Assembly (NCBI RefSeq): GCF_022808915.1
Contig: NZ_JAKZFS010000001.1
Location: forward strand, 372,001 to 436,000
Reading direction: 5' to 3'
DNA length: 64,000 nucleotides
Source of the DNA: Fundidesulfovibrio terrae
GTDB lineage: Bacteria; Desulfobacterota; Desulfovibrionia; Desulfovibrionales; Desulfovibrionaceae
Shown: positions 1-64,000 of the stretch, piece by piece
Layout: each line of letters starts with the position of its first letter
How positions within the stretch are numbered: the first letter of the stretch is position 1
Notes under the pieces: model-generated
What the model saw: the letters and a program-made list of their open reading frames with translations, nothing else
Told to the model about the DNA's origin: nothing
Databases searched by the model: none
Program-made: the position numbers and the translations under genes

Positions 1-245
1 CGCGTGAGCCAGTGCCGGTCGAAATCCAGGGAGTAATAGGTGAGGAAGCCGCGCTGGGCGGCAAGCGAGCTCTCCATGCGCATGCCCGCGTCCAGGGCCT
101 GCATCTGGCGTTCGAAGATGTTGGTGAAGAACGCCTGGAGCCGGGTGCCGTACCAGAGCATGAACGACCCGCCGCCGACGGTCACGGCCATGAGCAGGCC
201 CAGGACCAGGTAGATGCGCAGGCGCAGGGAAACGTGGAGACGCAT
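1..245 (-). CDS. N-terminus of a membrane sensor protein, probably histidine kinase (partial)
   Basis: Only the first 81 residues are present; the gene runs off the left edge. A short basic N-terminus (MRLHVSLRLRIYLV) leads into one hydrophobic helix at about residues 8-31, then the start of a presumably periplasmic region. The stretch AAQRGFLTYYSLDFD resembles the beginning of the extracytoplasmic domain of membrane histidine kinases in Desulfovibrio-type genomes; that match is from memory, not a search. A chemoreceptor would begin similarly. The ATG at 245 has no clear ribosome binding site, since the bases before it are pyrimidine-rich. The catalytic part is not in view, so the kinase call is an inference. 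Confidence 0.55.
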   Translation of the reverse strand, partial: MRLHVSLRLRIYLVLGLLMAVTVGGGSFMLWYGTRLQAFFTNIFERQMQALDAGMRMESSLAAQRGFLTYYSLDFDRHWLT

Positions 246-322
246 GGAGGGATATTGCGGGCGCGCGCCAGGAAGTCAAGCGCGGGGGAGCCTTCGCGTT
301 GTCGGAACGTCCGGGAGGGGGC

Positions 323-1165
323 TTACCTGGCCTTGTCCAGCAGCGCGTCCAGCTGGGCCGCCACCTCGTCCGGGGTGCGGTGCAGGGGGGCGAGCGCGGC
401 CTCGGCCCGGCGCGGGTTCACCTCCACCCCGAGCTTTTGCGCCACCGCCTCCAGGGCCGCGTGCAGCGCGCCGGGTCCTTGCGTTCCCTGGTCCTTCCCG
501 TTCCCGCACGGTGCCTCGAGGGCCGCGAACCTGTCTCCACCGAGCCTTCCCAGCACCGTGCCCGGATATATCTCCCGCAGGACGTCGGCCACGCTTAAAA
601 GCAGGGCGTCGGCCTTGTCGTGGCCGTGGGCGGCGTTGATCTGCCTGAGCGTGGCCACGTTGACCACGAACAGGACGGCCGTCCGCTTGTCGCGGGCGCA
701 CTGGCGCAGCGCTTCCTCGGCCCGTGCCAGGAAGCCGTAGCGGTTGCGCAGCCCGGTGAGCGGGTCGCGTCCGGCCAGGTCGCGTTCCTGGTCGTAGAGC
801 ATGAGCAGTTGGGTGATGAGCAGGAGAAACGACAGGTAGGACAGGCTGTGCGAGACCACGCTGTAGAGGTGGTAGATGTTCTCGTCGAACCGCCTGCCGG
901 CCAGGTAGTCGGCCCCCTCGGTGGTCAGGGCGCAGGCGATGGCCGTGGCCAGCCCGATGCGCCAGCCCCCGGCCACGGTGAGCATGATGAGCGGCGTCAC
1001 GTAGACCACGGTGAGGTTGATCTCGAAGCCCGTCACGTAGTCCAGCCAGCCGATGCCCAGCAGGTAGAGGACGCCCAGGAGCGCGGTGCGGCGTTTGTCG
1101 CGCCGCATGGCGATGATCCTGTCGGACCACCAGGTGCGAAGCCTGGGCAGGGCGATGTCGGGCAT
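323..1165 (-). CDS. Membrane protein with a degenerate GGDEF domain
   Basis: This 280-residue protein has several hydrophobic segments over residues 28-125 (a MASE-like integral membrane sensor) followed by a GGDEF-type domain that begins at DPLTGLRNRYGF (134-145). The active-site motif reads GGDRF (209-213) rather than GG[DE]EF. The upstream metal-binding segment reads VNVATLRQINAAHGH where active cyclases have two aspartates and an N-D pair. Both changes should abolish diguanylate cyclase activity, so it is more likely a c-di-GMP or GTP receptor or a sensory scaffold. A strong Shine-Dalgarno (AGGAGGAC) overlaps the kup stop codon immediately upstream, so it is probably cotranscribed with kup. 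Confidence 0.8.
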   Translation of the reverse strand: MPDIALPRLRTWWSDRIIAMRRDKRRTALLGVLYLLGIGWLDYVTGFEINLTVVYVTPLIMLTVAGGWRIGLATAIACALTTEGADYLAGRRFDENIYHLYSVVSHSLSYLSFLLLITQLLMLYDQERDLAGRDPLTGLRNRYGFLARAEEALRQCARDKRTAVLFVVNVATLRQINAAHGHDKADALLLSVADVLREIYPGTVLGRLGGDRFAALEAPCGNGKDQGTQGPGALHAALEAVAQKLGVEVNPRRAEAALAPLHRTPDEVAAQLDALLDKAR

Positions 1166-1178
1166 GGGCGTCGTCCTC

Positions 1179-3074
1179 CTAGAAGCGCAGCTGCACGCCC
1201 AGCTCCAGGACGTGCTCGGGCGGGATGTTGTAGTAGGTGGCCGGGTTGGTGGCGTTGCGGTGCAGGAACACGAACAGCGCCCGGCGCAGCGGCCCCATGG
1301 ACGAATGCCTGGCGGGCACCAGGGCGATGCGTCCCAGGTAGAACTTGGCCGCCTTCACGTCCACGGGCAGCCCCTGGCGCGCGGCCAGGCGCAGGAGCGC
1401 CGGGGCGTCAGGGGTCTCCATGAAGCCGGTCCTGGCGATGACCCGGTGGATGCCCTGTCCCAGGTCGCTCACCTGCAGGCGCTGGGAGTCGGGCACCACG
1501 GGCACGTCCTCGGTGACGATGGAGAGCAGCACCACCTTCTCGTGCAGCATCCTGTTGGTGTTCAGATGCTGCAGGAGCATGGGCGGGATTTCCTTGCGGA
1601 AGGTGGAAAGGAACACCGCCGTGCCCGGCACGCGCGCGGGGTTGTCCGCCTCCACGCGCCTGACGAAGCGCTCGATGGGCAGCCGGTGCGAGAGCATGCG
1701 CCTGGCCAGGGTGCGCCAGCCGTCGCGCCAGGTGATCATGACCCCCATGAAGGCCACGGCCACGGCCACCGGGAACCAGCCGCCCGAGAGGAACTTGGTC
1801 AGGCACGATCCCAGGAAGGCCAGGTCCATGACCAGGAAGAGCGTCGTGAGGAGCCCCGCGCGCCACTCGGGCCAGCCCCACACGCCCACGGCCACGCGGT
1901 AGAAGAGCACCGCCGCTATGGTCAGCGTGGCCGTGACCGCGATGCCGTACGCCTCGGCCAGGTTCTCCGAGGCGCGGAACTCCAGGGCCAGGAACAGGCA
2001 TGCGGCCAGCATCATCCAGGTGACGAAGGGCAGGTGGATCTGCCCCTGGGTCCTGGCCGAGGTGTGCACCACCTGGAGCCTCGGCATGAAGCCCAGCTGG
2101 ATGGCCTGGCGGGTCTGGGAGTACACTCCGGAGATGATGGCCTGGGAGGCGATGATGGTGGCCGCCGTGGCCAGGATCACCAGGGGAACGGTCAGGGCGG
2201 CCGGGGCCAGGTTGTGGAAGGGCTCCTCGGCGGCCTCGGGCCGGGCCAGCAAAAGCGCCCCCTGCCCGAAATAGTTGAGCACGAGCGCGGGCAGGGCCAC
2301 CGCGAACCAGGCCAGCCGGATGGGGTTTTTGCCGAAGTGCCCCATGTCGGCGTGCAGGGCCTCGGCCCCGGTGACGCAGAGCACCACCGCGCCGAGCATG
2401 AGAAATCCGTGCAGGCCATGGGCCATGAAGAACCGCGCGCCCCAGACCGGGTTGGCGGCCGCCAGGATGTCCGGCCGGGCCAGAATGGGCGGGACGCCCA
2501 AGGCGGCGATGGCCGCGAACCACACCAGCATCACCGGGCCGAAGAGCCTGCCGATGGAGCCCGATCCGCGCGACTGCACGGCGAAAAGCCCCACGAGAAC
2601 GGCGCAGGCCAGGGGGAGCACCAGCGCCTTGGACTGCGGCGCGGCCACCTCCAAGCCCTCCAGTGCGGCCAGCACGGAGATCACCGGGGTGATGGCCCCG
2701 TCGCCGTAGAGAAGCGCCGCCCCGAACAGGGCCAGGAGCACCATGCGCCCGCCGGGCCGGGCGTCCGGGGTTCGGTGGAGCAGGGCCAGCATGGGAAATA
2801 TCCCCCCCTCGCCCTGGTCGTCCACGCGCAGCATGAACACCGCGTACTTGAGCCCCACCATGAGCAGGAGCGACCACAGGATGAGCGAGCATATCCCCAG
2901 CACGTTCTCCGGGGTGGGGTCAACGAGATGGAGTCCCGTGAAGCATGCCTTCATGGCGTACAGGGGCGAGGTGCCTATGTCGCCGAACACCACGCCCAGC
3001 GCCCCCAGGGCCAGCATCCTGGTGGAATGGGCACGGTGCTCCGGGTGGGGGTGGACTTCCTGAGGGGTGGACAT
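1179..3074 (-). CDS. kup: Kup-type low-affinity potassium/proton symporter
   Basis: This 631-residue inner-membrane protein has the Kup/HAK/KT signature near the N-terminus (GALGVVFGDIGTSPLYAM), about twelve hydrophobic segments and a hydrophilic C-terminal domain of roughly 180 residues. The length is normal for bacterial Kup. It imports K+ with protons. I chose the ATG at 3074 (MSTPQEVHPHPEH) because the frame upstream reads as non-protein sequence; the Shine-Dalgarno there is weak. The gene diverges from the ABC exporter gene across 124 bp and reads into the degenerate GGDEF gene, whose ribosome binding site overlaps its stop. I saw no riboswitch-like structure in the leader. Confidence 0.95.
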   Translation of the reverse strand: MSTPQEVHPHPEHRAHSTRMLALGALGVVFGDIGTSPLYAMKACFTGLHLVDPTPENVLGICSLILWSLLLMVGLKYAVFMLRVDDQGEGGIFPMLALLHRTPDARPGGRMVLLALFGAALLYGDGAITPVISVLAALEGLEVAAPQSKALVLPLACAVLVGLFAVQSRGSGSIGRLFGPVMLVWFAAIAALGVPPILARPDILAAANPVWGARFFMAHGLHGFLMLGAVVLCVTGAEALHADMGHFGKNPIRLAWFAVALPALVLNYFGQGALLLARPEAAEEPFHNLAPAALTVPLVILATAATIIASQAIISGVYSQTRQAIQLGFMPRLQVVHTSARTQGQIHLPFVTWMMLAACLFLALEFRASENLAEAYGIAVTATLTIAAVLFYRVAVGVWGWPEWRAGLLTTLFLVMDLAFLGSCLTKFLSGGWFPVAVAVAFMGVMITWRDGWRTLARRMLSHRLPIERFVRRVEADNPARVPGTAVFLSTFRKEIPPMLLQHLNTNRMLHEKVVLLSIVTEDVPVVPDSQRLQVSDLGQGIHRVIARTGFMETPDAPALLRLAARQGLPVDVKAAKFYLGRIALVPARHSSMGPLRRALFVFLHRNATNPATYYNIPPEHVLELGVQLRF

Positions 3075-3198
3075 GCCCGCAGCATAATCTTGTTTTTTAA
3101 CGGAAATCCAGCGGATTTTGCCTGCCCCGCCTGCCCGCCGGTTGCCTTGCTGGCCGATTCCGGGCATCACATGGCAAACGAGGATCAAAGGCCGCTCC

Positions 3199-5733
3199 AT
3201 GCAGCTTGGACCGAAACTGCCGGACAAGATCTACAAGAGGTCGCTCTTCTCCTGGGTGCTCACCAGCAACCTGAAGCTCCAGCTGATCCTGTTGCTGGTG
3301 ATCGTGGTGACGGTGGCCATCCGGGTGCTGCCCCTGGAGATGCAGAAGAAGATCATCAACGAGGCCATCGGCGAGCAGAAGGTCCACCTGCTGCTCATCT
3401 ACTGCGGCTACTACCTGGCGGCGGTGGTGTCGTCCTCGGCGCTCAAGTTCGTCATCAACGCCCTGCAGACCTACATCGGCCAGGAAGCCCTGGCCGACAT
3501 GCGCAAGAAGCTCTACGCCCACATCCTGACCCTGCCCATCAACTTCTTCCGCACCGCGAGCCCGGGCATGATCGTGTCCTCGCTGGTCACGGAAGTGGCC
3601 AACGCGGGCGACTTCATCGGCCAGGCCATCGCCGTGCCCGTGACCAACGTGCTGACGCTCCTGGCTTTCGCCGCGTATCTCTTCTACCTCAATCCGCTGC
3701 TGGCCGGGCTGTCCATGGTGCTCTATCCGCTGGCGCTCATCTTCGTGCCCATGATGCAGAAGCGCTCCAACGAGGCCAACCGCGAGCGAGTGGACACCGG
3801 GCGCACCATGTCCACCATGATCGGCGAGACGGTGTCGGGCATCCACGAGATCCACGGCAACGCCTCCTTCCGCCACGAGAACAATCGCTTCTCGGCCATC
3901 ACCGATCGGCAGTTCAAGGTGCGCTTGCGCTGGACCCTGTGGAAGTTCGGCATCAAGAACTCCAACAACTTCTTCCAGTCCCTGGGGCCGTTCGTGCTCT
4001 TCCTGGTGGGCGGCTGGCTGGCCATCAACGGCCGCTTCGACCTGGGCGCGCTGGTGGCCTTCCTCTCGGCCAACGAGAAGCTCTACGACCCCTGGAAGGA
4101 GCTCATGGACTTCTACCAGTCCTGGCAGGACGCCACGGTGAGCTACAACCGGGTCATGGAGTACTTCGCCGAGGACTGCGAGTTCACCCTGGAACCGGCC
4201 GAGGCCCGCGCGCCGCTCACCCTGCCCGGGAAAATCGACGTGAAGGACCTGGTCATGGAGGCCCAGGGCGGGGTCAAGCTCCTGAAGGGCGTGTCCGTAG
4301 CCGTGGAGCCGGGCCAGCACCTGGCCCTGGTGGGCTTTTCGGGCTCGGGCAAGTCCACCCTGGCCCTGTGCATCGCCCAGATCTATAAATATTCCTCGGG
4401 CCAGTGCCAGCTGGCCGGACACGAGATCGCGGACATGGCCAAGTCCGACCTGGCCGAGAACATGGGCTTCGTGCCGCAGCACCCCTTCATCTTCGAAGGC
4501 AGCATCAAGGAGAACCTGCTCTACTCGGTCAACTCGCGCAGCGTGGACAAGGGGCTCGATCCCAAGGAGCACGAGCCGAGCCTGGACCGGCTCATCGAGG
4601 TCATCCAGCAGGTGGGGCTTTTCCTGGACGTGCTGCGCTTCGGGCTGAACACGGTGTTCCGCAAGGGCAAGAAGGAACACTTGGTGCAAAAGCTCATCGC
4701 CGTGCGCGAGGCGTACTCCCGCGAGCAGGGCGAGGAGCTCAGGAACCTGGTGGAGTTCTTCGACGAGGGGCGCTACCTGGAATACTCGTCGGTGGCGGCC
4801 AACATCCTCTTCGGCAACCCCAACGACGACGCCTACCTGCCCGAAAACCTGGCCCGCAACGAGGAGTTCCTGACATTCTTGCGCGAGGCCGGACTGGAAG
4901 CCATGCTGGAGGACCTGGGCCGCAGCCTCACCATCCAGACCGTGGACATCCTGAAGAACGTGCCCGGCGCGGACGCATCCTTCTTCGAGCAGAGCCCCAT
5001 GCAACTCGAGGAGTTCGAGGCGTATTCGCAGCTGGCCGAGCGCCTGGAGCGCGGCGAGGGGATCTCCCCGGGGGACTCCCGCATGCTTTTGACCCTGGCC
5101 CTTCGCTACACCCCCGGCCGCCACGCCCTGGCCTCCCCGCCCACGGGGTTCCGGCGCAGGCTCCTTTCCGGGCGCGCCCTGTTCATGGAGCGCATCTCGG
5201 CCCTGCCCGGGGAGAAGGTCACCTTCTACCGGCGCGACAACTACATCCACTCCCAGACCATTCTGGACAACATCCTCTTCGGCAAGCTCAAGACCGAGAG
5301 CCCCAAGGTGATGGACAAGGTCAACAAGACCATCATCATGCTGCTCATCCAGGAGGACATGCTGGAACGCATCGTGGAACTGGGCCTGGACTTCCAGGTG
5401 GGCACCCAGGGCGACAGGCTCTCGGGCGGGCAGCGCCAGAAGGTGGCCCTGGCCCGGGCCTTCCTCAAGGAGCCGCCGCTTCTCCTGCTGGACGAGGCCA
5501 CGGCCGCCCTGGACAATGCCTCCCAGACGCGTATCCAGAATCTTCTGGATTCGAAGTGGAAGGGCCGCTCCACGGTGATCGCCGTGGTGCACAGGTTGGA
5601 CACCATCAAGGGATACGACAAGATCGCGGTCATGAAGGCCGGCCAGATCGTGGAAACGGGCTCCTACAAGGAGCTCATGGATAGAAGGGGGATGCTCTAT
5701 GAGCTCGTCCACGGAACAAAAGCCGGCGGGTAG
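3199..5733 (+). CDS. ABC exporter half-transporter with an unusually long ATPase domain
   Basis: This 844-residue protein has an N-terminal transmembrane exporter domain (roughly residues 20-330) and a C-terminal ATPase. Walker A is GFSGSGKST (379-387), followed by a Q-loop segment VPQHPFIFEG. The signature LSGGQRQK starts only at residue 741, then Walker B (LLLLDEATAALD) and an H-loop (VVHRLD). Walker A to signature spans about 355 residues instead of about 110, leaving some 240 extra residues. The post-Q-loop pattern recurs as IKENLLY, VAANILFG and ILDNILFG, which suggests internal duplication. The substrate is unknown. The ATG at 3199 follows an AAAGG Shine-Dalgarno. The stop lies inside the next gene, a 35-bp overlap implying coupled expression with the cyclic-nucleotide-binding protein. 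Confidence 0.88.
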   Translation: MQLGPKLPDKIYKRSLFSWVLTSNLKLQLILLLVIVVTVAIRVLPLEMQKKIINEAIGEQKVHLLLIYCGYYLAAVVSSSALKFVINALQTYIGQEALADMRKKLYAHILTLPINFFRTASPGMIVSSLVTEVANAGDFIGQAIAVPVTNVLTLLAFAAYLFYLNPLLAGLSMVLYPLALIFVPMMQKRSNEANRERVDTGRTMSTMIGETVSGIHEIHGNASFRHENNRFSAITDRQFKVRLRWTLWKFGIKNSNNFFQSLGPFVLFLVGGWLAINGRFDLGALVAFLSANEKLYDPWKELMDFYQSWQDATVSYNRVMEYFAEDCEFTLEPAEARAPLTLPGKIDVKDLVMEAQGGVKLLKGVSVAVEPGQHLALVGFSGSGKSTLALCIAQIYKYSSGQCQLAGHEIADMAKSDLAENMGFVPQHPFIFEGSIKENLLYSVNSRSVDKGLDPKEHEPSLDRLIEVIQQVGLFLDVLRFGLNTVFRKGKKEHLVQKLIAVREAYSREQGEELRNLVEFFDEGRYLEYSSVAANILFGNPNDDAYLPENLARNEEFLTFLREAGLEAMLEDLGRSLTIQTVDILKNVPGADASFFEQSPMQLEEFEAYSQLAERLERGEGISPGDSRMLLTLALRYTPGRHALASPPTGFRRRLLSGRALFMERISALPGEKVTFYRRDNYIHSQTILDNILFGKLKTESPKVMDKVNKTIIMLLIQEDMLERIVELGLDFQVGTQGDRLSGGQRQKVALARAFLKEPPLLLLDEATAALDNASQTRIQNLLDSKWKGRSTVIAVVHRLDTIKGYDKIAVMKAGQIVETGSYKELMDRRGMLYELVHGTKAGG

Positions 5734-6226
5734 CGCCTGCGGGTACAGCGATTTTCTGGACATCATGCGCGCCCTGCCCCTGTTCTCCAGGGTGCCCCTG
5801 GACGTGTGCAAGGTGCTGGCCTACCTGAGCACGGCGGAGACCTTCCAGGCCGGGGACGTCCTGGTGCGCCAGGGCGAGCACGCCGAGGCGTTCTACTACC
5901 TGACCTGCGGCCGGGCGTCCGTGAGCTGGAAGGACGGGGAGACCGAAGTGGAGCTCAAGACGCTGCGCGAGGGCGATTCCCTGGGCGGGCTGGCGCTGAT
6001 CCTTGGGGCCGGGAGCCTTTTCACCGTGCGCGCCGACGAGGAGACCGTGGCCATGACCCTTACGCGCGAGAAGTTCCAGAAGACGGTGCAGCGCTTCCCC
6101 CAGGTGGAGCCCGCCCTGCTGCAGGCCCTGGCCGAGCACGTCCTGGGCTGGGAGGAGCGCTTCCTCTCCCGTCATCCCCAGGAGTTCGCTTCCCTGGGGC
6201 AGGACTTCGGGCTCACCCTCTTCTGA
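5699..6226 (+). CDS. Cyclic-nucleotide-binding domain protein
   Basis: This 175-residue protein is essentially one cNMP-binding beta-roll. It begins with a linker (MSSSTEQKPAGSACGY), then LPLFSRVPLDVCKVLAYLSTAE and the cupin-like pattern GDVLVRQGEHAEAFYYLTCG ... LREGDSLGGLALILGAG. No DNA-binding helix-turn-helix follows, so it is not a full CRP-type regulator. Some residues usual in the cAMP phosphate-binding cassette are missing (no R-[ST]-A), so the ligand is uncertain. It overlaps the ABC exporter gene by 35 bp and probably acts with it as a soluble regulatory partner. A hairpin terminator follows directly. Confidence 0.82.
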   Translation: MSSSTEQKPAGSACGYSDFLDIMRALPLFSRVPLDVCKVLAYLSTAETFQAGDVLVRQGEHAEAFYYLTCGRASVSWKDGETEVELKTLREGDSLGGLALILGAGSLFTVRADEETVAMTLTREKFQKTVQRFPQVEPALLQALAEHVLGWEERFLSRHPQEFASLGQDFGLTLF

Positions 6227-6246
6227 TGCTCCGACGAAAGAAAAGA

Positions 6247-6280
6247 GCCGGGCCTGGGACATCCCAGGCCCGGCGATTTT
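6247..6280. terminator. Bidirectional rho-independent terminator between convergent genes
   Basis: A 13-bp perfect stem (GCCGGGCCTGGGA pairing with TCCCAGGCCCGGC around a CA loop) is followed on the plus strand by GATTTT and on the minus strand by CTCTTTTC. It sits between the cyclic-nucleotide-binding gene (ending 6226) and the convergent PEBP gene (ending 6311) and can serve both. Confidence 0.85.
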
Positions 6281-6310
6281 GCCGCCGGTCAATCCTGGCT
6301 GGAATCGGCC

Positions 6311-6859
6311 CTAACGCCCGTACCTGGCCGTGATGGCGGCCTTGCCCAGGGCGTGGGCATTCAGGTTGAACCCCACCATGGCCGCCGGTGAGTCCGGCCC
6401 CAGGTCCAAGCGATCCACGTCCAGGGCGAACACGGTGTACACATAGCGATGGGGCTTGTCCCCGGCTGGCGGACAGGCTCCCCCGAACCCCGGCTTACCG
6501 AAGTCGGTCCTTGACTGGACGCTGCCCGTGGGCAGGCCGGAGCCCTTTTCGTCCCCGGCTCCGGCAGGCAACCCCGCGGCCGAGGCCGGGATATTGAACA
6601 CCACCCAGTGCCACCAGCCGCTGCCCGTGGGCGCATCGGGGTCGTAGACCGTCACGGCGAAGCTCTTCGTGCCCTTCGGGACGTTTTCCCAGCGGAGTCC
6701 GGGCGACACGTTCGCGCCCTGGCATCCAAAGCCGTTCAGGATCTGACTGGCGGGGAGGTTTTTCCCCTCTGCGACATCCGGGCTCTCCAGCTTGAAATCC
6801 GAAGCAAAGGCGGCCGCCGCCCAGAAGAACGCAGCCAGAATGAAAACGGTCAATCTCAT
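6311..6859 (-). CDS. Secreted PEBP/RKIP-family protein (YbhB/YbcL-like)
   Basis: This 182-residue protein starts with a Sec signal peptide (MRLTVFILAAFFWAAAAFA, cleavage likely before SDF), so it is periplasmic. The mature part carries phosphatidylethanolamine-binding-protein hallmarks: LRWENVPKGTKSFAVTVYDPDAP, GWWHWVVFNIP and GDKPHRYVYTVFALD. Bacterial members are small ligand-binding proteins of unclear function. The ATG at 6859 has an AGGAGG Shine-Dalgarno 7-8 bases upstream, and longer upstream frames overlap the AraC gene, so this start is well supported. It lies 29 bp downstream of the AraC-type regulator on the same strand and may be cotranscribed or controlled by it. Confidence 0.93.
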   Translation of the reverse strand: MRLTVFILAAFFWAAAAFASDFKLESPDVAEGKNLPASQILNGFGCQGANVSPGLRWENVPKGTKSFAVTVYDPDAPTGSGWWHWVVFNIPASAAGLPAGAGDEKGSGLPTGSVQSRTDFGKPGFGGACPPAGDKPHRYVYTVFALDVDRLDLGPDSPAAMVGFNLNAHALGKAAITARYGR

Positions 6860-6888
6860 GGCATCCCTCCTGAAAGTGATGCCCCGAA

Positions 6889-7803
6889 CTAACAAGCCAG
6901 CCCCCGTCCGGTCTGTTCCGATCCGGCCAAATCCTGTGCGGTTCCGGCCGTGAAGCGCGCGATGTCGCTTGGCCTCACCCCGAAGCGCTCCCTGAACAGC
7001 ACGGCGAATCTGGAGGGCGAATCGTAGCCGCAGCGGCTTGCTGCCTCGGCCACGTTGGAGTGCCCGGCCTGAAGGAGGGAGAGGGCCGCGTTGAGGCGGA
7101 CGTCCTTGAGCACCTGCCTCAGACCAGCGCCCTCCTTGGCCAGATTGCGGCGAAGCGTCCTTTCGCTGACGCCCAGGCGCCCGGCCACTTCCAGGGCCGT
7201 CCATCCCCGGGCCGGATCCACGCTCACCAGGCGGGCGCACCGCGCCCGCCAGGCGTCTTCCGCCCGCCACAGCGCCGGGAAACAGGGGGTGCGCTCTGAC
7301 ACCAGCAGCACAAAGGCCTCCATGCACAACGAGAGAAGCCGTTCGTTGCCGGGGCAGGCAACGGCCATGTCCAGAAGATGGGCCAGCGAGCCCAGAAGCG
7401 GGGCGTCGGTCCTCACCCGCATTGAGTGAAGCGAAAAAACTTCCGGCACGTCCGGAACGCCGTAGGCGGCCGCCACCCTGGCGACCGTGTCGGGACAGAG
7501 GGAGAGGCACAGGGCGAGATAGCCCGCCCCGCGAGGGCTGGGCTTGTTTTCGATGGTCACCTCGCATTGGGCGGGCAGCAGGAACATGTCCCCTTCACGG
7601 ACACTCAGGCTGTCCTCTCCCAGATACAGGGTCTTTTGTCCCTTCAGGACCAGCACGCAGGCGGAATGCGGCAGGCTCACGGAACGCAGCCGGTGCCCCG
7701 TAATGCAGGACACCGCTCCGACGTAGGGCAGGCGGGTGCTCCCCTGGGGGGGCGTGCCCGAGATGAGCGGCCTCAAATGGGCCTCGATGTCATGGTGGCG
7801 CAT
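6889..7803 (-). CDS. AraC-family transcriptional regulator
   Basis: This 304-residue protein has an N-terminal cupin-like sensor (LVLKGQKTLYLGEDSLSVREGDMFLLPA) and a C-terminal double helix-turn-helix (WTALEVAGRLGVSERTLRRNLAKEG, then NVAEAASRCGYDSPSRFAVLFRERFG with the usual PSDIAR ending). It resembles AraC regulators with an AraC_N (PF06719-like) sensor. I chose the ATG at 7803 because a GAGGAG Shine-Dalgarno sits just upstream; more distal starts would run into the promoter region of the Fur-family gene. Transcribed divergently from that gene and immediately upstream of the PEBP gene, its likely first target. Confidence 0.9.
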   Translation of the reverse strand: MRHHDIEAHLRPLISGTPPQGSTRLPYVGAVSCITGHRLRSVSLPHSACVLVLKGQKTLYLGEDSLSVREGDMFLLPAQCEVTIENKPSPRGAGYLALCLSLCPDTVARVAAAYGVPDVPEVFSLHSMRVRTDAPLLGSLAHLLDMAVACPGNERLLSLCMEAFVLLVSERTPCFPALWRAEDAWRARCARLVSVDPARGWTALEVAGRLGVSERTLRRNLAKEGAGLRQVLKDVRLNAALSLLQAGHSNVAEAASRCGYDSPSRFAVLFRERFGVRPSDIARFTAGTAQDLAGSEQTGRGLAC

Positions 7804-7922
7804 GCCAAGCTCCTCACGCAGCAGGGTAGCCCGGCGAAGCGGCAAGCGCAAAACGCCTTCCTCGTGGCCCTGCCAAGGCGCATCGACAATATCTTCCGCA
7901 CCTTTTGAAGGCAATGCGCGGT

Positions 7923-7951
7923 TTGACACCCGGGCGCATCCCGGATACGAG
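7923..7951 (+). promoter_or_regulatory. Candidate sigma-70 promoter of the Fur-family gene
   Basis: A perfect -35 hexamer TTGACA (7923-7928) is followed after 17 bp by TACGAG (7946-7951), a weak -10. The predicted start is about 19 bases before the ATG at 7977. The -35 is convincing and the -10 is not, so this is a moderate call from pattern alone. Confidence 0.45.
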
Positions 7952-7976
7952 CCAAAAAATTGCGCGGGAGCCATCG

Positions 7977-8414
7977 ATGCAAGACGCCTACGTCCTGTTC
8001 GCCGATTACGCTCAAAGGGAGCACCTCAAGATGACGCCGCAACGGCGCCACATCCTGGACGTGTTCCTGGAACAGCAGGGGCACGTCACTTCCGAGGAAC
8101 TCTACGAGAAGGTCAAGTCCACCTACAAGACCATCGGCCAAGCCACGGTCTACCGCACGCTGAAGTTGCTCTCGGGCTCGGGCGTGGCCAAGGAGGTGGA
8201 CTTCGGCGACGGCGTCACCCGCTACGAGCGCCAGGAAGGCGACGACCACCACGACCACCTCATCTGCGAGTCCTGCGGCAAGAACGTGGAAGTGCTGGAC
8301 GAGACCATCGAGAAGCTCCAGGAAGAGGTGGCCGCGCGCCACGGCTTCAGGCTCACCCGCCACAAGATGTACCTCTACGGCATCTGCCCGGACTGCCAGG
8401 GCAAGGGCCGCTGA
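7977..8414 (+). CDS. fur: Fur-family ferric uptake regulator
   Basis: This 145-residue protein has the N-terminal winged helix (LKMTPQRRHILDVFLEQQGHV, TYKTIGQATVYRTLKLLSGSG) and the C-terminal dimerisation domain with the metal-site motif HHDHLIC and zinc-binding pairs CESC and CPDC. These favour Fur over Zur or PerR, though the paralogue cannot be fixed by eye. Fur with Fe(II) represses iron-uptake genes. The ATG at 7977 follows GGGAG; the frame extends upstream only through promoter-like DNA. Two candidate Fur boxes lie about 5.6-6.2 kb away in the feo cluster, so this is the natural candidate regulator there. Confidence 0.9.
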   Translation: MQDAYVLFADYAQREHLKMTPQRRHILDVFLEQQGHVTSEELYEKVKSTYKTIGQATVYRTLKLLSGSGVAKEVDFGDGVTRYERQEGDDHHDHLICESCGKNVEVLDETIEKLQEEVAARHGFRLTRHKMYLYGICPDCQGKGR

Positions 8415-8533
8415 CGCTCCCTCCGCCGGGCCTTTTCCCCCCTTGACCGGGGGGGGGCGGTTGAACCCGCACCGCCGATGAGGCGCGCCGCAGCCGGGCC
8501 CGGCGAGCACTCCGGCCTAAGCCGGAGAACGCC

Positions 8534-9160
8534 ATGAATCCCTCCCGTTTCGACGAAGTCGCATCCTCCTGGGACGAAGACCCCCGCAAGGTCCGCGTGG
8601 CCGGGGCGGTGGCCGAGGCCATGCTGCGCCACCTTCCCCTCGCCCCCGGCCAGACGCTCCTGGACTACGGGGCCGGCACGGGGCTCGTGTCCCTTGCGCT
8701 CCTGCCTCGGGTTGGACGGGTCGTGGCGGCGGACACCTCCTTGGAAATGCTCTCCGTGCTGGCCGCCAAGGCGGCCAGGCTCGGAACGGACGCGGTCGAG
8801 ACCATCCGGTGGGAGCTTGGGGAGCCCTATCCCGGGAGCGCCCGTCCGGACGCGGCCGTCCTGTCCATGGTGCTGCACCATGTGGCGGACACGGCCCTGG
8901 CCGCACGCCTGCTTTTCGAGCTGCTGCCCTCCGGCGGCGTGCTGGGCGCGGCCGACCTGGACCTGGAGGACGGGAGCTTCCATGGCCAGGACATGCCCGT
9001 GGAGCACAACGGGTTCTCGCGCGAGGAGCTGGGTGCGGCATTCCGGGCAGCGGGGTTCCAGGACGTGCGCTTTCACGAAGTGACCAGCATGGAGAAGCCC
9101 GGCGCCGACGGCGTGGCGAGGTCCTACACGATCTTCCTGATGACCGCTTCCCGCCCCTGA
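8534..9160 (+). CDS. Class I SAM-dependent methyltransferase
   Basis: This 208-residue protein has the Rossmann SAM-binding motif LLDYGAGTGLVSLALL (residues about 43-58), an acidic residue at the end of strand 2 (VAADTS) and a motif IV-like region AVLSMVLHHVAD, as in small-molecule methyltransferases of the Methyltransf_11/25 group. It should be cytoplasmic. No substrate can be inferred. The ATG at 8534 follows CCGGAG. It is 119 bp downstream of the Fur-family gene on the same strand; the gap holds a G-run rather than a clear terminator, so cotranscription is possible. Confidence 0.85.
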   Translation: MNPSRFDEVASSWDEDPRKVRVAGAVAEAMLRHLPLAPGQTLLDYGAGTGLVSLALLPRVGRVVAADTSLEMLSVLAAKAARLGTDAVETIRWELGEPYPGSARPDAAVLSMVLHHVADTALAARLLFELLPSGGVLGAADLDLEDGSFHGQDMPVEHNGFSREELGAAFRAAGFQDVRFHEVTSMEKPGADGVARSYTIFLMTASRP

Positions 9161-9180
9161 GAGATCCTCCCGGACCCGAA

Positions 9181-9214
9181 CAAAAACAAAGCCCCCGCAC
9201 GGACACGGGGGCTT
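9181..9214 (-). terminator. Terminator of the sigma/anti-sigma operon
   Basis: A 9-bp stem (AAGCCCCCG with CGGGGGCTT around an 8-base loop, 9189-9214) is followed in the minus-strand direction by TTTGTTTTTG. It ends the minus-strand operon 9262-10657; the plus-strand methyltransferase may also use the stem, but has no T-tract. Confidence 0.8.
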
Positions 9215-9261
9215 CGGGGAACCGGACCTCGACGGACGAGGTCCGCAGGGGAGAGTTGCGG

Positions 9262-9726
9262 CTATTGAGGAGGCGGCGGAGGCGGCGAGCCGAACATGCC
9301 CGGCGGCGGAGGCGGCGGGCCTCCGAACAGCCCCGGGCCTCCCGGCGGCGGACCATGCGGGCCGCGTGCGCGCAACCGCTTGAGAAATTCGTCGTGCTTC
9401 TTCGCCTGGTCGGGCGTCAATTGCGTGCGGATCATGCCCTGGTATTTCTCGAGAACGGCCTCACCCGCGTCGAAGCAGGGCTTGCGGGCCTCGTCCATCT
9501 TGGTCACCATTTCCTCGACGAGGGGGCGTATCTTGGCCTGCTGTTCGCTCGAGAGCCCAAGCTCCCTGTTCATGTGGTCCATGATGAACCCGGCCGGTCC
9601 CATGCGCTCCATCTTGCCGAAGGCGCCGCCCCGGTAGGCGTGCCACGCCTCCAGGCCCAGGGCGCCGACGGCCGCTCCGGTGAGAAATATCGCCGCCACG
9701 ATGAGCAGTCCTTTGCTCCTGGTCAT
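9262..9726 (-). CDS. Membrane-anchored periplasmic Spy/CpxP-like protein with polyproline tail
   Basis: This 154-residue protein has one N-terminal hydrophobic helix (residues 5-26, an uncleaved anchor or signal), then a helical domain with the Spy/CpxP/metal-resistance pattern: LGLSSEQQAKIRPLVEEMV ... LTPDQAKKHDEFLKRLR. The last 36 residues are Gly/Pro-rich with two six-proline runs. Proteins of this superfamily are periplasmic chaperones or heavy-metal sensors (CpxP, CnrX). Third gene of an operon with an ECF-like sigma factor and a small membrane protein, an arrangement like cnrYXH, so it may sense envelope or metal stress and feed back on the anti-sigma. The Shine-Dalgarno TAGGAGG precedes the ATG at 9726. 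Metal binding is not shown. Confidence 0.75.
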   Translation of the reverse strand: MTRSKGLLIVAAIFLTGAAVGALGLEAWHAYRGGAFGKMERMGPAGFIMDHMNRELGLSSEQQAKIRPLVEEMVTKMDEARKPCFDAGEAVLEKYQGMIRTQLTPDQAKKHDEFLKRLRARGPHGPPPGGPGLFGGPPPPPPGMFGSPPPPPPQ

Positions 9727-9734
9727 GGGCCCTC

Positions 9735-10043
9735 CTAAAGCGCCAGCCAGCGGGTGACGGTGTCGCCGTTGACCAGGGCCGCCATCACCACGTCATTGCT
9801 CGCGGAAAGGCCCTTGAAGGCCAGAAACCCGAGAACGGCGGCCGTGGCCCAGCCCGAGACGAGAATGGGCTTGGCCAGCTCGCGCAGGATGTCCCACAGC
9901 GACAGTTCCCGCCTGGTTTCCATGATCCGGGCCATGACCCGGGCCTCGAAGCCCGGAGTCGCGCAGCCTTCCCCTCCGGGTTGGAACACCCCGGAGAAGA
10001 GCGCGTCCAGCCGCTCCAAATCCTTGTCCTTGTCGCAGTTCAT
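9735..10043 (-). CDS. Small single-span membrane protein, probable anti-sigma factor
   Basis: This 102-residue protein has a soluble N-terminal half (MNCDKDKDLERLDALFSGVFQP ... ARVMARI) and one hydrophobic helix near residues 61-77, then a short tail that should be extracytoplasmic. It overlaps the sigma-factor stop codon by an ATGA junction, so it is translationally coupled to it. Size, topology and coupling are those of ECF anti-sigma factors, but there is no recognisable zinc-binding HxxxCxxC motif; the Cys at residue 27 stands alone. The role is inferred from context. Confidence 0.65.
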   Translation of the reverse strand: MNCDKDKDLERLDALFSGVFQPGGEGCATPGFEARVMARIMETRRELSLWDILRELAKPILVSGWATAAVLGFLAFKGLSASNDVVMAALVNGDTVTRWLAL

Positions 10044-10657
10044 ATCCCTCCCCCTTGGCTAGACTCGTCTCGCATGACCTTGGCCATGAGCTTGCGGGCT
10101 CTGTGCAGGCGAACCTTGACCTTCTCCACGCTCCAGTCGAGCATGGCCGCGATCTCGGTGATCTCGTGCTCTCCCGCGTAGAAGAGCCCGAGCGCCACGC
10201 GGTCCTCGGGCTTGACGTGCCCCAGGAGCCAGCCCACCACGGAGCTGGCCTCGCGCCTGCGCACCAGGTCGTCGTGGCGCTGCATGCAGTCCTGGGCCAT
10301 GTAAGCGTCGAGCCATTCGCGCTCGCCGTCGCCGCCCATGTCCAGGGGCACCTCCCGCCGGCCCGACACGTCGCGCCAGTAGCGGATGGCCCGCCTGAGC
10401 GCCAGCGAGGAGAGCCAGGCCCTGAAGGACTCGGGCTCGCGCAACTGGTGCAGCTTTTCGAACGCCTTCACGAAGGAGTCCTGGGCCACCTCTGCCACCT
10501 CCGACACCGGCAGGTGGCGGCGCAGCAGCGTGAACAGGTAATCCTGGTGGCGCTTGACCAGCACGGAAAACGCTTCCGTCTTGCCGTCAAGCACCATCCG
10601 GATGGCCTGGGCGTCGCCCACCGCGGTTTTGTCCTCTACTCGCGTGCTTTCTCTCAT
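10040..10657 (-). CDS. ECF-type RNA polymerase sigma factor
   Basis: This 205-residue protein has region 2 (VLVKRHQDYLFTLLRRHLP, AEVAQDSFVKAFEKLHQLREPESFRAWL) and region 4 (LGLFYAGEHEITEIAAMLDWSVEKVKVRLHRARKLM) with little between them, as in group 4 sigma factors. It directs RNA polymerase to an unknown regulon, normally under its cotranscribed anti-sigma. The ATG at 10657 has GGAAAAGG upstream; an in-frame extension to 10813 is Gly/Arg/Pro-rich and not protein-like. First gene of a three-gene operon ending at the terminator at 9181-9214. Confidence 0.9.
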   Translation of the reverse strand: MRESTRVEDKTAVGDAQAIRMVLDGKTEAFSVLVKRHQDYLFTLLRRHLPVSEVAEVAQDSFVKAFEKLHQLREPESFRAWLSSLALRRAIRYWRDVSGRREVPLDMGGDGEREWLDAYMAQDCMQRHDDLVRRREASSVVGWLLGHVKPEDRVALGLFYAGEHEITEIAAMLDWSVEKVKVRLHRARKLMAKVMRDESSQGGGI

Positions 10658-10960
10658 GCCTTTTCCGCCGCCTCGGGGAACTCCCCTCCCCCGGACGGCC
10701 GCCATCGCGCCGCGTTCACCCGCCGCCTCCGGCGGGGCCGGAACCGAAACCCGGCTGATGCGTCGCAACACACCGTACTCCGGGCTCCTACCCCACATCG
10801 GCCGCCCCGCCAACGCCCGGTCCCGGTCCGGGGTGTGGAGCGCCTGGGATGGCGCGCCTGCGCGTATCGTCCGATCACCGGGTTTCCCCGGTCTTCACAG
10901 GTCTAGAGAGGGGGGCCGGACACGAGGTTACGACGGTGGACGAAAATGAAGGAGGGCTTT
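10658..10960. other. Intergenic region upstream of the sigma-factor gene
   Basis: About 300 bp separates the sigma-factor start from the feoB terminator. It must hold the sigma-operon promoter on the minus strand. I looked for an autoregulatory ECF promoter (GGAAC -35 and TC-type -10) on that strand and found nothing convincing. Open frames here have no ribosome binding sites and read as low-complexity Arg/Pro. Confidence 0.4.
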
Positions 10961-10995
10961 CCAAACGGAAACAGCCCGGCAGATGCCGGGCTGTC
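10961..10995 (-). terminator. Terminator of the feo operon
   Basis: The stem ACAGCCCGGC / GCCGGGCTGT (10971-10994, loop AGAT) lies 30 bp beyond the feoB stop, followed in the minus direction by TTTCCGTTT. Position and orientation fit an operon terminator. Confidence 0.8.
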
Positions 10996-11023
10996 TCGTG
11001 GGGTGGGGATGGGCGTATGGTTC

Positions 11024-13297
11024 CTAGTGGAACAGTATCGAACCGGCCTGGAAGACGCCGACGGCCAGCACGAAGGCCAGGACGGTGTTGAAGGTCATGG
11101 AGAACACGGACCACTTCCAGGAGCCGGTTTCCTTGCCGATGGCGACCACCGTGGGGAAGCAGGGCGAGTAGAGCAGGATGAACACCATGAGCGCCACGCC
11201 AGCCCACACGGTCATGCCCTCGGAGGAGAGCATCTGGGCCAGGGGCTCGGAGTTCTCCTTGTCCACCTTGCCCAGGGAGTAGGCCGTGCCCAAGGTGGAG
11301 ATGATCACCTCCTTGGCTGCGAACCCGCCCACCAGGGCGATGTTGGTGCGCCAGTCGAATCCGGCCCACTTGGACAGGGGCTCGAGCGACGTGCCGAGCC
11401 TGCCCGCCAGGGAGGATGCCAAGGTCTCAGCCGCCTGGGTTTTCTCCAGCGCCTCCAGCTTGGCCTTGAGGGTATCCAGGGCGCCGTCCTCGGCCGCGGC
11501 CACGGCCTTGTCGGCGGCGGGCTCCAGGGCCTCGATCCTGGCGGTGAGCTCGGCCTTCTGGGCGTCGAAGGCGGCCTCCTTCTCCTCGGGCAGGCCCGGG
11601 AAGGTCATGGCCGCCCAGACCACGATGGACACGGCCAGGATCATGGAGCCGGCCTTCTTCATGTACTGCCAGGTACGCTCCCAGGTGTGGATGGCCAGGC
11701 CCCGCCAGGTGGGCAGGCGGTAGGGCGGCAGCTCCATGACGAAGGGGGTGGACTCGCCGCGCACCACGGTGGAGCGCATGAGCCAGGAGACGCCCAGGGC
11801 CATGACCCAGCCCAGCAGGGTCATGGCGAACAGGGCCTGGGCCTGCTTCTCGGGGAAGAACACCGAGGTCAGCAGGATGAGCACAGGCAGCTTGGCCCCG
11901 CAGGTCATGAAGGGCGCGGTCAGGATGGTGGCGATGCGCTCCTTGGGGCTGCGCAGGGTGCGGCTGGCCATGACGCCGGGCACGGCGCACCCGCCCGCGA
12001 TGCCGCCGGAGATGATGAAGGGCATCACCGAGCAGCCGTGCAGGCCGAAGATGCGGAACACCCGGTCCAGCATGTAGGCGATGCGGGCCATGTAGCCCGA
12101 GTCCTCCAGGAAGGCGATGAGCAGAAAGATCAGCATGACCAGGGGCACGAAGCCCATGACCCCACCCACGCCGGCGATGATGCCGTCCACCAGGAGCGAA
12201 CGCAGGAGGCCGTCGGGCAGGGTGGCCTCCACGGCCTTGCCCGACCAGGTGAAGAGGTCCTGCAGCCACTCCATGGGGAATTTTCCCAGGGTGAAGGTGA
12301 CCTGGTACACCAGGTAGAGCACGCCCAGCATGATGACCGGGCCCAGGAGCTTGTGAGTGAGCACCTGGTCCACCTTGTCGGACACGGCGATGCGGTCGCC
12401 CAGGTGGTCGCGGGTGACCACGCCGTTTTTCAACAGGGAGGCGATGAACCCGTAGCGGTAGTCGGCCACCACGGCCTCGGGGTAGGTGCCAAGCGTGGCG
12501 CGCAGGTGGTCGGCCACGGACTGGGCCTTGGTCTCGAGCCAGGCGGACAGCTCGGGACCTGCGGCGCGGCCCTGTTCCTTGATCTGGTCGTCGCCCTCGA
12601 GGTATTTGAGCGCCACCCAGCGGGCCGGATAGCGGGTGGTGAGCAGCGACTTGGCCATGATGCGCGTGGTCATCTCGGCCAGGGCCGGGTCCAGGTCGGG
12701 GCCGTAGGAGATCTCCACGGGCTTCCAGCCGCCCTGGCGCTCGGCGGCAAGCTTGGCGGCGGCCCGGGCCAGGTCGTTCACGCCCATGCCCACGCGGGCC
12801 ACCAGCTCCACCACCGGGCAACCCAGCAGCTTGCCCAGGCGCTTGGTGTCCACCGCGAGGCCCATCTTGCGGGCCTCGTCCATCATGTTGAGCCCCAGCA
12901 CCACCGGACAGCCGAGCTCTAAGAGCTGCACCGCCAGGTAGAGGTTGCGTTCCAGGGCTCCGGCGTTGACCACGTCCACCACGGCCTGGGGGCGCTCGTC
13001 CACCAGGAAGTCGCGGGCCACCAGCTCCTCGGCGGAGTAGGCGGTGAGCGAATAGGTGCCGGGCAGGTCCACCATTTCAAGGATGGCGTCCTCGGTGCGC
13101 ACCTGGCCGGTCTTCTTCTCCACGGTGATGCCGGGATAGTTACCCACGTGGGTCCGCGCGCCGGTGAGGGCGTTGAACAGGGTGGACTTGCCGGAGTTGG
13201 GGTTCCCGGCCAGGGCCACCGTGAAGGAAGGCAGAACGTCCTTGGCGGCCTTGCCGCCTCTTACGTCGGCGGTCTTGCGCGTATCGAGCTGTGTCAC
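11024..13297 (-). CDS. feoB: Ferrous iron transporter FeoB
   Basis: This 757-residue inner-membrane Fe(II) transporter starts with a cytoplasmic G-protein domain: G1 GNPNSGKST (31-39), GNYPGITVE switch region, G3 DLPG (77-80) and G4 NMMD (137-140). The membrane part carries the paired Gate regions with Cys-containing motifs (GCSVMPFIISGGIAGGCAVPG and APFMTCGAKLPVL). The start codon is GTG at 13297, preceded by GGAGG and overlapping the feoA stop (GTGA), so the two are translationally coupled. An insertion of about 70 mostly Ala/Glu/Lys residues (EEKEAAFDAQKAELTARIEA ...) before the last membrane helices is predicted coiled-coil. Probably Fur-repressed. Confidence 0.97.
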   Translation of the reverse strand: MTQLDTRKTADVRGGKAAKDVLPSFTVALAGNPNSGKSTLFNALTGARTHVGNYPGITVEKKTGQVRTEDAILEMVDLPGTYSLTAYSAEELVARDFLVDERPQAVVDVVNAGALERNLYLAVQLLELGCPVVLGLNMMDEARKMGLAVDTKRLGKLLGCPVVELVARVGMGVNDLARAAAKLAAERQGGWKPVEISYGPDLDPALAEMTTRIMAKSLLTTRYPARWVALKYLEGDDQIKEQGRAAGPELSAWLETKAQSVADHLRATLGTYPEAVVADYRYGFIASLLKNGVVTRDHLGDRIAVSDKVDQVLTHKLLGPVIMLGVLYLVYQVTFTLGKFPMEWLQDLFTWSGKAVEATLPDGLLRSLLVDGIIAGVGGVMGFVPLVMLIFLLIAFLEDSGYMARIAYMLDRVFRIFGLHGCSVMPFIISGGIAGGCAVPGVMASRTLRSPKERIATILTAPFMTCGAKLPVLILLTSVFFPEKQAQALFAMTLLGWVMALGVSWLMRSTVVRGESTPFVMELPPYRLPTWRGLAIHTWERTWQYMKKAGSMILAVSIVVWAAMTFPGLPEEKEAAFDAQKAELTARIEALEPAADKAVAAAEDGALDTLKAKLEALEKTQAAETLASSLAGRLGTSLEPLSKWAGFDWRTNIALVGGFAAKEVIISTLGTAYSLGKVDKENSEPLAQMLSSEGMTVWAGVALMVFILLYSPCFPTVVAIGKETGSWKWSVFSMTFNTVLAFVLAVGVFQAGSILFH

Positions 13298-13542
13298 GAC
13301 AGGGCCTCCGGGGGGGATACCATGATGAAGTCGGCCTCGTTGTTGCGAAGCGACAGGGTGAATCCTTTCAGGCGCAGGGCCACGGGGTCCTTGAGAGGAG
13401 CCCTGCCCACCACTTCCACTTCCGCGCCGGGCACCAGGCCCATGTCCCGGATGCGCCTGCCAAGCTCTCCCTCGGCCATGATGCGCACGATTTGCGCCTT
13501 CTCGCCGACCTTGAGCAGGCGTAACGACAGAGCCTGATCCAT
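13294..13542 (-). CDS. feoA: FeoA-domain protein coupled to FeoB
   Basis: This 82-residue SH3-like FeoA protein contains LSLRLLKVGEKAQIVRI, GRRIRDMGLVPGAEVEVVGRAPLKDPVALRLKG and LSLRNNEADFI, the standard FeoA pattern. It is cytoplasmic and supports FeoB. I set the start at 13542 (MDQALSL) because CGGAGACAAC lies just upstream; the ATGs at 13566 and 13572 have none and fall inside a candidate Fur box. Its stop overlaps the feoB GTG. A short AT-rich island separates it from the Cys-rich gene. Confidence 0.93.
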   Translation of the reverse strand: MDQALSLRLLKVGEKAQIVRIMAEGELGRRIRDMGLVPGAEVEVVGRAPLKDPVALRLKGFTLSLRNNEADFIMVSPPEALS

Positions 13543-13551
13543 GTTGTCTCC

Positions 13552-13570
13552 GATGTTGATATTCATTATC
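13552..13570 (-). promoter_or_regulatory. Candidate Fur box upstream of feoA/feoB
   Basis: Read on the minus strand, GATAATGAATATCAACATC matches the 19-bp Fur consensus GATAATGATAATCATTATC at 15 of 19 positions by hand count. It begins 9 bases before the chosen feoA start and includes a GATAAT that could double as a -10 element. The surrounding 13560-13592 is strikingly AT-rich for this genome. No good -35 was seen, so an independent promoter here is uncertain. Confidence 0.6.
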
Positions 13571-13593
13571 ATTTAAATGGGTTTAAAAAAAGG

Positions 13594-13788
13594 TCAGGAT
13601 TTCCGGGAGCAGCCGCAGTCGCTCAGGGGCTTGATATCCTGCTGGGAACCGCCGCAGCACCCGCCCCCACCGCCGGACGAGCACCCGCCGGAGCAGCCGC
13701 ACGCCGAGCCTCCCTTGCGCAGGAAGCGGCGCACCGTGTAGGCGCCGGCCAGGACCACCAGGGAAATGACGAAGATTTTTTCGACCAT
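13594..13788 (-). CDS. FeoB-associated Cys-rich membrane protein
   Basis: This 64-residue protein has one N-terminal membrane helix (MVEKIFVISLVVLAGAYTV), a basic stop-transfer RRFLRK, then a short tail with eight cysteines in CGC, CSGGC, CC and CGC clusters among Gly/Ser. This is the architecture of the FeoB-associated Cys-rich membrane protein family (PF12669), found beside feoB in anaerobes. It may bind or shuttle iron at the membrane. GGAG precedes the ATG at 13788. It sits between the two feoA genes. Confidence 0.88.
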   Translation of the reverse strand: MVEKIFVISLVVLAGAYTVRRFLRKGGSACGCSGGCSSGGGGGCCGGSQQDIKPLSDCGCSRKS

Positions 13789-13886
13789 GAGGAACTCCTT
13801 CTCCCGGCCCGCCGGGAGGGCGGCCGCCGCGCCGCGCGCGTCCGGCCCGGGACGAGAGGTCCGTCCCGTGAAATGTGTGCGATGCC

Positions 13887-14105
13887 TCAGACCGGGGTGA
13901 CCATGACCCGTCCGGCCAGCCCCTCGCCCAGGCAGATCTCGCCTCCCCGGACGTTGATGCGGCAGCAGTCTCCCCCCTGGCTCACCTCGGCCTCGACTCC
14001 GGGGGTGAGCCCCAGGGCGCACAACCGGCACCGGCACCGGGGATCTTCGCACAGGGTGACTACCCGCACCTTGCTGCCGCGACGGCATGTATTCAGGGGA
14101 ACCAT
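13887..14105 (-). CDS. feoA: Second FeoA-domain protein, first gene of the feo operon
   Basis: This 72-residue FeoA-like protein reads GSKVRVVTLCEDPRCRCRLCALGLTPGVEAEVSQGGDCCRINVRGGEICLGEGLAGRV in overview, with LGLTPG and the terminal ILV-rich strand typical of FeoA. Unlike the other copy it carries six cysteines, including CRCRLC in the segment between strands 1 and 2, which could bind metal or a cluster. AAGGAG precedes the ATG at 14105. It is 35 bases downstream of a strong promoter and Fur box and likely leads the operon feoA2, Cys-rich gene, feoA1, feoB. Confidence 0.88.
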   Translation of the reverse strand: MVPLNTCRRGSKVRVVTLCEDPRCRCRLCALGLTPGVEAEVSQGGDCCRINVRGGEICLGEGLAGRVMVTPV

Positions 14106-14139
14106 GGTTCCGCTCCTTGATCTTCAGGCTGACGTGCCC

Positions 14140-14168
14140 TTGATAGTGCAATTGAGAATCAATGTCAA
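14140..14168 (-). promoter_or_regulatory. Sigma-70 promoter with overlapping Fur box for the feo operon
   Basis: On the minus strand a perfect -35 TTGACA (14163-14168) and a -10 TATCAA (14140-14145) are separated by exactly 17 bp. A 19-bp element, GCAATTGAGAATCAATGTC on the plus strand (14148-14166), covers the spacer and part of the -35; it matches the Fur consensus at 13 of 19 positions, with the core TGAGAATCA. Fur bound here would block RNA polymerase. The first gene starts at 14105. Confidence 0.75.
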
Positions 14169-14178
14169 CATGGTGGCG

Positions 14179-14214
14179 AAAAAAAGTGGCCGGGCACATG
14201 TCCGTGCCCGGCCA
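14179..14214 (-). terminator. Terminator of the response-regulator gene
   Basis: An 11-bp perfect stem (TGGCCGGGCAC / GTGCCCGGCCA, 14187-14214) is followed in the minus direction by CTTTTTTTCGC. It insulates the feo promoter at 14140-14168 from the gene ending at 14233. Confidence 0.88.
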
Positions 14215-14232
14215 GCGCCCGAGGGGAATGTC

Positions 14233-14634
14233 TTAATGAGGGAGGACGCCCAGTTCCTCGATGAGCCCCAGCAGGGAGGATTCCTTGGCCGGCTTGACCA
14301 GGTATCCCGCCGCGTTGCCCTTGAAGAAGGCATCGCAGACCTTCTTCTGGTCGTTGTGGGCGGTGATGACCAGGACCTTGGTTTCCCGGCCCGGCGGCAC
14401 GCCCGCGGAAGCCTCGATGTCCCGCATGGCCAGCAGCGCCTCCTGGCCGTTCATTTCCGGCATCTCGAGGTCGAGCAGTATCAGGGAATAGGGATCGCCT
14501 TCATCCATGGCCAGGCGGAAGGCGTCCACGGCCTCGCGTCCGTTGACCGCCACGTCGGCGGCGCAGACATCGCGCAGGTAGCGTTGCAGCAGCATCCGGT
14601 GGGAGATTTCGTCCTCGACTATCAATACGCGCAT
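14233..14634 (-). CDS. Single-domain response regulator (CheY-like)
   Basis: This 133-residue protein is a lone receiver: acidic pair VEDE near residue 8, phospho-acceptor Asp in LILLDLEMPEMNG, conserved Thr in VLVITA and Lys in GYLVKPAK. There is no output domain, so it acts through protein contacts as a phosphorelay intermediate or motor/kinase modulator. The ATG at 14634 follows AGGGGAC; an in-frame extension to 14682 is not protein-like. A perfect terminator follows. No kinase is adjacent, so the partner is unknown. Confidence 0.9.
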   Translation of the reverse strand: MRVLIVEDEISHRMLLQRYLRDVCAADVAVNGREAVDAFRLAMDEGDPYSLILLDLEMPEMNGQEALLAMRDIEASAGVPPGRETKVLVITAHNDQKKVCDAFFKGNAAGYLVKPAKESSLLGLIEELGVLPH

Positions 14635-14784
14635 GGCGTCCCCTGTGATGGTTGCCGTGGATGGAAACGGGTTCTGTCTCAAGATGCGACCCCGGTGCTT
14701 GGAAGCGGGTGATGGAATAGTGTCGATTGTATACGGATTTCGCGCCAGGCTGTCAAACGCCTGTGCCGAGCCGGACTGGCCGGG

Positions 14785-15573
14785 TCAGTCCGCGAGGAGG
14801 GCCTCGCCGTTTGCCAGGAGCAGTTCCAGGTCGGCGTCGGAAAGACCCAGGCGTTGCCGCAGGCGGGCGATCTCCCGGGCGGGGTCGAAAAGAGGGTAGT
14901 CGCTGCCGAAGAGCACGCGCTCGGCGGGATGGCGATCCAGGATGGAGGCGAGCAGGCCTCCGTCGATGAAGGGCAGGCTGGAGGATGTGTCCAGGTAGAT
15001 GTCCGACCCGGCCAGGTGCGTGAGGGCCTCGGCCCAGTGCAGGTAGCCGCCCAGGTGCGCGGCCACGATGGTCAGGCCCGGGAAGTCGCGGTGGATGGCG
15101 GCCAGCTTGGCCGGGCAGGAGGGGTTCTTCTCCGGGGGCAGGCGGTCGCCCACGTGGAACAGGGCCACGAAGCGCCCCCGGATGGCCTCCAGCACGGGGA
15201 AGAGGGCCGGGTCGTCCAGGCGGAATCCTTGGAAGTCCGCGTGGATTTTGATGCCCTTGATGCCCGCGCTCTCCAGGCGGTCCAGTTCGGCCTCGCAGTC
15301 CGGGTAGCCTGGGTGGATGGTGCCGAAGGGCACGATCCTGGGCTGGGTCCTGGCCAGCTCGATGGCCCAGTTGTTGGCCGGGATCACCTGGGCCGGGGCG
15401 GTGGCGGCGGCGAGCACGGCGGCCCGCTCGATTCCGGCTGCGTCCAGCCGGGCCAGGAGGTCGTCCATCTCGCCGGTGCCCACGGGCGAGATGCCGTAAT
15501 GGCCCTCGAGCTGCTCGAGGACCTTGCCGGCGATCTTGGGGTGGAAGGCGTGGGTGTGGAAATCGATGCTCAC
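14785..15573 (-). CDS. Amidohydrolase-family (PF04909) metal-dependent hydrolase
   Basis: This 262-residue TIM-barrel hydrolase has the metal-binding HxH at the N-terminus (IDFHTHAFHPK), further histidines in FGTIHPGY, KIHADFQG and AAHLGG, and the closing Asp in LFGSDYPLFDP. The family includes decarboxylases and carboxylate hydrolases; the substrate is not deducible. The start is GTG at 15573, overlapping the upstream thioesterase stop in a GTGA junction, so it is the third gene of a tightly coupled operon with apgM and the thioesterase. Confidence 0.85.
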   Translation of the reverse strand: MSIDFHTHAFHPKIAGKVLEQLEGHYGISPVGTGEMDDLLARLDAAGIERAAVLAAATAPAQVIPANNWAIELARTQPRIVPFGTIHPGYPDCEAELDRLESAGIKGIKIHADFQGFRLDDPALFPVLEAIRGRFVALFHVGDRLPPEKNPSCPAKLAAIHRDFPGLTIVAAHLGGYLHWAEALTHLAGSDIYLDTSSSLPFIDGGLLASILDRHPAERVLFGSDYPLFDPAREIARLRQRLGLSDADLELLLANGEALLAD

Positions 15574-15998
15574 GCGGCGCAGATGTCCTTGAGCCATTGC
15601 GGTACGGCCATGGGCTTGCCGCCCGCGTCGACGCAGGCGTGCTGGGTGGAGCCCAGGCAGAGGGGCTTCGACGCCTCGGGCGGGCCGTACACCTGGTAGA
15701 CGAAGGTAACGGAGGCCCGGGTCCACTGGCTGATGCCCGCGCGCACAATGATTTCCTCGTCGTAGCGGGCCGGGGCCAGGTAGCGCACGGTCATCTCGCG
15801 CACCGGCAGCATGACTCCCCGGCGCTCCACCTCGGCGTAGGAGAGCCCGCGCTCGCGCAGGAACTGCCCGCGCGCCCGCTCGAACCAGTGGGCGTAGTTG
15901 CCGTAGTACACCACGCCCATGGCGTCCGTTTCCCCGTAGGAAACAAACAGCCGGAAGCGCGTCTCGGCCTTGGGGAACTCCTCGCCCGGGCGGATCAC
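15570..15998 (-). CDS. YbgC-like acyl-CoA thioesterase (4HBT hotdog fold)
   Basis: This 142-residue hotdog protein has the 4HBT active-site signature SYGETDAMGVVYYGNYAHWFERAR, with the catalytic Asp in TDAMG, and later strands VRYLAPARYDEEIIVRAGI and ASVTFVYQVYG. YbgC-type enzymes hydrolyse acyl-CoA or acyl-ACP thioesters. It starts at GTG 15998, overlapping the apgM stop by GTGA, and ends overlapping the amidohydrolase start the same way. Starts further upstream lie inside apgM. Specificity is not determinable by eye. Confidence 0.88.
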   Translation of the reverse strand: MIRPGEEFPKAETRFRLFVSYGETDAMGVVYYGNYAHWFERARGQFLRERGLSYAEVERRGVMLPVREMTVRYLAPARYDEEIIVRAGISQWTRASVTFVYQVYGPPEASKPLCLGSTQHACVDAGGKPMAVPQWLKDICAA

Positions 15999-17200
15999 GG
16001 CATGCCCGCCTGTTTGAGGGCCCAGGCCAGCAGGGTGTGCCCCTCGTCGACAAGAAGTCCGGTGGACGCCGCCTGGGCCTCGCTGAAGGCCGTCGCGCCG
16101 TTTTGCGCCACGCCCCGGCCGAAGAGCACGAAGGGCACGGGGTCGTTCACGTGGGTGCGCTTGGCGATGGGGGTCAGGTGGTCGCAGGTGACCAGGAAAA
16201 CGGCGTCCGGAAAGGCTTCCAGAAGCGGCGCGGCCACTCGGGAGTCGAACCGGGCCACGGCCTCGGCCTTGCCCTTGGCGTCGCCGCCGTGGCCGCATTC
16301 GTCGGGGCCTTCCAGGTGCACGAAGGCGAAGTCGCCGTGCTTGAGGAAATCCATGGCCGCGCGGACCTTGCCCTCGTAGTTGGTCTCCAGGAGTCCGGTG
16401 GCGCCTTCCACGTCGATGACCTCCATGCCTGCGGCGCGCCCCAGGCCCTTGATGAGGTCCACCGCCGAGATGACCGCGCCCTTCATGCCGAAAGCCTGCT
16501 CGAAGCCGGGCAGGGTGAGCGCCCGGCCCTGTCCCCAGGGCCAGATGGCGTTGGCCTTGGTGGCGTTGCCGGAACCTTCCAAGAAGCGGGCGGCGCAGCG
16601 GGTCAGGCTCCAGAGGAGCGGCGAGGAGCGGTAGGCGTCCAGGTCCTGGGCGATGGGCTGGTCGGTGATGTCGTGGGGGGGGCGGATGGGCAGTTTCGCC
16701 TCGGGCAGGGAGGCCGCTCCGCGCTGCACGAGCAGGTGGCGGTACTGCACGCCGGGGTAGAACCGGAAAGGGGCGAATTCGTCGGAGCACTTGGCGCAGT
16801 ATTCGTCCAGGGCCTGGATGAGCGGCCGGGACTGCTCGGTGGTGATGTGGCCAGAGGAGTAGTCGAGCATCAGGCCGCCCGCGGAGTAGTCGGTCACGCT
16901 GACCAGGTTGCAGCGCCAGACCAGATCGTCCTCGGCCAGTTCCAGGCCCTGGGCGGCGGCCTCTATGGGGCCGCGCCCTGTGTGGTGCGAGGCGGGGTCG
17001 AAGCCCAGGAGGGCCATGTTGGCCACGTCGGAGCCGGGAGGCATTCCGGGCGGGATGGTGCGGGCCAGGCCCACCAGGCCCTTGCGGGCCATGGCGTCCA
17101 TGACCGGGGTGGCGGCGGCCTCCATGGCCGTGGCCGCGTCCAGCTCGCCGGGCCATCCGCCCATGCCGTCGGCCACCAGAAAAAGGAATTTACGTCGCAT
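15995..17200 (-). CDS. apgM: Archaeal-type cofactor-independent phosphoglycerate mutase
   Basis: This 401-residue alkaline-phosphatase-superfamily enzyme interconverts 3- and 2-phosphoglycerate in glycolysis. It has the N-terminal metal site (FLVADGMGGWP), the phosphorylated-Ser region GSDVANMALLGFDP, GRGPIEAAAQG and the C-terminal metal ligands VHLEGPDECGHGGD and VTCDHLTP. Length and motifs match the ApgM (aPGAM) group rather than GpmI. The ATG at 17200 has GGGAGG upstream. It leads the three-gene operon with GTGA overlaps. Confidence 0.92.
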   Translation of the reverse strand: MRRKFLFLVADGMGGWPGELDAATAMEAAATPVMDAMARKGLVGLARTIPPGMPPGSDVANMALLGFDPASHHTGRGPIEAAAQGLELAEDDLVWRCNLVSVTDYSAGGLMLDYSSGHITTEQSRPLIQALDEYCAKCSDEFAPFRFYPGVQYRHLLVQRGAASLPEAKLPIRPPHDITDQPIAQDLDAYRSSPLLWSLTRCAARFLEGSGNATKANAIWPWGQGRALTLPGFEQAFGMKGAVISAVDLIKGLGRAAGMEVIDVEGATGLLETNYEGKVRAAMDFLKHGDFAFVHLEGPDECGHGGDAKGKAEAVARFDSRVAAPLLEAFPDAVFLVTCDHLTPIAKRTHVNDPVPFVLFGRGVAQNGATAFSEAQAASTGLLVDEGHTLLAWALKQAGMP

Positions 17201-17284
17201 GCGGTGCCTCCCAGGCCCTGGGTGGTGGCTCTTTTTGAAGGAATTGTCAAAAGCCGGTTGCGGCGGCGTGGCCTGGGCGGCGTT

Positions 17285-18169
17285 CTACTTGGATATCCAC
17301 AGGGCCGCGCCCTCGAGCTTCCGCAGAAGCGTCAGGCTGGTGGTGCCGAAGATGTTGTCCATGGCGGTGGGCCTGTCGCCGGAGCGTCCCACGGCCACGG
17401 CGGCGTATTCCCCGGCCCGGGCCTGCTTGAGGATCAGGTCGGCGGGGTCCTTGGACGACTTCACCAGGTAGTCGATACGCTCTTCCTCGATGCCGTTCTG
17501 GCGCAGGATTTCCCCGGTCTGGCGCATGATGTCCTCGATGCGCTCGCCTTCGGGCAGGCTCTGGGCCCGGTTGTGGAACACGGTCACGGAGTGTTCGGGC
17601 TCGTTTCGCAGGATGAAGCCCACGTGGTCGGCCACACGTTGGGACTGTTCGGAACCGTCCACGCACAGGAGCACGTTCTTGCGGTGGCGCAAGGGGTTGC
17701 GGCACACCCAGAGGGGGAAGGTGATGGTCTCCCACAGCAGGCGGTGGGTGATGGAGTCGTCGAAGATCTCGTCGAACCAGGAGAGCCCCCTGCGCCCGAG
17801 CACCACGGCGTCGTAGAGGCCCTGTTCGGCCTCGGCCGCGATGTCCTTGACCGTGCCCAGCTTGGCCGGGGAAGACTTGAGGGTGATCCTGTCGGGGGGG
17901 AATCCCATGTCCAGGAGCCAGTCGCGGGCCGTGGCCAGGGCAGAGGGGGGCTTGCGGCACGAGGTGCCCATCCCCGGCTTCTGCCCCGGCTCGCAATAGG
18001 GGACGACCGATTCGGACATGACCGAGCCCGTCACGCGCGGGGTGACGTAAAACAGGGTCAGCCGGACCAGATCGCGGTTGCTGAAGAAGCCGTAGACATA
18101 CCGGAGACCGAAGAGGGCGTTGATGTCCTCCGATATGGTCACCAGCAGGTGTTTCTCCAGGGGGGGCAC
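17285..18169 (-). CDS. Tandem universal stress protein
   Basis: This 294-residue protein has two UspA-like alpha/beta domains: an N-terminal one (HLLVTISEDINALFGLRYVYGFF ... YDAVVLGRRGLSWFDEIF) and a C-terminal one (NVLLCVDGSEQSQRVADHVGFIL ... YAAVAVGRSGDRP). The C-terminal domain keeps a near-canonical nucleotide-binding G-x2-G-x9-G[ST]; the N-terminal copy is more divergent. I chose GTG at 18169, preceded by AGGAGGGAG and 10 bp after the ferredoxin stop; the ORF continues upstream only as ferredoxin antiframe. Likely cotranscribed with the ferredoxin gene. Confidence 0.88.
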   Translation of the reverse strand: MPPLEKHLLVTISEDINALFGLRYVYGFFSNRDLVRLTLFYVTPRVTGSVMSESVVPYCEPGQKPGMGTSCRKPPSALATARDWLLDMGFPPDRITLKSSPAKLGTVKDIAAEAEQGLYDAVVLGRRGLSWFDEIFDDSITHRLLWETITFPLWVCRNPLRHRKNVLLCVDGSEQSQRVADHVGFILRNEPEHSVTVFHNRAQSLPEGERIEDIMRQTGEILRQNGIEEERIDYLVKSSKDPADLILKQARAGEYAAVAVGRSGDRPTAMDNIFGTTSLTLLRKLEGAALWISK

Positions 18170-18179
18170 TGCCTCCCTC

Positions 18180-18368
18180 CTAGTCCTGCCAGTGGATGCA
18201 CTCGGCCGGGCAGGAGTCCATGGCCTCCTGGATGCAGGATTCGTCGCCGGAGGCGCCGTCGATGACTTCCGCCTTGCCGTCATCGTTCATGTGAAAAACC
18301 CCGGGGCAGATCTCCACGCACGATTCGCAGCCGATGCATTCATCCTGGTCCACATAGGGCATGGCCAT
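18180..18368 (-). CDS. Desulfovibrio-type [4Fe-4S]/[3Fe-4S] ferredoxin
   Basis: This 62-residue ferredoxin has Cys11, Cys14, Cys17 and Cys53 placed to bind one cubane cluster. Cys21 and Cys45 are where D. gigas ferredoxin II has its disulfide. The text CIGCESCVEICPGVF ... CIQEAMDSCPAE follows the D. gigas protein closely. A seventh cysteine (Cys57) is extra. It carries low-potential electrons, for example for pyruvate:ferredoxin oxidoreductase or hydrogenase. TTGGAGGAA precedes the ATG at 18368. It has its own candidate promoter at 18427-18455 and is followed after 10 bp by the universal stress gene. Confidence 0.95.
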   Translation of the reverse strand: MAMPYVDQDECIGCESCVEICPGVFHMNDDGKAEVIDGASGDESCIQEAMDSCPAECIHWQD

Positions 18369-18426
18369 GTCGGTTCCTCCAAGGGACGTGTGGTTGGGCC
18401 GGGCGAAACCCGTCCGCTAGCTTCGA

Positions 18427-18455
18427 TGTAAACCGAATGGCGCTGGGAAAGTCAA
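18427..18455 (-). promoter_or_regulatory. Candidate promoter of the ferredoxin gene
   Basis: On the minus strand TTGACT (18450-18455) and TTTACA (18427-18432) are separated by 17 bp, in the gap between the FlgM-like stop (18466) and the ferredoxin start (18368). The -35 is good and the -10 weak. Confidence 0.45.
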
Positions 18456-18465
18456 GAAGCGGAGG

Positions 18466-18633
18466 TCAAGGGGCGGTCTTTATCATGTTGTAGAGGATCT
18501 CACGGCTGTCCACGTTGTAAGACCCCTGCGCCACGCGGCGCTTGATGTCGGCCACGCGCTTGGCCCTCTCCTCGGGGGATTCCGAGGACGGGTCCGTTCG
18601 CTTGCCGTCGGGGTGTTTTATTTCGCGGTCCAT
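18466..18633 (-). CDS. flgM: Very short FlgM-like anti-sigma-28 factor
   Basis: The predicted 55-residue protein ends AKRVADIKRRVAQGSYNVDSREILYNMI, which matches the C-terminal sigma-28-binding part of FlgM (VxxIKxxIxxGxYxVDxxxIAxxM). The N-terminus (MDREIKHPDGKRTDPSSESPEE) is short and polar; typical FlgM proteins are 90-100 residues. The ATG at 18633 lacks a strong ribosome binding site; upstream in-frame sequence reads as promoter DNA. The decisive support is a near-consensus sigma-28 promoter 30-56 bp upstream. FlgM holds FliA until it is exported through the finished hook. Confidence 0.75.
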   Translation of the reverse strand: MDREIKHPDGKRTDPSSESPEERAKRVADIKRRVAQGSYNVDSREILYNMIKTAP

Positions 18634-18647
18634 GGTGCCACCGTGTT

Positions 18648-18661
18648 CCTTGTACACAAGG
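18648..18661. repeat. Inverted repeat at the flgM transcription start
   Basis: CCTTGT-AC-ACAAGG is a 6-bp inverted repeat with a 2-bp spacer. It begins 2 bp downstream of the sigma-28 -10 element, so it covers the predicted start of transcription. It could be an operator or simply chance. Confidence 0.4.
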
Positions 18662-18662
18662 A

Positions 18663-18689
18663 TTATCGGCAGTCCTTCCCGGGGCTTTA
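18663..18689 (-). promoter_or_regulatory. Near-consensus sigma-28 (FliA) promoter for flgM
   Basis: On the minus strand TAAAGCCC (18682-18689), 11 bp, GCCGATAA (18663-18670). The FliA consensus is TAAAGTTT-N11-GCCGATAA, so the -10 is perfect, the spacing exact and the essential TAAA present. It points at the FlgM-like gene 30 bp away. Confidence 0.88.
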
Positions 18690-19013
18690 GCGCAGGCACG
18701 GAGAAATAAAGTGTCGCTATTCTAATTGGATGTTCACAACATTGTGTGGGACCTGTATCTTTTCGCCAATTTCGGGCCTCGCGCGCCGCAGAACCCGGGG
18801 CGGCCAGGCTTCGGCCCGGCCGTCGGGGCATTGTTGCGCTGCGCGGCTTGACTTCCGCGCCAATTCGGTGTCAGGCCGGACCCATTATGGAGAGACGCGC
18901 CTCGAAGGCGTCCGCGATGCGGCCGGCCGGATCGGCACGGTGTCCATATTTACGTACACCATATCGAATCATTCCGGGCCGTTCACGGCCCGGTGACAGG
19001 GCGACCGAAAGCG
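18690..19013. other. Intergenic region between flgM promoter and HD-GYP gene
   Basis: About 320 bp with no supported gene. The part next to the flgM promoter (18700-18760) is AT-rich. It must carry the plus-strand promoter of the HD-GYP gene; I saw no clear -35/-10 pair or sigma-28 site in that direction. An imperfect repeat (GGTGT ... ACACC, 18940-18961) lies close to the HD-GYP start. Confidence 0.4.
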
Positions 19014-19988
19014 ATGTCCGAACAGAAGTACCTTCCCATCTCCCCGTTGTTGATCACTCATGGGGATGCATTTTCCTTTAACGTCTACCTCAAGAACAAG
19101 ACGTCCCAGGCATACGTGCTGTTCGCCGCCAGCGAAAAAATGACGGACAGGCACAAAATATCGCTTGTAGAAAATGATGTTTCGGAACTGTACATCGATC
19201 TCGGCGATTCGAAGCGGTTCGAGAAGTACATCTATGAAAATTACGGGAAGGTGCTTTCCAACGAGGGCATTCCCCTGTCCGTGCGCGCGGAAATTTTCCA
19301 CGACCACAGCACGTCGCTTTCGCGCGAGGTGTTCGCCACGGGGCTGCCGGGAAACGTGGTGCCGCCCGAGATGCTGGAGAAGATCGAAAGGACGCTTACG
19401 TCCAACTACGAGTTCCTGGTCTCCAACTCTGGAGCCTTCAAGAGCGTGGCCCGCCTGATAGACCACAACTACAAGACCTACAGCCACTGTGTGAACGTGT
19501 CCGTCTACACGCTGGTCATGCTGGTGCAGCTGAACAGGTTCGACGCCATCGAGACCGACGCGGGCGTCGGCGCCTTCCTGCACGACATCGGCAAGCAACT
19601 CATTCCCAACGAGATTCTCGATAAGCCGGCCCGGCTCACGGACGCGGAGTTCGACACCGTCAAGAAGCACAGCCAGTTCGGTTTTTCCATCGCCAAGCAG
19701 TCCGGCCTGCCGGACGTGGCCTGCGAGTGCGCGCTCAAGCACCACGAGAAGCTCGACGGCTCGGGGTATCCCCTGGGACTTGCAGAGGACGACCTCCCCT
19801 ATTACGCCCAGGCCGTGACCATCGCGGACATCTACGACGCCCTGACCGCCGAACGGCCGTACTGCCGGGCCTACACGCCCTTCGAGGCCCTCAAGATCAT
19901 GGCCAAGGACGTGGACCGGGGCAAGCTGGACAAGCACATCTTCAAACTGCTGGTGGATGTGCTGGGCGGAAACCTCTGGACCACGTGA
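19014..19988 (+). CDS. HD-GYP-domain c-di-GMP phosphodiesterase
   Basis: This 324-residue protein has an N-terminal domain of about 130 residues (DUF3391-like position, sequence ITHGDAFSFNVYLKNKTSQAYVLF) and a complete HD-GYP domain: H150-type ligand in LIDHNYKTYSH, HDIGK (190-194) and HHEKLDGSGYP (243-253). The metal ligands and GYP loop are intact, so hydrolysis of c-di-GMP is expected. I chose ATG 19014 over an in-frame GTG at 18993. It converges with the histidine kinase gene with only 15 bp between the stops, and lies beside the flgM-like gene, fitting a motility/biofilm role. Confidence 0.92.
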   Translation: MSEQKYLPISPLLITHGDAFSFNVYLKNKTSQAYVLFAASEKMTDRHKISLVENDVSELYIDLGDSKRFEKYIYENYGKVLSNEGIPLSVRAEIFHDHSTSLSREVFATGLPGNVVPPEMLEKIERTLTSNYEFLVSNSGAFKSVARLIDHNYKTYSHCVNVSVYTLVMLVQLNRFDAIETDAGVGAFLHDIGKQLIPNEILDKPARLTDAEFDTVKKHSQFGFSIAKQSGLPDVACECALKHHEKLDGSGYPLGLAEDDLPYYAQAVTIADIYDALTAERPYCRAYTPFEALKIMAKDVDRGKLDKHIFKLLVDVLGGNLWTT

Positions 19989-20003
19989 GGAGCGCGGAGT
20001 GCG

Positions 20004-22052
20004 TCACTTCAGGGGCAGACGGATGATGAAGGCAGTGCCCTTGCCCGGATCGGAGTCCACTTCTATGGTCCCTCCGTGGGTCTGGGTGATGATGAAGTAG
20101 CTCACCGAGAGTCCGAGCCCCGTGCCTTCGCCCAGGGCCTTGGTGGTGAAGAAAGGCTCGAAGATTCTTTTTCTCACCTGCTCGTCCATGCCCGGGCCGT
20201 TGTCGCGCAACACGATGACGGCCCGTTCCTCTTCGGCGTGCAGGCTCACCTCCAGGGTGGGCTCCTGCGCCCGGTCCTTGGCGGCGCCCAGGGCCTGGGC
20301 AGAATTCTTGAGGATGTTCAGCACCACCTGTTCCAGCTCCTGCGAGGAGCAGGGGACCATGGGCAGGTCCGGGTCGTAGTGCTTCACGATGCGGATGCGG
20401 CGGAAATCGTACTGCTTGATGAGGTCGTAGTCGCTCTGGGCCAGTTCCACGGCGGCGTCCACGATCTCGGCCAGGTTGTGCGCCTCATGGCAGGGGTGGC
20501 TGCGCCTGGCGAACTTGAGCATGTTCAGCACGATGCGCGCGGCGCGCTCGCCGGATGCGCGGACCCCACCCAGCAGCTCCGGTATCTCGCGCGCCGACAG
20601 GTAGCGCTCAAGGCCGTCCATGCTGATTCCAGCGTCCCGGGCCGCGCCCTCGTTGGCGGGAAGCCCCCTGGACAGGCGGCGTTGCAGGCTCTGCGCGTTC
20701 TGGAGCACTCCGGCCAGGGGATTGTTGATCTCATGGGCCATGCCTGCCGCCAGGCCGCCCAGGGAGGCCATCTTTTCCGACTGGATCAGCACCTCCTCCA
20801 TCCTGGCCCGCTGCGTTTCGTCGTCCACGCGCACCACCACGCCCCGGGACATGGCCGCTCGCAAGGGGTAGACCACCAGCCGGGCCTCCATGCGGGTCTC
20901 GCCCATGGCGAGGCTCAGGCGGTCGCGGATGACCGGGGCCTGCCCGCGCATGGCCTGGAAGACGAGGGGTTCGTATTCGGCCAGGGCGGGCAGGACCTCG
21001 CCCAGGGGGCGGCCAAGGGCCTGCTCCGGGGTGAGGCCGCTCAGCTTGGTGGCCGTGGCGTTGAGATGGGTGACGAGGCGTTCGGCCGAGAGGCCGATGA
21101 CCGCCGAGGGCATGGAGTCGAGAATGTCCTGGAGCTGGGCGCGGGTGGCCTTGAGCTCCTTCTCGGCCATCTGGCGGCGCGAGACCTCCTGGCGCAGGTT
21201 CTCGTTGGCCGAGCGCAGGCCGCAGATGGACGTGGACAGGTTGACGCGCATGGTCTCCAGGGCGTCCGCCAGCAGGTCCATCTCGTCCCTGCCGCGGTCG
21301 CGCGGCGGCGTCCTATCCAGGACGAGGGGCTGCTCGAGGCCGGTGACGGTCAGGTTCCTGGCGTGCCCGGCCATCTTGCGCAGGTGCCTGGCCACCATGA
21401 AATAGAAGAGCAAAAGCAGCGCCGCCGCCAGGACCAGGTTCTTGGCCGATTCCAGCACCACGGTGATGGCCGCGTCGTGCCGGAGCCTGTCGCGTCCGGC
21501 GTCCAGGCCCACAACGACCCGCAGCTCCCCCACGGGAACGGATTTGCCCCGGAACTCGTAGGTCAGCGCGCTCGACCGCTCCAGGCGCCCCTGGCTGGCC
21601 ACCGATCCCGCCTCGGCCGCAAGGCGCCCCTGGCTGGCCACCGATCCCGCCTCGGCCGCAAGGCGCCCCTGGCTGGCCACCGATCCCGCCTCGGCCGCAA
21701 GGCGCCCCTCGGAGTAGACCTCGATGCGCTCCACGTCGGGCAGTTGGCGGATGCCGTCCAGCTGGATGGCCAGCGCCCTCTCGTCCATGTTCCAGAGGGA
21801 GTGGGCCAGGGGATGCAGGTTTGACTCCTCGATCTCGCGGAGCTCATCCTCTTTGTCGGCAAGGAATTCGAGATATTTGGCCCGGAGGGATATGCCCGAT
21901 TCAGCGGCTGTGGCCGCCAGGGAAAACGCGAGCATCCACAGGGCCAGGCGCCAGGACAGGCTTTTGAACCCGGAAGCGGGGCCGCCGGAGGGCGCGCCGC
22001 CGGCCGGGTCGGCTCCACTCAAGGGGGGGCGCGCCTGGGACGACGACGTCAT
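20004..22052 (-). CDS. Membrane PAS-containing sensor histidine kinase with internal peptide repeat
   Basis: This 682-residue kinase has a first membrane helix at about residues 33-50, a periplasmic domain to about 207, a second helix (NLVLAAALLLLFYFMVA), HAMP-like and coiled segments, a PAS domain (LQDILDSMPSAVIGLSAERLV), a HisKA H-box (GMAHEINNPLAGV, His about 440) and HATPase_c (N, G1 RDNGPGMD, G2 GTGLGLSVSYFI). The H-box and C-terminus resemble NtrB/ZraS-like kinases. No response regulator is adjacent. The periplasmic domain contains an exact 13-residue repeat (residues about 115-157). The Shine-Dalgarno at 22052 is weak. Confidence 0.9.
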   Translation of the reverse strand: MTSSSQARPPLSGADPAGGAPSGGPASGFKSLSWRLALWMLAFSLAATAAESGISLRAKYLEFLADKEDELREIEESNLHPLAHSLWNMDERALAIQLDGIRQLPDVERIEVYSEGRLAAEAGSVASQGRLAAEAGSVASQGRLAAEAGSVASQGRLERSSALTYEFRGKSVPVGELRVVVGLDAGRDRLRHDAAITVVLESAKNLVLAAALLLLFYFMVARHLRKMAGHARNLTVTGLEQPLVLDRTPPRDRGRDEMDLLADALETMRVNLSTSICGLRSANENLRQEVSRRQMAEKELKATRAQLQDILDSMPSAVIGLSAERLVTHLNATATKLSGLTPEQALGRPLGEVLPALAEYEPLVFQAMRGQAPVIRDRLSLAMGETRMEARLVVYPLRAAMSRGVVVRVDDETQRARMEEVLIQSEKMASLGGLAAGMAHEINNPLAGVLQNAQSLQRRLSRGLPANEGAARDAGISMDGLERYLSAREIPELLGGVRASGERAARIVLNMLKFARRSHPCHEAHNLAEIVDAAVELAQSDYDLIKQYDFRRIRIVKHYDPDLPMVPCSSQELEQVVLNILKNSAQALGAAKDRAQEPTLEVSLHAEEERAVIVLRDNGPGMDEQVRKRIFEPFFTTKALGEGTGLGLSVSYFIITQTHGGTIEVDSDPGKGTAFIIRLPLK
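21583..21709. repeat. Exact 39-bp tandem repeat, three copies plus a partial fourth
   Basis: Three identical 39-bp units (21583-21621, 21622-21660, 21661-21699) are followed by the first 10 bases of a fourth. Each unit encodes 13 residues (GRLAAEAGSVASQ) in the periplasmic domain of the histidine kinase. The length is a multiple of three, so copy number can change without breaking the frame. The absence of any substitution points to recent amplification. Confidence 0.97.
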
Positions 22053-22216
22053 GCCGAAAGCCTTGCCGGTGCGAAAGGATGTCGCACAGGCTTCCTCCTT
22101 GCGCTTGATACGTATGGAAAGAGCCGCACTGCGGGATTATCCCGGTGGCGCCTTCAGGCATTCTATCCGCAGCCACGTCAGATGTGAAGCGCGGATTCGC
22201 CCGGGCCAATCGATTA

Positions 22217-22648
22217 TCAGTTCAGACGCTCGAGAGGGTCGCCGGGTTTCACCCGGCCTGCCGCCAGCACCTTGGCGAAGAGCCCCTGCTTGGGCATGAT
22301 GCAGTCCCCCACGATGCGGCGGATCTCGCATCCATGATGGCAGGTCTTTCCGATCTGGGTGATTTCGAGCACGGCCGAGCCGCCCACGGAGATGCGCTGG
22401 CCCACGGCCAGCCCCAGGGCGTTCAAGCCCTCCACGGCGATGTTCTCCGCGAAGGCTCCGGGCCCGATGGTGGGGAGCTTCTCGCGCATGAGCTCCATGC
22501 TGCCGAAGTCCAGCAGGCTCACCTGCCTGCCCGTGCCCGCGTGGGCGTCTCCGGCCACGCCGCTGTCCACGACCAGTTCTATGGAATCCACCGGAGCTTT
22601 CTTTTCTCCGGTTCTGACGCTCACGCACACGGCTCGTACAACGGGCAT
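22217..22648 (-). CDS. MOSC-domain protein
   Basis: This 143-residue protein is a stand-alone MOSC domain: VVDSGVAGDAHAGTGRQVSLL, FAENIAVEGL, LAVGQRISVGGSAVLEITQIGKTCHHGCEI. The invariant cysteine of the family is in GKTCHHGC. MOSC proteins handle sulfur bound to molybdenum cofactor or pterin transfer, and small versions often accompany moa/mob genes; none is adjacent here. GGAGGG precedes the ATG at 22648. Function beyond the domain is open. Confidence 0.87.
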   Translation of the reverse strand: MPVVRAVCVSVRTGEKKAPVDSIELVVDSGVAGDAHAGTGRQVSLLDFGSMELMREKLPTIGPGAFAENIAVEGLNALGLAVGQRISVGGSAVLEITQIGKTCHHGCEIRRIVGDCIMPKQGLFAKVLAAGRVKPGDPLERLN

Positions 22649-22731
22649 GGAACCCTCCGTAACAACTCGGGTTTCTTTTTGCATACCTTTTTGGTGGGAA
22701 ATAGGCAAGCCGCCATTCCCGCGTTGACGGC

Positions 22732-23196
22732 TCAGGGCGTCGGCGTTTCCCCGGCCAGCGTCCCCACGTTGAGAAGGTGGTCGCGCATGGCCTCACGGCA
22801 GGCTTCCGGGTCAGCGTTCTCCAGGGCCTCGAGGATGCGCCGGTGCCCGCGCAGGGATGCCAGGGAGCGCTCCTGGCTGAGCAGGTGGGCGGCTCGGCTC
22901 TCGGAGAGCAGGTCCTGGAGCATGGCGGCCATCTCCCAGATGACCTCGTTCTTGGTGGCCCGGGCCAGGGCCATGTGGAAGCGCGCGTCCAGGCCGGAAA
23001 AGCCCTCCTCCCCGGAGGCCTCCTGCAGGACCATGAGTTTCCTGATGCGGGCCAGGTCGTCCTCGGTGCGCCGGGCGGCGGCCAGGGCAGCCACCTCCGG
23101 CTCCACCACGAGCCTGAATTCGATGGCCTCGCGAACGCGTTCGGGGTTGGCCGCGATCAATTTGCCGAAGGCGTCGGACAGGGTCGGGTTTCCCAT
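22732..23196 (-). CDS. Stand-alone FCD domain (FadR/GntR-type ligand domain without the DNA-binding part)
   Basis: This 154-residue all-helical protein matches the FCD C-terminal domain of FadR-type GntR regulators: AIEFRLVVEPEVAALAAARRTEDDLARI, FSGLDARFHMALARATKN and LRGHRRILEALENADPEACREAMRDHLLNV. The usual metal ligands (D, H, H) can be seen. The approximately 70-residue winged helix that normally precedes it is absent. GGAGG sits before the ATG at 23196, and no helix-turn-helix coding remnant is visible upstream. It is either a natural ligand-binding protein or a 5'-truncated regulator. Confidence 0.75.
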   Translation of the reverse strand: MGNPTLSDAFGKLIAANPERVREAIEFRLVVEPEVAALAAARRTEDDLARIRKLMVLQEASGEEGFSGLDARFHMALARATKNEVIWEMAAMLQDLLSESRAAHLLSQERSLASLRGHRRILEALENADPEACREAMRDHLLNVGTLAGETPTP

Positions 23197-23326
23197 GGGG
23201 GGCCTCCGCTGCGGGGGTGACGTTGGCGGACTTTATCCGGGGCCCGGGGAGCAGGCAAGCGCGAGCCTGTCGCGTCGGCTGGATAAGGCCGTGGCTGCGC
23301 GGCGCCCGGCGCGCTTCGGGCCACGG

Positions 23327-23352
23327 AAAAGGCCGGGCGGACCCGGCCTTTT
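23327..23352. terminator. Symmetrical rho-independent terminator
   Basis: A perfect 11-bp stem AAAAGGCCGGG / CCCGGCCTTTT around a CGGA loop gives a T-run in both directions. It ends the minus-strand lipoprotein gene (stop at 23377) and insulates the FCD gene. Confidence 0.88.
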
Positions 23353-23376
23353 GGACGCGACCGGGACGGCCCCGGA

Positions 23377-23793
23377 CTAGTCGACCTTCTGCATTTTGTA
23401 TTCGTCGCTCCGCCCGGGGTAGAACATGATGACCTCGCCCCCCTTCACCTTGAACATCACCCCGTCCACGCCCGAGGTCATGGTGTCGCCGTCCAGGGTG
23501 AAGTCGGCCCAACCCGCGAAGCTGTTCTTCTTCCTGGAGTCGTAGAAGTAGTACACGGCGTATTTGTCGCCCTTCTTCACCAGGGAATAGTCGAATATCC
23601 ACGGTTTGTTGATCTCGGCCGGGGGGATGCGCCGCCAGTGGCCCATGAACAGCGGGTTGGGGGCGTTCACGACCTTGGCGTACACGGTGGGCGTGCCGGC
23701 CACGTCCGCGTCGGAGATGGAGTTCAGGCTGCGGCAGCCAGCGAGCGCGACAAAGGCCGCCAGGACGATGAATGCGGGAAGCATGCGGCGCAT
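23377..23793 (-). CDS. Putative lipoprotein, function unknown
   Basis: This 138-residue protein has a lipoprotein signal (MRRMLPAFIVLAAFVALAGC, lipobox LAGC, Cys20), so it is membrane anchored on the outer face. The mature domain is beta-rich (FDYSLVKKGDKYAVYYFYDSRKKNSFAGWADFTLDGDTMTSG in part) and resembles no family I can name. AAGGAG precedes the ATG at 23793. A small hairpin (CTGCC-TTC-GGCAG) flanked by GGTGTC/GACACC lies in the leader near 23814-23840. Flanked by the chrA pair upstream and a terminator downstream. Confidence 0.8.
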   Translation of the reverse strand: MRRMLPAFIVLAAFVALAGCRSLNSISDADVAGTPTVYAKVVNAPNPLFMGHWRRIPPAEINKPWIFDYSLVKKGDKYAVYYFYDSRKKNSFAGWADFTLDGDTMTSGVDGVMFKVKGGEVIMFYPGRSDEYKMQKVD

Positions 23794-23901
23794 GGAGGTC
23801 TCCTTGGGGTAGCGGGTGTCTGCCTTCGGCAGGTTGACACCACCATACACCAGCGTGGGAAATTGCGCCAGGGAGGGGTGGAAGATTTCCGGCCGGAATG
23901 C

Positions 23902-24990
23902 CTACAAGGCGAGAAAACCGGCCGCCGCCGCGCCGAGGGCCACCAGGGCGGGATGGATACGGAAGAGCAGCGCCACGGCCGCCGCGCCGGCCAGCCCGGC
24001 CCTGGGCAGGTCCCAGGCGGCGTCCAGGGCGAACCGGGCCCCGAGCCCCAGGGCCATGCCGCCGAGCACTGCCGCCACTCCGTCCACGGCCTTGCGCGCC
24101 CAGATGCAGGAAGCGATCAGCCCGCGCGCGGGCGCGGCCGCCAGCAGCACGCCGCAGGAGGCCGCCAGGAACCCGGCGAAGGCGGCCAGGGCTCCGGCGA
24201 GTCCCATGGTCAGGCTTCCGGCGAAGGCCGCGGCCGTGGTGACCGGGCCGGGGACCAGCGCTCCCAGGGCCATCAGGTCCGAGAAGGCGGGCTGGTCCAT
24301 CCAGTGGCGCAGGCGCACCGCGTCCGCAAAGAGGAGCGGGTAGCCTCCGAATCCGCCCAGGGACCAGATTTCTGCCTTGCCCGCCAGCAGGTAGAGCCTG
24401 CCCAGGGCCGGGTCCTTGAGGAAGAAGGCCCCGGCCAGCGCGGCGTAGGCCAGGAAGAGGATGATCGGGAGCTTCCACGCGTAGGGCGAGGATTCGGGCG
24501 GCGCGGGAAGGCCCTTGGGCTCGGGAAGCATGAGCACCCCGATCACCGCCCCGCCGAGCAGCATGGAGAAGGGCTTGAGCCCCAGGAAGAAGAGCATGCC
24601 CGCGCCCAGGGCCAGGGCCAGGAGGATGGGCTTGTCGCGCCGGGGCGAGAGGACGTTGATCCCCGCCGCCAGGCACAGGGCCGGGACCATGGCCCGAAGG
24701 CCGGACAGGAGCGGCTGCGCGGCGGAAAGCCCGGTCAGGGCGGGATAGGCCGCTCCGAGACCGGCCATGAGGACGAACCACGGCAGGCAATATCCCGTGT
24801 AGGCCGCGAGAAGCCCCGCCCTGCCCCGCTGGTCGAGGCCAGCCAGGGCGGCGGCCTGGGCGGCGCTGCCGCAGGGCAGGGAGTCCAGGAAGGAAGGCGC
24901 TGCGCCCGTCCTTCCCGGGCGCACGAACGCGACCGCGCTGCCCTTCAGGGAACGCAGGAAGATGGCCGCCAGGGAGGTTTGCGTGGTCAT
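23902..24990 (-). CDS. chrA: ChrA-family transporter, second of a pair, with degenerate N-terminal half
   Basis: This 362-residue polytopic membrane protein has a recognisable ChrA motif in its second half (SLGGFGGYPLLFADAVRLRHWMDQPAFSDLMALGALVPGPVTTAAAFAG). The first half, where ChrA normally has another FGG-P block, reads FVRPGRTGAAPSFLDSLPCG and has lost it. The family exports chromate or related oxyanions. CGGAGGAC precedes the ATG at 24990. It starts 19 bp after the upstream chrA gene, so the two are cotranscribed and may form a heteromeric transporter. Confidence 0.8.
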   Translation of the reverse strand: MTTQTSLAAIFLRSLKGSAVAFVRPGRTGAAPSFLDSLPCGSAAQAAALAGLDQRGRAGLLAAYTGYCLPWFVLMAGLGAAYPALTGLSAAQPLLSGLRAMVPALCLAAGINVLSPRRDKPILLALALGAGMLFFLGLKPFSMLLGGAVIGVLMLPEPKGLPAPPESSPYAWKLPIILFLAYAALAGAFFLKDPALGRLYLLAGKAEIWSLGGFGGYPLLFADAVRLRHWMDQPAFSDLMALGALVPGPVTTAAAFAGSLTMGLAGALAAFAGFLAASCGVLLAAAPARGLIASCIWARKAVDGVAAVLGGMALGLGARFALDAAWDLPRAGLAGAAAVALLFRIHPALVALGAAAAGFLAL

Positions 24991-25009
24991 GTCCTCCGGA
25001 CCCCTATCA

Positions 25010-26158
25010 TCAATAGATGGCCATGGACAGTCCAGCCGCCGCCAGCACGATCCAGTAGACCGGAACCTTCTTGACCAGCGCCCCCAGGGCCAGCACCAGA
25101 AGCGCCGAGGACTGCCACCCCCAGGGCACGTCCTTGGCCAGGGTCCAGCTCACGGCCACGATCATGCCCCCCAGGGTGGCCAGCACCCCGGACAGGGCCA
25201 TCCGCGCCTGGCGGGAGCGCAGGATCGCATTGCGGTAGTGGGCTGCGGCCAGCACCACCACGAAGGAGCCGGAGAAGATGCTCACCGAGGCCGTGACCGC
25301 CCCGGCCACGCCGCGCAGCACGTAGCCCACGAATGCCGAGGCCAGCATGGTCGGGCCGGGGGTCACCTGGGCCAGGGCCATGCCCTCGATGAAGGTTGAG
25401 CCGTCGATCCAGTGGCGGTGTTCCACCACCTCGGCGAACATCACCGGAAAGATGCCGAATCCTCCGAAGGACAGCATGTCCACCTTGATCATGGACACGG
25501 CCAGTTGGAAGAGCATCCTGTCCGCCAGGTACAAGGCGCCCAGGCCCGCCAGTATCGCCAGCCCGGTGCACACGGCCAGGCGCAGGGCGCCGTTCCCGGC
25601 CGGGCCGTCCCCGATCTCGGGCGCCGGTCCCGGGTCCAGGAAGAATATCCCGAGCAGGGCGGCCCCGCCCACGATGGGCACGATGCCCGCCCCGGCCAGG
25701 AACAGGGCGGCGGCTCCGGCGGTGAACGCCTGATGGCGACGCGTAGGGGCGAAGCGCTTGACGAAATCCAGGCAGGACATGAGGCAGATGGCCAGCACCA
25801 CCACCTTGAGCCCGGAATAGACGCTGTGGGCCAGGGGCGTGCTGCGGGTGCCGGAGTAGAACGTGGAGAGCAGCGTCATGAGCAGGAAGGCCGGGGCGGA
25901 AAATCCCACATAGGCGGCCAGTGCGCCCCAAAGCCCGCGCAGCTTGAGCCCGATGTAGGCCGAAAGCTGCATGAGGGTGCCGCCGGGGATGATCTGGCAC
26001 AGCCCCAGGCCCAGGCGGAACTCCTCGCGGCTGACGAAGCTCCGCTTGTCCACCACCTCGCGGCGCAGGACCGGCATCATGGCCGGACCGCCGTAGGCCG
26101 TTGCCCCGGCCGTGAAAAAGCACTTGAAGATCGACCACAGAGACGTCTTTGCGGACAT
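25010..26158 (-). CDS. chrA: ChrA-family chromate transporter
   Basis: This 382-residue, roughly ten- to twelve-helix protein has both ChrA repeats intact: TAGATAYGGPAMMPVLRREVVDKRSFVSREEF with LCQIIPGGTLMQLSAYIG in the first half, and SFGGFGIFPVMFAEVVEHRHWIDGSTF with LAQVTPGPTMLASAFVG in the second. It exports chromate or another oxyanion. I chose ATG 26158 (MSAKTSLW), with GGGAG before it, over an upstream frame to 26212. It leads a two-gene operon. Confidence 0.9.
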   Translation of the reverse strand: MSAKTSLWSIFKCFFTAGATAYGGPAMMPVLRREVVDKRSFVSREEFRLGLGLCQIIPGGTLMQLSAYIGLKLRGLWGALAAYVGFSAPAFLLMTLLSTFYSGTRSTPLAHSVYSGLKVVVLAICLMSCLDFVKRFAPTRRHQAFTAGAAALFLAGAGIVPIVGGAALLGIFFLDPGPAPEIGDGPAGNGALRLAVCTGLAILAGLGALYLADRMLFQLAVSMIKVDMLSFGGFGIFPVMFAEVVEHRHWIDGSTFIEGMALAQVTPGPTMLASAFVGYVLRGVAGAVTASVSIFSGSFVVVLAAAHYRNAILRSRQARMALSGVLATLGGMIVAVSWTLAKDVPWGWQSSALLVLALGALVKKVPVYWIVLAAAGLSMAIY

Positions 26159-26243
26159 GGCTGCTCCCGTGCGTGCTGCCCGTGGGCTGTTGAACGCGCA
26201 GGATACGGCCATGGGGCCGAAAAGAAAACAGGTCCGGACCGGT

Positions 26244-26561
26244 TCAGAATCCGAACAGGAACACCGGGTCGATCAGGGGCAGGCCAACGCCCCCCTGGCC
26301 GGGGATGGTGATGGTCTGGAAGCCGGGCCCGGTCAGGGTTCCGGTCCTGGGATTATACAGGAACGGTCCTCCGGCCTGGGGCGGGGCCACCAGGGTCAGG
26401 TTCCCGAACTGGTCGATGCTGGCTGCCATTCGGGAACGGTTGCCGGATATGAACACGGTGGCGTCGCCGGTTGCGATGATGGTCTGGGCCTGGGCGGCAG
26501 GGCTTTGGGCCAGACCCGACAGGACGGTCACGGCGGCAAGGGTGGCAAGGGCGTGGCGCAT
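26244..26561 (-). CDS. Small secreted protein, function unknown
   Basis: This 105-residue protein has a Sec signal peptide (MRHALATLAAVTVLSGLAQSPAAQAQ, cleavage after AQA). The mature part of about 80 residues is rich in Gly, Thr, Pro and beta-strand-like stretches (TIIATGDATVFISGNRSRMAAS, GTLTGPGFQTITIPG) with no cysteine. I do not recognise it. AGGAGG precedes the ATG at 26561. It is upstream of the chrA operon on the same strand with an 85-bp gap, and diverges from the flavodoxin-fold genes. Confidence 0.75.
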   Translation of the reverse strand: MRHALATLAAVTVLSGLAQSPAAQAQTIIATGDATVFISGNRSRMAASIDQFGNLTLVAPPQAGGPFLYNPRTGTLTGPGFQTITIPGQGGVGLPLIDPVFLFGF

Positions 26562-26662
26562 GGGAACCTCCTGGGACACGGCACGGTCCGAGTTTCGGTG
26601 AAGGGGGAGCATAGCCTAGATAAGTCGTTGACGAAGAGGGGTCGAGTGGGAAAACTCCCCAA

Positions 26663-27256
26663 ATGCGCACCGTCCTTCTCGACGCCACCCCGCCCAGAAA
26701 CGACGCCTGCCGCCAGGGGGCCGACGCCCTGCGCCGGGCCTTGTCCGACTGCGGGTGCCAGGTGGAGTCCTTCCCCCTGGCCGAGCTGCCCATGGCCCCC
26801 TGCCGCGGCTGCTTCGCCTGCTGGACGGATACGCCGGGGCGCTGCCCGGTCCAGGACGCGTCCGAACTGGCGGCCAGGGCGGTGATCGCCTCGGGGCTCA
26901 CGGCGGTGTTTTCGCCGGTGCGCTTCGGGGTGTGGTCCTGGCAGGCCAAGAAGGCGCTGGACCGCATGATCTGCCTCATCTCGCCGCATTTCGAGGCGGC
27001 TTCCTCCGCCGGGCCCACCCGCCACACGGCCCGCTACCGGTCCTATCCGGTGTTTCTGGGCGTGGGCTGGCTGCCTGGCCCGGACCCCGAGGCGGTGGAA
27101 CTGTTCACCCGGCTGGTGGAGCGGAACGCCTGGAATTTCCGCTCCCCGGCCTGGGACGCCTTGGTGCTCGACGGCGACAGGCCCTGGGCGGCGCAGCGCG
27201 AGGCGTGCCTCAAGGTTCTGGCGGGTCTGGGCGTTTCCGGCGGGAAAGCGTGGTGA
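26663..27256 (+). CDS. Flavodoxin-fold NADPH-dependent FMN reductase-like protein
   Basis: This 197-residue protein starts like an FMN reductase (MRTVLLDATPPRNDACRQGADALRRAL) and has the family Cys motif CRGCFACWTDTPGRCPVQD, then TAVFSPVRFGVWSWQAKKALDRM, matching the WrbA/iron-sulfur flavoprotein-related group (NAD(P)H-dependent FMN oxidoreductases). The fold binds FMN. It overlaps the following gene by GTGA. It diverges from the chrA operon, and some relatives reduce chromate, but that link is inference. Confidence 0.8.
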   Translation: MRTVLLDATPPRNDACRQGADALRRALSDCGCQVESFPLAELPMAPCRGCFACWTDTPGRCPVQDASELAARAVIASGLTAVFSPVRFGVWSWQAKKALDRMICLISPHFEAASSAGPTRHTARYRSYPVFLGVGWLPGPDPEAVELFTRLVERNAWNFRSPAWDALVLDGDRPWAAQREACLKVLAGLGVSGGKAW

Positions 27257-27918
27257 AGACGGCGCTCCTTCTCTCGGGAAGCCCCAGGGCCGAAAGCGTG
27301 TCCCGGATGCTCGGCGAGGCCCTCCTGGACCGGCTTGCGCGGCTGGGCTGGCAGCGGCGGACGCTTGCAGTCACGGGGCTCATGGAATCCCAGGAAGGCC
27401 GGGCCAGGCTCTCAGGTGAGTTTTTGGGCGCGGATTTGACTGTGCTGGCCGCGCCGGTCTACGTGGACGCGCCCCCCGCCCCGGTGGTGCGCGCCATGGA
27501 ATTCCTGGCCGAGGAGCCCGGGCAGGGCTCCAGGGGACGCCGCTTCGCCGCCGTGTTCGCCTGCGGCTTTCCGGAGTCCTTCCACACCGGCGTGTGCCTG
27601 GACGCCTGCCGCCTGTTCGCCCGCGAGGCCGGGTTGGAGTGGGCCGGGGGCCTTGGCGTTGGCGGCGGCGGGGCTCTTGGCCACGGCCCCTTGGAGAGCC
27701 GGGGGCGCATGGCGCGCAAGGTCATCCGGGCGCTGGACCTGGCAGCCGAAGCCCTCGACCGGGGCGGATCAGTCCCTGAAGAGGCCGTCCGCCTGGCGGG
27801 CGAGCCCCTTATCCCCCACCGGCTCTATCTGTTCTTGGCCGAGGCCGGGTGGCTGGCCCGGGCCTGGAAGCGGAGGACACTGTTCAAACTTGGCGCGACG
27901 CCCTTCAGGAGACCATGA
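27253..27918 (+). CDS. Second flavodoxin-fold FMN reductase-like protein
   Basis: This 221-residue protein begins KTALLLSGSPRAESVSRML, the phosphate-binding GSPR loop of NAD(P)H-dependent FMN reductases, followed by DLTVLAAPVYVDAPPAPVVRAMEFL. The C-terminal half (LYLFLAEAGWLARAWKRR) is hydrophobic and helical. It starts at GTG 27253 inside the upstream stop (GTGA) and ends overlapping the holA start (ATGA), so the three genes are translationally coupled. The substrate is unknown. Confidence 0.78.
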   Translation: MKTALLLSGSPRAESVSRMLGEALLDRLARLGWQRRTLAVTGLMESQEGRARLSGEFLGADLTVLAAPVYVDAPPAPVVRAMEFLAEEPGQGSRGRRFAAVFACGFPESFHTGVCLDACRLFAREAGLEWAGGLGVGGGGALGHGPLESRGRMARKVIRALDLAAEALDRGGSVPEEAVRLAGEPLIPHRLYLFLAEAGWLARAWKRRTLFKLGATPFRRP

Positions 27919-28898
27919 GCGACCGTCCCGGATTCACCTTTCTCGTCTGTCCCGATCCCGAAATGGTCAAGCGCCGCTTCGAACGCCTCATGGCCGCCAG
28001 CGGCGGCGGCTTCGTCCGCCAGGTGTTCTGGGGCGACGCCGACGACTTCGATGCGGCCTACTGGCAGGCGCTGTCCTCGGTGAGCCTTTTCGCCGAGCCC
28101 AAGGCCGTGGTGCTCCGCCGCGCCGAGGGCCTCGGGGCCGACTTCTGGGAGAAGCTCGCCCGGCCCCTGGCCGGGTTCAACCAGCACGTGTGGCCGGTCA
28201 TCTGCCTGGAAGGGCCGCAGGACCCCAAGAAGGGGCCGTCGCTCCCCAAGGGCCTGACGGACAGGCCCTACTGGAAGGTGGGCCAGAAGAAGGACTGGGT
28301 GTGGATTTCCCCGGGCCTCACCGAGGAGACCATGATCCCCACGCTACGCGACTGGGCCGGGGCGCACCGCCTGAACTTCGGCAAGGGCGTGCTGCAGGAG
28401 TTGGCCCGGGTGCTCCCCCGGGACATGACCGCCTGCGCGCGGGAGCTGGAAAAGATGGAGCTGGCCGCCGTGGACGGCGTGATCGGCCTGGAGCAGCTTT
28501 CGCTTGTGAGCGTGGAGGCGGAGCTGGACATCTTCGGCTTCATGAAGGCCCTGGAGGAGGGGCGCGACCCGGCCGGGGTATGGCGCACCGTGTTCGGCCA
28601 CCAGCTGGCCAGCGACGACGGGTTTCTGTTCCAGTTCCTGGCCATCCTCTCGCGCGAGGCCAGGACCATGTGGCAGCTCCTGCACGAAGACCCGGACTGC
28701 AAGGTCCACCCCTACGTGAAGAAGCTCAAGACCCCCATGGCCGGACGCCTGGGCCGGGCCGGGCTGGCCAAGCTCTGGGACCTGATCATGGAGGCCGAAT
28801 CCTCGGTGAAGTTCGGACGCAAGTCGGCGGACCAGGCCCTGGAGATGCTTGTGGCCGACCTGCACGCCCTGTTCGCCCGGGTACGATCGCGGGTTTGA
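27915..28898 (+). CDS. holA: DNA polymerase III delta subunit
   Basis: This 327-residue protein resembles HolA, the clamp-loader delta subunit that opens the sliding clamp: an N-terminal ATPase-like fold without Walker motifs (FTFLVCPDPEMVKRRFERLMAASGGGFVRQVFWG), a middle helical domain (GKGVLQELARVLPRDMTACARELEKMELAA) and a C-terminal helical collar (FGFMKALEEGRDPAGVWRTVFGHQL). The sequence is divergent but the order is right. ATG 27915 overlaps the preceding stop and has CAGGAG upstream. Confidence 0.83.
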   Translation: MSDRPGFTFLVCPDPEMVKRRFERLMAASGGGFVRQVFWGDADDFDAAYWQALSSVSLFAEPKAVVLRRAEGLGADFWEKLARPLAGFNQHVWPVICLEGPQDPKKGPSLPKGLTDRPYWKVGQKKDWVWISPGLTEETMIPTLRDWAGAHRLNFGKGVLQELARVLPRDMTACARELEKMELAAVDGVIGLEQLSLVSVEAELDIFGFMKALEEGRDPAGVWRTVFGHQLASDDGFLFQFLAILSREARTMWQLLHEDPDCKVHPYVKKLKTPMAGRLGRAGLAKLWDLIMEAESSVKFGRKSADQALEMLVADLHALFARVRSRV

Positions 28899-28929
28899 CC
28901 CGTTTTTGCTTTGAAACCCCCGCCTGTTT

Positions 28930-28960
28930 CCGCTACTGCTGTCCAGTAGGCGGCTTTTTT
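28930..28960 (+). terminator. Terminator after holA
   Basis: An imperfect stem (CCGCTACTG ... CAGTAGGCGG) is followed by six T residues at 28955-28960. It lies 31 bp past the holA stop and before radC. Confidence 0.7.
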
Positions 28961-29010
28961 CCGCACTTTATCGTCCGGAACGCTCTCGGGACTTGCGCAA
29001 AGGCAGGATC

Positions 29011-29697
29011 ATGCTTACAAAAAAGGACCGTCCGCACTACCTGGGCCACAGAAGCCGCCTGAAGGACCGCCTTCGGCAGGATTCCCGGGCCCTGGCGGAC
29101 TACGAGATCCTTGAACTGCTCCTGGGCTACGCCAACCCCAGGCGGGACAACAAACCCCTGGCCAAGGCGCTTTTGGCGCATTTCGGCAGCCTGCGCGGCG
29201 TTTACCAGGCCCGCGAGACCGAATTGGCCGCCGTGGACGGGGTGGGCGAGGGGCTGACGGCCTTTTGGGCCCTGTGGCGGGAGTTTCTTGCCCGCCTGGG
29301 CGAGCAGGACGTGCGCGAGCGCGTGCTGGTGGACGACCCCGGAGTGGTGGCCGATCTCGCCCGCGAGCGCCTGGGCAACCTGGCCACCGAGGAATTCTGG
29401 GTGCTCCTGCTGGACGGGGCCAACCGGGTGCTCGGCTGGGAGCGGGTCAGCCGGGGGACGGTGGACCAGACCCCGGTGTATCCGCGCGAGATACTGGCCC
29501 TGGCCCTCTCCCGCCAGGCGGCCGGGGTGATCATGGTGCACAACCATCCCGGGGGCGATCCCAAGCCCTCGGACAAGGACCGGGAGATCACCCGGCAGGT
29601 GTCGCTGGCGGCCCACGGGCTGGGGGTGAGGGTGCTGGACCACGTGATTGTGGCGGGCAAGCAATATTTCAGTTTCAAGAAGGCCCGTTTGATGTAG
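29011..29697 (+). CDS. radC: RadC-family JAB/MPN domain protein
   Basis: This 228-residue protein has an N-terminal helix-hairpin-helix-like region (ALADYEILELLLGYANPRRDNKPLAKALL, LAAVDGVGEGLTAFWAL) and a C-terminal JAMM metal motif: E in EFWVLLLDGANRVLGWERVS and HNHPGGDPKPSDKD. That is the full E ... HxH-x7-S-x2-D set of RadC. Despite its name its role in repair is unproven. I prefer ATG 29011 to an in-frame TTG at 28993. The gene stands alone between two terminators or gaps. Confidence 0.92.
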   Translation: MLTKKDRPHYLGHRSRLKDRLRQDSRALADYEILELLLGYANPRRDNKPLAKALLAHFGSLRGVYQARETELAAVDGVGEGLTAFWALWREFLARLGEQDVRERVLVDDPGVVADLARERLGNLATEEFWVLLLDGANRVLGWERVSRGTVDQTPVYPREILALALSRQAAGVIMVHNHPGGDPKPSDKDREITRQVSLAAHGLGVRVLDHVIVAGKQYFSFKKARLM

Positions 29698-29745
29698 AGT
29701 GGCTGCCATAATCCCATGGCGGAACATTGCAGGGAGGAGCCGAAA

Positions 29746-30021
29746 ATGCCCCGCACCATGCACTGCCTCGTCGAAGGGCGCGTCCAGGGAGTGGCCTACA
29801 GGGCCTTCGTCCTGGACGAGGCGCGCGATCTGGGGCTTACGGGCTTCGCGCGCAACCTGCCCGACGGGCGGGTGGAGGTTTTGGCCCAGGGGCAGGACCA
29901 GGCCCTGGCCGAGTTGGAGAAACGTCTGCGCAAGGGGCCTTTTCTTGCCCGCGTGGACGCCGTGGACGTGGCCTATCCCGATCATGAGGCGCGGTTCGAG
30001 GACTTCCGGATCAGACGCTGA
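29746..30021 (+). CDS. acyP: Acylphosphatase
   Basis: This 91-residue protein hydrolyses carboxyl-phosphate bonds in acyl phosphates. It has the anion-binding loop GRVQGVAYR with catalytic Arg19 and the substrate-positioning Asn37 in GFARNLPDGRVEVLAQG. The usual VGFR is VAYR here, a tolerated variant. I chose ATG 29746 because GGGAGGAG lies before it; an in-frame ATG at 29716 lacks one. It is 21 bp upstream of lon on the same strand and may be cotranscribed. Confidence 0.9.
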   Translation: MPRTMHCLVEGRVQGVAYRAFVLDEARDLGLTGFARNLPDGRVEVLAQGQDQALAELEKRLRKGPFLARVDAVDVAYPDHEARFEDFRIRR

Positions 30022-30042
30022 CACGAAATCAAGGAGCGATCC

Positions 30043-32553
<2,511 letters not shown>

Positions 32554-32578
32554 TCCGGATCAGCGATTGAAGAAACGA

Positions 32579-32610
32579 CGGCCCGGAGGCGCAAGCCTCC
32601 GGGCCGTTTT
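32579..32610 (+). terminator. Terminator after lon
   Basis: A perfect 12-bp stem CGGCCCGGAGGC / GCCTCCGGGCCG around a GCAA loop is followed by TTTTCG. It starts 26 bp past the lon stop. Confidence 0.92.
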
Positions 32611-32673
32611 CGTTTGATTGATGCAGCCTTCCCTCTTGCCCCGCGCCCCCCATCCGGGCTAGCGTGCCCGCCC

Positions 32674-33729
32674 ATGAGCGCAAATACCTTCGGAAGCCTC
32701 TTCAGGCTCACCACCTACGGCGAATCCCACGGCCCCGCCATCGGCGGCGTCCTCGACGGCTGCCCGGCCGGACTGCCCCTCACCGAAGCCATGATCCAGC
32801 AGGGCCTGGACAAGCGCCGCCCCGGCCAAGGGGGCACAGCCTCCACGCCCCGCAAGGAGGCCGACAAGGTCCGCATCCTCTCGGGCGTGTTCGATGGCGT
32901 CACCACCGGCATGCCCATCGGGTTCATCATCGAGAACACCGACCAGCGCTCCCACGACTATTCCGACATCAAGGACGTGTTCCGGCCCGGCCACGCCGAC
33001 TTCACCTACCAGGCCAAGTACGGCATCCGCGACTACCGGGGCGGCGGCCGCGCCTCGGGCCGCGAGACGGCCGCGCGCGTGGCCGGGGGCGAGATCGCCC
33101 GCCAGCTGCTCGCGCGCCACGGCGTCACGGTGTACTCCTACACCAAGGAGCTCGGCGACATCCCGGCTCAGTGCATGGACCCGGTGAACGCCCGCAACCG
33201 TCCCTTCTACGCTCCGGACGACTACGTGGTGGACATCTGGGAGGACCGGGTGCGCCAGGTGAAGGCCGAGGGCGACTCCCTGGGCGGCGTGGTGTGCGTG
33301 ACGGCCAAGGGTGCCCCGGCGGGCCTGGGCGAGCCGGTTTTCGACAAGATCGACGCGCGCCTGGCCTACGCTCTCATGGGAGTGGGCGCGGTGAAGGCAG
33401 TGGAGATCGGCGAGGGCCTTCAGGCCGCGCGCAACTACGGCTCCAAGAACAACGACCCCCTCACCAAGGACGGCTTCGCCTCCAACCGGGCGGGCGGCAC
33501 GCTCGGCGGCATCAGCACGGGCCAGGACATCGTGGTGCGGTGCGCGGTGAAGCCCATCGCCTCGGTGGGCATCGAGCAGCGCACCATCACCGTGACCGGC
33601 GAAGAGACCACCATCACGGTGGGCGGCCGCCACGACATCAGCGCCATCCCGCGCATAAACCCGGTGCTGGAGGCCATGGTCTGCCTGACCCTGGCCGATT
33701 TCTGGCTGCTCTCAGGACGGGGAATCTGA
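32674..33729 (+). CDS. aroC: Chorismate synthase
   Basis: This 351-residue enzyme makes chorismate from EPSP with reduced FMN, the last shikimate step. It shows the three family signatures: GESHGPAIGGVLDGCPAGL, the GGGRASGRETAARVAGG block and RAGGTLGGISTG. Its length is normal. I chose ATG 32674 (MSANTFGSLFRLTTYGESHG); the ribosome binding site is weak but the family N-terminus is exact. Its last 18 bases overlap the convergent membrane-protein gene. Confidence 0.97.
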   Translation: MSANTFGSLFRLTTYGESHGPAIGGVLDGCPAGLPLTEAMIQQGLDKRRPGQGGTASTPRKEADKVRILSGVFDGVTTGMPIGFIIENTDQRSHDYSDIKDVFRPGHADFTYQAKYGIRDYRGGGRASGRETAARVAGGEIARQLLARHGVTVYSYTKELGDIPAQCMDPVNARNRPFYAPDDYVVDIWEDRVRQVKAEGDSLGGVVCVTAKGAPAGLGEPVFDKIDARLAYALMGVGAVKAVEIGEGLQAARNYGSKNNDPLTKDGFASNRAGGTLGGISTGQDIVVRCAVKPIASVGIEQRTITVTGEETTITVGGRHDISAIPRINPVLEAMVCLTLADFWLLSGRGI

Positions 33730-34155
33730 TTCGTCGCCCTGCTTGGGCGCGTATCTGGACATGATCCCATAGAGGATGATGGTGGGCACGGCCGTGAACA
33801 GGAGTTCCGGCCACATGGCCACGTTGTCGCGCGCCGTGAGCTCGGCGTAGCACTGCAGGAAGTAGGTGACTCCGGCGTAGGCGATGGCCACGCGCATGGG
33901 GTCCACCCCCTTGGCCATGAGCGTGAAGGCCGCGGCGAACACCGCCGGGAAGATCGTCCATGCCCCGAGGATCATCCATGCCCCGTCGCTGGTCATGGTC
34001 AGCTTCAGCTTTTCCAGCTCGCTTACGTCCAGGGGGAAAAGCCTCGAGAGAACCCATGTGGCGGTCGCCGTGGCCGCAAGCGCCCCGAACAGGACGATCG
34101 CCCCGGTCTTGGGGGCCATGGGGCGTTTGAATTCCGGTTTGCTGTCCTTGCTCAC
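33712..34155 (-). CDS. Small four-helix membrane protein, function unknown
   Basis: This 147-residue protein has a basic N-terminus and four hydrophobic segments (around residues 18-40, 55-77, 85-103 and 116-135). I do not recognise a family. The start is GTG 34155 with GGAGGG upstream. It is 50 bp downstream of dsbD on the same strand and is probably the last gene of that run. Its 3' end overlaps the convergent aroC 3' end by 18 bp with no terminator between them. Confidence 0.78.
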   Translation of the reverse strand: MSKDSKPEFKRPMAPKTGAIVLFGALAATATATWVLSRLFPLDVSELEKLKLTMTSDGAWMILGAWTIFPAVFAAAFTLMAKGVDPMRVAIAYAGVTYFLQCYAELTARDNVAMWPELLFTAVPTIILYGIMSRYAPKQGDESDSPS

Positions 34156-34205
34156 GATCCCTCCGCATGAATGATTCCGGCCCCCGGGCGGGCCGGTGTC
34201 GACGG

Positions 34206-36014
34206 TTATTTCCCCTCGCCGAAAGCTTCCTTGAGGGCCTCGCCCAACTGGCCCGACGTGAACAGATCCCGCAGGACCACGGGCTTTTTCGCCTCCTCGC
34301 CCTTGGGGAAGGCCGCCGCCACGGGGATGGAGGCCGAACCCAAGGCGCGCAAGAGCGCCATGGCCTCGGGATCTTCGCGGGTGAGGTCCACGCGCATGGC
34401 GATGAAGCCGTGACGTTTCTGGAGCTTGGCCACGGCGTCGCCAGCGAGCACCGTCTTCTCCAACGCCTTGCAGGTGGGGCACCAGTCCGCTGTGAAGTCC
34501 AGGAGCAGGTTCTCCTTGCCCAAGGCCTGGTTGAAGGCGGCCTTGTCGAAGGGGCGCCAGACTGCGGTTTCGGGCGCCGGGGGCGTAAGGGCCCAGAAGC
34601 ACGCGCCCACGGCCAGGGCCATGGCAGCCGTCCGGATAGCCCAGCGGGTGAAGGGGCCTTGGGACAGGTTGGTCCAGGCCCCCCAGGCGTGGCAGGCGAA
34701 TGCGGTGGCCAGCAGCGCCGCCAGGGCCGGAAGCAGCAGGGCCTGGGGCAGGATGGTCAGGAAGTAGAGGCAGGTGGCCATGATGAGAAATCCGGCCAGC
34801 TTCTCCAGGTGGTTCATCCAGGCTCCGGGGCGGGGCACGAAGCGGGTCAGCTCGGGCCGCGCGGCCAGCACCAGGTAGGGCGAGGCCATGCCCACGCCGA
34901 TGCCCACGAACACGGTCATCACCACGGCCACGGGCTGCAGGAGGGTCCAGGCCAGCACGCCGCCCAGAAATGGCCCGGAGCACGGCGTGGCCAGGAGCGT
35001 GGCCAGAAAACCCGTGGCCAGGGCCTGGGTCTTGGGGCTGTGGCCGGGGCGCGCGCCGATTTTCAGGTCCACCACGGGCAGATGGAACACCCCGAAGAGC
35101 GAAAGCCCCATGGAGAAGAGCACGGCAGCCGCGCCCAGGATGAGCCCCGGCTGCTGGAAGAGCTGCCCCCAGGCCATCTCCGCCGCGCCCAGAACCACGG
35201 CCATCACGCAGAAATAGGCCAGGATGCCCAGGGCGAAGAAGACGTTGTGGCTGCGGATCTTGGCGTGGCGGTCGCATCCCTGGTCCAGTGAGCACGCGGC
35301 CAGCAGGCTCGAGAGCTTCAGACAGGCCACGGGCAGCACGCAGGGCATGAGGTTCAGGATGAAGCCGGCCAGAAACGCCAGGGGCAGGGCCTTGAGCAGG
35401 CCGTTCACCTCCAGCCGGGGGCTGGCGGAGCGGGGCGAGAAGGTCCAGTCCGTCGCCGCCGGGGCGGCCTTGGCCACACTCTCCAGCACCGGCGTGGACG
35501 GGGACTGCCGGGCCAGATCGGCGAACCGGCCCCACCAGGGCTGCTTGTCCGCGGGAGCGGGTGAGGGCGCCTCCTTTGATGAGAAGGTGGTCTCGATGGA
35601 CATGGGCCAGCAGCTGGTGTCCGTACAGGCCAGCAGGCTCACCTTGGCCTCCAGGCCGAACTCCGGCGGGGCGTCGGCGGGCAGGGGCACGAAGATGGGG
35701 GTGGGGCCGTCGTACACGGCCACGGTCTTGTCCTTTTCGAAGAGGTCGAGGGTGGCCTTGCCGGGCGGGTAGAGCACCGGCAGGGGAGTGCCCCTGGGGG
35801 TGAGCGTGGCCTGGACCCGGGTGGGCATGCCCGCCTCGGAGGGTTCGTTGCCGTAGGTCTTGTAGCCCTGCCCAGGGGTGAGCCAGAGTACGGCCACGAG
35901 CCCGCCTCCCGGCAGGGAGGCCAGCTCCCAGCTGGTGGAGACCGGCGTGGGCTGCGCCCGCAGGGGGGAAGCCAGGGCCAGCAGAAGGGCCAGAACCGTC
36001 AAAAATCCATGCAT
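34206..36014 (-). CDS. dsbD: DsbD-type thiol:disulfide interchange protein
   Basis: This 602-residue inner-membrane reductant carrier moves electrons from cytoplasmic thioredoxin to the periplasm. Order: signal peptide (MHGFLTVLALLLALASPLRAQ); a periplasmic DsbD-alpha domain with VSLLACTDTSCWPM; an eight-helix core with membrane cysteines in NLMPCVLPV and ATPCSGPFLGG; and a C-terminal thioredoxin domain with DWCPTC around residues 509-514 (CPTC in place of the E. coli CVAC). GGAG precedes the ATG at 36014. It supports disulfide isomerisation and cytochrome c maturation. Neighbours are an antiporter and a small membrane protein. Confidence 0.9.
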   Translation of the reverse strand: MHGFLTVLALLLALASPLRAQPTPVSTSWELASLPGGGLVAVLWLTPGQGYKTYGNEPSEAGMPTRVQATLTPRGTPLPVLYPPGKATLDLFEKDKTVAVYDGPTPIFVPLPADAPPEFGLEAKVSLLACTDTSCWPMSIETTFSSKEAPSPAPADKQPWWGRFADLARQSPSTPVLESVAKAAPAATDWTFSPRSASPRLEVNGLLKALPLAFLAGFILNLMPCVLPVACLKLSSLLAACSLDQGCDRHAKIRSHNVFFALGILAYFCVMAVVLGAAEMAWGQLFQQPGLILGAAAVLFSMGLSLFGVFHLPVVDLKIGARPGHSPKTQALATGFLATLLATPCSGPFLGGVLAWTLLQPVAVVMTVFVGIGVGMASPYLVLAARPELTRFVPRPGAWMNHLEKLAGFLIMATCLYFLTILPQALLLPALAALLATAFACHAWGAWTNLSQGPFTRWAIRTAAMALAVGACFWALTPPAPETAVWRPFDKAAFNQALGKENLLLDFTADWCPTCKALEKTVLAGDAVAKLQKRHGFIAMRVDLTREDPEAMALLRALGSASIPVAAAFPKGEEAKKPVVLRDLFTSGQLGEALKEAFGEGK

Positions 36015-36075
36015 GCAGGGCTCCGGAAGGTCGATTGCGGTATACGCCAGCGCTTCGAGACAGGTAAAGCAGAAA

Positions 36076-37344
36076 CTATGCCGGGAAGGCGAGGAAGACC
36101 GCGGCGGCCACGGCGGTGGGGACCAGGGCCGCGGCCAGGAGCCACAGCGGGTTTATGACCTGGTCCTTGAAGCCGTGCTTGAGGATGGAGTAGCCCGCCG
36201 GATTAGGGGCGTTGGCGATGACGGTGAGTCCGCCGCCGGTGACGGCCCCGGCCAGCAGGGCATACTTGTTCTGGTCGGAGAGGCCCTCCACCAGCGTACC
36301 CAGGTAGGTGAGGGCGGCGTTGTCCGTAACGGCGGTGAGGCTCACGGCTCCGAAGTACAGGGCCAGGGAATCCATGCGCGCAATCAGCGCCTGCACCCAC
36401 CAGCGCTGGGCCGGTCCGAGCACCACCAGGCCGGCCAGGAACACTCCCACCAGCAGGCCCTGGCGCAGCATGAGCCCGGACTGGTGCCCCCTGTAGGCGT
36501 CGGCGAAGCCCAGGAAGGCCACGAACACCGCCAGAAAGGCCACGGGGTGGTGCAGCAGCATCACCAGGAGGACCAGCGCGAACAGGTGCACGGCGGTGAT
36601 CCAGGCCGGAATGTCCTCCCGCGCGGCCTGATGGGTGTGCGCGTCGATTTTCTTCAGCGTGCCGGAGAACGCGGCGGTGAAGAGGGCGGCGTTCACCACC
36701 ACGGCGATGGCCGCCTTCCAGCCGAAGGTGGCGAACATGAAGGCGAGGCCCCAACCCCAGGCGGGCGCGCACATGATCACCGGGGGGGCCGCGAAATGGG
36801 TGAGCACGCCGCCGATGGAGATATTGACGAAGAGCGTTCCCGCCAGGGCGTATTTGAAGATTTCAGGCAGGGGGTGGTGGAAAAACACCAGGTAGAGGAT
36901 GAGCGCCGTGACCGTCATGGCCGCCGGTTCGGTGATGAGCGACCCCAGAAGCGGCCCGGCCGTGAGCGCCGTGAAGCAGGCGGCCACGCCCATGGGCAGC
37001 GGGAGCCTGGCGGCCAGGCCCATGATGGCCCTGGTGGCCGCCGAGACGATTGGTTTGGTGGAGGCCACGACCATCACCGCGAACACGAAAGCCGGTTCGG
37101 TGAAGGAGATGGACTCGATGTAGCCGATGGCGGCCGACGGCCCCGTGACCAGGGCCAGCAGGGCCAGGAAAACGGCGGCCCAGAAGCCGAAGACCGCCTC
37201 CACCTCGCCCAGGAGGTGCCACAGCCCCTGGTGGGGGCTTTCGAGCCTGGACCTCTTCAGGAATCGTCCGGCCAGGAAGGTGTGGACCACCGCCGCGGCA
37301 AAGGCGGCCGTGCCCAGGATCGTGGCGGGCAAGGCGGGCTGCAT
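36076..37344 (-). CDS. Putative Na+/H+ antiporter (PF07399-type)
   Basis: This 422-residue polytopic protein has about eleven hydrophobic segments and motifs of the uncharacterised Na+/H+ antiporter family: SFTEPAFVFAVMVVASTKPIV, TEPAAMTVTALIL, GGVLTHFAAPPVIMCAPAWGW and SLTAVTDNAALTYLGTLVEGL. The last, with Asp and Asn in a helix, is the probable ion-binding region. The function is assigned from family description only. It starts 13 bp after the cheX stop; the ribosome binding site is weak, so coupling to cheX is likely. Confidence 0.82.
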   Translation of the reverse strand: MQPALPATILGTAAFAAAVVHTFLAGRFLKRSRLESPHQGLWHLLGEVEAVFGFWAAVFLALLALVTGPSAAIGYIESISFTEPAFVFAVMVVASTKPIVSAATRAIMGLAARLPLPMGVAACFTALTAGPLLGSLITEPAAMTVTALILYLVFFHHPLPEIFKYALAGTLFVNISIGGVLTHFAAPPVIMCAPAWGWGLAFMFATFGWKAAIAVVVNAALFTAAFSGTLKKIDAHTHQAAREDIPAWITAVHLFALVLLVMLLHHPVAFLAVFVAFLGFADAYRGHQSGLMLRQGLLVGVFLAGLVVLGPAQRWWVQALIARMDSLALYFGAVSLTAVTDNAALTYLGTLVEGLSDQNKYALLAGAVTGGGLTVIANAPNPAGYSILKHGFKDQVINPLWLLAAALVPTAVAAAVFLAFPA

Positions 37345-37357
37345 GGCCGGCAGAGCG

Positions 37358-37825
37358 CTACTGGAAACAGAATTCCACGGTGAAGTCGCCGTGCTCGGAG
37401 GTGAACGGGATGGCCACCACCGGACCGGACGAGACGTGGGAGATGGTGTGGTTGTCGCCGAAAATCACCGTGGGGGTGGACGCCTGCATGGTGAGGCCCA
37501 TCTGGGCGAGCCCGGCGCGGGCCTGACCGGAGATCATGTTGGTGATTTCGCCCACGGCGTCCTTGGCGTCCTGCACGATGTCCTGGATGTCGTCGCCGAG
37601 CATGTTCTTGACGATGGCCACGGCGCACTTCTTGGAGAATGAGAGGGAGATGCTGCCCCGCTTGTCGCCGGTGAGGCCCACCACGGCGGACACGTCCCCG
37701 GCGGCGGCGTCGTTTTTCTTCACGTAGGGCTTTCCGGGAGTGGGATCGATCATGGCCATGGTGGAAAGCACGTGTTTGGTGGCTTGAACGAACGGCTTGG
37801 CAATCTCGGCATCGGTGGCGTTCAT
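37358..37825 (-). CDS. cheX: CheX-type chemotaxis CheY-P phosphatase
   Basis: This 155-residue protein has the CheX/CheC-family active-site helix DAVGEITNMISGQARAGL, with the Glu and Asn that attack phospho-CheY, after SISLSFSKKCAVAIVKNMLGD. CheX dephosphorylates CheY-P and terminates the motor signal. I chose ATG 37825 because AAGGACCGGTC precedes it; an ATG at 37840 has a weaker site. It is first in a minus-strand run with the antiporter and dsbD, with an AT-rich upstream region carrying a 14-bp palindrome. Confidence 0.87.
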   Translation of the reverse strand: MNATDAEIAKPFVQATKHVLSTMAMIDPTPGKPYVKKNDAAAGDVSAVVGLTGDKRGSISLSFSKKCAVAIVKNMLGDDIQDIVQDAKDAVGEITNMISGQARAGLAQMGLTMQASTPTVIFGDNHTISHVSSGPVVAIPFTSEHGDFTVEFCFQ

Positions 37826-38181
37826 GACCGGTCCTTGCATCGTATCATATCCCGAATTCGGGGGGATGACGGGATGGTTTTGCGTGTGCGAAAGCGGGGA
37901 AATTTCCCCTTGAGCTACAACTAGTAGCGTTTAGGAGAGGGTAAATTCAAGGTATTTTTCCGGGCGGGCTGGAAGTAAAAATGATGTATTATTCTGAAGA
38001 GAAAGCTCTTTTTTGTGGTTTCCTTGCCATTTCCCCGTGGGTGATGTAGGCCATTGCGAAGACGCCGTGGGCCTCGCGCCGGAACCTGGTTTTTCCCGGG
38101 CCGCGCAGCCCCGGGCCGCAACGGGCGGCCCGGGCCGCTTCCCTCCCGGACCGGCCGGATCGCCTCACGGCGGACATCACA
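37826..38181. other. AT-rich intergenic region with a perfect palindrome
   Basis: This 356-bp divergent region separates cheX and the J-domain gene. It contains the 14-bp perfect palindrome GGGGAAATTTCCCC (37896-37909), 71-84 bp upstream of the cheX start, and a distinctly AT-rich block (37915-38040). A short stem followed by T6 (AAGAG-AAAG-CTCTT, 37997-38014) lies on the plus strand with no gene before it, so it might end a small RNA or be chance. No supported coding sequence. Confidence 0.5.
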
Positions 38182-39288
38182 ATGCAGAGCCGCCAAGAAT
38201 CAGCGACCCAATACAGAAACCGGGCCACCGGCTACTCCGACGCCGACTGGGGAGCCCTGGAAAAACGGCTCTCCGACACCCGCGATCTCCTGCGCGACAT
38301 CCTCTCGCACCTGCGCCGCGTCCTGGACAACCTCAAGACCGCCGGCAGCCACTACCAGAGCACCGGGCGAGCCTGGCGCAAAGCCGACTCCGCCGCTGAC
38401 GGCTACCGCCGCCAGTGGGGGCATCGGCAGGAAGGTCCTGCCGCCGGTGCCCGAAACGCCCAGGGGACCACCGGCTCCTCCCGCTTCCAGTCCACCGCGT
38501 CCCAGTCCAAGACTTCCGCCAGCGCCGCCGGCTCCTCCGCCGGATCTTCCGCCAGGCAGACCACGTTCACGGGCGGCTCCAAAACCGCCGGACAATCCGC
38601 CACCGGCGGGGCGTACAAGTCCACCTTCGACCGGCAGGCAGGGGCGGGCTTCTCCTGGAGTTCCCGGCCCAAGACCGGCGCGTCGGCGTCGGCGTCGGCG
38701 TCGTCCGCCGGGAGCGCCGGGGCCGGAACGAGCGCCAGGGCTGGCGCCGGGACGGGCACTGGAACGGGCGCCGGAACCGGCTCCTCGCAGCAGCGCACGA
38801 CCTGGACGGGCGCGCAGGGCGCGTCCGGCGCGCGGAGTGCGAAACCTGGTTCCTCCGGCACGGGCAGCGCCGGCGGATCGGCCTGGAACGCCGGGTCATC
38901 AGGGGCCGCAGGGGCGGGAAGGACGGGCGACGCGGGCTCGAAGGAGCGCGCGCGGCAGGCCGGCGCCCAGCATGAGCGCCAGGAGCACCGCCACCGCACC
39001 ACCGGTCCGGGGGGGGGCTCCAGCTATCAGGACTACAAGCAGCGTTCGCACAAGTCTCCCCTGGGGCACGGCCGCATGACCCTGACCCAGGCATGCGCTC
39101 TGCTCAGCATCACCTATCCCTGCTCCGCCGACGACATCAGGGCCGCCTACCGCAAGCAGGCCCGCCGCCACCACCCTGACCTGGGCGGTGATGAAGAGAT
39201 GATGAAATCCATCAACCAGGCGTACGAACTGGCGCTCTCCTGGTGTTCGCCCCTGCGCGGCAAGACCACGGCCACCTGGGCCGCCTAG
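38182..39288 (+). CDS. J-domain protein with a long low-complexity linker
   Basis: This 368-residue protein has an N-terminal helical segment of about 85 residues (LEKRLSDTRDLLRDILSHLRRVLDNLK), then some 210 residues dominated by Ser, Gly, Ala and Thr, and a C-terminal J-domain (LTQACALLSITYPCSADDIRAAYRKQARRHHPDLGGD) with the HPD motif at about 331-333. There is no zinc-finger or G/F substrate domain, so it is a class III J-protein that would recruit Hsp70/DnaK to a specific client or site. The linker is predicted disordered. The DNA includes GCGTCG-type short repeats. The ribosome binding site at 38182 is weak. Confidence 0.82.
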   Translation: MQSRQESATQYRNRATGYSDADWGALEKRLSDTRDLLRDILSHLRRVLDNLKTAGSHYQSTGRAWRKADSAADGYRRQWGHRQEGPAAGARNAQGTTGSSRFQSTASQSKTSASAAGSSAGSSARQTTFTGGSKTAGQSATGGAYKSTFDRQAGAGFSWSSRPKTGASASASASSAGSAGAGTSARAGAGTGTGTGAGTGSSQQRTTWTGAQGASGARSAKPGSSGTGSAGGSAWNAGSSGAAGAGRTGDAGSKERARQAGAQHERQEHRHRTTGPGGGSSYQDYKQRSHKSPLGHGRMTLTQACALLSITYPCSADDIRAAYRKQARRHHPDLGGDEEMMKSINQAYELALSWCSPLRGKTTATWAA

Positions 39289-39374
39289 CTTCCGACCGCC
39301 CACAGTCCCCTGAACGGGAATCCAAGGGCTTCGCCCTTTGGCCGCCGGAGGCTTCCCCCTCTCCTAGCCCCGCC

Positions 39375-39929
39375 TTAAAACACCACCGCCTCGAACCAGT
39401 ATATCTCCGTGGCGGGAAGCTTCCAGGCTCCCTGGGGCAGTCCGGCCTTGCAGCAGGTCTGGGCGAGGAAGGTCTCGCGGTCCCATTTCCATTCCACGGG
39501 CACCTGCGGCAGCAGAAGCCCCTGCCTGTGCCCCTGGCGCATGATGAGGCCGTGGCGGCCCACCTCCACCAGTTCCGGGTCAGGGCAGCGGGAGATGGGG
39601 CCCAGGATGGAGATGCCGATGCACACCTGGGGGAACTCCTGCGTGGTCAGGGGCGGGAAGCGGGGGTCCTCGAAGGCGGCGGCGCGGGCCATTTCCGCGA
39701 TGGTCAGGTACAGGGGCTTGTCGCCCACGATGTGGCCGATGCAGCCGCGCAGGCAGTTGTTCACGTTCAGGGTGACGAAGGCCCCGAGGGGCTCAAGCAA
39801 CGTGTCCGTGGGCGGTTCCGGGGGGCACCAGCCACGCTCGCCCTCCAGGGCCGAAGCGATGCTGCGGGCGGCCACGTCCTTCAAGTAGGTCTTTTCCGTA
39901 TCGGTGAGTTCGAACCTGAATTCGTCCAT
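39375..39929 (-). CDS. AMMECR1-domain protein
   Basis: This 184-residue protein matches the AMMECR1 family: the invariant LRGCIGHI motif (NNCLRGCIGHIVGD), AAFEDPRFPPLTTQEF and GLIMRQGHRQGLLLPQV ... WDRETFLAQTCCKAG. The family is widespread in archaea and bacteria, often beside MEMO and radical SAM genes, and its biochemical role is unsettled. CAGGAG precedes the ATG at 39929. It diverges from the glycosyltransferase cluster with about 70 bp between starts. The stem at 39322-39341 may separate it from the J-domain gene. Confidence 0.9.
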   Translation of the reverse strand: MDEFRFELTDTEKTYLKDVAARSIASALEGERGWCPPEPPTDTLLEPLGAFVTLNVNNCLRGCIGHIVGDKPLYLTIAEMARAAAFEDPRFPPLTTQEFPQVCIGISILGPISRCPDPELVEVGRHGLIMRQGHRQGLLLPQVPVEWKWDRETFLAQTCCKAGLPQGAWKLPATEIYWFEAVVF

Positions 39930-39996
39930 GGAGGCTCCTGTTCGGGCCAGACTAACATGCTTGCCCGGACCTTGCCAGATGCCCTACAGAAAAACC

Positions 39997-41046
39997 ATGC
40001 GCATCCTGTGTGTGGACGGTCCCTACTTTTTGCGCGCCCTTGCGGCGCTGGGGCACGAGACGCTTTCCATCGGCTCGTCGCCGGGGGTGGACGTGCGCCT
40101 GACGGAGCCCATGACCCTCAAGCTCCTGCTGGAGACGCTTTCGTCCCGGAGCTTCGCCCCTGACGCCCTGCTCTGGGCGGACACCAGCCAGCCGCCCACC
40201 GTGGCCGGGCTCGAGCTTCTGCCCTGGCCCAGCATTGCCTACTCCATCGACCAGTACATGAATCCCTGGCACCAGTCCTACAGCGCCGGGTTCGACGTGG
40301 CCCTGGTGGCCCAGAAGGACTACGTGCCCGCCTTCGCCGCGGAGCACCCGCGCCCGGCGCGTTGGATGCCGCTGTTCTGCGATCCGTCGCGCGACCGCGA
40401 CGAGGGGCTCGAGCGGGACATCCCGGTGGGGTTCGTGGGCACGCTGGACAGCCCGGCCAACCCCGGGCGCAGGCCGTTCCTGGAGGCGTTCAAGCGCCTG
40501 GCTCCCCTGGTGGCGGTGAGCGGGGACTACCGGCCGGTGTTCGGGCGCAGCCGCATCGTGCTCAACCAGTCGGCGGCGGGGGAGGTCAACTTCCGGGTGT
40601 TCCAGGCGGCCGCCTGCGGGGCGGCGGTGCTGACGGAGGACACGGGCAACGGACTTCGGGACCTGTTCACGCCGGGCGAGAACCTGCTGGTGTACGAGCG
40701 CGGCGACGCACGCGGCGCGGCGCGCGCGGCCCTGGCGGCCCTGGCCGATCCGCGCCTGCCCGATATCGCGCGAGCCGGGCGGGACGAGGTGCTGGCCCGG
40801 CACGGGGTGCAGGCGCGCTCGGCCGAGCTGGCCGCGATTTTCCGGGAGCTCGCGGCCTCCGGGGCGCACCGGGAGAGGCTCGCGCAGCGCGATGCCGTGC
40901 GGGCGCGCATGGGCAACGCCTACCGGATACTGGCCCTGGACGAGGGGCTGCCCCTGCCCAAGAGCCATCGCCGCTTCTACCTGGAGCTGGCCTTCAAGAA
41001 CGACCCCGGGTACGAGGGGCTCACCATCTATCCCGCGTCGGACTGA
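39997..41046 (+). CDS. CgeB-like glycosyltransferase
   Basis: This 349-residue protein begins MRILCVDGPYFLRALAALGHE, an N-terminal GT-B Rossmann start, and has the C-terminal CgeB/glycosyltransferase_92-like block GFVGTLDSPANPGRRPFLEAF, RIVLNQSAAGEVNFRVFQAAACGAAVLTEDTGNGLRDLFTPGENLLVY. The NFRVFQAAACGA ... EDTGNG segment is typical of CgeB-type transferases, which decorate surface or spore proteins. An in-frame ATG at 39979 is also possible. First of three tandem glycosyltransferase genes; the acceptor is unknown. Confidence 0.8.
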   Translation: MRILCVDGPYFLRALAALGHETLSIGSSPGVDVRLTEPMTLKLLLETLSSRSFAPDALLWADTSQPPTVAGLELLPWPSIAYSIDQYMNPWHQSYSAGFDVALVAQKDYVPAFAAEHPRPARWMPLFCDPSRDRDEGLERDIPVGFVGTLDSPANPGRRPFLEAFKRLAPLVAVSGDYRPVFGRSRIVLNQSAAGEVNFRVFQAAACGAAVLTEDTGNGLRDLFTPGENLLVYERGDARGAARAALAALADPRLPDIARAGRDEVLARHGVQARSAELAAIFRELAASGAHRERLAQRDAVRARMGNAYRILALDEGLPLPKSHRRFYLELAFKNDPGYEGLTIYPASD

Positions 41047-41048
41047 GA

Positions 41049-42119
41049 ATGCTGACCATCGCAACCTACTCCCTGGACCTCCCCACCTACGCCTGCGCGC
41101 GCCTGCGCCTTCTGGGCCCGGCCTCGGCCCTGCGCGGCCGGGTGGAAATGCGCTGGGCGGCGGTGAGCGACGGGCGCGACTACGCCATCGACGCCTCGGC
41201 CATGGACGGCGCGGACCTCGTCGTCTTCCAGCGCTACTTCCCCATGCGGGAGACCTGGCCTCTGGTGGAGAGCGCCTTGGCCTCGGGCGTGCCCGTGGTC
41301 TACGAGGTGGACGACAACTTCCTGGCCGTGCCCGAGGGCCATCCCATGCGCGTGCGCCTGGCCGCGGTCGAGCCGTACGCCAGGCGGCTGCTCGAAAGGG
41401 CCGACCTGGTGACGGTGAGCACCACGGAGCTGAAGAGGGCCTTCGCGGGCCTGGCCGCCAAGGTGGAGGTGCTACCCAATTTCCTGGACGAGCGCCTGTG
41501 GGGGCATGCGTCGGGGTTCGGCGTCCGGGCGGGCCTGGCTGACGGCCCGGCCCGGGACTGCCCGGAGGACGCGCCAGGGGAGGGGCCGGTGCGGATCGTG
41601 TTCGCGGGCACGCCCTCCCACTTGAGCGACCTGGCGGCGGTCCTCCCGGCCCTGGCCGCGGTGAAGGCCCGGTACGGCTCCGGGGTGGAGCTCACGTTCA
41701 TGGGCTGCGCTCCGGAGGGCCTGGCCGCGCTCTGCCTGCCGTTCAACGAGGATTACGCCGGATACGCGGCCGCGCTTGCGGCCCTGGACGCCCACATCGG
41801 CATCGCGCCGCTTGCGGACAACGCCTTCAACCGCTGCAAGAGCGCGGTGAAGTGGCTGGAGTATTCGGCCCTGGGCATGGCCGGGGTCTACGCGGACCTG
41901 CCCCCGTACGCCCGGGTGCGCCACGGGGAGACGGGCTTCAAGGCCGGAGGCGATCCGGCCGCGTGGGAAAAGGCCCTGACCGCCCTGATCGGGGACCCTG
42001 CCCTGCGCCGGGACATGGGAGCCAGGGCGCGCGCCGAGGCGTTGGGCCGCTGCGGCCTCGAAGCCGGTGCCAAGGGATTTTTCGCCGTGTGGCAGAGGAC
42101 GGCCCATGCGCGCTCCTGA
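41049..42119 (+). CDS. GT-B glycosyltransferase (GT4-like)
   Basis: This 356-residue protein has an N-terminal domain with VVYEVDDNFLAVP and ADLVTVSTTELKRAFAGLAAKVEVLPNFLDE, and a C-terminal nucleotide-sugar domain with VFAGTPSHLSDLAAVLPALAAV and KSAVKWLEYSALGMAGVYADLPPYARVRHGETGF. The latter is the GT4 donor-binding pattern. It starts 2 bp after the upstream stop and overlaps the next gene by 14 bp, so the three are one operon. No sugar specificity can be read. Confidence 0.83.
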   Translation: MLTIATYSLDLPTYACARLRLLGPASALRGRVEMRWAAVSDGRDYAIDASAMDGADLVVFQRYFPMRETWPLVESALASGVPVVYEVDDNFLAVPEGHPMRVRLAAVEPYARRLLERADLVTVSTTELKRAFAGLAAKVEVLPNFLDERLWGHASGFGVRAGLADGPARDCPEDAPGEGPVRIVFAGTPSHLSDLAAVLPALAAVKARYGSGVELTFMGCAPEGLAALCLPFNEDYAGYAAALAALDAHIGIAPLADNAFNRCKSAVKWLEYSALGMAGVYADLPPYARVRHGETGFKAGGDPAAWEKALTALIGDPALRRDMGARARAEALGRCGLEAGAKGFFAVWQRTAHARS

Positions 42120-43713
42120 TTTCGACTGGGAGGGGCTTCCCGCCGCCCTGCGCCACGGTCTCGTGCTGGGCGGGGTGGGCAAGCCGCACCTGGCGGAACT
42201 GGCCCGCCTGGCTCTGGAATCCCCGGCCACGGCGCGCCTGGGGCTGGATATTCTGCTGGCGGCCTGGGAGGCCGGCCCGCTGGACGGCGGCCTGGCCGGG
42301 CTCCTGGCCGGCCTGGACGCCAGGGCGCGTTTTCTGGACCCCCGGGTGCGCGCGGCGGTGGACGCCTGTGCCGGGAACTGGCGCGCGCCGGATCAGCCTG
42401 GAGACTCCGGCGTCGTGGCGGCCATGGCCCAGATGGCCGCGCGCCGGGCGCACGGCGAGCTGCTCGCCCTGCTCATGGACCGCTTCAGGGAAGACCCCGG
42501 CAATCTCTTCTGGCGGCAGCACCTGCTGGACCTGGCCTACCTGCTGGGCCACCGGGAGGCGGCCGGCCGCTGCCTGGACGCCCCCTGGCCGTCCGGCCTG
42601 AAGGCCGTGCGGGACAAGTGCCGGGGGGACGTGCTCTTCCAGGGCGGAGACTTCGAGCAGGCGGCGCGTTCCTACGGAGCGGCGCGGCTCCTGCGCCCGG
42701 CCAGGGCGCGGCTGGGGCAGTGCTTTTTCAGGCTGGGCAGGCTCGCCGAGGCGGCCGGGCAGTGGCGCGCGGCAGCTTCGCAGGCCCCCTGGAACGCCAA
42801 CCTGATCCTGCGCCTGTACGACCGGCTGGCCGGGCACGACCTGCCGGATGATCCCCTGCCAGGGCGCGTGGTGGTCTGCCTGTACACCAGCGGCAAGGCC
42901 CGGGAGGTGGACGAGACGCTGGCGGCCCTGTTCGCCTCGGAACTGGGCGGGGCCAGGGTCGTGGTCCTGGACAACGGCAGCTCGGACGGCACCGCCCAGG
43001 CGCTGGCCGCCTGGAAGGACCGCGCCGGGGAGCGACTGGAGGTGGTTTGCCTGCCAGTGAACGTGGGCGCGCCCGCCGCGCGCAACTGGCTCATGCGCCA
43101 CCCGGCGGTGGCGGGCAGCGACTTCACGGCCTACCTGGACGACGACGCCCTGGTGCCGCCGGACTGGGCGCGCCTCCTGGGGCGCGCCGTATCGAGCTAT
43201 CCTGACGCCGGGGTGTGGGGCTGCAAGGTGGTGGACCTGGCCCAGACCGGGCGCATCCAGAGCGCGGACATCAACCTGCTGGAGGACGCGGACGGGCTCC
43301 CGGCCTTCTCCTCGCTGTGCTCCCAGGACCTGGACTTCGGCCAGTTCGACGCCGTGCGCCCCTGCCTGTCTGTCACGGGGTGCTTCCACCTGTTCAGGAC
43401 CCCGGTCCTCATGGAGTGCGGCGACTTCGACATCCGTTTCTCCCCCACCCAGTACGACGACCTGGACCACGACCTGCGCCTGTGGGGCATGGGCCGCGCG
43501 GCGGTCTGCCAGGGGCACCTGGCGGTGCGTCACGCCAGGCTCTCCGGGTCGCTCCTGCGTCAGGACCCCCAGGCCACGGCCAACAGCGAGGCCAACCTGA
43601 AAAAGCTCGCGGCCAAGCATCCCCCCGAGGAGCGCAGGCGCCTGCGCGAGGCCGTGCAAACCGCGCTTCTGGGCGACCTGCGGGCCAAGACCGCAGCCCT
43701 GGCGGACGGTTAG
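42106..43713 (+). CDS. Family 2 glycosyltransferase with helical N-terminal extension
   Basis: This 535-residue protein has about 250 N-terminal residues of short Ala/Leu-rich helices, TPR-like (VLFQGGDFEQAARSYGAARLLRPARARLGQCFFRLGRLAEAAGQW in outline), then a GT-A domain: VVCLYTSGKAREVDETLAALFA, DNGSSDGTAQALAAWKD, NVGAPAARNWLMRHP and the DxD-type FTAYLDDDALVPPDW. GT2 enzymes with TPR-like regions often glycosylate proteins such as flagellin. AGAGGAC precedes the ATG at 42106, within the previous gene. Last of the three-gene cluster. Confidence 0.85.
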   Translation: MRAPDFDWEGLPAALRHGLVLGGVGKPHLAELARLALESPATARLGLDILLAAWEAGPLDGGLAGLLAGLDARARFLDPRVRAAVDACAGNWRAPDQPGDSGVVAAMAQMAARRAHGELLALLMDRFREDPGNLFWRQHLLDLAYLLGHREAAGRCLDAPWPSGLKAVRDKCRGDVLFQGGDFEQAARSYGAARLLRPARARLGQCFFRLGRLAEAAGQWRAAASQAPWNANLILRLYDRLAGHDLPDDPLPGRVVVCLYTSGKAREVDETLAALFASELGGARVVVLDNGSSDGTAQALAAWKDRAGERLEVVCLPVNVGAPAARNWLMRHPAVAGSDFTAYLDDDALVPPDWARLLGRAVSSYPDAGVWGCKVVDLAQTGRIQSADINLLEDADGLPAFSSLCSQDLDFGQFDAVRPCLSVTGCFHLFRTPVLMECGDFDIRFSPTQYDDLDHDLRLWGMGRAAVCQGHLAVRHARLSGSLLRQDPQATANSEANLKKLAAKHPPEERRRLREAVQTALLGDLRAKTAALADG

Positions 43714-43852
43714 CGCCCGATGGCGTCCCGAGGCCCGGGACCCTTCACGGAATGTATTCGCGAGGTGGGCAAACTGTAACCTTTCCTCCATTGCGACAGA
43801 GGGTAAAATCGGCCATCATCGGCTTGCCGGTGTACCGGCTGGAGTCACGCCC

Positions 43853-44710
43853 ATGCCCATCTGGAACGTCCTCGAGCTGAGCTTCGATCCCGCCTGCCTC
43901 GCCAATTCCAACGGCCGCTTGCTCCATGTCAACGGCGCGTTCCAGGACATGCTGGGCATCGGCCAGGAGGAACTGTCCAGCGTCTCGCTGCCGGAACTTG
44001 TGGGACAGGCGGGGTTTGCGGACATCTCCAGGAACGCCGAGGCCGGGACGTCGCTCTTCAGGCGCCTGAAGGTCCGGGCCAAGGACGGAACCTTCCTGCC
44101 CGCGGAGGCCCACTGCCTGCGGCTGCCGGAAACGGGCGAGCTGGCCATGGTGCTCAGGCCCACGGCGTCCTACTCGCCTGTCGAGGGCGCGGAGCACATG
44201 GCCCTGCACGACGCCCTCACGGGGCTGCCCAACCGGGTGCTTCTGCTGGACCGCATGCACCAGACCCTGGCCCGCACCAAGCGCCATGGTGATTTCGCGG
44301 CGGTGGTGTTCATCGACCTGGACGGGTTCAAGCCCATCAACGACACCTACGGGCACGAGTGCGGCGACGAGGTGCTCAAGGTCACGGCGATGCGGCTTTC
44401 GCAGACGCTGCGCGGCGACGACACGGCGGCGCGCATCGGCGGGGACGAATTCGTCATGGTGCTGGGAGAGCTTCGCAACGGGCTCCACGCCGGGCTCACG
44501 GGCAATCGGGTGATAAAATCCATCACCCAGCCCATCGCCTGGAACGGCGTGTCCGTGAGGGTGAGCGCGAGCCTGGGCATCGCCGTGGCCCCCACAGACG
44601 GCATGGAACCGGAAATCCTTCTCAAGAAGGCCGACGAGGCCATGTACGTGGCCAAGAAGTCAGGCAAGAACGGTTACTCTTTCTTCAACGAATCTAGTTA
44701 TTTCGAGTAG
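43853..44710 (+). CDS. PAS-GGDEF diguanylate cyclase
   Basis: This 285-residue soluble protein has a PAS-like sensor (FDPACLANSNGRLLHVNGAFQDMLG, RLKVRAKDGTFLPAEAHCL) and an intact cyclase domain: DALTGLPNRVLLLDRM, FIDLDGFKPINDTYGHECGD and active-site GGDEF. The sequence RGDDTAARIGGDEF also places an RxxD inhibitory site five residues before GGDEF, so product inhibition is expected. It synthesises c-di-GMP. It is 11 bp upstream of cheZ on the same strand, tying it to motility control. Confidence 0.93.
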   Translation: MPIWNVLELSFDPACLANSNGRLLHVNGAFQDMLGIGQEELSSVSLPELVGQAGFADISRNAEAGTSLFRRLKVRAKDGTFLPAEAHCLRLPETGELAMVLRPTASYSPVEGAEHMALHDALTGLPNRVLLLDRMHQTLARTKRHGDFAAVVFIDLDGFKPINDTYGHECGDEVLKVTAMRLSQTLRGDDTAARIGGDEFVMVLGELRNGLHAGLTGNRVIKSITQPIAWNGVSVRVSASLGIAVAPTDGMEPEILLKKADEAMYVAKKSGKNGYSFFNESSYFE

Positions 44711-44721
44711 GCGAGGACAGC

Positions 44722-45411
44722 ATGGACGCAGCCAACCTGGACGCCCTCGCGGCGCAGCTGACCGAGCGTTTCAAGCCCTTCATCCGCGAGGCCGTGCGCG
44801 AGGCCGTGCGCGAGGAGCTGGCCCAGGTGGCGGGCAAGCACCTGGGCGGCGAGGACTTCTTCAGGCATCTGAACGAAGAGATCATGGGGAGGCTCGGCGA
44901 CATCTACCGCGAGATATCCTCTTTCCAAGGTCCCGGGGCGGCCCAGGCCAACCCGGAGAACGTGGCCCAAGCCGGGGAGCTCATGGTGGAGGCGTCCCAG
45001 CGCCTGGACCAGGTCATCCAGGCTACGGAAAAGGCCACCTTCGAGATCATCGCCCTGGTGGAGCGCAACATGTCCTCCCCGGACGAGCTCATCGCCATGT
45101 TCCAGAAGGGGGTCTGCGACCAGGAATCCAAGGAGACCGCCACCAGGCTGTGCCAGAAGCTCTCCGAGGACCTGATCGAGATCATGACCTGCCTCTCCTT
45201 CCAGGATCTTACCGGCCAGCGCATCAAGCGGGTCATCGACATGCTGGGCAAGGTGCAGGGCATGGTGGCCGAACTCTACGTGTCCACCGGCATCCTGATG
45301 AAGGCCCAGGAGCGGGAGCCCGGCCAGCCCCTGGAGGAGCTCAAGAAGGACGCCAAGGCCAAGGTGTCCCAGTCCGAGGTGGACGACCTGCTGGCCCAGC
45401 TCAACTTCTAG
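44722..45411 (+). CDS. cheZ: CheZ phosphatase
   Basis: This 229-residue helical protein dephosphorylates CheY-P. It has the CheZ catalytic helix EIMTCLSFQDLTGQRIKRVIDML, with the Asp and Gln (QDLTGQ) of the family, and a C-terminal amphipathic CheY-binding tail QSEVDDLLAQLNF, nearly as in E. coli. The N-terminus contains a REAV repeat in a predicted coiled coil. Finding CheZ as well as CheX within 8 kb is notable. Its stop is 57 bp from the convergent hybrid kinase gene. Confidence 0.9.
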   Translation: MDAANLDALAAQLTERFKPFIREAVREAVREELAQVAGKHLGGEDFFRHLNEEIMGRLGDIYREISSFQGPGAAQANPENVAQAGELMVEASQRLDQVIQATEKATFEIIALVERNMSSPDELIAMFQKGVCDQESKETATRLCQKLSEDLIEIMTCLSFQDLTGQRIKRVIDMLGKVQGMVAELYVSTGILMKAQEREPGQPLEELKKDAKAKVSQSEVDDLLAQLNF

Positions 45412-45468
45412 TGTGGCGTCCTCAAAACAGGCATTCGCCTGAGCCCCGGGGGGGCGGGGCGCGAAGCG

Positions 45469-47154
45469 CTAGTCCTTGCTGGAAGCCCCTCCGTTATTTC
45501 CCGCACAGGATACCCAGTCCAGGATGCGCCTGAGATCCTGCATGGCCACGGGTTTGGCTAGGTAGTCGTCCATGCCGGCCTCCAGGAATTTCTCGCGGTC
45601 GCCGGCCATGGCGTGGGCGGTCAGGGCGATGATGGGGATGCGGGACATCCCCGCGTATTCCGGCGAGGTCCGGATGACTCTGGTGGCCTCCACGCCGTCG
45701 AGCACGGGCATTTCCACGTCCATCAGCACGCAGTCGAAGCCTCCCCCGGCGACCTTGGCCAGGGCCTCCCGCCCGTCGCCCGCCGTGTCCACCCCGTGCC
45801 CGGCCTTTTCCAGCATACGCCGGATGGTGAGCTGGTTGGTCCGGTCGTCCTCCACCAGGAGCACCCGCAAGGTTTTGCGGTCGGCGCAGACGCGTCCGGG
45901 CCGAGGAGCGGGCCGCGCGCCCTTGCCGGGCAGCCCGAAGGGGAAGGTGGCGCTCATGCGCGTCCCGGCTCCGGGGTGGCTCGTAATGGAGATGTCCGCG
46001 CCCATCATGGCGGTCAGGCGCTTGACTATGGCCAGGCCAAGCCCGGCCCCGCCCGTCCTGCGGACATAGGAACCGTCCGCCTGGACGAAGGGCTCGAAGA
46101 TGCGCCCGAGCTGTGAGTCGGGGATGCCGCACCCGGTGTCGGAAACGGTGATGCGCACCGGCACGGGTGATGGAGCCTCCTCGGAGGCCAGCTCGGCCTG
46201 GACCGTGACTTCCCCTGCATCCGTGAACTTGATGGCGTTGCCCACCAGGTTGAGGAGAATCTGCCTCAGTCGTACCTCGTCGCCCATAAGCCGGTCAGGC
46301 AGGCGGGGATCGACGCGGAAATCGAGGGTGAGTCCTTTTTCCCGGGCGGCGGGGGCGAAAAGGGCCAGGACGCTGTCGCGCACCTCGGCCAGGCTGAATT
46401 CCACGTCGCGCAGGGTGAGCGTGCCGGATTCCACCTTGGACAGGTCCAGGATGTCCGAGAGCAGCTGGGCCAGTCGCAACGACGCCTGCTCGGCCGTGCG
46501 CACGTACTCGGCCTGCTCCTGGTCGAGTTCGGTGGTGGCCAGCAGCTGGAGCATGCCCAGCACCCCGTTGAGGGGGGTCCGGACCTCGTGGCTCATGTTG
46601 GCCAGGAACTCGGATTTGGCCCTGGTGGCCGCTTCGGCCTGCTCCTTGGCCTGGAGCAGCCTGGCCGCGGCCTCCTTGTGGGCGGTGATGTCCCGGGCGA
46701 TGCCGAACAAGCCGATGATGTTGCCGCGCCTGTCCTTGAGGGGGCCCTTTGTGGAATGAAAGGTGAGGATGCGGCCGTCCGTGCTGCAGATGCAGATTTC
46801 CTCGAAGGTGGCGGTCGCGCCGGATTCCATGACCGTGCGGTCCCGTTCCATGAGCGTGCGTGCCGTCTCGGGACCGAAGCACGCCGTATCGTCGCGGCCG
46901 ATGATTTCGTTTGCGGGTTTGCCGCAGAATGCGGCCCCGGCCTCGTTGATGAGCAGGTAGCGTCCGGCGGTGTCCTTGGCGAACACGGCGTCGGTGGTCC
47001 CCTTGAGGATGGCGGCGAGCAGGGCCTGGCTGCTCACCGGGGCGTTCGCCAACCCTGGCTCGCCCTGCACGCAGGCTTCAAGCTCCGCGAGACGAAGCCG
47101 CGCGGCTTCGAGCTCGGCCAGGATCTGCTCCCTGGGCTTCTCATCATCCTGCAT
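45469..47154 (-). CDS. Hybrid histidine kinase (PAS-HisKA-HATPase-REC)
   Basis: This 561-residue cytoplasmic kinase has an N-terminal helix (EQILAELEAARLRLAELEA), a PAS/PAC domain (ILKGTTDAVFAKDTAGRYLLIN ... IGLFGIARDIT), a HisKA H-box NMSHEVRTPLNG with His189, HATPase_c (NLVGNAIKF, VSDTGCGIP, GLGLAIVKRL) and a C-terminal receiver with phospho-acceptor Asp479 (LMDVEMPVLDG). No membrane helix, so it senses an internal signal. CGGAG lies before the ATG at 47154. No output partner is adjacent; it converges with cheZ. Confidence 0.92.
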   Translation of the reverse strand: MQDDEKPREQILAELEAARLRLAELEACVQGEPGLANAPVSSQALLAAILKGTTDAVFAKDTAGRYLLINEAGAAFCGKPANEIIGRDDTACFGPETARTLMERDRTVMESGATATFEEICICSTDGRILTFHSTKGPLKDRRGNIIGLFGIARDITAHKEAAARLLQAKEQAEAATRAKSEFLANMSHEVRTPLNGVLGMLQLLATTELDQEQAEYVRTAEQASLRLAQLLSDILDLSKVESGTLTLRDVEFSLAEVRDSVLALFAPAAREKGLTLDFRVDPRLPDRLMGDEVRLRQILLNLVGNAIKFTDAGEVTVQAELASEEAPSPVPVRITVSDTGCGIPDSQLGRIFEPFVQADGSYVRRTGGAGLGLAIVKRLTAMMGADISITSHPGAGTRMSATFPFGLPGKGARPAPRPGRVCADRKTLRVLLVEDDRTNQLTIRRMLEKAGHGVDTAGDGREALAKVAGGGFDCVLMDVEMPVLDGVEATRVIRTSPEYAGMSRIPIIALTAHAMAGDREKFLEAGMDDYLAKPVAMQDLRRILDWVSCAGNNGGASSKD

Positions 47155-47249
47155 GACTGCTCCGGAGGGCGGCGCGCTGAAACTGCTTGGCGCCCGTTTT
47201 CAGGTGCCGGTAACGCCATAAGAAGTTTAAGTATTGATGAATTATGTTA

Positions 47250-47279
47250 AAAGTAGCAATGAGTGATCAGGAGAGTCAA
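47250..47279 (-). promoter_or_regulatory. Candidate promoter of the hybrid kinase gene
   Basis: On the minus strand TTGACT (47274-47279), 18 bp, TACTTT (47250-47255), in an AT-rich stretch about 90 bp upstream of the ATG at 47154. The AsmA-family gene ends at 47335, so a promoter is expected here. Confidence 0.45.
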
Positions 47280-47334
47280 TCTGAATTCGTCGGACAACGG
47301 CGGCGAAGGAGAGTGAACAAAAGAGGAAGCAGTT

Positions 47335-50300
47335 CTAGAACACTCTTCTGAGCTGGTTGAGCACATTACCCGGGATGCCTATGACGCCCTTGAACAGGTT
47401 CATGAGGGTGTCGCCGAGAACCTTGGATTTGTCGATGTCGAGCCTCGGGTCGTAGAGGGAACCGCTTATGCGCACGGGAACCTCCCCCACCTCCGGCACC
47501 GAGGCCATCAGGTTCAGGTCGATGCGCTCGTCGTCCAGGCTGACCCAGCCGTCGCCCTTGGCCGTAAGGGTGGGGCCGGTCAGCACCAGGTCCCTGGTGA
47601 CGGCCAGGCCCTCGCGAACCGAAAAGTTCGCACCCATTTTGGAGAAGGGCACGCCATCGGAGGGAGGCGGGGGGGGCGGCGGCGCGTCCCGGTCGCCCAC
47701 GACCGGAGCCGCCGTGGAGTCCCGCTTGGCCGGTGCTCCTCGGATGGCCAGGGCGCCGCTTCGCACCTCGAAGCCGGCCGATCCGGAGGCCTTGCGGCGG
47801 AGCGCCCGGTCCGTGGCGCCATGCATCTCCACGTTCACCGAGAAATCGCACTGGCCCTTGGTGAGCGTCTCGGCCCCGGCCAGATCCTTGAGCAGGGCAG
47901 GGGCGGAGAATCCGGACAGCTTGAGCTCAAGCTGGGCCTTGAGTTCGCCCCCGCGCGCGTCGCCGCGCAGGTCGAACAGATAGGGGCCTCCGTAGAACGA
48001 GGGAGCGGTCTGGCGCAGCTGGAAACGCCCTCCCTGGGCGGAGAACTCGGTGAGGGCGTTCTCCCACACCAGCCGGTCCTTCATGAGCCAGCCGAAGCGT
48101 ACCTTGGCTTCCAGGTTCAACTCTCTCAGCTCGGCCAGGGGCAGGGGCTCTTCGGGCCGCTTGGACTGGTCGGCCGCCTGGGGGACCGGGGCCAGCCTGT
48201 CCAGATCCAGCGAGCTCACGGCCAGATCCAGGCGGTTCTTCGGGCCGCTGACCAGGGCCTGCCCGGAAATGATGGCGTCGTCCAGGGACGCCTGGATGCG
48301 CGTCAGGCGCACCTCCTTGAGCGTGCCCCCGATGTCGCAGGAGAACCGGGCCCGCCGCCAGACGTTGGGGTCGGCCCCTGCGGGCAGGGACAGGCCCAGG
48401 CGCGGGGCCGCGTCGCGGGGGTTGAATTCGGGGATGTCCACGCTGCCGGAAAGGACCGGCCCGCCCTGGCCGCTTGGGCCGGGCTGGCCGGCGACAGAGA
48501 CTTTGCCGGGCACCCCGGCCAGGTTGAGGTCCACGCCCGAGAGGCTGAAGCCGCCTGTGTCGAAGTCCGCCTCGATCCTGCCCGCCCAGGTTGCGCGGGC
48601 GGTCTTGCCCGGCCCCAGGAAGCCCAGGGACAAAAGGTGCGACCCCTCGGCCCGAGGCTGGCGAAACCACAGGGGCCTGCCCGAAGCGTCCAGGCCCACC
48701 TGCCCCTTCACCTCCACCTGGGAGGAGCGCACCACCCCCGGCGAATCCACCTTCACCAGGCCCGAAACGTCCGCCAGGGCCGCCTCGCGCACGCGTTCGC
48801 CGCCCTGGGGGGCGGGCTTGGCCGAGAACTTGAGCGACGCGGTGGCCCGGCTCACCGGCCAGGGCAGCGCGCCCGCCTCGCCGGGAGAGAACGTGACCGA
48901 CCCCTGCCCCATCTGGAGGTCGGCCTGGCCGTGAAGCCCCTGCCAAACGGACGCGAGCGTTCCCGACTGGGATTCGGCGCTCACCTGGCAGGCCACGGGC
49001 CCGGCGATCTTCGGCAGGTGCGGGACCTGGGCCGACAAAGCGGCGCCCTGCATGCCCGAGGCCGCCAGGGTCATGGATAGGGCGGCGCTACCGCGCGCGG
49101 ATTCCATCTCGATCCCGCCGGTGAACTTGCCGCCCAGGGCCGAGCCCGACACCGTGGAGAGCTTGAGCGCTTCGGGGGCCGCCTGTCCGGCCAGGAGCAG
49201 GTCGTCCACGTCCAGGCCGGGCAGGCTCAGGCGCTTGGCCGCGATGCGGCCTTCCAGCGGGACGGGGGCGAACCCCCTGCCGTCGGCCCCGAACAGAGCG
49301 GCCAGCTGGCGAAGCTTTTCCAGCTCGAGCCGGTCGGCCTGGAGGTCCAGCACGGTGGCGGCCCGGCCTCCCGCGATCCTGCCCGTGAAGCGCGACCCGC
49401 CGGTGCGCACGTCCAGGCCGTCGAGGCCCCATTCCCCGGACCGGGGGAGGGTGAAGGACGCCTGGGCCGCTCCGCCACCGAGCAGCTCCCATGCCTTTGA
49501 GGCGTCCCGGGGCATCCAGGAGGGTTTCCAGTTCCTGGCGAAATCTCCCAGCGCGAGGCGCAGTTTCCCCGTAACGCCGGAAGGGCCCGCCTCGCCGTTC
49601 ATGTTCACCTCTCCCAGGGCTTGCGGCTGGCCCGCGCCCGGGCCATCTTGCGTCAGGGGGGTGAGCGCGGCGGAAACGGAAAAAACGTTGACGGCGGGGT
49701 CGGGCTTGACCCGGATATCGGCCGAGAACATGCCCTGGTCCACCCTGGCGGTGAAGGGATAGATCCTGAATTCGCTCTGTCCCGAGCGTGCCGCGAACTC
49801 CAGGTCCTCGATGTCGAGCGTCCCTGCGCGCAGGTTCCGGCCCGAGAACCGTCCGCTCAGGCTTTTGACGCCATTGCCCGCCCATCCGCCCGCCCGCCCG
49901 CCCGGAAGCGCGGCCGGAGTGAGCCAGGAGCCCAGGTCCCAGCCGTCGGCGGACAGGTCGAAGGAGACGTCTCCGCCGATGTTCTTGGCCGTGCCGCCGA
50001 CACGGGCCGGACCGTCGCGGAGCACGGCCTTGTTGGCCAGCCAGCCGCTGGGGGTGGAGCTCAGCTCCAGTTCGGCCTCGATGTCCCCTTCCGGGGCGGC
50101 CTGGCGCAAGGCCGGCGTGCCCGCCCTGTCCGTCGGGGCGCGCCCGGCCAGGTCCAGGCCCAGAAGCTTCGTCCAGGCTCCGCGCCTGCCGCCGCTGGCC
50201 GCCAGGTTGGCGTATACGTAAGGCACGGGGTCATAGAGGCCTGCCGCGTTGACTTTGCCGGTCACACGCGCGCCGAGCCCCTCCAGCACCATGCTGGAGA

Positions 50301-51120
50301 CCTCGAAGGCCCCCTGCTGGCCGTGGACCATGACCTTGCCGGTGAAGGCCACCCGCTCGCCGGGGGCCGCCGTTCCGGCGGGAAGGGTCAGCCATCCTGT
50401 CGCCGTGGACGAGTGCACCAGCACATGCCCGCCGGTCTCGCCGTAGCTGGCCTCGCCCTTGGCGCTGAGTTCGCCGGTGAGCCCGTACGGGTTCACCGTC
50501 ACTTCGCATGAGAGGGAGAAATCGAAGGGCCTGGACTGGCTGGTGTTCAGGGTCAGGCGGCGCAGGTCCAGGGACGTGCCGCTCGCGGCGTCGGTGAAGC
50601 TGAGGCTGGCGTTCCAGAGCCTGAGCCCCGAGGGCAGGCTCTCCACCTTCCAGCCGCCGGGAACGTGTCCGGCCAGGGCATCGCCTCCGGACAGTCCTCG
50701 CCAGTTCTCGCGTCCGCCCGCATCGCGTTCCAGGCGCAGGGAGGCCGAGGACAGGGCCACGGAGTCCACCACCACGGTGTGGGAGGCCAGGGCCGTCAGG
50801 CGAAGCCCGATGGTGGCGGATTCCACGGAAAGCAGGGGCTCGGGGCCGAAGCCGGGCTCGTTGGGAACCGTGACCGGACCCGTGCGCAGGCCGAACCAGG
50901 GGATCATGGTCAGGCGCACGTCCCCCTGGATGTCCACCGGACGCTCCAGGGCGGCGGACAGGGCCGCCTGGGCGTGGGCGCGCAGGGTCTCCTGGCCGAT
51001 CAACCTGGTGGCCGCCAGGGGCAGGGCATAGGCCAGCACGGCGGCCAGGGCGGCCAGGCCCAGGATGATCCTGACGGAGGGCAGCGGGAAGGGGAAACGT
51101 CTGGGCGTGGATGTGTTCAT
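47335..51120 (-). CDS. AsmA-family protein, large
   Basis: This 1261-residue protein has one N-terminal membrane helix (VRIILGLAALAAVLAYALPLAA) and the AsmA N-terminal signature LIGQETLRAHAQAALSAALERPVDIQGDVRLTMIPWFGLRTG in outline, then a long beta-rich body and a C-terminal AsmA-like block (MASVPEVGEVPVRISGSLYDPRLDIDKSKVLGD). AsmA-like proteins span the periplasm and are implicated in lipid transport to the outer membrane. The size is above E. coli AsmA (617) and like TamB/YhdP-class relatives. A PPPPPPP run lies near residue 1155. No clear ribosome binding site was seen at 51120. Confidence 0.88.
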   Translation of the reverse strand: MNTSTPRRFPFPLPSVRIILGLAALAAVLAYALPLAATRLIGQETLRAHAQAALSAALERPVDIQGDVRLTMIPWFGLRTGPVTVPNEPGFGPEPLLSVESATIGLRLTALASHTVVVDSVALSSASLRLERDAGGRENWRGLSGGDALAGHVPGGWKVESLPSGLRLWNASLSFTDAASGTSLDLRRLTLNTSQSRPFDFSLSCEVTVNPYGLTGELSAKGEASYGETGGHVLVHSSTATGWLTLPAGTAAPGERVAFTGKVMVHGQQGAFEVSSMVLEGLGARVTGKVNAAGLYDPVPYVYANLAASGGRRGAWTKLLGLDLAGRAPTDRAGTPALRQAAPEGDIEAELELSSTPSGWLANKAVLRDGPARVGGTAKNIGGDVSFDLSADGWDLGSWLTPAALPGGRAGGWAGNGVKSLSGRFSGRNLRAGTLDIEDLEFAARSGQSEFRIYPFTARVDQGMFSADIRVKPDPAVNVFSVSAALTPLTQDGPGAGQPQALGEVNMNGEAGPSGVTGKLRLALGDFARNWKPSWMPRDASKAWELLGGGAAQASFTLPRSGEWGLDGLDVRTGGSRFTGRIAGGRAATVLDLQADRLELEKLRQLAALFGADGRGFAPVPLEGRIAAKRLSLPGLDVDDLLLAGQAAPEALKLSTVSGSALGGKFTGGIEMESARGSAALSMTLAASGMQGAALSAQVPHLPKIAGPVACQVSAESQSGTLASVWQGLHGQADLQMGQGSVTFSPGEAGALPWPVSRATASLKFSAKPAPQGGERVREAALADVSGLVKVDSPGVVRSSQVEVKGQVGLDASGRPLWFRQPRAEGSHLLSLGFLGPGKTARATWAGRIEADFDTGGFSLSGVDLNLAGVPGKVSVAGQPGPSGQGGPVLSGSVDIPEFNPRDAAPRLGLSLPAGADPNVWRRARFSCDIGGTLKEVRLTRIQASLDDAIISGQALVSGPKNRLDLAVSSLDLDRLAPVPQAADQSKRPEEPLPLAELRELNLEAKVRFGWLMKDRLVWENALTEFSAQGGRFQLRQTAPSFYGGPYLFDLRGDARGGELKAQLELKLSGFSAPALLKDLAGAETLTKGQCDFSVNVEMHGATDRALRRKASGSAGFEVRSGALAIRGAPAKRDSTAAPVVGDRDAPPPPPPPSDGVPFSKMGANFSVREGLAVTRDLVLTGPTLTAKGDGWVSLDDERIDLNLMASVPEVGEVPVRISGSLYDPRLDIDKSKVLGDTLMNLFKGVIGIPGNVLNQLRRVF

Positions 51121-51233
51121 GCGCGGTCCGGGCCGGCTGGTTTCGGCTCGTGCGTCCTATACTCCCAATCCTCCGGCGGGTTCAAGCGCCGAAACGTCCA
51201 CGTGGACAGGATTTCACGTGCAAGCCCGCCCTC

Positions 51234-53822
51234 TTAGAGCCCGAGCAGGGCGTACACGGCGTCCATGTCCAGGCTGGCGCGGACCGTGGCGGCCAGACGG
51301 TCAAGGGCCGCCTCCACGCCGTCCTGCGAGGACTGCGGGGACGGGGCCAGCGGGGCGAGACCCTTGCGCGCGCGCAGGGAGTCGAGCCACCAGCGCCTGA
51401 ACCCCGGCTGGTCGAACACCCCGTGCAGGTAGGTGCCCCAGGCCGCGCCGTGGCGGCCCCAGGCCAAGGGGCGACCGTCCTCGCTCCGGGCCAGGACCTC
51501 GGGGTCTTGCGAACCGCTCGCCCGGGTGACGCCGTGGTGGATCTCGTACCCCGCCAGGGTGAGCCCGGACGGAAGATGCACTGCCCGCGACTGGGCCAGG
51601 GTCTTCTCCGGCAGAAGCTCCGTGGCCAGGTCCAGAAGGCCAAGGCCCGCATCCTCGCCCCGGTCGGACTCCAGGCCCGTGGGATCGGTGAGGCGCTCCC
51701 CGAGCATCTGCAGGCCCGCGCACACCCCGGCGATCTCGCTCGACCCCTCGCGGGCCAGGGCGGCGATGGCCTCCGCCAGTCCGGTTTCGCGCAGTCGGGC
51801 CAGGTCCGCCAGGGTGTTCTTGCTGCCCGGCAGGATCACCGCGTCCGGGCGGCCCAGCTCGGCCGCCGTGCGCACCACCCGCAGCCCCGCGTCGGGCTCG
51901 CCGGCCAGGGCGTCGAAATCGGTGAAGTTGGAGATGTGGGGCAAATCCAGCACGGCGATGTCCAGGTCGCGTCCGGTGGCGTTCCAGCAGGCGCCCGCCT
52001 TGAAGCTCACCGAGTCCTCCTCGGGAAGATTCAGGGGGGCGATGTCGGGCACCACGCCGATGACCGGCTTGCCGGTGAGTTCGCGCATGAAGCGGTGGGC
52101 CGGTTCCAGAAGGGAGGGGTCGCCACGGAAGCGGTTCAGCACGTATCCGCCGACCAGGGCTCGCTCGGATTCGCTCAGAAGCTCCATGGTCCCGGCCAGG
52201 GCCGCGAACACGCCGCCCCGGTCGATGTCGCCCACCAGCAGCACCCGCGAGCGGGCATAGGCGGCCATGGCCATGTTCACCATGTCGTGGGACTTGAGGT
52301 TCACCTCGGCCGGGCTGCCCGCGCCCTCCAGGATCACCGCGTCGAACTCCGAGGCCAGGCTGTCGTAGGCCCGCTTGGCCGCCTCGAAGGCCGTGGGCTT
52401 GTAGGCCACGTATTCGCGCACGCGCATGGTCCCCACGGGCCTGCCCATGACGATCACCTGGGAGCCCGTGTCCGAGCAGGGCTTGAGGAGCACCGGGTTC
52501 ATGCGCGCCTCCGGGGCCAGCCCGCAGGCCTTGGCCTGGAGCACCTGGGCGCGGCCCATCTCCTCGCCCCGGGCGGTGACGAAGGAGTTGAGGGACATGT
52601 TCTGGGCCTTGAACGGGGCAACGCGCACCCCGTCCTGGCGCAGGATGCGGCACAGGGCCGCCGCGATCACCGACTTGCCTGCGTTGGAGGTGGTGCCGGC
52701 AACCATGAGCGCGGGGGTGGGGCGGGAGCGGAGCTCGGGCCTGGCCTTGGCGGGCGGAGCGAGCGATTCGGCCAGGGCGTCGACCAGACGCTCGTTGTCG
52801 TCCTCGCGGCGCACGGCCACCCGGAAGAAGCGCTGGTCCAGCCCGGCGTAGTTGGAGCAGTCCCGGATGGCGATACGCTTTTCCAGCAGCGCCGCGCGCA
52901 GTGCCGGAACCTCGGGCGCGTCCAGGCGGCAGAGCAGGTAGTTGGCCGCTCCGGGATAGACCGTGAGCCCGGGCAGGGCTTCGAGCGCGCGAGACAGCGC
53001 CTCTCGCAGGCGTCCCGCCTCGGCCCGGGAGCGGGCCTCGAAATCGCAGTCCTGCACGGCGCGCACCCCCACGGCCTGGGCCAGGGTGTTCACGGACCAG
53101 GGCGCGATACGCTCCTTCACGGCCTCGGCCAGGGCTTCGCCTGCGCAGGCAAGGCCCAGCCTGAGCCCCGGGATGGCGAACATCTTGGTGAGCGAGAGGA
53201 GCACGGCCACGTTGTCCGGCCTCTCCCGCATAAGCGATTCGAAGCCCTCCACGAAGGAGCCGAAGGCTTCGTCCGCCACGAAAAGGCACTCAGGATGGGC
53301 TGCGGCCAGCTCGCGCACCACGGCGGCGTCCACGTCCAGGCCCGTGGGATTGTTGGGCCGGGCCAGGAACACGGCGGCCGGTCCGGGCAGGGCCTTGAGG
53401 GCGCGCGAGAGGGCTTCCGGGTCCAGGACGAAACCACCAGATTCGGCCAGGGGCAGGCGCACCACGTCCATGTCCGCCCGGCGGCAGGCGGTCTGGTAGT
53501 CATAGTAGGAGGGAACCGGGACCACGGCCCTGGCGTGGCCGCAGGAGCGGGCCATGGCGAAGAGCAGCTCGCTCGTCCCGTTGCCCGCCAGCAGCGTGGC
53601 CGGGTCCACGCCGTGGCGCCCGGCCGCCGCGTCGATGAGCGCCCGGCAGTGAGGGTCGGGGTAGTGCACCAGCTCGGACACCGACGCGCTGATCACCGGG
53701 CGCAGCCACTCGGGCGGCCCCAGCGGGTTGATGTTGGCCGAGAAGTCGAGGATCTCGGACGGGTCGCAGCCGAGGGTTTCGGCCATGCCGCGCACGTCGC
53801 CGCCGTGGGGGAAGAACCTCAT
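51234..53822 (-). CDS. cobQ: Fused threonine-phosphate decarboxylase / cobyric acid synthase
   Basis: This 862-residue protein joins two cobalamin enzymes. Residues 1-365 are a fold-type I PLP enzyme of the CobD/CobC type ([24 protein letters not shown] lysine Lys213 in LSLTKMF), which makes aminopropanol phosphate for the nucleotide loop. From about 370 it is CobQ/CbiP: a P-loop at 376 (GTTSNAGKS), [15 protein letters not shown], and a class I glutamine amidotransferase with Cys701 in GVCAGLQM and GTYLHGVFD. It amidates adenosylcobyrinate diamide. The ATG at 53822 overlaps the LysR stop (ATGA). Both halves look complete. Confidence 0.92.
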
Positions 53823-54745
53823 GCCCGGGCCGCTCCCTCGACCGCTCCCACAGCCTCTGGTCCGGCCAGTCCCCAGGCCAGGGACGCGGCCTGCATGGCC
53901 GCCTTGACCTCGGGTTCGCCCAGGCGGCGGGTCAGGGCCACCAGGCTGATGGGAATGCCGAGCGCCCCTCCCGGCCACACGGCCAGCTCGTCGCCCAGCA
54001 GCTCCGAGCGGGCGAAATCCTCGCGCAGAAGCGACAGCCCGCGCCCCGAGGCCACCAAGGCGCGGATGGTGTGCTCGTCGTTGATGACGGCCGCGGTTTT
54101 GGGCCTGCCGCCCTCTTCGGCCAGGAGCTTTTCGGCCAGGGCCACGAAGGGACAGCTCTCGTTGAACCAAACCCAGGGCATGGCGGCCAGGTCGCGCACG
54201 GTGGCCGTTTCGAGTTTCTCCCGCCATGCGGCCGGGCCCACCACCCGAACCGAGGCCATACCCAGGGGCAGGGCCGTCAGCTGGGGGTCGCTGGAGAAGT
54301 CGCCATAGGCGAAGCCCGCGTGCATGGCCCCGTCCTTGAGACCCCGGGCCACCTCGTAGGAGTCGCGGCAGTCCACGTGCACCAGTGCCTCGGGATGTTC
54401 GTCGGAGAGCGCCGCCAGGATGCGCGGGAGGCGCAGGTACTGCGGGTCGGTGTTGCGGGTGAGCACGATGTCTCCCCGAACGCCTTCGCGCATGGCCCGG
54501 GCCTGCTCCATGATCCCTTGGGCGCAGCTGAGCGCCTCGCGCGCGGTGCAGGTCAGCCGCGTGCCGCTGTCGGTCAGGTCCATGCCCCGGGCGGTGCGGG
54601 TGAAGAGGCTCACGCCAAGCTCCTCTTCGAGGGACTTCACGTGGGCGCTCACGGCCGGTTGCGACAGGTGCAGGCGCTCGGCCGCGCGCGAGAGGTTGCC
54701 CTCCTCGGCCACGGCCACGAACGTGCGCAGGTGGTAGAGTTCCAT
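53819..54745 (-). CDS. LysR-family regulator upstream of the cobalamin fusion gene
   Basis: This 308-residue regulator has an N-terminal winged helix ([46 protein letters not shown] in outline) and a C-terminal substrate-binding domain ([48 protein letters not shown]). The ATG at 54745 is the family-like start; one at 54772 would overlap the MocR gene. It shares an ATGA junction with the cobalamin gene, so cotranscription is near certain. This tight coupling is unusual, since LysR genes are usually divergent from their targets. The effector is unknown. Confidence 0.9.
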
Positions 54746-54750
54746 GGTCT

Positions 54751-56256
54751 TCACGAATCCTTGGGGCAGCATTCAGGCATTGCGATTGGATCGCCCGCCC
54801 AGGGGTCTGGTATCCGGTCGTCATGTCCCTTGACCAGCAAATCCTCGGCGATGGCGCCCAGAGTCTTCACGGCCCCGGTCAGCTCCGGCCCCGGGAGGAC
54901 GCAGCAACTCAGGCGCACGAAGCTTTTGAAACACCCCTGGGAGGAGAAGATCGCCCCCGGGGCCACGCTTACGCCGTGCTCGAGCGCCCGGTGCATGAAC
55001 TGAGCGCCGTCGGCTCCGCCCGGCAGCTGCACCCACATCACGGAGCCGCCTTCCGGGCGCGAGGCCCTGGTGCCGGGTGGAAAATAGCGTCCCACCAGGG
55101 CGTGCATGTTCTCCATCAAGGACTTCACGGCCGGGCGCAGGCGCTTCAGGTGGCGGTGGTAGGCCCCGGACCCCAGGTACTGGGCCACGGCCATCTGGGT
55201 GGGCGTTGCCGTGGCCACGCTCATGGTGGCCTTGAGCTCCAGGGCGGTGTTCATGAAACGCCCCGGCAACAGCCAGCCCACCCGGTAGCCGGGGGCCAGG
55301 GTCTTGGAGAAGGAGGAACAGGTCAGCACCAGCCCGTTCTCGTCGAAGGCCTTGCAGCAGCGGGGGCGCACCGGGCCGTAGTGGATGTCGCCGTAGACGT
55401 CGTCCTCGATGAGCGGAATGCCGCGCCGGGCCAGGATGGAAACGATCTCGGCCTTGGCCTCGTCCGGAGTGAGCGCGCCGTCGGGATTGTTGAAATTGGG
55501 GGTGAGCACGCAGGCCTCCACCCGGAAACGCTCGACCACCTGGGCGAGTTCCGAGGGGCGCACGCCCTCGCCCGGGCGCGAGGGGATCTCGATGACCCGA
55601 AGGCCCAGGTTCTCGAGCAGCTGCAGGAAGCAATAGTAGGTGGGCGAGGCGATGACCACGGTGTCTCCAGCGCGGGTCACGCAGCGCAGGGCGATGTGCA
55701 GGGCCTCCATGGCCCCGCTGGTCACCAGGGTGTCCGAGGCCGTGCAGTCGGTCCCGGCCTCCATGACCCTGAGCGCGATCTGCCGGCGCAGGGGCTCGAA
55801 GCCCTCCACCGGCCCGTAGAAGCCCACCCGGTCGCCCTCGTCGCGCAGCACCTGGCCCATGATGCGCGACAGCTGCGCAAGCGGCAGCAGGTTCTCGTCG
55901 GTGCGGGCGACTCCCAGCGGCAGCATGTCCCGGCGGGCCATGCTGGCCAGCACCGTGCGGATGATGGCCGAACGGTTGAGCGTTTCCGGGATCTCGCCGG
56001 GGCAGTCCTTGATGCCGGGAGGCGGCAGGGGATTGCGTCTGGCGCACACGAAAAAGCCCGACTTGGGCCTGGCCTCCATGACCCCCTCGCTCTCCAGCTG
56101 ACCGTAGGCCAGGGCCACCGTGGACAGGCTCACCCGCATGCGCGCCGCCAGGCGGCGCAGCGACGGGGCCTTGTCGCCGGGCTTGAGCGTCCCGGATTCG
56201 ATCATCTCGAGCACGTTTTTACGCACGGATTCGTAACGGAAGGCCTCTGCGGACAT
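54751..56256 (-). CDS. MocR/GabR-type regulator (GntR wHTH fused to aminotransferase)
   Basis: This 501-residue protein has an N-terminal GntR winged helix ([48 protein letters not shown] in outline) and a fold-type I aminotransferase domain with PLP lysine Lys318 ([15 protein letters not shown]) and [13 protein letters not shown]. MocR proteins use PLP and an amine as cofactor/effector. It diverges from the DUF2917 gene across about 100 bp with a palindromic candidate operator. Its 3' end is 5 bp from the LysR start chosen here. The Shine-Dalgarno at 56256 is weak. Confidence 0.92.
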
Positions 56257-56297
56257 GGTTTTCACACTCTGTACCGGTCGAATTTTGTTTTGGCTGT

Positions 56298-56316
56298 ATC
56301 TGTATCGATAACAGAT
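56298..56316. promoter_or_regulatory. Inverted repeat in the MocR/DUF2917 divergent promoter region
   Basis: ATCTGT-ATCGATA-ACAGAT is a perfect 6-bp inverted repeat with a 7-bp spacer. On the minus strand it overlaps a possible -10 (TATCGA, 56305-56310) placed 16 bp from TTGCTT (56327-56332). It is a plausible autoregulatory operator for the MocR protein. Confidence 0.55.
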
Positions 56317-56357
56317 TTCGTGGCGTAAGCAAAGCACGAAGAGCGCAGGAGGACCTC

Positions 56358-56714
56358 ATGGCACCTGAAATGACGCCCAGAACCTGGCCCGCCGAGAGCC
56401 GGGGCATGGCGGACGACATGTTGGAGGGGACGCGCCTGGCCAGGCGCGCGGCGGGTTTCATCAGAAGGCTGTTGGCCGGGATGGCCCCCAGGGGCCGCGT
56501 GCGGGTGAACCTGCTCCCGGGGCAGGCCGTGTCCCTGGACGGGCCCGACAGGGCATTGGTCGAATGCCTGGAAGGAGCGGTGTGGGCCACTTGCCCGACG
56601 GACGGGCGGGACCTGCGGATCAGGGCGGGAGAATCGGTCTCGTTCGCGTGGCCGGGACAGGTGGTGCTGGCGGCGGCAAACCGGCCCGCGCGGGTGGTGC
56701 TGCGCTGGCGCTAG
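56358..56714 (+). CDS. DUF2917-family protein
   Basis: This 118-residue protein has a short N-terminal helix and a small beta-rich domain: VNLLPGQAVSLDGPDRALVECLEGAVWATCPTDGRDLRIRAGESVSFAWPGQVVLAA in outline, the DUF2917 pattern (L-x-x-G ... L-x-G-x-x-W-x-T ... D-x-x-L ... G). Function is unknown; the gene is commonly found divergent from a MocR regulator, as here. AGGAGGACCTC precedes the ATG at 56358. The Cys-x-x-Asp-Gly at the centre is where other members have GD. Confidence 0.8.
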   Translation: MAPEMTPRTWPAESRGMADDMLEGTRLARRAAGFIRRLLAGMAPRGRVRVNLLPGQAVSLDGPDRALVECLEGAVWATCPTDGRDLRIRAGESVSFAWPGQVVLAAANRPARVVLRWR

Positions 56715-56767
56715 GAATTCGCGCAAAAAACTTGGCAAGCGTACGGGTTCTCGGTAGTGGTCGTAAA

Positions 56768-57805
56768 ATGATACGCAATCAGAGCGGACACGACGACCAC
56801 CACCAGCACCGTTGTTTCGATGGAATCTGCGAAACCATGGACAGGCTGGGGGTCCCGCGCAATTCCAAATGGCGGGCCCTTATTCTGTTCATGCGCTCGA
56901 TCCGCGATTACGACATTTATTCCCCGGAGCAGAAGCGCCTGATCCAGGAACTCGTGGTGACCGTTCTGAAAGCGGGCGAGCTGACCGAGGAACGCTTCTC
57001 GGAGATGGCTCGCAAGACGGAAGAGATCCTCTCCGCCCCTTGGCGGGAGCGGCTCCAGGCGGCTCTGGGCGACCTGTCCCGGGCCATCGGCGAGTCGCGC
57101 GGCATGATGCTCAAGCGCAAGGGCGAGATCCAGGTGCTTGGAACCAGCACCATGGAAACCGTCCAGAGCGGCAAGGACATCGACCAGGTCCTGGAGGACA
57201 TCCGCCGGGGATTCCAGGACGTGGTGCGCTACATGGAAGAGGACGTGGAGAACCTGTCGCGGCTAAGCCTCACGGACGCTCTCACGGGCCTGCACAACCG
57301 GCGCGCCTTCGAGGACGCCCTGACCAAGGGTGTGCACTGGGCCAAGGCCGAGGACAGGCCTCTGTGCGTGCTCATGGCCGACGTGGACCATTTCAAGGGC
57401 TTCAACGACCGCCACGGCCATCTGGTGGGCGACCAGGCGCTCGGCGCCGTGGCCTCGGTCATCCGGGAATGCCAGCGCCAGGTGGAGGAACGCGGCGACA
57501 ATGTCTTCTCGGCCCGCTACGGGGGCGAGGAGTTTACGCTCATCGCCCAGGACATGACCTCCAAGCAGGCCCAGGCCCTGGCCGAGCACATCCGCGCCCG
57601 CATCGAGAACTACAATTTCATCATCCGCGACGTGGACGGGGAGATCCTGGACTCCGGCATCAAGCTGACCATCAGCCTGGGCGTGGCCTGCCTGGACTCG
57701 GCCTGGAAGGACTCCCTGGAGCAACGTCTGGTCAACGCGGCCGACGAGGCCCTGTACGCGGCCAAGCAGACCGGCCGCAACCGCGTGATCGTCTACGAAA
57801 GCTGA
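56768..57805 (+). CDS. GGDEF diguanylate cyclase with helical N-terminus
   Basis: This 345-residue soluble protein has about 170 N-terminal residues of helices (GVPRNSKWRALILFMRSIRDYDIYSPEQKRLIQELVVTVL and coiled-coil LEDIRRGFQDVVRYMEEDVENL) and a C-terminal cyclase domain: DALTGLHNRRAFEDAL, LMADVDHFKGFNDRHGHLVGD and active-site GGEEF. Catalytic residues are complete. The RxxD inhibitory site is not preserved in register (ERGDNVFSARYGG). It has no membrane segment. The ATG at 56768 lacks a strong ribosome binding site. It is 53 bp after DUF2917 and could be cotranscribed. Confidence 0.9.
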   Translation: MIRNQSGHDDHHQHRCFDGICETMDRLGVPRNSKWRALILFMRSIRDYDIYSPEQKRLIQELVVTVLKAGELTEERFSEMARKTEEILSAPWRERLQAALGDLSRAIGESRGMMLKRKGEIQVLGTSTMETVQSGKDIDQVLEDIRRGFQDVVRYMEEDVENLSRLSLTDALTGLHNRRAFEDALTKGVHWAKAEDRPLCVLMADVDHFKGFNDRHGHLVGDQALGAVASVIRECQRQVEERGDNVFSARYGGEEFTLIAQDMTSKQAQALAEHIRARIENYNFIIRDVDGEILDSGIKLTISLGVACLDSAWKDSLEQRLVNAADEALYAAKQTGRNRVIVYES

Positions 57806-57847
57806 CCCCGGCGCCCTGCATTCGCCCCCCCCGAAGGAGTGCAAACA

Positions 57848-58309
57848 ATGGAATATCGGGAAATTCTTGAACGGCTCGCGCCGTGCGGCCTGGACTGCGG
57901 CCGTTGCGCCGACCTTAAGGGTGGTGAAATTGGGGTTTTGAGCGCGCGGCTTACGGAACACCTGGGCGAGTACGGTCGGCTTGCGGCCATGCGGGCCGGA
58001 GTCCGGCCTGAGTTCGCGGGATACGAGCAGTTCCAGGCCGTGCTCGGGGTGCTGGCCGGGCCCTCCTGCGGCGGCTGCCGCAGCGACAATGTGAGCTGCC
58101 CCCTCAACTGCCTGGCGCGGACGTGCTCGAAGGAAAATGGGGTCCATTTCTGCTTCCAGTGTTCCAAATACCCCTGCGAGGAGCAGTTCGCCGGAATGCC
58201 CCTACGCAAACGCTGGCAGGCGCTCAACGACCGCATGAAGGATATCGGCGTGGAGGCCTTCTACGAGGAGCAGTTGGGCACGCCCCGCTATCCCGGTAAG
58301 ATCGAGTAG
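57848..58309 (+). CDS. Cys-rich DUF3795-like protein
   Basis: This 153-residue protein starts with LAPCGLDCGRCADLKGGEIG, the DUF3795 motif (CGL-x-C-x-x-C), and has a second group GPSCGGCRSDNVSCPLNCLARTC and a third CFQCSKYPCEEQF, about a dozen cysteines in all, suitable for zinc or iron-sulfur binding. Common in anaerobes; function unknown. GAAGGAG precedes the ATG at 57848; an in-frame GTG at 57839 lies inside that Shine-Dalgarno and is rejected. Confidence 0.85.
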   Translation: MEYREILERLAPCGLDCGRCADLKGGEIGVLSARLTEHLGEYGRLAAMRAGVRPEFAGYEQFQAVLGVLAGPSCGGCRSDNVSCPLNCLARTCSKENGVHFCFQCSKYPCEEQFAGMPLRKRWQALNDRMKDIGVEAFYEEQLGTPRYPGKIE

Positions 58310-58468
58310 CGGTCCCGAGCGGGGCCGTATCCTGCTTCTCCCTGCGCGAGGCCATCTTCCCGGTGTATTCCCGCGGCAGGGATTTTTGTTGCATCGCGTG
58401 ACAACGGCAGTGAAACAACGTAGCGAGCAACATGCCGAAGTGTGTCATCCAGCCGCAGGAGAGTCCGC

Positions 58469-61400
58469 ATGTCCGATAAGAATACCGGAGGCGAGCCGGA
58501 ATCTCGAACTCCAGGCGTGAAAGGCGAGCGCAGACGGTCCAGGCACTCTTTCCGGGGTGCCGAAAGTCAGCCCCAGACCGCCACGCTGGGTTTCCCCGTG
58601 GTGGCCATAGGAGCCTCGGCCGGAGGGCTGGAGGCCATCGAGAGCTTCTTGCGCAACACCCCCGCCGACACCGGCATGGCCTTCGTCATCATCCAGCATT
58701 TCGCTCCGGACCACAAAAGCATCATGCCGGAGATACTCGGGCGCTTCACCCCCATGGAGGTCCACGAGGTCGCGGACGGCATGCGGGTGGAGCAAAACCA
58801 CGTCTACGTCATCCCCCCGGGAACGAGCATGTTCATCGAAAAGGGGGTGCTCGGGCTTAAATCCCTGGACAAGTCCGCGGGCGCGCGGATGCCCATCGAC
58901 CGCTTCTTCGAGTCCCTGGCCGTGGACCAGAAAGAGAACGCCGTGTGCATCCTGATGTCCGGCGCCGGGACCGACGGCACGCTGAGCCTCAAGACGGTCA
59001 AGGCCATGGGCGGCATCACCCTGGCCCAGGACGCGGGCGCGAAATTCAAGGACATGCCCCGCAGCGCCATATCGTCGGGCCTGGTGGATTTCGTCCTGTT
59101 GGCCGGGGACATGCCCGCCAAGCTGCTGGCGCTGGCCCATGCGCGGCCCGCGCATCCGCCCGAGGGCGAGGCCGGCACGGGAAGCGCACGGGACCATACC
59201 GGCGAGGGCGGGCGGAAGGCTCTTTTGGGCAGGATCTTCCAACTCGTCAGGCTCAAGACCGGACACGATTTCTCCCAGTACAAGTTCAGCACCATCCTGC
59301 GGCGCATCGAGAGGCGGATGGTGCTCCACCACATCGGCAGCCTGGAGGAATACGTCGGTTTTCTGGTGCAGCAGGCCGGCGAGGTCCAGACCCTGTTCGA
59401 GGAGTTCCTCATCGGAGTGACGGGATTCTTCAGGGACCCCGAGGCCTTCGAAGTCCTGGCCAGGCAGGTCGTTCCCAGAATACTCGCGGGCAAGACGGAG
59501 GCGAACCCGGTGCGCATCTGGGTGCCGGGATGCTCTACGGGAGAGGAGGCGTATTCCCTGGCCATCATCATGGCCGAGGCACTGCAGCGTGCGGCCAAGC
59601 CTGTGAGGGTCCAGATATTCTGCACGGACATAGACTCCAAGGCCCTGGAGGGGGCCAGGAAGGGCATTTTTCCGGGCAGCATCACCGAGAGCGTCTCACC
59701 GGAACGCCTGAAACGGTTCTTCGAGCCCGAGGGAACCAAAAGCTACCGCGTCACCAAGGAAATCAGGGACATGCTGGTGATCGCGCCGCACAGCGTCATC
59801 AAGGACCCGCCCTTTTCCAAGCTCGACCTCATCAGCTGCCGCAACCTGCTCATCTACCTGGGGCAGGACGTCCAGAAGCTGCTGATCCCCTGCTTCAACT
59901 ATTCGTTGAAACCGGGCGGATTTCTCTTCGTCGGGCCCTCCGAATCCCTGGGGGAATTCGGCCGGTTCTTCACCTCCGTGGATTCCAAATGGAAGATATT
60001 CCAGCGCAACGACGTCATTCCGGAAGGCGCCATGGAGTTCTCGCTGTTCCCCCTGGACCGGGCCTCCTTCGCCCGGACGCCCGGCCCGGTGGATGGCGCG
60101 CTCGACCGGGGGAAGCTCCTGAGCCACACGGAGCGGCTGCTCCTGGAGGAGTACGCCCCCCCCTCCGTGGTGGTGGACACGCAGTACGAGGCGCTTCATT
60201 TTTACGGGAAGCTGGGTAAATTCCTGGAGCTCTCCGGGGGCGAGCCCACCCGGAGCATCCTCAAGCTGGCCAGGGAGGATATCCGCCTCGACCTGCGGGC
60301 CGCCATCCACGCGGCCATCAAGGACAGGGGCCTGGTCAAGAGGACTGGCCTGAGCTTCAGGCTTGGCGGAGCCGTCTGCAAGTACTCCCTGGTCGTGAGG
60401 CCGGTCACGGGCGCGGGCCAGGATGAAATGCTGCTGATCGTGGTCTTCCAGGAGGTCCCCGGGCCGGATGAAACCTGCCCGGAGCCGCGCCCCATGCCTG
60501 TGGGGGAAGACATTTCCGTGGCCAAGAACCTGGAGGAGGAACTGCTCAACACCAGGGAGCGCCTCCATGCCACCATCGAGGAGCTGGAAGCCTCCAACGA
60601 GGAGCTCAAGTCCACAAACGAAGAGCTCATGTCCATGAACGAGGAACTCCAGTCCTCCAACGAGGAGCTGGAGTCGTCCAGGGAGGAGCTGCAGTCGCTC
60701 AACGAAGAGTTGAACACGGTCAACCAGGAACTGCAGTACAAGATCGACGAGGTGACCAAGGTCAACAGCGACCTGAACAACCTCCTGACTTCCACCAAGA
60801 TCGCCACCCTGTTCCTGGATCAGGGGCTGACCATCAAGCGCTTCACCCCTCCCATCACGGAATTCTTCAATCTGTTCGACTTCGACATCGGCCGCTCGAT
60901 CGGCGACATCGCCCACAAGATGGATTACGATGAACTCATCGCAGATATCCAGACAGTGATCAATACGCTCATTCCCTTTGAGAGGGAGGTGAAGTCCAGG
61001 AGCGGAAACTGGTACATCATGCGAATCACGCCGTACAGAACAGTGAACAACATGATCGACGGCACGGTAATCACGTTCGTCGATGTGACCCTGCTTAAGG
61101 GAATACAGCAAAGTCTGTATTCCAAAACGATCGAACTCGAAACATTGTTGCAAACGGTGCCGGACACCTATTTCCGGCTGGATCACGATCTGAACGTCAT
61201 TGAGTTCAAGGCCGGCAGGGGAGTGCTCCCGGTGGCGGCCGGGAATCCCGTCGGGAAGCAGATAGCCGCGGCGCTGCCCCGGCAGGCCGTGTCCGTCATC
61301 GAAACCGCTGCCAAGGGCCTCGGGCAGGGCGGTGCGCTGATCCAGACCGATTTCAGCCTCAGGATCAAGGGCACGAAATATTACTTCGAGGCCAGGCTTC

Positions 61401-62668
61401 TGCCGATCCCCACAGGGGAAATGCTCATCATCATCCGGGACATGACGGACCTCAAGCGCGCCGAGGAAAGAGCCCTCAAGGCGAAGCTGGTCGCCGAGAA
61501 GGCCAGCAAGGCCAAGACAGAATTCCTGGCCAACATGAGCCACGAGATCAGGACGCCGCTCAATGGCATAGTGGGCCTGACCGAGTTGGCCCTGGCCAAG
61601 GTGACGGGCGAGCAGGAACGGACATACCTGCTGGGGGTGAAGGAATCGCTGCGTTCGCTCCAGGCCATCATCAACGATATCCTCGACTTCTCCAAGATCG
61701 AGGCCGGGCGCTTGAAACTCAATGAAGTGCCCTTCGACCTCAAGCACATCCTCTTCGCGGCCCTGGAGCCGTTCCAACTGGAGGCCCAGCGCAAGGGGAT
61801 CGAGCTCTCCCTGGATATCGCCCCGGATGTTCCCCTGGCCCTGATGGGCGACGACCTCCGCCTGAAGCAGGTGCTCTCCAATCTGGTGGGCAACGCGGTC
61901 AAGTTCACCGAGGAGGGGGGGGTGTCGGTCCGCGTCGAGCAGGCGGCCGGATTTCCGGAGCCGGAGGACGAGGGCTTCGATCTGCTGCGGTTCATGGTGA
62001 GCGACACCGGGATCGGAATCTCCGAGGACAAGCACGAGGCCATCTTCGACAAGTTCGTGCAGGGCGACGTGTCCACGGTGAAGGCGTTCAGCGGCACGGG
62101 CCTGGGCCTGCCCATATGCAAGAGCCTGGTGGAGATGATGCAGGGGAGCATCTGGGTGGAAAGCGAACCCGGCAGCGGCAGCGTCTTCCAGTTCATCGTG
62201 CCCCTTCGCCGCCAGGAAAAGGGCGAGGCCGCTCCGGAGACGGAACGGGACAAGCCCGCGCCGCAGGCCCCGATGGCCCCGCTCAAGATTCTGCTCGCCG
62301 AAGACAACGCCATCAACCAGTTGGTGGCCGCGGAGTTCCTGAAGCATCTCGGGCACGTGGTCACGGTGGTGGGAGATGGGGTCGAGGCCCTGCAGACCTT
62401 GCAGGAAAATCCCCACGACGTTCTCATCGTGGACGTCTCCATGCCCAGAATGGACGGGTACGAGGTTATCGCCAGAATTCGCGGCGGGACGGAAGGGATC
62501 GATCCCGCTATTCCTATCGTGGCCCTCACCGCCTACGCCATGGACGAGGACCGCAAGAGCCTTCTGAAGGCCGGGGCCAGCGCTTTCCTGGCCAAACCCC
62601 TGAACTCGGACGACCTAGCCAACGTCCTGGCCATAGTGCGGCCCGAGATAACGCGCGCGGACGGCTGA
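58469..62668 (+). CDS. CheB-CheR-PAS-histidine kinase-receiver fusion
   Basis: This 1399-residue protein fuses five modules. A CheB methylesterase domain has its triad (Ser50 in GASAGGLEA, His77 in QHFAPDHKS, Asp169 in GAGTDGT). A CheR methyltransferase domain has GCSTGEEAYSLA and SCRNLLIYL. A coiled coil (residues 688-767) repeats SNEEL/STNEEL/SLNEEL. PAS domains lead to a HisKA H-box with His1025 (MSHEIRTPLNG) and HATPase_c (NLVGNAVKF, GTGLGLPICKSL). A C-terminal receiver has phospho-acceptor Asp1322. No regulatory receiver precedes CheB, as usual for this class. AGGAGAG precedes the ATG at 58469. Confidence 0.93.
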   Translation: MSDKNTGGEPESRTPGVKGERRRSRHSFRGAESQPQTATLGFPVVAIGASAGGLEAIESFLRNTPADTGMAFVIIQHFAPDHKSIMPEILGRFTPMEVHEVADGMRVEQNHVYVIPPGTSMFIEKGVLGLKSLDKSAGARMPIDRFFESLAVDQKENAVCILMSGAGTDGTLSLKTVKAMGGITLAQDAGAKFKDMPRSAISSGLVDFVLLAGDMPAKLLALAHARPAHPPEGEAGTGSARDHTGEGGRKALLGRIFQLVRLKTGHDFSQYKFSTILRRIERRMVLHHIGSLEEYVGFLVQQAGEVQTLFEEFLIGVTGFFRDPEAFEVLARQVVPRILAGKTEANPVRIWVPGCSTGEEAYSLAIIMAEALQRAAKPVRVQIFCTDIDSKALEGARKGIFPGSITESVSPERLKRFFEPEGTKSYRVTKEIRDMLVIAPHSVIKDPPFSKLDLISCRNLLIYLGQDVQKLLIPCFNYSLKPGGFLFVGPSESLGEFGRFFTSVDSKWKIFQRNDVIPEGAMEFSLFPLDRASFARTPGPVDGALDRGKLLSHTERLLLEEYAPPSVVVDTQYEALHFYGKLGKFLELSGGEPTRSILKLAREDIRLDLRAAIHAAIKDRGLVKRTGLSFRLGGAVCKYSLVVRPVTGAGQDEMLLIVVFQEVPGPDETCPEPRPMPVGEDISVAKNLEEELLNTRERLHATIEELEASNEELKSTNEELMSMNEELQSSNEELESSREELQSLNEELNTVNQELQYKIDEVTKVNSDLNNLLTSTKIATLFLDQGLTIKRFTPPITEFFNLFDFDIGRSIGDIAHKMDYDELIADIQTVINTLIPFEREVKSRSGNWYIMRITPYRTVNNMIDGTVITFVDVTLLKGIQQSLYSKTIELETLLQTVPDTYFRLDHDLNVIEFKAGRGVLPVAAGNPVGKQIAAALPRQAVSVIETAAKGLGQGGALIQTDFSLRIKGTKYYFEARLLPIPTGEMLIIIRDMTDLKRAEERALKAKLVAEKASKAKTEFLANMSHEIRTPLNGIVGLTELALAKVTGEQERTYLLGVKESLRSLQAIINDILDFSKIEAGRLKLNEVPFDLKHILFAALEPFQLEAQRKGIELSLDIAPDVPLALMGDDLRLKQVLSNLVGNAVKFTEEGGVSVRVEQAAGFPEPEDEGFDLLRFMVSDTGIGISEDKHEAIFDKFVQGDVSTVKAFSGTGLGLPICKSLVEMMQGSIWVESEPGSGSVFQFIVPLRRQEKGEAAPETERDKPAPQAPMAPLKILLAEDNAINQLVAAEFLKHLGHVVTVVGDGVEALQTLQENPHDVLIVDVSMPRMDGYEVIARIRGGTEGIDPAIPIVALTAYAMDEDRKSLLKAGASAFLAKPLNSDDLANVLAIVRPEITRADG

Positions 62669-62700
62669 CCTCACGTCCCTGCCGGTCGGGCTTCCAAGCA

Positions 62701-62732
62701 AAAAGGCCCCGGAGCGTGCGCTCCGGGGCCTC
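62701..62732 (-). terminator. Terminator of groEL, also convergent with the CheB-CheR fusion
   Basis: A 13-bp stem (AGGCCCCGGAGCG / CGCTCCGGGGCCT in outline, 62705-62732) is followed in the minus direction by TTTTTGC. It lies 38 bp past the groEL stop; the plus-strand side has only CTCTT. Confidence 0.88.
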
Positions 62733-62770
62733 TTCATATCAAGCGATCGGGCTCGTACTTGGCTTAGGGC

Positions 62771-64000
<1,230 letters not shown>

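Follow-up and report, generated by a model that had tools for sequence, protein, structure and literature searches.

The window, a stretch of 64,000 nucleotides from Fundidesulfovibrio terrae, encodes an ABC exporter with a long insert in its ATPase domain and, overlapping with its end, a small protein of the CRP fold. The exporter with its self-duplicated insert and the dedicated CRP-fold subunit probably constitute one regulatory unit. The combination of such an insert with a small sensor-like partner points to a pump that carries its own control unit.

In the mechanism which we propose, the starting point is an exporter of the P-glycoprotein/MsbA fold in whose ATPase domain the Q-loop and the signature are separated by an insert of about 255 residues. 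This insert would have arisen mainly by duplication of the ATPase's own Q-loop-to-helical-subdomain segment, giving three copies. The control unit would consist of two parts, the insert acting in cis and the CRP-fold subunit acting in trans, and both together would most likely form a regulatory platform in the cytoplasm, close to the interface through which ATP hydrolysis is coupled to the membrane part. From its position between Q-loop and signature the insert could influence this coupling. The platform would switch the transporter on or off upon binding of a small ligand or upon another signal. If this reading is correct, the helical subdomain of an ABC ATPase has here served as the raw material for a regulatory domain.

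Exporter gene and insert in the ATPase domain

The open frame of the exporter extends from 3118 to 5733 (+) and opens with a TTG at 3118. We chose the ATG at 3199 as start, and all residue numbers of the exporter refer to this reading of 844 aa (3199..5733, plus strand, stop codon included) unless stated otherwise. The protein is a half-transporter with the Pfam domains PF00664 and PF00005 and presumably works as a homodimer. Its transmembrane domain (PF00664, ABC_membrane, E 3.5e-27) lies at 3292..4068 (+), corresponding to residues 34-292 in a reading from 3193, and the Pfam match of the ABC ATPase is broken into two stretches. The NCBIfam equivalog model for MsbA gave 320.7 bits, which is below its cut-off of 602. 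Among the Pfam matches of the exporter listed up to E 1 there was none to a C39 peptidase domain.

The full catalytic set is present on the plus strand: the Walker A motif GFSGSGKST (residues 379-387, 4333..4359), the Q-loop glutamine Q427 (4477..4479), the signature LSGGQ (residues 741-745, 5419..5433), the Walker B motif LLLLDE with the catalytic Glu (residues 761-766, 5479..5496) and the H-loop histidine H798 (5590..5592). For comparison we used the best 80 of 195 relatives, found by scanning genome contigs with two patterns, and aligned them in 72 rows after nine of the 80 loci had been dropped as incomplete. The catalytic residues checked are invariant in this alignment, with the Walker A Lys, the Q-loop Gln and the H-loop His each found in 72/72 rows. 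As one of the two patterns contains LSGGQ, intact signatures among these loci are partly given by construction. A search with the full-length protein yielded 30 loci of the own family, and all of them keep both Walker A and LSGGQ.

From the Walker A lysine K385 (codon beginning at nt 4351) to LSGGQ the spacing is 356 residues, close to the value of about 355 given in the initial annotation, whereas in the P-glycoprotein homologue 4f4c it is 98 as counted from the alignment. The surplus thus amounts to about 258 residues, so that an insertion was correctly recognised, yet its size had been put too low at 240 residues. The spacing is 351-378 in the 72 aligned relatives and 356-365 in the 30 loci fetched from the 35 own-family genomes with a match, the window's own locus included. 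Since the spacing is kept across relatives, the long insert is a fixed trait of this exporter family.

Conservation of the insert in homologues, which the initial annotation had named as a supporting result, was found at all three levels sampled, counting the own genome each time: full-length relatives of the exporter occur in 35 of 99 genomes of the own family, and carriers of the insert make up 90 of 247 genomes sampled from the class and 20 of 297 sampled from the phylum Desulfobacterota. These last two figures indicate a patchy distribution. Most carriers have one copy, some have two or more. The best 80 of the 195 relatives comprise 79 of Desulfobacterota type and one titled Aminicenantes. 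In the plasmid collection 252 records contain the insert, mainly from Rhizobium and Sinorhizobium, and members were also found in Azospirillum, Ruegeria and Sulfitobacter.

An AlphaFold2 model of the exporter, calculated with the alignment of the 72 relatives, reached a pLDDT of 83.7 and a pTM of 0.76, with block means of pLDDT mostly near 90 in the ATPase part. When residues 330-839 of this model were compared with the TAP1 domain 2ixe_A, 247 of 251 residues could be aligned with an rmsd of 2.0 Å (Z 29.7). With the ComA domain 3vx4_A all 239 of 239 residues were aligned (rmsd 1.8). As modelled, the core fold of the ATPase is complete and ordinary, and the surplus would consequently be an insertion and not a replacement. 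The initial annotation had considered one ordinary ATPase fold with normal spacing as the opposing case; an ordinary core is indeed predicted, but the spacing is not normal and the surplus forms a folded insert. The second opposing case named there, a homologue without the insert beside the same neighbours, was not encountered among the homologues that came up in the analysis.

The insert segment (residues 443-698, 4525..5292, plus strand) is predicted to fold on its own with a pLDDT of 92.3 and a pTM of 0.84, and we therefore rejected the idea of a disordered insert. No known Pfam domain was found in it above the curated cut-off. A match to SMC_N (residues 546-814, 32.9 bits, cut-off 40) was taken as the signature/Walker B end common to ABC ATPases. 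A Foldseek search with the insert alone returned nothing at E <= 0.001 (best E 0.42). In a structural search with VIA the five best matches of the insert alone, which are all the rows above Z 2.7, were without exception ABC ATPase domains (72-95 residues). Their Z values of 4.4-5.4 are low according to the tool's own note. The best of them is CFTR 494-565 (Z 5.4, 72 residues), located on the segment from the Q-loop to the signature. Because these Z values are low, the argument for the origin of the insert is carried by the sequence repeats described below.

Within the genus of the window the insert evolves faster than the membrane part (omega 0.18-0.65 and 0.06-0.21, respectively, in three pairs). 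The omega values come from a simple counting method applied to GC-rich DNA, and in this genus the synonymous divergence tracked the protein identity poorly.

Repeat units in the ATPase domain

The three motifs of the kind that follows a Q-loop, to which the initial annotation had drawn attention, are present as IKENLLY (residues 436-442), VAANILFG (532-539) and ILDNILFG (688-695). Their asparagines N439, N535 and N691 are identical in 72/72 aligned relatives (from the best 80 of 195), as are two arginines, R503 and R659, further downstream.

Three repeat units were delimited on the plus strand. Unit 1 (residues 420-522, 4456..4764) comprises the true Q-loop strand, IKENLLY, helices and a tail helix with the invariant R503. 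Unit 2 (residues 515-678, 4741..5232) has a strand at 518-520, VAANILFG, helices, about 60 extra residues and a tail helix with the invariant R659. Unit 3 (residues 671-766, 5209..5496) starts with a strand at 674-676 and continues with ILDNILFG, helices, the LSGGQ helix and Walker B.

Profile–profile alignment of units 2 and 3 gave a score of 45.7, compared with a maximum of 18.1 in 60 column shuffles. Units 1 and 3 and units 1 and 2 both scored 27.5 (shuffle maxima 18.6 and 19.9, respectively, again in 60 column shuffles), and 12 unrelated segment pairs used as controls reached at most 14.9. The heads of the three units align in register across 52-58 columns. Units 1 and 2 also match in their tails (25.0, shuffle maximum 13.1), and in the profile–profile alignments neither tail matched the LSGGQ signature helix. 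These alignments lend no support to the idea that units 1 and 2 each end in a decayed signature helix.

The sequence comparisons thus show the three ENILFG-like motifs to be genuine repeats and support their assignment to three copies of the segment from the Q-loop to the helical subdomain. The simplest history would be that this segment was duplicated inside the ATPase and that the second copy gained about 60 further residues, so that copy 1 now has the Q-loop and copy 3 the LSGGQ signature. The proposal of a duplicated helical subdomain or of an inserted domain thereby gains support from two sides: the insert is predicted as a discrete domain, and according to the profile alignments it includes repeats of the helical subdomain.

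CRP-fold partner and its ligand pocket

The partner gene (5699..6226, plus strand) encodes 175 aa with PF00027, cNMP_binding, as the sole Pfam domain listed (E 1.3e-15); a DNA-binding domain was not among the domains listed by Pfam for this protein. Its ATG at 5699 is situated inside the exporter frame, which ends at 5733, and the two frames overlap at 5699..5733 (+), confirming the overlap with a lone cNMP gene that had been reported earlier. The overlapping frames may well be translationally coupled. In the own genome one of four ABC_membrane exporters adjoins a CRP-fold gene, and nine CRP-fold domains occur in total.

Among the best 80 of 195 relatives three loci are cut by a contig end, so that 77 could be tested for a partner. 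A related CRP-fold gene lies directly downstream in 70 of these 77, and in 66 of the 70 it overlaps with the exporter frame. Neighbouring genes were taken as mechanical open reading frames, and partner starts were picked by rule both for this overlap count and for the model scores given below. The partner is missing next door in 7 of the 77 testable loci, including four Pseudodesulfovibrio records and one Salidesulfovibrio; the idea that the cNMP gene always co-occurs therefore does not hold. Six of these seven loci had searchable genomes. In five of them (L091, L101, L108, L109 and L110) only CRP-fold matches of 50-58 bits were found, and since these matches are weak the partner seems to be absent and dispensable there. 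In the genome of L086 a protein resembling the partner (134 bits) is encoded elsewhere than in the fetched locus. Two genomes in which the partner is present, searched as controls, gave 197 and 213 bits.

With a model built from 16 sequences, all of them window-type partners, eight rhizobial downstream partners scored 98-120 bits, and five non-partner CRP-fold frames among those listed scored 48-51 bits. One true downstream partner, that of L046, reached merely 78 bits. Of the plasmid loci checked, 9 of 10 have a partner, and a Methylobacterium locus lacks it. In Azospirillum, Ruegeria and Sulfitobacter a CRP-fold domain is fused to the C-terminus of the exporter, and these fused domains scored 43-66 bits with the same model. 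The partner next door in 70/77 loci, the usual overlap and the fusions make a regulatory pairing of exporter and CRP-fold protein well supported. In the unfused forms exporter and partner would form a physical complex, and we infer a regulatory role for the insert and the partner together.

The segment of the partner which corresponds to the ligand pocket comprises residues 97-108 (5987..6022, plus strand). Here the Glu position of the canonical cAMP site is occupied by G97 and the Arg, Ser and Ala positions by S106, L107 and F108, so that the phosphate-binding Glu and Arg are both absent. Of the 80 partners compared, 9 have the Glu and 58 keep the Arg; none of the 16 window-type partners has the Glu. 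Among the rows listed, the Glu is found in all five alphaproteobacterial ones and in none of the 14 others, the window included, and the separate alphaproteobacterial partners retain the Glu, the Arg and the Ala. Judged from these residues, binding of a cyclic nucleotide is doubtful for the partner in the window and plausible for the rhizobial partners.

In Desulfobacterota many of the loci are flanked by further signalling genes. Within the best 80 of 195 relatives a SpoIIE-type phosphatase gene precedes the exporter in 30 of the 63 loci for which 3.5 kb of upstream sequence was available, and of the 68 loci with 2 kb of downstream sequence 29 have an RsbW-like ATPase gene after the partner and 25 have a STAS gene. 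The three families were named by Pfam on one locus. We take SpoIIE, RsbW-like ATPase and STAS to be a partner-switching set, and such neighbours fit a transporter under the control of a signal. None of these genes was seen beside the pair in the window when the open reading frames of its first 12 kb were inspected by eye.

Alphaproteobacterial members, alternative readings and related systems

All alphaproteobacterial members considered here were drawn from the plasmid collection. We fetched 15 loci and examined 12 for motifs; this set excludes the two unannotated S. meliloti loci L148 and L154 as well as L155, whose protein of 497 aa has just the membrane domain. In all 12 the Walker A Lys, the Q-loop Gln, LSGGQ, the Walker B Glu and the H-loop His are lost, and the Walker B Asp is retained in two. 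In each of the three repeat motifs the Asn is nevertheless retained in 12/12, and both inner Arg are retained in the six loci tabulated. The proteins have 903-1049 residues without stops, and three close pairs gave omega values of 0.03-0.10 for every region (0.07-0.40 in two more distant pairs). Such long stop-free proteins with low omega in the close pairs are unlike pseudogenes. Since the unit has been kept in this branch despite a degenerate ATPase, what is conserved may be a role in control and not in pumping.

We considered several alternatives to a regulatory unit of exporter, insert and CRP-fold subunit. That the long spacing is an artefact of assembly, a frameshift or a chance open reading frame is practically out of the question: the only hint in this direction comes from isolated broken members of the family such as G132 and L096, and it was rejected because full-length relatives conserve the spacing throughout the 72 aligned rows and the 30 own-family loci. 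It is very improbable, too, that we are dealing with an ordinary exporter whose insert is a neutral or stabilising addition and whose adjoining CRP-fold gene encodes an unrelated regulator. The ordinary core fold, the fast evolution of the insert within the genus and the members which manage without a partner are in line with such an exporter, but the frequency of the partner and of the overlap, the same partner subfamily in rhizobia, the gene fusions in relatives and a partner with no DNA-binding domain listed all argue against it.

A strict gating by cyclic nucleotides, in which cAMP or cGMP bound to the partner would gate transport in the window's exporter as well, appears unlikely, and the earlier idea of a nucleotide-gated exporter is not supported in that wording. 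The CRP fold of the partner, two class III cyclase domains in the own genome, the pocket residues kept by the separate alphaproteobacterial partners and an annotated cyclase near two fetched plasmid loci (PF00211 was tested and found for one of them) speak for it. The replaced pocket in the window and the rarity of the Glu speak against it, and a cNMP-type domain may have another ligand, as in HetC, where it binds ppGpp according to the available part of the report (PMC10986499). With the Arg kept in most of the partners compared, cyclic-nucleotide binding in other members is conceivable. Somewhat less doubtful, though still not favoured, is the view that the protein, derived from ABC proteins, now serves mainly in signalling or gating and no longer in pumping, with a need for ATP in Desulfobacterota and without it in alphaproteobacteria. 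The alphaproteobacterial loci without ATPase residues, their retained Asn and Arg and low omega, and the SpoIIE, RsbW-like and STAS genes flanking many Desulfobacterota loci would agree with it; the catalytic residues invariant in the 72 rows, though found partly via the LSGGQ pattern, and the intact motifs in the loci from the full-length search do not.

The regulatory unit of exporter, insert and CRP-fold subunit can be extended to a reading which we put forward tentatively. The family might be an unrecognised branch of ABC exporters, in which the duplicated subdomain is the docking platform of a CRP-type sensor; the alphaproteobacterial proteins would have become ATP-independent and ligand-gated, and the Desulfobacterota proteins would have kept hydrolysis and changed the sensor site. 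Equally tentative is the further suggestion that the alphaproteobacterial form might be a flippase, a channel or a signal transducer for the production of surface glycans. Genes in the neighbourhood of the alphaproteobacterial loci include glycosyltransferases, an oligopeptide-type importer, the annotated class III cyclase and a metallophosphoesterase, and a glycan-related cargo is a guess from these alphaproteobacterial neighbours only. Fused, overlapping and partner-less forms, with ATPase sites intact or degenerate, make up a natural series in which the separate contributions of ATPase, insert and sensor could be compared. An ABC protein which is associated with a CRP-fold unit and maintained by purifying selection although its ATPase residues are gone would also bear on the evolution of non-transporting ABC proteins.

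The protein in the window shares the membrane domain, the motifs and the core ATPase fold with ABCB-type (type IV) exporters such as MsbA, Sav1866, TAP and P-glycoprotein, and differs from them by the surplus residues with repeated helical-subdomain segments between Walker A and the signature and by its dedicated CRP-fold partner. In SMC/Rad50-type ABC ATPases a large insertion between the Q-loop and the signature forms a coiled coil in a soluble protein, whereas the insert described here is predicted to be a compact helical domain and belongs to an exporter. The regulatory insertion of CFTR is likewise placed within an ABC ATPase domain; it is short, precedes the Q-loop and has a regulatory role. 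CRP-fold proteins associated with an exporter are also represented, by the name of the model, in TIGR03896 (bacteriocin-type transport-associated cNMP proteins), but the partner in the window scored 29.3 bits with this model, far below the cut-off of 161.

HetC of Nostoc PCC 7120 is an ABC exporter tied to a cNMP-type domain as well. As far as the available part of the report goes, this domain is N-terminal, binds ppGpp in vitro and is needed for function in vivo, and HetC in addition has a C39 peptidase (PMC10986499). In the family described here, by contrast, the partner is encoded separately downstream or is fused C-terminally in relatives, and no peptidase domain was listed. In titles and abstract beginnings we found no description of the insert or of the exporter/CRP-fold pair and no experimental study of the exporter family, and the accessible portion of PMC5498481 contains nothing on the exporter gene. 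The parts are of known kinds; the combination of a self-duplicated ATPase subdomain, a dedicated partner and a sister branch without ATPase residues was not found described. PADLOC reported matches to anti-phage systems; they cover the ABC ATPase and the CRP-fold portions and were read as shared domains, and an anti-phage system was rejected.

Partner gene, its C-terminal tail and its fusion to the exporter

In four Pseudodesulfovibrio loci and one Salidesulfovibrio locus (L091, L101, L108, L109 and L110) the insert in the ATPase domain of the exporter is kept, and no gene for the CRP-fold partner was found near the exporter; genome-wide, the CRP-fold matches for these members were only weak. 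At L151:5007-8156, L152:5001-8108 and L153:5001-8105, alphaproteobacterial plasmid loci from Azospirillum, Ruegeria and Sulfitobacter, the ABC protein that bears the insert is naturally fused at its C-terminus to a CRP-fold domain.

Most of the 16 partners aligned with regard to the window's own partner (5699-6226) end in a tail of the form G-x-(S/T)-(mostly L)-(hydrophobic), which the rhizobial partners lack among the rhizobial sequences listed. The G-x-(S/T) tail of the partner could possibly be a docking peptide.

Relatives lacking ATPase residues or an intact frame

The catalytic residues of the ATPase are missing from the alphaproteobacterial plasmid relatives L141-L147 and L149-L153, with the reading frames remaining open, and strong purifying selection was found in the three close pairs tested from this type of relative. 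Slightly downstream of the exporter/partner pair of L146, a gene (L146:8704-10404) joins a class III nucleotide cyclase to a 2Fe-2S ferredoxin-type domain. In G132, a genome of the class-level sample, and in the relative L096 the exporter frame is broken in or near the insert.

Neighbouring genes

Many of the Desulfobacterota loci are flanked by genes for a SpoIIE phosphatase, an RsbW-like ATPase and STAS proteins (in L037 they lie downstream of the partner and upstream of the exporter). Of the 68 loci that have 2 kb of downstream sequence, 19 also carry a gene for a PqqD-like protein, some 1.8 kb downstream. In the window, a gene named by eye as a Kup-like potassium transporter (1179-3227, minus strand) is divergent to the exporter gene.
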